Positions 1-21,621 of a stretch of DNA of 21,621 bases are shown here, one piece after another. The notes beneath the pieces were generated by a model. That model was not told where the DNA came from, searched no databases, and saw nothing but the letters and a program-made list of their open reading frames with translations. The position numbers were made by a program, and so were the translations under genes. This DNA is from Clostridia bacterium (GTDB lineage: Bacteria; Bacillota_A; Clostridia; Christensenellales; Aristaeellaceae): NCBI GenBank assembly GCA_025997215.1, contig BNUH01000046.1, positions 1 to 21,621 on the forward strand, read 5' to 3'. Positions within the stretch are counted from its first letter, which is position 1; each line of letters opens with the position of its first letter.

Positions 1-673
1 CGTTGAAATGGGTGATCAGCCTTAACCCATGCTGGATCAATGGCAGCACTCTGCTTGGATTCGCCTCGCTGTGGGCTACGGAGAACACCACCCCTGGCGT
101 CGCCTTAGCCGCTGCTCGAACATAAGCATCTATACCTTCACGTTCCGGCGCGACGCAGTGGATTTTTACCAGATCGCTCACGGCGTTCAGCAATCGGGTA
201 TACTGCCTCGGATCGATCGCACCCGCCCAGGGGTTGCTTAGTTTATCCGCGCCGTACAAGGGGTTGAGGTAAGGGCCTTCCATATTGATGCCGCCTATGG
301 CGCGAGCCGGAGAGGGTGCGGTTTTACTGCGCTCGATTGCTTCTCGGATACGGGCTATGCCTTTGAGATACTCGTCCTCGTTCAGGTTGAAATACAGTGC
401 GGGCAGTATGTATGTCTCGCCGTGTTTTAAGAAATGCGCGGCGGCCCGTTCCGGCTCTTCGTGAAACCAAAATCCTCCTCCGCCGTGGGTGTGGATATCC
501 AAGAATCCCGGCCCGGTGTACAGCCCGTGCGCGTCTATGATATCGCAGCCGTGCGGTATGACTAATTCATCCGCTTCGCCGAACGAAACGATCCGGCCTT
601 TGTCGAACAGCACTACGCCATCCCAGATCAACTGGTCCGGAAGAACAATATTAGTATTAATTATCGCCTTCAT
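1..673 (-). CDS. nagA: N-acetylglucosamine-6-phosphate deacetylase-like amidohydrolase (partial, 3' end beyond window)
   Basis: By family this would remove the acetyl group from GlcNAc-6-phosphate in the cytoplasm, feeding amino sugars into glycolysis. 224 codons are visible; the C-terminal part lies left of the window. The translated reverse strand shows the amidohydrolase HxH motif (GFLDIHTHGGGG, His61/His63), a NMEGPYLNP block with the metal-ligand candidate Glu132, then His201 (SVAHSEANP) and His222 (ITHFN). These have the order and spacing of the NagA ligands E/H/H. The usual KGAH segment after the EGP block is not evident, so an altered substrate is possible. The start at 673 has AGGAAAGG about 10 bases upstream. 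The gene lies 32 bp after the ROK repressor gene on the same strand and is probably co-transcribed with it, an arrangement common for amino-sugar regulons. The family is confident; the exact substrate is inferred. Confidence 0.78.
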   Translation of the reverse strand, partial: MKAIINTNIVLPDQLIWDGVVLFDKGRIVSFGEADELVIPHGCDIIDAHGLYTGPGFLDIHTHGGGGFWFHEEPERAAAHFLKHGETYILPALYFNLNEDEYLKGIARIREAIERSKTAPSPARAIGGINMEGPYLNPLYGADKLSNPWAGAIDPRQYTRLLNAVSDLVKIHCVAPEREGIDAYVRAAAKATPGVVFSVAHSEANPSRVLPLIQHGLRLITHFN

Positions 674-705
674 GTACTAGCTGCCTTTCCTGAATATAAA
701 AACCA

Positions 706-1980
706 TCAACCTACCCCAACTTTTTCAGCCGCCCATCCAGTACCAAGCTCCGCGTCCATGCCTTGTATGCACGCGATGCCAGCGCCCCACGCCGACGCAC
801 TGATACCCAGATCTGATTCGACAATCTCGACATCATCCAGTATCTCCTTCATGCATCGCGTGCGGATTGTGTCGATTATGGCGTCCAACAGCAGCGGATT
901 GCTCTTCGTCAGCCGTCCGCCTATTATCAACCGCTGCGGATTGAACATACTGATGGCGTTTGATAATCCCAGTCCGATATACTCTCCCGCTTTTGACAGA
1001 AGGTTTTTCAGCTCGTCGTCGCCTAATTCCGCAGCGAGCACCACTTCTCGGATGCTTGGCTCAAGGCTTACACTGCGGCAGGTTTCCCTTAGAAGCGACC
1101 GAGGATTCGCGCGCATGATCTCCCAGGCCTGACGGCTCAATGACCATCCCGCCGCGAACGATTCGATGCAGCCGTGGGAACCGCACGTGCAAGCCGGGCC
1201 GTTCACGTCCACAACCGTATGTCCTATCTCGCCGCTCTTGCCGTTGCTGCCCCTGAATATCTTACGCTCCAGCACCACGCCGCATCCTATGCCAAGCCCC
1301 AGATCCGCTACGATGAAATTATCGCAATCACGGCCCTTTCCGAACCATAATTCCGCTAAGGCCATCAATCGGCTGCTGTCATCCACGAAAACGGGCACAT
1401 GATACGCTTCTTGAAACAAAGTGCGCACAGGTGCGTCGACCCACTTGGGCAGATTCTCACTGGATACGGCCCCCGACGCGGACGGCGTCACAAACCCGGG
1501 GAACGATATGCCGATGCCCTTGAGCATGCTGGTCTCTGTCCCAGCTTTTTGGGCCAAAGTGTTCATTAGGTAGCCGCACAGTTTGATCAGCGTGTCAGGC
1601 TCCATATCGTTGGTGACGTCCACATCGCAAGAGGCGACTTGACTGCCCGTGTAATCCACGATCACACCCGACAGGTGGGTGCCGCCCAGGTCTATGCCCG
1701 CGAACCGTGCGTAATCGCCGCGAATCTCCAATCTCTCCTTAGGCCGGCCAGCGCCGTCGGAATACTTAGAAAAAACGCGGATAATCTTGCGCTCTAGCAG
1801 ATCGCCGACAATATTGGTGACCGTTTTCTTATCGAGATTGGTGAAGTCGGCGATATCCACACGCGTGATCGCCTCGCCCCGACGCAGAACATCCAGCACG
1901 CGGCTTGTGTTTCGCTCTCTCAACGAGCTTAAGTCGCCGCGCTCGGCTCGATTATCCACTGAACCTTTATGCCTGTTCAT
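706..1980 (-). CDS. ROK-family transcriptional repressor (NagC/XylR type)
   Basis: This is a probable sugar-responsive DNA-binding repressor of about 424 residues. It has an N-terminal winged helix-turn-helix (roughly residues 20-70, RVDIADFTNLDKKTVTNIVG) followed by an ROK sugar-kinase-like fold with DLGGTH near residue 97, GEIGHT near 250, and the zinc-binding Cys cluster CTCGSHGC (Cys264, 266, 271). The Asp normally acting as kinase base appears displaced (VDDSSR), which fits a repressor rather than a kinase. The open frame extends to 2031, but I choose Met at 1980. It has AAAGGGG 7 bases upstream, and the predicted promoter (-10 at 2031-2036) would start transcription downstream of the longer start. 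It is divergent from the ceramidase-like/ABC operon and immediately precedes nagA, so an amino-sugar phosphate or related sugar is a plausible effector (inference). Confidence 0.85.
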   Translation of the reverse strand: MNRHKGSVDNRAERGDLSSLRERNTSRVLDVLRRGEAITRVDIADFTNLDKKTVTNIVGDLLERKIIRVFSKYSDGAGRPKERLEIRGDYARFAGIDLGGTHLSGVIVDYTGSQVASCDVDVTNDMEPDTLIKLCGYLMNTLAQKAGTETSMLKGIGISFPGFVTPSASGAVSSENLPKWVDAPVRTLFQEAYHVPVFVDDSSRLMALAELWFGKGRDCDNFIVADLGLGIGCGVVLERKIFRGSNGKSGEIGHTVVDVNGPACTCGSHGCIESFAAGWSLSRQAWEIMRANPRSLLRETCRSVSLEPSIREVVLAAELGDDELKNLLSKAGEYIGLGLSNAISMFNPQRLIIGGRLTKSNPLLLDAIIDTIRTRCMKEILDDVEIVESDLGISASAWGAGIACIQGMDAELGTGWAAEKVGVG

Positions 1981-2029
1981 CCCAAACCCCTTTCGGAACG
2001 GCGCGCGTCCGCGATTATCCATCTGGCGC

Positions 2030-2043
2030 AATCGTATACGATT
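2030..2043. promoter_or_regulatory. Perfect 14-bp palindrome, candidate ROK operator
   Basis: AATCGTATACGATT is a perfect inverted repeat. It overlaps the -10 box of the leftward promoter for the ROK-nagA operon, the position expected for an autoregulatory operator. Assignment to the adjacent ROK protein is inference from position only. Confidence 0.55.
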
Positions 2044-2059
2044 TGTCTCCCCTTGTCAA
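2031..2059 (-). promoter_or_regulatory. Promoter of ROK-nagA operon
   Basis: On the minus strand TTGACA (2054-2059) is followed after 17 bp by TACGAT (2031-2036, 4 of 6 matches to TATAAT). The predicted start near 2024 leaves a leader of about 44 nt before the ROK start codon at 1980. Confidence 0.6.
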
Positions 2060-2116
2060 TTAACGAACTGCAATTGTAGCTGCATTCATCTAAATGTTTT
2101 CCATTTTACTGCTCGC

Positions 2117-2145
2117 TTGACACATGAACTGCAGCCTGCTATAAT
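2117..2145 (+). promoter_or_regulatory. Consensus sigma-70/SigA promoter for the ceramidase-like/ABC operon
   Basis: TTGACA (2117-2122), 17-bp spacer, TATAAT (2140-2145): both boxes match consensus fully. Predicted start is near 2152, giving a leader of about 75 nt. So strong a core promoter usually needs repression; the palindrome at 2030-2043 lies about 75 bp upstream. Confidence 0.82.
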
Positions 2146-2226
2146 CGAGGACAACATCTACTTATATGATTAATACCGCGATAATTTCTTTTATTTAACC
2201 GTTGGCTGATAGGAAGGTGAATGACA

Positions 2227-3552
2227 ATGATTCGAGCAGGTTTAGCTGAACTGGATATCACGCCGCCGCTGGGCAGCGACATGCCAGGGCAGTTTCACTC
2301 ACGGTACGCCAGCGGCATACTGGATCCCCTTTATGTAAAGGCATTGGTGCTGGAAAACGATGGCTATCAAGTTGCGCTGATTGCCGTGGATGGATTGTGG
2401 ATACCGTTTGATATCGTCAGACGCGTCAGGAGCGGACTGGAAAAGCGCCTCGGCATATCCGAATCCATCGTAGGCGCGACTCATTCGCATACGGGCGGCC
2501 CCATCGGAAGCTGGGGCGACCATACACATGACGACGCGGCATATGTTGACTTGGTCGTCTCCAAATCCGTGGACGCCGCCGCGCTAGCCGCAGCGAACTT
2601 AACTGCGGTACGCTTCCGCATCGGCCGGGAGCGTGAGGACGGAATCTCGTTCATCAGGCGTTTCATTATGAAGGATGGGAAGCAAGACACCAACCCTGGC
2701 ATACTCAATCCCGACATCGTTAAACCCGCCGGGGAGATCGACCCGGAGGTCATATCGGTGCGAATCGAGGATCTGGACGGGCATGTCGTCGGATTCCTGA
2801 CCAACTTCGCCTGTCACCCAGACGTGGTGGGCGGGGACAAGGTGTCCGCCGATTACATGGGCGAGCTGTCGCGAGTGCTGAAGAAAACATATGGCGAGCA
2901 TATAGTGAGCGTGTTCTACAATGGCGCGTGCGGCAACATCAATCACTTGGACGCCTTTGCAGGCAGATTCATATCAGGTGAATATGACGAGGCGCATTAC
3001 AAGCGCATGGGTCGTGTACTGGCCGGTAAAGCCATCGCCGCCACTGAAAAAGCGCCGGCGAAAACGTACGACGTGCTGTCAGCTGCAAGCGAAGCCATCA
3101 GCTATCCCGTGCGGCAGATGAGCGTCGAGCAGGCCGAGGCCGGACGCACACTGGCTGCATCCGAGCGCCGCTCTAACGCCGAACTATTCGCGCAGGATGA
3201 AAAGCAGCTTGTGGATCTGTTCTACGCGAAACAGGCTGTATGGATGTACGAGCATCCCCAAGCCGAGCAGGAGATACTCATAACGGCGATCCGTATGGGC
3301 GATCTGGCTATCGCCAGCAACCCAGCCGAACTGTTCGTGGAATACGGACTCAAGCTTAAGGAGCATTCACCAGCGCCATACACAATGGTCGCCGAATTAT
3401 CCAACGGCAGCATAGGCTACGTGACCACGCCCGACGCCATCGCCAGCGGCGGGTATGAATCCAGGCTTTGCAGCTCCGCTAAGATGGCCTCAGGTGCAGG
3501 CGACGCAATCGCCGATACCGGCGCCAGGCTGATTGAGAAGCTGTTTGGTTAG
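2227..3552 (+). CDS. Neutral/alkaline ceramidase-fold protein (single N-terminal-type domain)
   Basis: A protein of 441 residues related to the neutral/alkaline non-lysosomal ceramidase N-terminal domain, a family of Zn amidases; many bacterial members are uncharacterised hydrolases. Seen: AGLAELDITPP at the N-terminus, THSHTGGP with His86/His88, FACHPDVVGG with His197, and YNGACGNIN. True ceramidases carry a Ser nucleophile in the last block (GNLSPN type). Here the equivalent reads GNINHL, so ceramide hydrolysis is doubtful. There is no signal peptide and no C-terminal Ig-like domain, so it is probably cytoplasmic. AGGAAGG at 2211-2217 is only 3 bases from the ATG at 2221 but 9 from the ATG at 2227, so I choose 2227. 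It is the first gene of the operon, 42 bp before the solute-binding protein gene. It probably cleaves an amide or ester in the imported substrate (inference). Confidence 0.78.
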   Translation: MIRAGLAELDITPPLGSDMPGQFHSRYASGILDPLYVKALVLENDGYQVALIAVDGLWIPFDIVRRVRSGLEKRLGISESIVGATHSHTGGPIGSWGDHTHDDAAYVDLVVSKSVDAAALAAANLTAVRFRIGREREDGISFIRRFIMKDGKQDTNPGILNPDIVKPAGEIDPEVISVRIEDLDGHVVGFLTNFACHPDVVGGDKVSADYMGELSRVLKKTYGEHIVSVFYNGACGNINHLDAFAGRFISGEYDEAHYKRMGRVLAGKAIAATEKAPAKTYDVLSAASEAISYPVRQMSVEQAEAGRTLAASERRSNAELFAQDEKQLVDLFYAKQAVWMYEHPQAEQEILITAIRMGDLAIASNPAELFVEYGLKLKEHSPAPYTMVAELSNGSIGYVTTPDAIASGGYESRLCSSAKMASGAGDAIADTGARLIEKLFG

Positions 3553-3594
3553 ACGGTACAGCAGTGTTGAAAACAAAAAGGAGGTCGCTTACCT

Positions 3595-5238
3595 ATGTCA
3601 AGTACCACTTTCAAGCGTCTTTTAGCTATCGTGGCGGTGCTCGCGCTTGCGATGACACAAGCTGCGGGCGGTTTGGCATCCAGCGCTCTGAATGAGCTCG
3701 GTGCTCTCCCGCTCGTGAGTGAACCCGCTACTATCACCTACTCTTTAACGATCGATACAAACATCCAAGATTACGAGACCAATGACTATAAGGTCAAGCT
3801 CGAAGAAGCTGCCGGCGTGAAGCTCCAGTTCGAGTTCTTCCCAGCCACTGACCAGGCACAAAAGTTCGCCGTCATGGTCGCCAGTGGTGAGCCTTTAGCC
3901 GACATCGTCATCATGAGGGGTCAGTCTGACAGTTGGGTCTATCAGTACGGATCGCAGGGCATATTCATTCCCCTGAACGATTATTATGAGAATTCTTCTT
4001 ACTGGATTAAGAAGATTATCACTGATAATGGTTTGGACGGACTACTCGACAACTTCATTATGCCCGACGGCAACATCTACACCGGCCCAGGTTACAATCC
4101 TGAGTTGGGCAACGAGTGGGATCACAGGGCGTGGATCAACAAGACCTGGCTCGAAACGCTGGGACTGTCGATGCCTACAACCACTGACGAACTGTACGAC
4201 GTCCTAAAGGCGTTCAAAGAAAAGGATCCTAACGGCAACGGCAAAGCCGACGAGATCCCATGGATGGGCTGTGTTAACGGTTGGTCTAATCAACCGCAGC
4301 AGTTCTTGATGAATGCATTCATCTACTACAACGATGGGAGTCTATTTCTTAACGTCGGCGAAAATGGTAAGTTGTTATCCGCCGTCAATCAGGATGCGTT
4401 TAAAGCCGGCTTGGAATATATGAACAAGCTGGTTGTTGATGGCTTGCTCTCGCCGCTGTCGTTTACGCAAGCTCAAGCGGATTTCAAAACCATTCTTGAG
4501 AATGAAGATGCCCAACTGATCGGCGCACTCAATTCTGGCAGCATGAGTATCTATCAAACCGACAGCATACGCAAACAGGATATGACGCATCTGCCCCCGT
4601 TGATCGGACCCGAAGGCGTGCAGTATTCAACCCGTGCCTATCAAGGCGGTCAGAATTTAGCGTATATCAGCAAAGACGCGAAGGATCCGGAGCTTTGCTT
4701 CCGCCTTCTGGACCTGATGGCTGGTGATCCTGTGTTCGCAGTCAGCAACCGATACGGTTCGTTCGGAACGGACTGGACTTGGGCAACTGAGGAAGATAAA
4801 GGCAAAGGTTTGTATGAGGCCATGGGCATTCCCGCAACAATCCACGTAATTAACAATCACTGGGGCCAGCCGCAAAACGCAGAGATTCCTAACCAGGTGC
4901 CATGGATCCGTCCATATCACTATGGTATCGGTGGTATGGCTTGGGGTGGAGACCCATACGATTCACAGTACATGACAGCGCAAGCGGTACCCGATTATAT
5001 CGGCAAAGCGCCTGAAGAAATCGTACTCCGTCTAGTCTACACACCCGAAGAAAGCGAACGTGTGACCGAATTGTGGATGCCGTTGTATGCCTACATCAGC
5101 GAGAGCATGGCACGATTCATTACAGGCGATCTGCAGTTCTCCCAGTGGGATGAATACAAGGCGGAATTGGATGCCATAGGTCTGAATGAGTTAATCAGTA
5201 TTGCTCAGGTCGCTTGGGATCGCACGCACGCGAACTAA
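3595..5238 (+). CDS. Extracellular solute-binding protein of an LplABC-type ABC importer
   Basis: The substrate receptor of a carbohydrate importer, 547 residues, typical of the large binding proteins paired with LplB/LplC permeases. The N-terminus is a signal peptide (FKRLLAIVAVLALAMTQA) with small residues for cleavage near 25-31, but there is no lipobox Cys. It is therefore predicted to be secreted or held another way, not a standard lipoprotein. The acidic segment DPNGNGKADEIPW (from residue 211) resembles the Ca-loop-like motif common in this family, and aromatic residues are abundant, as in sugar binders. AAGGAGGT at 3578-3585 sits 9 bases before the ATG. The two permeases follow after a hairpin (5269-5293) that may raise expression of this gene relative to the permeases. 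The ligand cannot be read from sequence. Confidence 0.88.
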   Translation: MSSTTFKRLLAIVAVLALAMTQAAGGLASSALNELGALPLVSEPATITYSLTIDTNIQDYETNDYKVKLEEAAGVKLQFEFFPATDQAQKFAVMVASGEPLADIVIMRGQSDSWVYQYGSQGIFIPLNDYYENSSYWIKKIITDNGLDGLLDNFIMPDGNIYTGPGYNPELGNEWDHRAWINKTWLETLGLSMPTTTDELYDVLKAFKEKDPNGNGKADEIPWMGCVNGWSNQPQQFLMNAFIYYNDGSLFLNVGENGKLLSAVNQDAFKAGLEYMNKLVVDGLLSPLSFTQAQADFKTILENEDAQLIGALNSGSMSIYQTDSIRKQDMTHLPPLIGPEGVQYSTRAYQGGQNLAYISKDAKDPELCFRLLDLMAGDPVFAVSNRYGSFGTDWTWATEEDKGKGLYEAMGIPATIHVINNHWGQPQNAEIPNQVPWIRPYHYGIGGMAWGGDPYDSQYMTAQAVPDYIGKAPEEIVLRLVYTPEESERVTELWMPLYAYISESMARFITGDLQFSQWDEYKAELDAIGLNELISIAQVAWDRTHAN

Positions 5239-5268
5239 GCGTTACTACACGGAGAGATGATTTTGATT

Positions 5269-5293
5269 GGCGGAGGGCGTATCTCCCTCCGCC
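5269..5293 (+). terminator. Intercistronic hairpin between binding-protein and permease genes
   Basis: GGCGGAGGG and CCCTCCGCC form a perfect 9-bp GC-rich stem with a 7-nt loop. No T-run follows, so it is more likely an mRNA 3'-end stabiliser or partial attenuator than a full terminator. It sits in the 135-bp gap between the binding-protein stop and the first permease start. Confidence 0.7.
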
Positions 5294-5373
5294 ATCTCCG
5301 GGTAAGTTGGTTTCCATCAAGTTCATACGGATTAAGTGAGCTGTGTCTCATACCAAGGTACTGGAGGTACTGT

Positions 5374-6369
5374 ATGCAAAAAGCAGACCGTCTTTCTACT
5401 ACACACAGGGATCTGCGCCAATCGCCTAAAGGTGGCATAAAACGCAAATGTTGCCGATTCGGGAAAAGTATCCTGGATCGTTGGCAGCTTTACGTTTTTT
5501 TGATTCTGCCGCTTGCATACCTGATTATTTTTGCATATGTACCTATGCTTGGGTTGCAGCTCGCCTTCAAGAAGTTCCAGATCTCTAAGGGGATTTGGGG
5601 CAGTCCTTGGGCTGGCCTTGCTCAGTTCAGAAAGTTCTTCTCATCCTATATGTTTTCGCGGCTCATCACAAATACGGTTCGTATATCGTTATATTCGTTG
5701 ATCGCAGGTTTCCCGCTGCCTATACTCTTCGCGCTGGCACTTAACTCCGTGCTTCATAGAGGTTATAAAAAAGCAATCCAGATGATCACATATATGCCGT
5801 ACTTCATATCGACTGTCGTTTTGGTTGGTATGTTATTGAGGATTATCAATCCACGCATTGGCATATATGGCGTCGTGTATAACTTCTTTACTGGCAGGGA
5901 AGCGCCGAACCTGATTGGTATCCCTGGCGCATTCCCGCATTTGTATGTCTGGAGCGGCATATGGCAATCATTGGGTTATTCCAGTATAATATATCTCGCT
6001 GGTTTAGCTTCCGTTGATCAGGAACTGCACGAAGCCGCGCAGATTGACGGCGCCGACCGTTTCCGCCGTGTTCTTCACATTGATCTGCCTGGTATTCTGC
6101 CTACCGCAGTGATCCTGTTGATCATGAGCGCGGGATCGATTATGAACGTCGGGTTTGAGAAAGCTTATCTGATGCGCAACGACCTCAATCAACGGACAAG
6201 CGAGGTTATAGCGACGTTTATCTATAGGCAGACGTTAGCGGCATCGTCAGGCGTGCAGGACTTTTCATACGGTACTGCCATCGGCTTGTTCAACTCCGCT
6301 ATCAATCTGGTACTAATACTGTTTGTTAACACCGTCGCCAAGAAAGCCAGCGGCGAAAGCCTATTCTGA
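5374..6369 (+). CDS. lplB: ABC transporter permease, LplB type
   Basis: Integral membrane permease of a carbohydrate importer, 331 residues. Hydrophobic segments begin at WQLYVFLILPLAYLIIFAYV, followed by the conserved YVPMLGLQLAFKKF segment typical of LplB. The EAA loop that contacts the ATPase is visible as LHEAAQIDGADRFRRVLHI, and MNVGFEKAYLMRN is characteristic of the subfamily. The frame is open back to 5257, but GGAGGT (5363-5368) with 5-base spacing points to the ATG at 5374; the upstream extension would be translated through the hairpin region. It works with the downstream LplC-type protein and the upstream binding protein. No ATPase gene is present here, so a shared MsmX-like ATPase encoded elsewhere is expected (inference from family practice). 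Confidence 0.88.
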   Translation: MQKADRLSTTHRDLRQSPKGGIKRKCCRFGKSILDRWQLYVFLILPLAYLIIFAYVPMLGLQLAFKKFQISKGIWGSPWAGLAQFRKFFSSYMFSRLITNTVRISLYSLIAGFPLPILFALALNSVLHRGYKKAIQMITYMPYFISTVVLVGMLLRIINPRIGIYGVVYNFFTGREAPNLIGIPGAFPHLYVWSGIWQSLGYSSIIYLAGLASVDQELHEAAQIDGADRFRRVLHIDLPGILPTAVILLIMSAGSIMNVGFEKAYLMRNDLNQRTSEVIATFIYRQTLAASSGVQDFSYGTAIGLFNSAINLVLILFVNTVAKKASGESLF

Positions 6370-6398
6370 CCTAATCAGATCTCAGGAGGCGTAGAGAT

Positions 6399-7316
6399 AT
6401 GGCGCAGGTATCAACGGCAGTTCATCACAGCAGACAACAACTGTCTCGCAGTGATAGGGTTTATTATGGTGTTGTCTACACTGTCTTAACAATTATACTG
6501 ATAGTTGTTTTATACCCACTGGTGTATATTGTTTCATCGGCTTTCTCGGCGCCTTCGGCTGTGGTATCAGGTCGGGTTGTGCTGTGGCCTGTCCAGCCGA
6601 GCTTGGAAGGTTTTATCGCTGTATTCAAAAACCGCGACATTATCACAAGTTACCTGAACACGATTTTTTATACAGCAGCAGGGACACTGGTGAATATCGG
6701 TATGACTTTGATTGCCGCATACCCGTTGTCACGTAGAGACATGCGCGGACGCAGCGCAATCATGGTTTTGTTTACATTCACGATGCTGTTCAGCGGCGGC
6801 ATGATTCCCGGTTACATGCTGATGCGTAGCCTTCATATCCTGAATACCCGCTGGGTAATGATTATCCCAGGCGCTATTTCCGTATATAATATGATAGTCA
6901 CGCGCACGTTCATCCAAAACAGCATCCCAGGGGAATTACTCCAGGCAAGCCAGATCGATGGATGCAGCGACGCGCGGTACTTCTGGTCGATTGTGCTGCC
7001 GCTATCGAAACCCGTTATAGCAACGATTACACTGTTTTACGCTGTTGGTCACTGGAACGCGTACTTCAACGCGTTTCTGTATTTGAATAACCGTTCGCTG
7101 TTCCCGCTTCAATTAATCCTGCGAGAGATTCTGATTGCCAACACGATCGACATCAACCAGATCATTGACCCAGAGCTTGCGCAGGCAAAGCAAGGGCTTG
7201 CGGATTTGCTGAAGTATTCGTTGATAGTTGTGTCGTCACTACCTGTTATGCTGCTGTATCCTTTCATTCAGAAGTATTTTATATCTGGGGTAATGATTGG
7301 AGCTATAAAAGGGTAA
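6399..7316 (+). CDS. lplC: ABC transporter permease, LplC type
   Basis: Second membrane permease of the importer, 305 residues. It has an N-terminal membrane helix (VYTVLTIILIVVLYPLVYIV), several later hydrophobic helices, the LplC hallmark FSGGMIPGYMLMR, and an EAA loop seen as LLQASQIDGCSDARYFWSI. The C-terminus FIQKYFISGVMIGAIKG is typical of the subfamily, so the gene is complete. AGGAGG at 6384-6389 lies 9 bases before the ATG, and the gene starts 29 bp after the LplB stop, so it is the last gene of this operon. No convincing terminator was found in the 131 bp that follow, before the converging small gene. Confidence 0.9.
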   Translation: MAQVSTAVHHSRQQLSRSDRVYYGVVYTVLTIILIVVLYPLVYIVSSAFSAPSAVVSGRVVLWPVQPSLEGFIAVFKNRDIITSYLNTIFYTAAGTLVNIGMTLIAAYPLSRRDMRGRSAIMVLFTFTMLFSGGMIPGYMLMRSLHILNTRWVMIIPGAISVYNMIVTRTFIQNSIPGELLQASQIDGCSDARYFWSIVLPLSKPVIATITLFYAVGHWNAYFNAFLYLNNRSLFPLQLILREILIANTIDINQIIDPELAQAKQGLADLLKYSLIVVSSLPVMLLYPFIQKYFISGVMIGAIKG

Positions 7317-7447
7317 CGGTTTTCTTCGGATATGGTTTGTTATCTGAGTTGAGATGTAGGCCTTAGGACATAGAAACGCCGCCGTGCTACTGGAAAGCCA
7401 ACTCTCTCTTGGAAGCCGTTCTAATAGCTCGGCAGCATATACCGTGG

Positions 7448-7816
7448 TTACTCTGTATAGCCTGGGGTAGTGTAAAACGCCATGTTGCTCTGGCGCACAT
7501 CCAACCGCCCGTACTGCGCTATGACGGGCAAATCGCTGCATAAACCGAATGCGTACTGCTTGCCCTCGGGGATCTTAACGCCGAGGAAACCATCCCTGGC
7601 TGTCGCGCGTTCGCAGCGTACACGGCCCGCACCAATATCCATAATGATACCCTCTGTTGGAGGCTGATCCTCCCAGTACAACGTGATATTGACATGCGCG
7701 TCAACAGCGTTTGGGTTCAGTATTATGATGGATTCATGGCCATAAACCTCCGGATCCATGCCCATAGGCGGCAATTCTGCGTCAGGGAAGAACCAGTTTC
7801 TTTTACCGTACATCAT
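7448..7816 (-). CDS. Anabaena sensory rhodopsin transducer (ASRT)-like small protein
   Basis: A 122-residue soluble protein resembling the ASRT family, a small beta-sandwich that is tetrameric in Anabaena. Recognisable blocks: HESIIILNPNAVDAHVNITLYW (about residues 27-48), an IPEGKQYAFG turn (82-91), and DLPVIAQYGRLDVRQSNMAF (95-114), matching the family's VPIVVQHTRLDSRQ region. No rhodopsin gene is present. Outside cyanobacteria the family has been proposed from comparative genomics to bind small molecules such as carbohydrates, which suits this locus. AAGGA lies about 7 bases upstream of the ATG at 7816; a second ATG follows directly at 7813. It has its own promoter (7926-7955) and a LacI-type operator in its leader, divergent from the glycosidase operon. 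Function here is unknown; a sugar-sensing or sugar-modifying accessory role is inference. Confidence 0.82.
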   Translation of the reverse strand: MMYGKRNWFFPDAELPPMGMDPEVYGHESIIILNPNAVDAHVNITLYWEDQPPTEGIIMDIGAGRVRCERATARDGFLGVKIPEGKQYAFGLCSDLPVIAQYGRLDVRQSNMAFYTTPGYTE

Positions 7817-7854
7817 AGACCATTCCTTTCAAATAGTCAGCACCCTACTGTCTT

Positions 7855-7870
7855 GCGAAAACGTTTTCAC
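7855..7870. promoter_or_regulatory. LacI-family operator (cre-like) in the ASRT-like leader
   Basis: GCGAAAACGTTTTCAC contains the perfect palindrome GAAAACGTTTTC (7857-7868). It matches a site before the M24 operon (14477-14492) at 13 of 16 positions and also fits the CcpA cre consensus with one mismatch. It lies about 50-65 bases downstream of the predicted ASRT-like transcription start, a roadblock-type position. Confidence 0.7.
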
Positions 7871-7925
7871 ATTACCAATCAGGACACTTGCGGAATACTT
7901 TAGCCAGTGCTGCGTGGCAATTTGT

Positions 7926-7955
7926 ATTATATCTTATGAAATTTCAAGCTGTCAA
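7926..7955 (-). promoter_or_regulatory. Promoter of the ASRT-like gene
   Basis: On the minus strand TTGACA (7950-7955) and TATAAT (7926-7931) are separated by 18 bp. Both boxes are full consensus. The predicted start near 7919 gives a leader of about 100 nt containing the operator at 7855-7870. Confidence 0.75.
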
Positions 7956-7981
7956 CAGATGCAGTGATAAAATATCATACA

Positions 7982-8010
7982 TTGACAGAATTCTAAATGC
8001 GTGATATCAT
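7982..8010 (+). promoter_or_regulatory. Promoter of the glycosidase operon
   Basis: TTGACA (7982-7987), 17-bp spacer, TATCAT (8005-8010), preceded by TGA. The predicted start near 8017 rules out the possible ATG at 7997 and supports translation from 8060. Confidence 0.72.
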
Positions 8011-8012
8011 TG

Positions 8013-8027
8013 CGGTAACGATTTCTT
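8013..8027. promoter_or_regulatory. Possible LacI-type operator at the glycosidase operon start site
   Basis: GCGGTAACGATTTCT agrees with the sites at 14314 and 14477 at 11 of 15 positions, including GCG, the central AACG and the final CT. It overlaps the predicted transcription start, where a bound repressor would block initiation. It is degenerate, so weaker than the other three sites. Confidence 0.45.
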
Positions 8028-8059
8028 TAGTCATCAAGACCATGATTGGAGGTGCCTTT

Positions 8060-9994
8060 ATGCGGATTATCAAGCGCGCGGTGCACTTCGACTATCATAC
8101 AATGCCCGGCATCTATAACATCAATGAGCAATTCGACGCAGCTCCTTTCGCTCAAACTCTCGCGGATGCGCATGTAGATTACATTAACTTTTTTGCGCTG
8201 TGCAACCTGGGGTTCTGCTACTATCCGACAAAGGTCGGCATCCCCTATCCCGGCATAAAGGGCGACATGCTTGGCGATATTTTAAACGAATGCCACAAGC
8301 GTGGCATCGGCGTAACTGCGTATATCAACATAGGCTTAATGCACGAACTGATGCGAAAGCACCCCGAATGGTGCCGTGTGGATAAGGGTGGACAGATTAT
8401 TCTCGGCGACCGCACGGCTAATTTTTTCCGAACGCTGTGCTATAATTCACCCCAGTATCATGAGTTTCTTCTCGCCATAATCAAAGAAATCTGCGCGTAT
8501 GACATAGACGGGTTATTCTGCGACTGCATGCAGTATTTTCCATGCCATTGCAACGCGTGCACTGAGGATATGATAAAGGAAGGCATCCCGCTGGACGACG
8601 AGGATCAGGCTACAGAGTTCAGCAAACGTGTCATGTATAGAGTGTCGCAGGAGATTAAGGATATAGTCGGCCCGGATCGTTATCTCTACCTGAACGGTAT
8701 GCCATATTACGATTACCGCAACCTGCAGACGCATGTAGAGATCGAATGCCTGCCCAGCGGTGGGTGGGGATATGACTTCTTCTGGCCGCACGTGTCTTAC
8801 GCGAGAAATATCCAAAAGACAGTGCTGTATATGACCGGGCGATTCCAGGCCAGTTGGGGCGATTTCGGCGGGTACAAGGGCAAAATATCCATAGAGAACG
8901 ACTTGTACGACGGACTGTGCAACAACGTACTCCCATCGGTAGGCGACCACATGCATCCGGCGTACGGCGTGGTTGGCGATATCTACAAAGACGTCGGCGA
9001 GATCTACAGCCGCATAAGCAAGTATGAAAAGTACACGCTCGGCGCGAGATATTTCTCAGACATAGGCGTCATAACGGATTCAGCCGGCTATCTCGGCGCG
9101 GATTATACAGGCCTTGCGCGTATGTTGGCCGAACTGAAGTTCAGTTTTGACATTGTACACAAGGATATGGATATATCACGGTTCGCTCTGGTGATACTGC
9201 CCGACCATATGACTGTTGACGAGGAGTTGGGAAAGAAACTGCGTTCGTTCGTCGATAACGGCGGCAGGATACTCAGTTCCGGCTTCAGCGGGCTGCGTTC
9301 AGACGCCTCTGCGTCAGGGAAGTTTGAGTTCGCGCTGCCCGAGTACGCTATCGACATCAACGGCAAAGACGAGTCGAATGTATCCTACTTCAATTTCACC
9401 AACCTGCCTGAAGGCTCGGCTGATATGCCGTGGGCGATGTACGCTCAGGCGATATTAATGACCGCCAGGAATAAAGCCGATGAACGCGCGAGGTATGTCA
9501 AGGCGTACTTCAGCCGCCACTGGGACGGTCTGCATGGTTACTTCTACTGCCCGCCCGAGAAAGAGACGGGCAACACTGCCGCCGCTGTGTGCGGGCATGT
9601 GGCGCATATCTGCTTTCCGGTGTTCGAGGCTTACAACCAGTGCGCCATGCGCGAGCATAAACTGCTGGTCAAACAGATTATCGACGAACTGCTGCCTAAG
9701 CCATTGCTGCGCTGCTGTCATGCCATACCATCCACGTCGAGGGTTACGCTTACGGGTACGAACGATTACAAGCTGCTGCATGTAAAAACCACTTACCCGG
9801 AACCGCGCGGCAAGTTCGACATCGTAGAGGAACACGGCGTCTTGATGGCGGGTTCAAACGTCTCAATCCGAGGCGAGTATAAGAGTGCCGCCCTGCTGCC
9901 CGACGAAACGCCTGTTAAGTCAGAAATCAAGGATGGGTACACTGTAGTAACGCTGCCCGAGATAAAGGGCTATGATATGTTCGTGCTTAGGTGA
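8060..9994 (+). CDS. Glycoside hydrolase-like protein, GHL6 TIM barrel with beta-galactosidase-type trimerisation domain
   Basis: Probable cytoplasmic glycosidase of 644 residues. The N-terminal ~340 residues resemble the hypothetical glycosyl hydrolase 6 barrel: GIGVTAYINIGL (82-93) followed by HPEWCRVD, LCYNSPQYHEF (126-136), and YDIDGLFCDC (147-156) with Asp150/Asp155 on a strand end. A Cys cluster CHCNAC (162-167) may bind zinc. The middle section (ISRFALVILPDHMTVD, GGRILSSGFSG) matches the GATase-like trimerisation domain of GH42-type enzymes. GH151 alpha-L-fucosidases, as I recall, share this architecture, but specificity is not assignable here. There is no signal peptide. GGAGGT (8048-8053) with 6-base spacing selects the ATG at 8060. 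The next gene begins 6 bp after the stop, indicating one transcript. Confidence 0.75.
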   Translation: MRIIKRAVHFDYHTMPGIYNINEQFDAAPFAQTLADAHVDYINFFALCNLGFCYYPTKVGIPYPGIKGDMLGDILNECHKRGIGVTAYINIGLMHELMRKHPEWCRVDKGGQIILGDRTANFFRTLCYNSPQYHEFLLAIIKEICAYDIDGLFCDCMQYFPCHCNACTEDMIKEGIPLDDEDQATEFSKRVMYRVSQEIKDIVGPDRYLYLNGMPYYDYRNLQTHVEIECLPSGGWGYDFFWPHVSYARNIQKTVLYMTGRFQASWGDFGGYKGKISIENDLYDGLCNNVLPSVGDHMHPAYGVVGDIYKDVGEIYSRISKYEKYTLGARYFSDIGVITDSAGYLGADYTGLARMLAELKFSFDIVHKDMDISRFALVILPDHMTVDEELGKKLRSFVDNGGRILSSGFSGLRSDASASGKFEFALPEYAIDINGKDESNVSYFNFTNLPEGSADMPWAMYAQAILMTARNKADERARYVKAYFSRHWDGLHGYFYCPPEKETGNTAAAVCGHVAHICFPVFEAYNQCAMREHKLLVKQIIDELLPKPLLRCCHAIPSTSRVTLTGTNDYKLLHVKTTYPEPRGKFDIVEEHGVLMAGSNVSIRGEYKSAALLPDETPVKSEIKDGYTVVTLPEIKGYDMFVLR

Positions 9995-10000
9995 CAAGAT

Positions 10001-12715
10001 ATGGAAAGAAACTATGAATTCCGCAGACGTTTACGCGAGGTGCACAAGCCGGGCATGAGGGACGACGCCGTGTGGCGTTCCGAGCAGGATTCGTTCAGGG
10101 GCTGCGTTATTAGGGAGGACTGGGAGATAGTCTTCCCTTCCGGTTCCGGCAAGGTGATGGAGAACGCGGCGTACGATCTGCTGGATTATTTCCGCGTGTC
10201 ACAGGGAATGTACCTGCGGGTTCGCGGCTCAAGGGATATTAACGAGGATGTGTCGAACCCCGGCGGCAAGATTGTTTTGACCACGGCGGCCCTGTCGCCT
10301 GATCTCGCGCCATCCGGTGAGGAGCGGGCCGCGCACCGCATCGTCGCCGACAAGGGCATTGTAATCTGCGGACGTGATGATCGCGGCGCGGCGCAAGGCT
10401 GCTATTACCTCGAGGATCGGATGAATATCCACCTAGGACCCGTCGTCGAGCGAGGCGAGTTCGACCGCGCGCCGTTGTTCACGCCGAGAATGATTCACTC
10501 CGGCTACGGGCTGGATATGTTCCCCGACGAGCATATCCGTGCTATTGCTCATGCGGGCATGGATGCTCTGCTGGTGTTCGTCAAGGGTATCGATGAGACG
10601 CCGCATGGTTACGTGGATTTCAACGATCTCATAGAACGTGCTTCAAATTACGGCGTAGATGTATATGCCTATAGCTATATGATCAGCAAGAAGCACCCCG
10701 ATGATCCCGACGCACGTGAGTTCTATGAGAATTCATACGGGAAACTGTTTGAGCGGTGCCCTGGTTTCAAGGGCGTGATACTGGTCGGCGAATCGTGCGA
10801 ATTCCCCAGCAAGGATCCGCGCGTTACACCCCACATGCACTACGAGGATGTGTCGAACCCCGGCGGCAAGATTGTTTTGACCACGGCGGCCCTGTCGCCT
10901 GATCTCGCGCCATCCGGTGAGGAGCGGGCCGCGCACCGCATCGTCGCCGACAAGGGCATTGTAATCTGCGGACGTGATGATCGCGGCGCGGCGCAAGGCT
11001 GCTATTACCTCGAGGATCGGATGAATATCCACCTAGGACCCGTCGTCGAGCGAGGCGAGTTCGACCGCGCGCCGTTGTTCACGCCGAGAATGATTCACTC
11101 CGGCTACGGGCTGGATATGTTCCCCGACGAGCATATCCGTGCTATTGCTCATGCGGGCATGGATGCTCTGCTGGTGTTCGTCAAGGGTATCGATGAGACG
11201 CCGCATGGTTACGTGGATTTCAACGATCTCATAGAACGTGCTTCAAATTACGGCGTAGATGTATATGCCTATAGCTATATGATCAGCAAGAAGCACCCCG
11301 ATGATCCCGACGCACGTGAGTTCTATGAGAATTCATACGGGAAACTGTTTGAGCGGTGCCCTGGTTTCAAGGGCGTGATACTGGTCGGCGAATCGTGCGA
11401 ATTCCCCAGCAAGGATCCGCGCGTTACACCCCACATGCACTACGAGGTTACGCCGGAGAACAATCCGAACAAACTCCCCTCGCCCGGCTGGTTCCCGTGC
11501 TATGATTATCCTCAATGGCTGAACATGGTCAAGGACGTCGTCCGCTCAAAGAAACCGGATGCGGACATCGTGTTCTGGACATACAACTGGGGCTGGGCCA
11601 ACCAAGAGGATCGGCTCGCGCTGATCCGCGCATTGCCTACGGATATTACGTTGCAGGCCACATGGGAGATGTTCCAGGGGTTCGAGTATCCCGGCGGCGT
11701 GAACGAGCGAACCACCGACTACACGCTGTTCTTTGAAGGGCCGGGCCAATATTTCTCCAGCGAGGCCGAGGAAGCGAAAAAGCGCGGCATCCGTTTATAT
11801 GCTATGGCCAACACAGGCGGCCTGTCGTGGGACATAGGCGTCATACCGTACGAGCCATGCCCTCAGCAATGGATGCGCCGCCATGCCGGCATACTCAAGG
11901 CCCGCGATGAATGGGGCCTCGCCGGTATTATGGAATCCCATCACTACGGATACTGGCCGTCGTTCATAGGCGAGCTGGTCAAGGCTGCGTACTGGTCGCC
12001 TAAGGTTGATGGAGCTAAGACGCTGAAAGAGCTGGCTACGCGTGATTTCACCGCTGATTATGCGGACAGCGTCATCCATGTGTGGGAATTGTACTCGGAG
12101 GGTATCCGCAACTGCGTATCAACCAACGAGGATCAGTACGGGCCGTTCAGGATCGGACCTGCGTACCCGCTGCTATTCTTGGAGGAAGCGGAGATACCGT
12201 CCGTGCCATATGCCCATTTCGGCAACAACAAGATATGCAACCCCATGTACAGCTTTAAGCCGGAACTGCGCAACCGCCTGCTGTTTGAAACAGAGCGGAT
12301 CGATGAGATGCGGAAGCTGTTCGCCGAAGGGAACGCTTTGCTCGCGCCCATCGTCGATAAGTTGGAGGGCCGCCGCAGGAACGACGCCGAACACCAGCTC
12401 GCTTTAGGCCGATTCATTGAACGCAGCGCGACGACGGTCGTTAACGTCAAACGCTGGTTCCGGTTAAAGCAAGACCTGCTGTCGGGTGAAGGAGACGCAA
12501 CTGCCATGATCGCCGAAATGAAGTCGATAGGCAAGGCGGAACTGGAGAACGCCCGCGAAACAATCCCGCTGGTCAACTATGACTCGCGGTTGGGCTTCGA
12601 GCCCAGCATGGAATATATGTGCGACGAAGCGCACATAAAGTGGAAGATCGAGCACACCGAGAAGGCGTTGGCTGCGCTGGACGTGTGGGTTAAGGAGATG
12701 AACACGTGCGGCTGA
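10001..12715 (+). CDS. GH20/GH67-like glycosidase-type protein carrying an internal 200-residue duplication
   Basis: 904 codons as read, of which about 704 are unique because residues about 83-282 are repeated exactly as 283-482. The unique protein has an N-terminal GH20b/GH67-like domain (GIVICGRDDRGAAQGCYYLE), then a TIM-barrel-like region starting at RMIHSGYGLDMFPDEHI, with GVILVGESCEF as an acidic-residue strand end, an aromatic-rich stretch (FWTYNWGWANQEDR), ESHHYGYWPSF, and a helical C-terminus. No classic GH20 GGDE-type Asp-Glu pair was found, so the family is unassigned. The duplication repeats the end of the N-terminal domain and the first barrel strands, which should disturb folding. 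A weak GGTGA overlapping the previous stop suggests translational coupling. An assembly error is an alternative explanation for the repeat. Confidence 0.7.
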   Translation: MERNYEFRRRLREVHKPGMRDDAVWRSEQDSFRGCVIREDWEIVFPSGSGKVMENAAYDLLDYFRVSQGMYLRVRGSRDINEDVSNPGGKIVLTTAALSPDLAPSGEERAAHRIVADKGIVICGRDDRGAAQGCYYLEDRMNIHLGPVVERGEFDRAPLFTPRMIHSGYGLDMFPDEHIRAIAHAGMDALLVFVKGIDETPHGYVDFNDLIERASNYGVDVYAYSYMISKKHPDDPDAREFYENSYGKLFERCPGFKGVILVGESCEFPSKDPRVTPHMHYEDVSNPGGKIVLTTAALSPDLAPSGEERAAHRIVADKGIVICGRDDRGAAQGCYYLEDRMNIHLGPVVERGEFDRAPLFTPRMIHSGYGLDMFPDEHIRAIAHAGMDALLVFVKGIDETPHGYVDFNDLIERASNYGVDVYAYSYMISKKHPDDPDAREFYENSYGKLFERCPGFKGVILVGESCEFPSKDPRVTPHMHYEVTPENNPNKLPSPGWFPCYDYPQWLNMVKDVVRSKKPDADIVFWTYNWGWANQEDRLALIRALPTDITLQATWEMFQGFEYPGGVNERTTDYTLFFEGPGQYFSSEAEEAKKRGIRLYAMANTGGLSWDIGVIPYEPCPQQWMRRHAGILKARDEWGLAGIMESHHYGYWPSFIGELVKAAYWSPKVDGAKTLKELATRDFTADYADSVIHVWELYSEGIRNCVSTNEDQYGPFRIGPAYPLLFLEEAEIPSVPYAHFGNNKICNPMYSFKPELRNRLLFETERIDEMRKLFAEGNALLAPIVDKLEGRRRNDAEHQLALGRFIERSATTVVNVKRWFRLKQDLLSGEGDATAMIAEMKSIGKAELENARETIPLVNYDSRLGFEPSMEYMCDEAHIKWKIEHTEKALAALDVWVKEMNTCG
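10242..10841 (+). repeat. 600-bp tandem direct repeat, copy 1
   Basis: This 600-bp unit is followed immediately by an identical copy. By line-by-line comparison I saw no mismatch. Both copies and the distal junction begin with ACGAGG (10242, 10842, 11442), a 6-bp microhomology that marks the likely slippage or recombination points. The length is exactly 200 codons, so the frame is kept. Confidence 0.97.
10842..11441 (+). repeat. 600-bp tandem direct repeat, copy 2
   Basis: Second, identical copy of the unit at 10242-10841. Downstream of 11447 the sequence diverges from the repeat start (GAGGTTACG instead of GAGGATGTG), defining the junction. Confidence 0.97.
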
Positions 12716-13257
12716 TAATCGCTCAGGCCGTAGGTTTTGTCGGAATGGCGCTGGTGTTCATCGCGTTCCAACAGAACGACAGGAAGAAGATACTGCTTGT
12801 GCAGTCAGTTGCGGCGGTAACATTCGTCATACATTTCATGATGCTGGGCGGTTATACCGGCGCTATGATGAATGCTGTAGAAATCGCAAGGAACCTGATA
12901 TTCCGAAAAAACTTGTCGCCAAAGGGCAAGACAATCAGCCGGTGGACGTTCATTGCGCTGTTCGCCGCGCTGGGGCTTATGACCTGGCAGAATGTATTCA
13001 GTTTGATGCCCATACTGGCGATGGGTCTGTCCACGTACGTGTTCGGTATGGATAAGGAGAAGATGATACGCCGCCTATCGCTGCCCGTGTCACTGCTATG
13101 GCTGACATACAACGTGGTCACACGGTCGATACCGACGGTGGCGACGGAGGTGTTCAACATCACTTCGGTGGTGATTGCGATGTGGCGATTTGACTGGCGG
13201 GCGGCGCCACCGAGTTCCCCATCACCACTTCCGCCTGAAGGTACAACCGCTCGTTGA
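12706..13257 (+). CDS. YgjV-family inner membrane protein
   Basis: A 183-residue polytopic membrane protein resembling the YgjV (Imp-YgjV) family, whose function is not known. Hydrophobic helices include IIAQAVGFVGMALVFIAF, VQSVAAVTFVIHFMML, WTFIALFAALGLMTW, a segment ending FSLMPILAMGLSTYVFG, and a last one near VFNITSVVIAMW. The QNDRKKILLVQS loop after helix 1 and the NAVEIARNLIF segment are characteristic. The start is GTG, overlapping the previous gene by 10 bp, with AAGGAG 8 bases upstream (12692-12697), so it is translationally coupled to the GH20-like gene. The last ~18 residues (Pro/Ser-rich) overlap the 3' end of the converging LacI gene by 98 bp and look like a tail beyond the conserved fold. 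A role in export or uptake linked to the glycosidases is possible but unproven. Confidence 0.8.
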   Translation: MRLIIAQAVGFVGMALVFIAFQQNDRKKILLVQSVAAVTFVIHFMMLGGYTGAMMNAVEIARNLIFRKNLSPKGKTISRWTFIALFAALGLMTWQNVFSLMPILAMGLSTYVFGMDKEKMIRRLSLPVSLLWLTYNVVTRSIPTVATEVFNITSVVIAMWRFDWRAAPPSSPSPLPPEGTTAR

Positions 13258-14194
13258 CGCCCTCGTTTTTGCCTGTCAGCCTGCGCATGATAATATTGAT
13301 GGCAGTGGAACCGATTCGTTCGGCGGGCTGGTTGACGGTGCTGAGCTTTGGTAGGAACAAACCGGTGTTATCAGGTGTGTCGAAGCACACCATGGATATA
13401 TTGTCCGGGATGGTCAGGTTTGCCTCGCGCAGAGCGTCTATGACGCCGTATGCCAGGTGATTGCTGGCCGCAAAGATGGCTGTGGGCGGGTTCGTTTCGT
13501 TTATTAGCGCGCGCATTGAGTCTCGTCCGTGTTCGCGAGCAAACGAGCCGTTGCGGGTAATTTTCTCTAACCCCGCTTCATCCATAGCCTGAGCATAGCC
13601 TAGCATACGCTGCTCTGCGGTGGTTTCGGACAGGCTGCCGTTGATCATCGCAATGCGGGTATGCCCGGCGTCAATCAAGCATCGCGTCATCGAATACGCC
13701 TGTATTCTGTTATCAACCGTAACCGAATCAAAGCTCGCTTTTATGCGCGGCAGGTTGTCAATGAATACCACGGCTATACCCAGCCTTACGGCGTCTTGAT
13801 AAAACGGACAATCCTCGTCCACACTGGCCAGCACGATCGCGGCCACGCGTTTATCTAATAATATCCGCAGAGCGCGGCGTTCTCGCTCGACCTCGCTGTT
13901 GCTATTCATCACGAGCAAGGCGAAGTCCTCCTGCCAGGCGATTGAATCCGCGCCTTTTATAATGCGCGCAAAGTATTCGTTGCCTATATCCGGTACGATA
14001 ATGCCTATGGTTTTACTGCGTTTCTCACGCAGCGAGCGCGCGGCTTCATTGGGGTGATAGTCCATCTTCTCCATGGCTAACAGAACCTGCTCGCGCGTTT
14101 TTGCGCTGACGCGGCCCTGGTTGTTGATCACACGGGAGACGGTCGATACGGATACTCTCAGCGCGTTCGCGACGTCTTTTATGTTGGAGGGCAT
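13160..14194 (-). CDS. LacI-family transcriptional regulator
   Basis: A 344-residue sugar-responsive repressor. The N-terminal HTH reads NIKDVANALRVSVSTVSRVI with hinge segment NEAARSL, followed by the periplasmic-binding-protein-like core (SKTIGIIVPDIGNEYF, SFDSVTVDNR, GHTRIAMING, FDTPDNTGLFLPKLSTVNQP). The frame opens at 14260, but I choose 14194. The predicted promoter -10 (14232-14237) would start transcription near 14225, and GGTGG lies about 6 bases before this ATG, although the ribosome site is weak. The C-terminal ~15 residues exceed the usual core end and overlap the convergent ygjV-like gene by 98 bp. It is divergent from the M24/creatininase operon, with two near-identical operator candidates in the gap, so it probably controls that operon and itself, and by site similarity the ASRT-like and glycosidase promoters. 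Confidence 0.9.
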   Translation of the reverse strand: MPSNIKDVANALRVSVSTVSRVINNQGRVSAKTREQVLLAMEKMDYHPNEAARSLREKRSKTIGIIVPDIGNEYFARIIKGADSIAWQEDFALLVMNSNSEVERERRALRILLDKRVAAIVLASVDEDCPFYQDAVRLGIAVVFIDNLPRIKASFDSVTVDNRIQAYSMTRCLIDAGHTRIAMINGSLSETTAEQRMLGYAQAMDEAGLEKITRNGSFAREHGRDSMRALINETNPPTAIFAASNHLAYGVIDALREANLTIPDNISMVCFDTPDNTGLFLPKLSTVNQPAERIGSTAINIIMRRLTGKNEGVNERLYLQAEVVMGNSVAPPASQIATSQSPPK

Positions 14195-14231
14195 GCTCAG
14201 CCACCGTTCGTAACAGGTTAGTTTCATTATC

Positions 14232-14260
14232 AGTTTACTTGATTTGTCGGAAAGATTCAA
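14232..14260 (-). promoter_or_regulatory. Probable promoter of the LacI-family gene
   Basis: On the minus strand TTGAAT (14255-14260), 17-bp spacer, TAAACT (14232-14237); each box matches consensus at 4 of 6 positions. It fits a start codon at 14194 with a short leader of about 30 nt. Confidence 0.45.
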
Positions 14261-14313
14261 GACAAAATTGTGTTAACCCAATTGGTAGCCGCAGGTGTGA
14301 AACACGGCATTAT

Positions 14314-14330
14314 GCGCAAACGATACCTCA
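14314..14330. promoter_or_regulatory. LacI-type operator O1
   Basis: GCGCAAACGATACCTCA is nearly identical to the site at 14477-14493 (15 of 17 positions). It lies upstream of both the LacI promoter and the M24 promoter in the divergent gap, 163 bp from the second site, a layout suited to DNA looping. Confidence 0.7.
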
Positions 14331-14393
14331 TGGCCTATTGCGAGGCTATTTGAAAAAATCGATTCCATGTGCTATGTTGTTATGCATTTTATA

Positions 14394-14422
14394 TTGACAA
14401 CAACGGCGTTATGTGCTAATAT
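14394..14422 (+). promoter_or_regulatory. Promoter of the M24/creatininase operon
   Basis: TTGACA (14394-14399), 17-bp spacer, TAATAT (14417-14422) with an extended TG motif (TGC before the -10 box). Predicted start near 14429, giving a leader of about 83 nt that contains operator O2. Confidence 0.8.
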
Positions 14423-14476
14423 CGTGATATAACTTCGCAGATCGACGGTAAATGATTGTGGGCATATACGCGGTAA

Positions 14477-14493
14477 GCGCAAACGTTATCTCA
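14477..14493. promoter_or_regulatory. LacI-type operator O2
   Basis: GCGCAAACGTTATCTCA is centred on CG and closely matches O1 (14314-14330) and the cre-like site at 7855-7870. It lies about 50 bases into the transcript, just before the AGGAGGT ribosome site. Confidence 0.72.
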
Positions 14494-14511
14494 ATTTAGG
14501 AGGTTTCACCT

Positions 14512-15678
14512 ATGAGCAGGATCTGTATACCCGATGCCGAGTACGCCCAGCGGCTGCAGAAATGCGCCAAGCTGGTCGAAGCGAAAGGCTACGACGTATA
14601 TCTCGTCAACTCCAACGAAGCCGATTATGCCAATGTGCGTTATTTCACCAACTTCTGGCCGCTGTTCGAGCGCGCGGGAGTGGCCATCACTCCGAGCGGG
14701 AATGCCGCGTTGCTGGTCGGTCCAGAGAGCCAGATATTCGCAGCCGACCGCAGTAAAATACAGAATATTTACACAGTGCTTGAGTATCGTGAATCCGCCG
14801 ATCCCAGTTACCCAGAAGCGACGGTATATACATATAAGGACGTATTCAGCGGTCTTGGCGCGAAGGGCGATCACTTGAAAATCGGTGTTGGCAGCTACTT
14901 GGACACCAGTTGCGAAATGATGCGCGGGCTGCAAGCCTCCTATCCAAACGCGGAAATCATCGAAGACAAAGAGATCATGGTATCGCTGCGGCAGATCAAG
15001 TCTGTGAACGAACTGGCTTGCATGCGCGAAGGTTTCCGCATCACCGACCTCGCCATGAAAGAGGTTATGCGCCACCTGAAGCCCGGCGTTACCGAGCTGT
15101 CCTTGGTAGGCATCGCCGAGCATGTCGTATACGAAAACGGCGCAGAGTACGAAGGTCTGCCCATGTACGTATTCAGCGAAGCCTCCACCCGCCACGCCAT
15201 ATCCCGCCCCGGTTACCGAGTGATCGGCAAGGGCGACATAGTACAGCTCAACCTGTCAGCCAAGGTAGACGGCTATTCCCCCTCCATCGGATATCCGGTA
15301 TCCATCGGCGAGCTCACGCCCGAAAAACGCCGCTATGTCGAGTTCTGCCTCGAAATGCACCGCTGGACGGAAAAACAAATCAAGGCTGGCATACTGGCAT
15401 CCAGCGTCGCCAAGGACTTCTACAAACAGTACTGTGATAACGGTTATAAAGATGCATATGTGTATGGACCCTGCCACGGCACCGGCATGATTGAGGTCGA
15501 AGCGCCGTGGATGGAGACGTCTTCCGACTATAAACTGGAATCGAACATGACATTCCAGGTAGATACGTTCATTTCTGGCCCGACTTTCGGCATTCGTTGG
15601 GAAAAGGGCATCGTCGTTACTGAATCTGGCTGCGACTCGCTCTCCGCGCCTATCGGCGAGATTTACGAAATCGGGTGA
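14512..15678 (+). CDS. M24-family protein lacking metal ligands (creatinase-like)
   Basis: A 388-residue two-domain protein of the creatinase/Xaa-Pro peptidase fold: creatinase-N-like domain (about 10-155) and pita-bread catalytic domain (165-385). In metallopeptidases five residues bind two metals. Here the first Asp is Asn247 (GDIVQLNLSAKVDGY), the second is Ser258 (GYSPSIGYP), His322 remains (YGPCHGTG), the third-position Glu is Asp351 (MTFQVDTF), and Glu364 remains (RWEKGIVVTE). Loss of both Asp makes a di-metal peptidase unlikely, but metal-free members such as creatinase exist and use a His; His228 (STRHAISR) sits where that His is found. AGGAGGT precedes the ATG. The creatininase-family gene starts 6 bp downstream, so the two are co-translated. 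Substrate unknown. Confidence 0.82.
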   Translation: MSRICIPDAEYAQRLQKCAKLVEAKGYDVYLVNSNEADYANVRYFTNFWPLFERAGVAITPSGNAALLVGPESQIFAADRSKIQNIYTVLEYRESADPSYPEATVYTYKDVFSGLGAKGDHLKIGVGSYLDTSCEMMRGLQASYPNAEIIEDKEIMVSLRQIKSVNELACMREGFRITDLAMKEVMRHLKPGVTELSLVGIAEHVVYENGAEYEGLPMYVFSEASTRHAISRPGYRVIGKGDIVQLNLSAKVDGYSPSIGYPVSIGELTPEKRRYVEFCLEMHRWTEKQIKAGILASSVAKDFYKQYCDNGYKDAYVYGPCHGTGMIEVEAPWMETSSDYKLESNMTFQVDTFISGPTFGIRWEKGIVVTESGCDSLSAPIGEIYEIG

Positions 15679-15684
15679 TTCAGT

Positions 15685-16422
15685 ATGCGTTATGAACGAA
15701 TGTTTTCAGGCCAGTTGACGGACGCTAAAAACAGACGTCTGCCCCTGATTCTGCCGCTTGGCACTATCGAATACCACGGCCCGCATTGCTCATACGGCTG
15801 CGATGGGCTAATTGCGCAGGGTTTAGCAGAGCGTCTGGAGAAGGATCGCGAGCTGGTGATGATGCCTACGTTTTGGTACGGCGCATCCAGTTACGCCGTC
15901 GCCGGACCTGACAAGGGAACCATCCACGTGGATGCGGAAATACTAAGCGATACGCTGAAGGAGATTCTGAATTCACTGCTTGAAGGCGGTCTCCGCAACA
16001 TCGTCATCATAATACATCACCAGTATGAATATGAAAACTACATGCCCATGACGCTGGCTGCGGCTACCGCTGCTAAGGCGGTCACAATGACTTACCTAGA
16101 AAAAACTCGAGGACGCGGTTGGTGGGGTGACAACTCGCTGGCTGATTACTACAGCAAGGCCGACGCGTCTGACAACCCGTTCAACTGGATCCGCGTTCTC
16201 CCCTGTATGAGTGCCGAGGTACAAGCGGTCACTGGCTACGACCACGCCGGACAGTACGAATGCTCGATACTGTCCGCGCTGTATCCCGATTGCGTATGCG
16301 TGCCTAACTTGTCTCAGTCCGATGAGTGGTTCGTCCAGAGCGCGAAGGACTCGTCGCCCGAGTATGGCGAGAAGATGGTTGAGTTGAGCTTAATTGATCT
16401 AATCAAGCGCATTTGGGTATGA
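15685..16422 (+). CDS. Creatininase-family amidohydrolase
   Basis: A 245-residue cytoplasmic protein of the creatininase family, which opens lactams or cleaves amides (creatinine, or formamides in pathway relatives). Seen: LPLGTIEYHGPHCSYGCD with metal-ligand candidates Glu29, His31 and Asp40; HHQYEYENYM (111-120) at the position of the creatininase HYEN block, with Glu117 retained but the His apparently replaced by Glu115; and DHAGQYECSI (His187, Glu192). The YEN form resembles genuine creatininases more than the GHGGN form of most relatives. There is no strong ribosome site. Its start lies 6 bp after the M24 stop, so translational coupling is likely. A terminator follows at 16454-16479. Creatinine itself is an uncertain substrate in this sugar-rich setting. 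Confidence 0.82.
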   Translation: MRYERMFSGQLTDAKNRRLPLILPLGTIEYHGPHCSYGCDGLIAQGLAERLEKDRELVMMPTFWYGASSYAVAGPDKGTIHVDAEILSDTLKEILNSLLEGGLRNIVIIIHHQYEYENYMPMTLAAATAAKAVTMTYLEKTRGRGWWGDNSLADYYSKADASDNPFNWIRVLPCMSAEVQAVTGYDHAGQYECSILSALYPDCVCVPNLSQSDEWFVQSAKDSSPEYGEKMVELSLIDLIKRIWV

Positions 16423-16453
16423 AATTACATGGCTTGGTTTTGATATTATGGCA

Positions 16454-16479
16454 AAACGCTCAGCATACGCTGGGCGTTT
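16454..16479. terminator. Bidirectional rho-independent terminator
   Basis: AAACGCTCAGC, ATAC loop, GCTGGGCGTTT: an 11-bp stem with one G-U pair, flanked by A residues on the left and T residues on the right. It lies in the 102-bp gap between the converging creatininase-family and SGNH genes and can serve both. Confidence 0.82.
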
Positions 16480-16524
16480 GTCGTTTTGATAATGGTATTC
16501 GAAAAACAATTAATCGGCTTGCAG

Positions 16525-17235
16525 TTAATCCGATAAGATCATATTAGCCAGATCGTGCGCCCACATTTGATGTATCTCGCGAGTTGGATGATTGATGTGG
16601 TTGGACAGTAGCAGATCAGTATCGACGCCGTTTGACTGCCAACTTTGCTGATGCTGATACTCGTCGTTTACAGGAACGTTATGCTTTCTGGCAGCATCCC
16701 GTGCGGCGTCCATGTAACGATCCATATAGCCTTGTGTCTGCGTTTGTGAATTAAGCTCAGCCGCTTGGCGCCAGACGGAATCCTCACTTACCGCCACGCG
16801 CGTACACATCATACATGGCGTTATAAATATTGTCGGAATATCCTTTAACCGGTCAAAAATTCCGTTCAATGCAGCCGAATAATCGCTCAAGCCTTCGTCG
16901 TGCCGGGTTGAATCGTTCAAACCAAAACATACGACCACTAAATCAGGCTGAAACGACAGTACATCGCGGTCGATACGGCGCAATCCGCCCGGCGCGTTAT
17001 CGCCGCTTACACCGGCGTTTATCAATACTGGCGATGCGCCGGGAAATAATCCCGCCAGGATATGGCGAAGGCGTTCGCCGTACATCGCTTCCGGATCATA
17101 GATGGAGACGGGCTCACTCTCAAACGCTCCATGCGTTACGCTGTCGCCCAAGCATACGATTGTCGGCTGACGGTGCGCAAACAGGTTAGACGCGCGCAGG
17201 GCCAGCTTATCGGTAAACGGTGTGAAGTAATTCAT
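16525..17235 (-). CDS. SGNH/GDSL-type hydrolase
   Basis: A 236-residue probable carbohydrate esterase or lipase-like hydrolase. SGNH blocks: I, VCLGDSVTHG with nucleophile Ser32; II, NAGVSGDN with Gly78; III, CFGLNDS with Asn107; V, SNHINHPTRE with His216. In block V the usual Asp three residues before the His is replaced (His213), so the catalytic acid may be missing or supplied elsewhere. There is no signal peptide, so it is predicted cytoplasmic, perhaps deacylating imported sugars. AAGGAG lies 8-9 bases before the ATG at 17235. It is transcribed alone, toward the shared terminator at 16454-16479, and divergently from the phosphotriesterase-like gene. Confidence 0.85.
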   Translation of the reverse strand: MNYFTPFTDKLALRASNLFAHRQPTIVCLGDSVTHGAFESEPVSIYDPEAMYGERLRHILAGLFPGASPVLINAGVSGDNAPGGLRRIDRDVLSFQPDLVVVCFGLNDSTRHDEGLSDYSAALNGIFDRLKDIPTIFITPCMMCTRVAVSEDSVWRQAAELNSQTQTQGYMDRYMDAARDAARKHNVPVNDEYQHQQSWQSNGVDTDLLLSNHINHPTREIHQMWAHDLANMILSD

Positions 17236-17578
17236 AACTAATGCTCCTTAATATGTCATATTTCGCCTTATGGTGATATACGCGTGGTCGCGCCGTCAGC
17301 GCGCCAATCTCTTAGGCGCCTCACCCAATGGTACATGCTCACGGACAAGCGGCGTATCCGTTTAATTTACGGTGCGGCTTTTATTGGCATTATATCTACC
17401 TCCAACTAAGTTCGTTGTGATTATCTTAATTCGTCTGGCTATTAGAGTCAACCAAATTATAGATTATTTGACAAGTGGTTCGTAAAACCTAAAAACCGGA
17501 CATAATAACCAACGCTGAAAACGCCGAATCATGTTAGACTGTAAATGGTGTTAGGTTTGACAAGGGAGGAAAACGTAT
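17236..17578. other. 343-bp divergent intergenic region
   Basis: No protein gene was recognised. It holds a likely leftward promoter (17423-17451), a 7-codon micro-ORF on the minus strand (17367-17390) with GGAGGT 7 bases upstream, and a short GC hairpin (CGCGC-CGTCA-GCGCG, 17289-17303). For the rightward gene the best core promoter is weak: TTGACA at 17468-17473 with TAAAAA 16 bp later. No copy of the LacI-type operator was found. Confidence 0.5.
17423..17451 (-). promoter_or_regulatory. Possible promoter of the SGNH hydrolase gene
   Basis: On the minus strand TTGACT (17446-17451), 17-bp spacer, TAAGAT (17423-17428). The predicted start near 17416 would give a long leader of about 180 nt that includes the micro-ORF at 17367-17390. 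Confidence 0.4.
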
Positions 17579-18634
17579 ATGGCCGTTCAAACGGTATCGG
17601 GCGATATTGATAAGAGTATGCTAGGCGTAACAACGGCACATGAACATGTCTTCATTGATCTGACAAACTTTTTTAAGCCTCGGCGCCTTAAATATAACGT
17701 TGATCCATATGCGTCCGTGTCGATTGAAAACCTGGGTATTCTTAGCCGCGACTGCTATGCGCTGCGGGATAATCTATTTTATAATGATTTTGTCGTCCAA
17801 AAAAATGAGATGTTGTTCTTCAAAAACGCCGGCGGAATGTCCGTCGCGGACGCATCGTGCATCGGGTTGGGGCGAGACGCCGCCAGGCTGAAACGTATGG
17901 CGGCGGCCACAGGGCTTAACATACTGACCGGCACGGGTTATTACGTCGCGTCGACGCATCCGGCATATATCAACGAACGCAGTGAACATGACATAGCCGC
18001 CGAAATGATCCGCGAGATACGCGAAGGCATAAACGTAGACGGCATCGCGCAGGACGAGGTGATCTGCGCGGGTTTCATCGGTGAGATCGGCGTCAGCGAG
18101 GTGTTCAACGACGCGGAACGCAAGGTGCTGCGCGCCGCAGCATACGCTAGTGTCGAAACAGGCGCATCCATCCATACGCATATAAACCCTTGGACGACGT
18201 TTGGGCTGGAGGCCGTGCGCATACTGCTAGATAACGGCGCAAAACCTGAACGCGTCTGCATTGATCATGTTGACGTCGAGCTGAAGACAGATTATATAAA
18301 CGCGCTGTTAGATATGGGCGTTTATATTGAATTCGACAACTTCGGCAAGGAATTCTATATCGATGAGCAGGCGCGATCGTCTGGCTACGGTCTATTTGTC
18401 CACGACACGGATCGCGTAAAAGACTTACGCCGCTTGATCGAACGCGGACATGTGAAACAGCTGCTGCTGAGCAACGACATTTGCCTGAAAAATTTGCTTC
18501 ACCGCTACGGCGGCTGGGGTTATGATCATCTGCTGACGAATATCGTGCCGATGATGAAGGAGTTTGACATAACTGTCGGTTCAATAAGCAAGATGCTTAT
18601 CGATAATCCGGCCGCGTTTTTTGATATTCCATAA
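17579..18634 (+). CDS. Phosphotriesterase-family (PTE/PHP-like) metal hydrolase
   Basis: A 351-residue TIM-barrel amidohydrolase-superfamily protein; family members hydrolyse lactones, phosphotriesters or unknown esters with two metals. Ligands visible: HxH in TTAHEHVF (His21, His23), bridging residue Glu169 in GFIGEIGVSE (replacing the carboxylated Lys of true phosphotriesterase, as in the E. coli homologue PHP), His201 (IHTHINPW), His230 (CIDHVDVE) and Asp300 (LSNDICLKN). All expected ligands are present, so it should be active. GGGAGGA (17564-17570) lies 8 bases before the ATG. It is first in a rightward cluster with the second M24 protein, an LplB-type permease and an unidentified gene. 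A sugar-lactone hydrolase role is plausible but inferred. Confidence 0.85.
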   Translation: MAVQTVSGDIDKSMLGVTTAHEHVFIDLTNFFKPRRLKYNVDPYASVSIENLGILSRDCYALRDNLFYNDFVVQKNEMLFFKNAGGMSVADASCIGLGRDAARLKRMAAATGLNILTGTGYYVASTHPAYINERSEHDIAAEMIREIREGINVDGIAQDEVICAGFIGEIGVSEVFNDAERKVLRAAAYASVETGASIHTHINPWTTFGLEAVRILLDNGAKPERVCIDHVDVELKTDYINALLDMGVYIEFDNFGKEFYIDEQARSSGYGLFVHDTDRVKDLRRLIERGHVKQLLLSNDICLKNLLHRYGGWGYDHLLTNIVPMMKEFDITVGSISKMLIDNPAAFFDIP

Positions 18635-18697
18635 TGATCTTTAGAATCCATTGATTACTTAATGCGCTTATGCGGCGGTTAGCCGCGGGAGGTATCA

Positions 18698-19873
18698 ATG
18701 CCAGCATCCATACCGAAACATGAATTCGCTGAACGCGCCGCGAAACTTCAAGCGGCGATGAAAGCCGAAGGCTTCGATGCTATCCTCGCCTATGGCAACG
18801 AGGCGGAACCGCAGTACGCCAGATATTTCAGCGATTACTGGCCGTCGTTTGAAACGGCAGGCGTGTTGATTCCAGCCGAGGGAAAGCCGCTGCTGCTGAT
18901 CGGTCCGGAAAGCCTGACTTACGCCGCCGATCGATCGGTGATACAGGATATCCGTATGCTTAAGGCGTTCCGCGAGTCGAGCGAGCCTGAATATCCCGGC
19001 AAAGTATTGGATACATTCGCGGGCGTATTCGACGAGGTGCTGCCGGGCCGGAAGCTGACAAAGGTCGGCGTCGCGGGTCTGCCGCTGACGACCATCGGCG
19101 TGTATAACGCTTTAGTTGAGGATCTAGCGAAGTTGGGTTCTCCCGCTATCGTAAAGGCCGACGAGCTGGTTAACAATCTTCGCATGATCAAGTCGGAGAA
19201 TGAATTAATCTGCATGAGCGAGGCCGCAAACATCACGCATAAGGCCTTTGATTATCTGCTTGAAAATATTCATCCCGGCATGACTGAACTGCAAGCCGCA
19301 GGATTGGCGCTGGGTAAGATGCACGAGCTGGGTGCCGAGCGCGAGAGCTTCCCGTTCTGGATATTATCAGGCGACGGCGGCAACCAGGCGATCAGCCGCG
19401 CGAGGCACAAGGTGATTCAACCGGGCGACGAGGCGCAGATTCAGATCGGCGCGCGTGTCGCCAGCTACGCGTCGACGATCGGCCGATGCGTCGTGTTCGG
19501 CAAAGCCACCGATGTGCAGCGGCGGATGATCGAGGCGGGGTATGCGCTGCATCAATATGTACTGGATCACGCGAAGGCGGGGCTTTCCGCCGCGGCACTG
19601 GCGAAAGGTTATGTCGATAAAGCCCGAGAGATCGGCTTTGACGATTGGCTGCTGTACGGCCCGCTGCATGGCAACGGCACAATGGAAGGCGAAGCGCCGT
19701 GGGTTGAGACGAGCGCGGCGTTTGATCTGAAAGAAAACATGACATTCTCGCTGGATGTGTTCCTGGGAAACGACAAGACCAAGCGCGGATTGCGCATAGA
19801 GGATGTAATCCGAATAAAAAACGGCGGCGTTGAAAACTTGACGAACTACCCGAAACGGTTGTTTGAGCTGTAA
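18698..19873 (+). CDS. Second M24-family protein lacking metal ligands
   Basis: A 391-residue paralogue of the M24 protein at 14512. Both share WP.FE.AGV, GPES....AADRS.IQ and FRES motifs in the creatinase-N-like domain. Metal positions are again altered: first Asp is Gln249 (GDEAQIQIG), second is Thr260 (SYASTIGR), His324 remains (YGPLHGNG), the following Glu position is Asp353 (FSLDVF), and Glu368 remains (LRIEDVIRI). The creatinase-type His found in the first paralogue is Gln230 here (GGNQAISR), so this copy is the more degenerate, or has a different chemistry or a binding role. GGGAGGT lies 4 bases before the ATG, and the gene begins 63 bp after the PTE-like stop, probably in the same transcript. 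It is intact, which argues against decay. Confidence 0.82.
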   Translation: MPASIPKHEFAERAAKLQAAMKAEGFDAILAYGNEAEPQYARYFSDYWPSFETAGVLIPAEGKPLLLIGPESLTYAADRSVIQDIRMLKAFRESSEPEYPGKVLDTFAGVFDEVLPGRKLTKVGVAGLPLTTIGVYNALVEDLAKLGSPAIVKADELVNNLRMIKSENELICMSEAANITHKAFDYLLENIHPGMTELQAAGLALGKMHELGAERESFPFWILSGDGGNQAISRARHKVIQPGDEAQIQIGARVASYASTIGRCVVFGKATDVQRRMIEAGYALHQYVLDHAKAGLSAAALAKGYVDKAREIGFDDWLLYGPLHGNGTMEGEAPWVETSAAFDLKENMTFSLDVFLGNDKTKRGLRIEDVIRIKNGGVENLTNYPKRLFEL

Positions 19874-19927
19874 GGCTTTTGATTTGTTGGCTAGCCGCGA
19901 ACGGTATCGGAAAGGCAGGGATAGGCG

Positions 19928-20878
19928 ATGCAGCTTCCAGTTCACGTTCAGAAGACCAGCGTCCGGACTCAGCTTGCTAAGGCTGGCAGACTGATGCATA
20001 ATCATTGGCTGCTGTACCTGCTGCTTCTGATACCCGTTATTTACATGTTCGTATTCGGTTATGTGCCGATGACGGGGCTTGTGATGGCGTTCAAGAAAGC
20101 GAACCTGTCGCAAGGCTTATATGGCGGCGAGTGGATTGGCCTTAAAAACTTCCGTGATTTCTTTAATGGCTGGACATTCTGGCGGCTTATCAGCAACACC
20201 GTTTGGATCAGCTTTTCGTACCTGGTGCTGGCGTTCCCGTTCCCAGTTTTACTGGCGATTATGCTGAACGAATCGCGATCGATGGCGTTTCGTCGAACAG
20301 TGCAGATGGTGACTTACGCGCCTTACTTTATCTCGACGGTCGTTATGGTAGGCATCATCATGCAGATGCTCTCGCCTTACAATGGCATAATAAACAAGTT
20401 TGTCGTCGCGCTGGGTGGGAAACCGATTAACTTCATGGGTGTGCCTCAGTACTTCGTGCCTATATATGTTATCTCCGGCGTGTGGCAAGGGATGGGTTAC
20501 TCGGCGATCGTGTTTATCGCCGCGCTGACAAACGTCAATCCGGAACTATACGAGGCAGCGCGCATAGACGGCGCATCCAAGATGGGTAAGGTGCGCTACA
20601 TCGACGTGCCCGAGATAATCCCTACCGCGATTATAATGTTTATACTCAACATGGGTAGCGTTATGAACGTCGGGTTCGAAAAAATTTTCCTGATGCGCAA
20701 CGATCTTAATAAAACTGCCGCCGACGTCATATCCGTTTACGTATACGAGCAGGGCGTGCTAAAGGCGAAGTATGGCTTATCAACGGCGGTGGGATTATTC
20801 AACTCGGTGATTAACCTGTCATTGGTGATGTTTTTCAACTTTGTGGGTAAACGCGTCGGCGACGTCAGCGTTTGGTAA
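19928..20878 (+). CDS. lplB: ABC transporter permease, LplB type (second system)
   Basis: A 316-residue membrane permease similar to the protein at 5374. It shows the first helix LLYLLLLIPVIYMFVFGYV, YVPMTGLVMAFKKANL, the EAA loop LYEAARIDGASKMGKVRYI, and MNVGFEKIFLMRNDL. No binding protein or LplC partner adjoins it in the window; the next gene is not a transporter. Partners may lie further right, or the permease may share components with the first importer. The ribosome site is weak (AGGG/ATAGG within 10 bases of the ATG). It starts 54 bp after the M24 stop and is followed 35 bp later by a gene with a strong ribosome site. Confidence 0.87.
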   Translation: MQLPVHVQKTSVRTQLAKAGRLMHNHWLLYLLLLIPVIYMFVFGYVPMTGLVMAFKKANLSQGLYGGEWIGLKNFRDFFNGWTFWRLISNTVWISFSYLVLAFPFPVLLAIMLNESRSMAFRRTVQMVTYAPYFISTVVMVGIIMQMLSPYNGIINKFVVALGGKPINFMGVPQYFVPIYVISGVWQGMGYSAIVFIAALTNVNPELYEAARIDGASKMGKVRYIDVPEIIPTAIIMFILNMGSVMNVGFEKIFLMRNDLNKTAADVISVYVYEQGVLKAKYGLSTAVGLFNSVINLSLVMFFNFVGKRVGDVSVW

Positions 20879-20913
20879 GCGTTACATCAAAACTATTATT
20901 AGGAGGGGTAATT

Positions 20914-21621
20914 ATGAGCAGCAAGAGACTTCGCGATTCCATCTGGCTGTGGGGACATCCGGCGCATTCCTGCAGCGATTACACAAACCCGCCCACGCCG
21001 ATGCCGTGCGAACCCGCGTCAGGAGCGCGCTATCTGGGCGTGAAGAACGTCTACTACGTTGCGTTCGGCCATCCGATGGATCTTCACAAAATGAGCAAAG
21101 ATCTTGATGGCATCGATCACACTGGTCTATCCGTGGAAGCGTGGGGTGTGCCGAACGCCAGCCGTATCGACGAGACGTTCAAACTGGCGCCTCTGTTTCC
21201 CAATCTAAACCGCATGGTGTTCGACGACTTCTTCTGCCCGGGCGCTATGCCCCACATTTACACCAATGAAACGATCACCGTTCCCGAGCTGGTTAAGCTG
21301 CGCGAGCGCATCCACGCGGCAGGGCTTGAGATGTGGCTGGTGTGGTATCAGGCCCAGCTGGATTTTGACGTAAAGGATTATGTCGACGTGTTCGACGGCG
21401 TATCGTTCTGGTTTTGGAATGAGCCGACGATAGAAGACTATCACAAGTATTCGGAGGATTTCCTGAGAAAAACCGAGGGTAAGAAGCGGTTGATCGGCGT
21501 TTATCTGTATAACTTCGGCTTACAGAAACAGGCCTCGGCGGATTTGGTCCGCTATCAGCTGGATCAAAACAAGATATTGATGCAAAAAGGCGACATCGAA
21601 GGCTTTGTGCTGCACAACAAC
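20914..21621 (+). CDS. Unrecognised protein, possible TIM-barrel glycosidase-like enzyme (partial, 3' end beyond window)
   Basis: 236 codons are visible and the frame is open at the window edge. The N-terminus has no signal peptide (MSSKRLRDSIWLWGHP). Alternating hydrophobic strands and helices, with acidic or aromatic residues at strand ends (NRMVFDDFFCPGA, EMWLVWYQAQLDF, DGVSFWFWNEP, KRLIGVYLYNFG), resemble a TIM-barrel glycosidase; Glu in FWNEP or Asp in VFDDFF could be catalytic. I do not recognise the family. AGGAGGGG with 5-base spacing fixes the start at 20914. Its place directly after a sugar permease fits a cytoplasmic carbohydrate enzyme (inference). Confidence 0.6.
   Translation, partial: MSSKRLRDSIWLWGHPAHSCSDYTNPPTPMPCEPASGARYLGVKNVYYVAFGHPMDLHKMSKDLDGIDHTGLSVEAWGVPNASRIDETFKLAPLFPNLNRMVFDDFFCPGAMPHIYTNETITVPELVKLRERIHAAGLEMWLVWYQAQLDFDVKDYVDVFDGVSFWFWNEPTIEDYHKYSEDFLRKTEGKKRLIGVYLYNFGLQKQASADLVRYQLDQNKILMQKGDIEGFVLHNN

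Follow-up and report, generated by a model that had tools for sequence, protein, structure and literature searches.

The 21,621-nucleotide stretch of DNA analysed here (the window) contains a putative glycosidase gene in which a 600-bp segment occurs twice in immediate succession. The locus raises the question of whether the second copy is a genuine mutation caught soon after it arose, an artefact of sequencing, one state of a reversible switch, or part of an enzyme that is maintained in an enlarged form.

The duplicated unit and its surroundings

Self-comparison of the window sequence confirmed an exact, in-frame, side-by-side doubling of 600 bp inside the gene (Table 1). The period is exactly 600 bp, the copies abut without a spacer, and the window contains no N. 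The maximal exact match is 606 bp long (10242-10847 against 10842-11447, with 0 mismatches), being made up of the 600-bp unit and the six bases of the microhomology ACGAGG. The frame is kept across the duplication, residues 82-281 being identical to residues 282-481. The original prediction of a perfect in-frame duplication was thus correct in its coordinates, length, frame and identity, and in placing ACGAGG at three junctions. The hexamer itself is not special: it is also found at 12126 in the gene, and it occurs 12 times on the + strand of the window.

No exact repeats of at least 20 bp are present in the window outside the 600-bp unit, and a repeat search of the window (14-bp seeds, 25 bp minimum length) revealed no further direct family and no inverted pair. 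A repeat-rich region was therefore rejected as the setting, and the 600-bp duplication is far beyond chance. Tandem Repeats Finder reported no array in the window, its longest period of 500 making it blind to the 600-bp unit.

Table 1. Coordinates in the window of the duplicated unit, its junctions, the enclosing gene and the adjacent genes.
Feature	Position	Strand	Description
Enclosing gene, 904 aa (904 codons open)	10001..12715	+	Predicted N-terminal domain, (beta/alpha)8 barrel and C-terminal helices; GH84/GH138/GH67-like fold
Unit copy 1, 600 bp	10242..10841	+	Residues 82-281
Unit copy 2, 600 bp	10842..11441	+	Residues 282-481; identical to copy 1
ACGAGG microhomology, left end of unit	10242..10247	+	
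ACGAGG at novel junction between copies	10842..10847	+	
ACGAGG microhomology, right end	11442..11447	+	First 6 bp past copy 2
Upstream neighbour, GHL6-type glycosyl hydrolase	7997..9994	+	Ends 6 bp before start of duplicated gene
Downstream neighbour, YgjV-type membrane protein	12706..13257	+	GTG start as listed; overlaps 3' end of gene by 10 bp

The GHL6-type gene and the duplicated gene are likely part of the same operon, and a GHL6 homologue is found in 10 of 79 related loci. A YgjV-type homologue follows the gene in one of the 79 (L006). In the window, the YgjV-type ORF (12706-13257, + strand) and a convergent LacI-type ORF (13160-14260, - strand) share a 98-base 3' overlap, which seems long for convergent genes. 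Further along lie two paralogous genes (14512-15678 and 18698-19873) whose products we take to be M24-type peptidases, NCBIfam matches of the first being below cut-off; they flank creatininase-type and phosphotriesterase-type genes. Several Clostridia loci, such as L003, L004, L005 and L007, have near the enzyme gene a homologue of the creatininase-type gene and one of the first paralogue, the latter at up to 70% identity.

The encoded protein and its single-copy relatives

The suggestion that the gene is of glycosidase type is borne out at the level of fold. Predicted models have an overall GH84/GH138/GH67-like fold, with Foldseek TM-scores that are only moderate, and the likeness of the window protein to GH84, GH138, GH20, GH67 and GH115 glycoside hydrolases is one of fold only. 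In the 904-aa protein no Pfam family scored above its cut-off and NCBIfam gave no match, while 7 of 35 relatives gave a weak Glyco_hydro_20b match, the best at E 0.0042. A likeness to pentatricopeptide repeats, returned by a sequence search of solved structures (eight chains, no stretch passing alone), was taken as chance, as was a Radical_SAM match below the Pfam cut-off.

A search of about 5.8 billion proteins yielded 7,991 scored candidates and 2,266 matches, the best 120 of which were used. One of these is the window's own protein, known as one sequence from one contig of 21,621 bases, so that the window seems to comprise the entire public contig. The other 119 homologues among the best 120 of 2,266 matches are 692-754 aa long and none has the two-copy architecture; the closest relative among the matches listed is 66% identical. 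When 35 homologues taken from the 119 were aligned with the window protein, all 35 showed a gap of about 200 residues at the second copy. Match spans in the 79 related genome loci reach at most 2,178 bases, compared with 2,715 for the gene here. Eight related genomes contain 27 matched places: 13 cover the full length, their open frames being 694-781 aa long, and the remaining 14 are partial or distant, one of them (G001:C167) being a gene split into two pieces with a stop. Based on the homologue lengths, the alignment gaps, and the loci and genomes lacking a second copy, the single-copy form is ancestral, in keeping with the earlier estimate that a protein of about 704 residues had been lengthened to 904. 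The gene had no match in 72,556 plasmid records (megablast mode), and a plasmid copy of it was accordingly rejected.

On the relative P0002 the unit corresponds to residues 78-277. Its left end falls inside a short predicted helix (residues 76-81), just before a strand of the N-terminal domain (86-91), and its right end is located past barrel strand 4 (254-258; strand numbering read from the predicted secondary structure), within an extended stretch predicted to be mostly coil. Among relatives, indels are frequent around the right end, where 28 of 35 alignment rows have a gap nearby, compared with 3 of 35 at the left end. Read from the predicted secondary structure, the unit would comprise the end of the N-terminal domain and barrel strands 1-4, which agrees with its original description as the end of that domain followed by the initial strands of the barrel. 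With the unit lying across the boundary of the two domains, the whole N-terminal domain (from the start and copy 1) and the whole barrel (from copy 2 and the rest) are encoded uninterrupted. The extra material would thus form an orphan segment of about 200 residues between two native domains, and loss of enzyme activity through the duplication is not a given.

In the predicted model of the 904-aa protein, confident native regions flank the extra segment on both sides. Residues 119-316 have pLDDT below 50 at 115 of 198 positions and intermediate values at the remainder, although the position of this low-confidence stretch partly reflects the alignment, in which MAFFT placed the gap at about residues 120-319. 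Within it, residues 173-262 are predicted with intermediate confidence (block means 59-86).

The two copies differ at 0 of about 138 synonymous sites, which puts the 95% bound at 0.022 per site. The duplication therefore looks very recent, as originally proposed from the identity of the copies. Gene conversion between the copies could also keep them alike, recency being the simpler account. At 131 strongly conserved columns (at least 97% among the 119 other homologues of the best 120 of 2,266 matches) the window protein deviates at none; those 119, each compared with its own leave-one-out columns, have a median of 0 deviations and a maximum of 7. The gene was thus under constraint until recently. 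Residue 559 is Q in the window protein and E in all 35 aligned relatives. Gene decay was nevertheless rejected, since Q occupies this column in 4 of the 119 listed homologues and D in 2, and no strongly conserved column deviates.

Origin of the second copy

Abutting direct copies, a 6-bp homology at the original end-points and an ancestral single-copy state are the marks of microhomology-mediated tandem duplication, a well-known mutation class of which this duplication would be an instance. In the available text of studies of E. coli lac amplification (PMC3161906) and Salmonella (PMC3411829), tandem duplications likewise consist of direct copies joined at short homology, and an excerpt of a third study (PMC11721125) describes microhomology-associated duplications as later lost through repeat instability. 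In contrast to the E. coli lac and Salmonella duplications, the unit here is only 600 bp, lies within one gene and keeps the frame.

Random breakpoint pairs drawn within the window (300-999 bp apart, those few near the duplication being dropped) shared at least 6 bp in 0.18% of 400,000 draws. As such sharing is rare, the ACGAGG hexamer was probably used, pointing to replication slippage or template switching in preference to a blunt mis-join. In starving E. coli, microhomology was present at 40 of 40 sequenced amplification junctions, and template switching was favoured by the authors (PMC3161906, in the part available). During replication, the nascent strand may have paired anew, by misalignment or a change of template, between one ACGAGG hexamer and another that happened to lie 600 bp away, whereupon the stretch between them would be copied twice to give tandem 600-bp units. 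As 600 is a multiple of three by luck (a one-in-three chance), the reading frame would survive, and the product would be about 200 residues longer, with a complete N-terminal domain, a complete barrel and the orphan segment between them. The resulting allele would be liable to collapse to one copy via recombination between the 600-bp copies. Its instability is expected because tandem repeats are deletion-prone in E. coli, where the accessible text of one study (PMC8378479; 101-bp repeats tested) reports deletion between them as frequent and RecA-independent.

Up to 1,035 other identical 6-mer pairs lie 100-1500 bp apart in the gene (an upper figure, as overlapping and doubled k-mers were counted), so nothing marks the ACGAGG pair. 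Compared with shuffled sequences, none of the three junctions showed better DNA folding (z 0.86, 0.85 and -0.31), and a structured hot spot at the unit ends was rejected on this basis. Both results speak against a reversible switch built into the gene, which is considered below.

An alternative that is unlikely yet carries real weight is that the genome is single-copy and the second copy technical. It could be a chimera annealed at ACGAGG while the DNA was being amplified (whole genome or PCR) or made into a library, or the assembler may have passed twice through a self-loop of its graph. Amplification chimeras form at short homologies, and the two-copy allele is known from one contig. Short-read assembly graphs usually collapse exact tandem copies of about 600 bp; the copy number in the contig is therefore itself uncertain, which counts against a genuine duplication. 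Six base pairs are, however, far below the usual overlap or k-mer lengths of assemblers. Assembler mis-overlap as the sole cause is thus disfavoured, with only 6 bp common at the novel junction, and this junction was probably present in the reads. The assembly artefact allowed for in the original prediction is accordingly improbable as a pure mis-overlap and survives as a chimera or graph loop. In the available text of the Salmonella study, junctions with short microhomology were screened out as possible chimeric reads, and those with 7 and 9 bp were verified in 0 of 2 cases, compared with 5 of 6 for junctions of at least 11 bp (PMC3411829). The 6-bp junction here lies in the grey zone of these verification results. 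Against a chimera, such a molecule would reach a consensus contig only if it made up most of the local reads, and the frame is kept, an outcome expected by chance in one case in three.

The frequency of comparable repeats was assessed in a background sample of the 79 related loci (1,240,850 bases) and 40 stretches from a single complete genome of Paenibacillus (800,000 bases in all), scanned for exact repeats with a 30-bp seed and spacing up to 5 kb; the sample was not matched for assembly method. Nowhere in this background (119 loci, 2.04 Mb) was a second case recognised of a non-repetitive gene with an exact two-copy duplication of at least 200 bases inside it, which adds to the case for an artefact. 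Two abutting exact repeats with a period of at least 200 bp were found. One, in L057 (18196-20632), consists of three tandem copies of a whole gene, presumably pseudopilin-like, in which an exact match of 1,041 bases recurs at a spacing of 905 bases. The other, in L116 (10678-16488), encodes a repetitive 1,936-aa protein, whose 570-base units share long stretches that match exactly. Among the shorter abutting repeats are ones of 152 bp (L109) and 92 bp (L086). A locus from an Oscillospiraceae MAG (L018, 19969-20620) contains long non-abutting exact direct repeats, of 256 bases at a spacing of 331 and 127 bases at spacings of 194 and 137. Two-copy alleles of the kind seen here are therefore uncommon in assembled sequence, a rarity that would fit duplications arising often and collapsing fast.

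On balance, the best explanation is probably a real and very recent tandem duplication, carried by the bacterium that was sequenced or by a substantial fraction of its population. Such an allele is probably unselected and unstable.

Switch, enlarged enzyme or accident

The original prediction also envisaged a reversible expansion that turns the enzyme off and on. One-copy and two-copy alleles would then alternate, as with pneumococcal capsule genes. Reversible duplications inside Streptococcus pneumoniae capsule genes (type 3 locus, cap8E and tts), which are tandem and lie within an ORF as here, are described by Waite et al. (2001, 2003), as cited in the available portions of PMC4022640 and PMC4243769. 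The deletion-prone tandem repeats of E. coli (PMC8378479, as excerpted) would likewise be consistent with reversion. Whereas the pneumococcal duplications are accompanied by reversion, mixed populations and a phenotype, the present one affects a putative glycosidase and is known from the sequence of one contig. Moreover, all 119 homologues from the best 120 of 2,266 matches, including the 35 aligned, are single-copy, and phase variation would not be expected for a sugar-degrading enzyme. As neither a second allele, nor a duplication among the listed relatives, nor any hot-spot feature at the junctions was seen, the proposed on/off switch is without evidence, and we consider it very improbable. 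It is similarly far-fetched that the in-frame duplication across the domain boundary serves as a reversible switch or tuning state of a glycan-degrading enzyme, in which the long allele would keep the two native domains encoded on either side of a 200-residue spacer and the short allele would be regained by recombination.

Least probable of all is that selection maintains the two-copy protein as a larger enzyme that has gained a new property: the open frame, the two encoded domains, the coil-rich and indel-rich right end of the unit and the native regions modelled with confidence before and after the extra segment would permit it, but the left end falls within a short predicted helix in a region with few indels, more than half of residues 119-316 are of low pLDDT, the copies are undiverged, and the architecture occurs in none of the 119 relatives from the best 120 of 2,266 matches.

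The allele is regarded as a recent unselected accident. It would bear on a major open question only if mixed alleles were found. If real, it would illustrate on a small scale, in nature, how two domains can stay intact in the coding sequence when a duplication runs across their boundary. It would also capture a tandem duplication shortly after its origin, with the copies neither diverged nor collapsed, in a gene that is otherwise under constraint.
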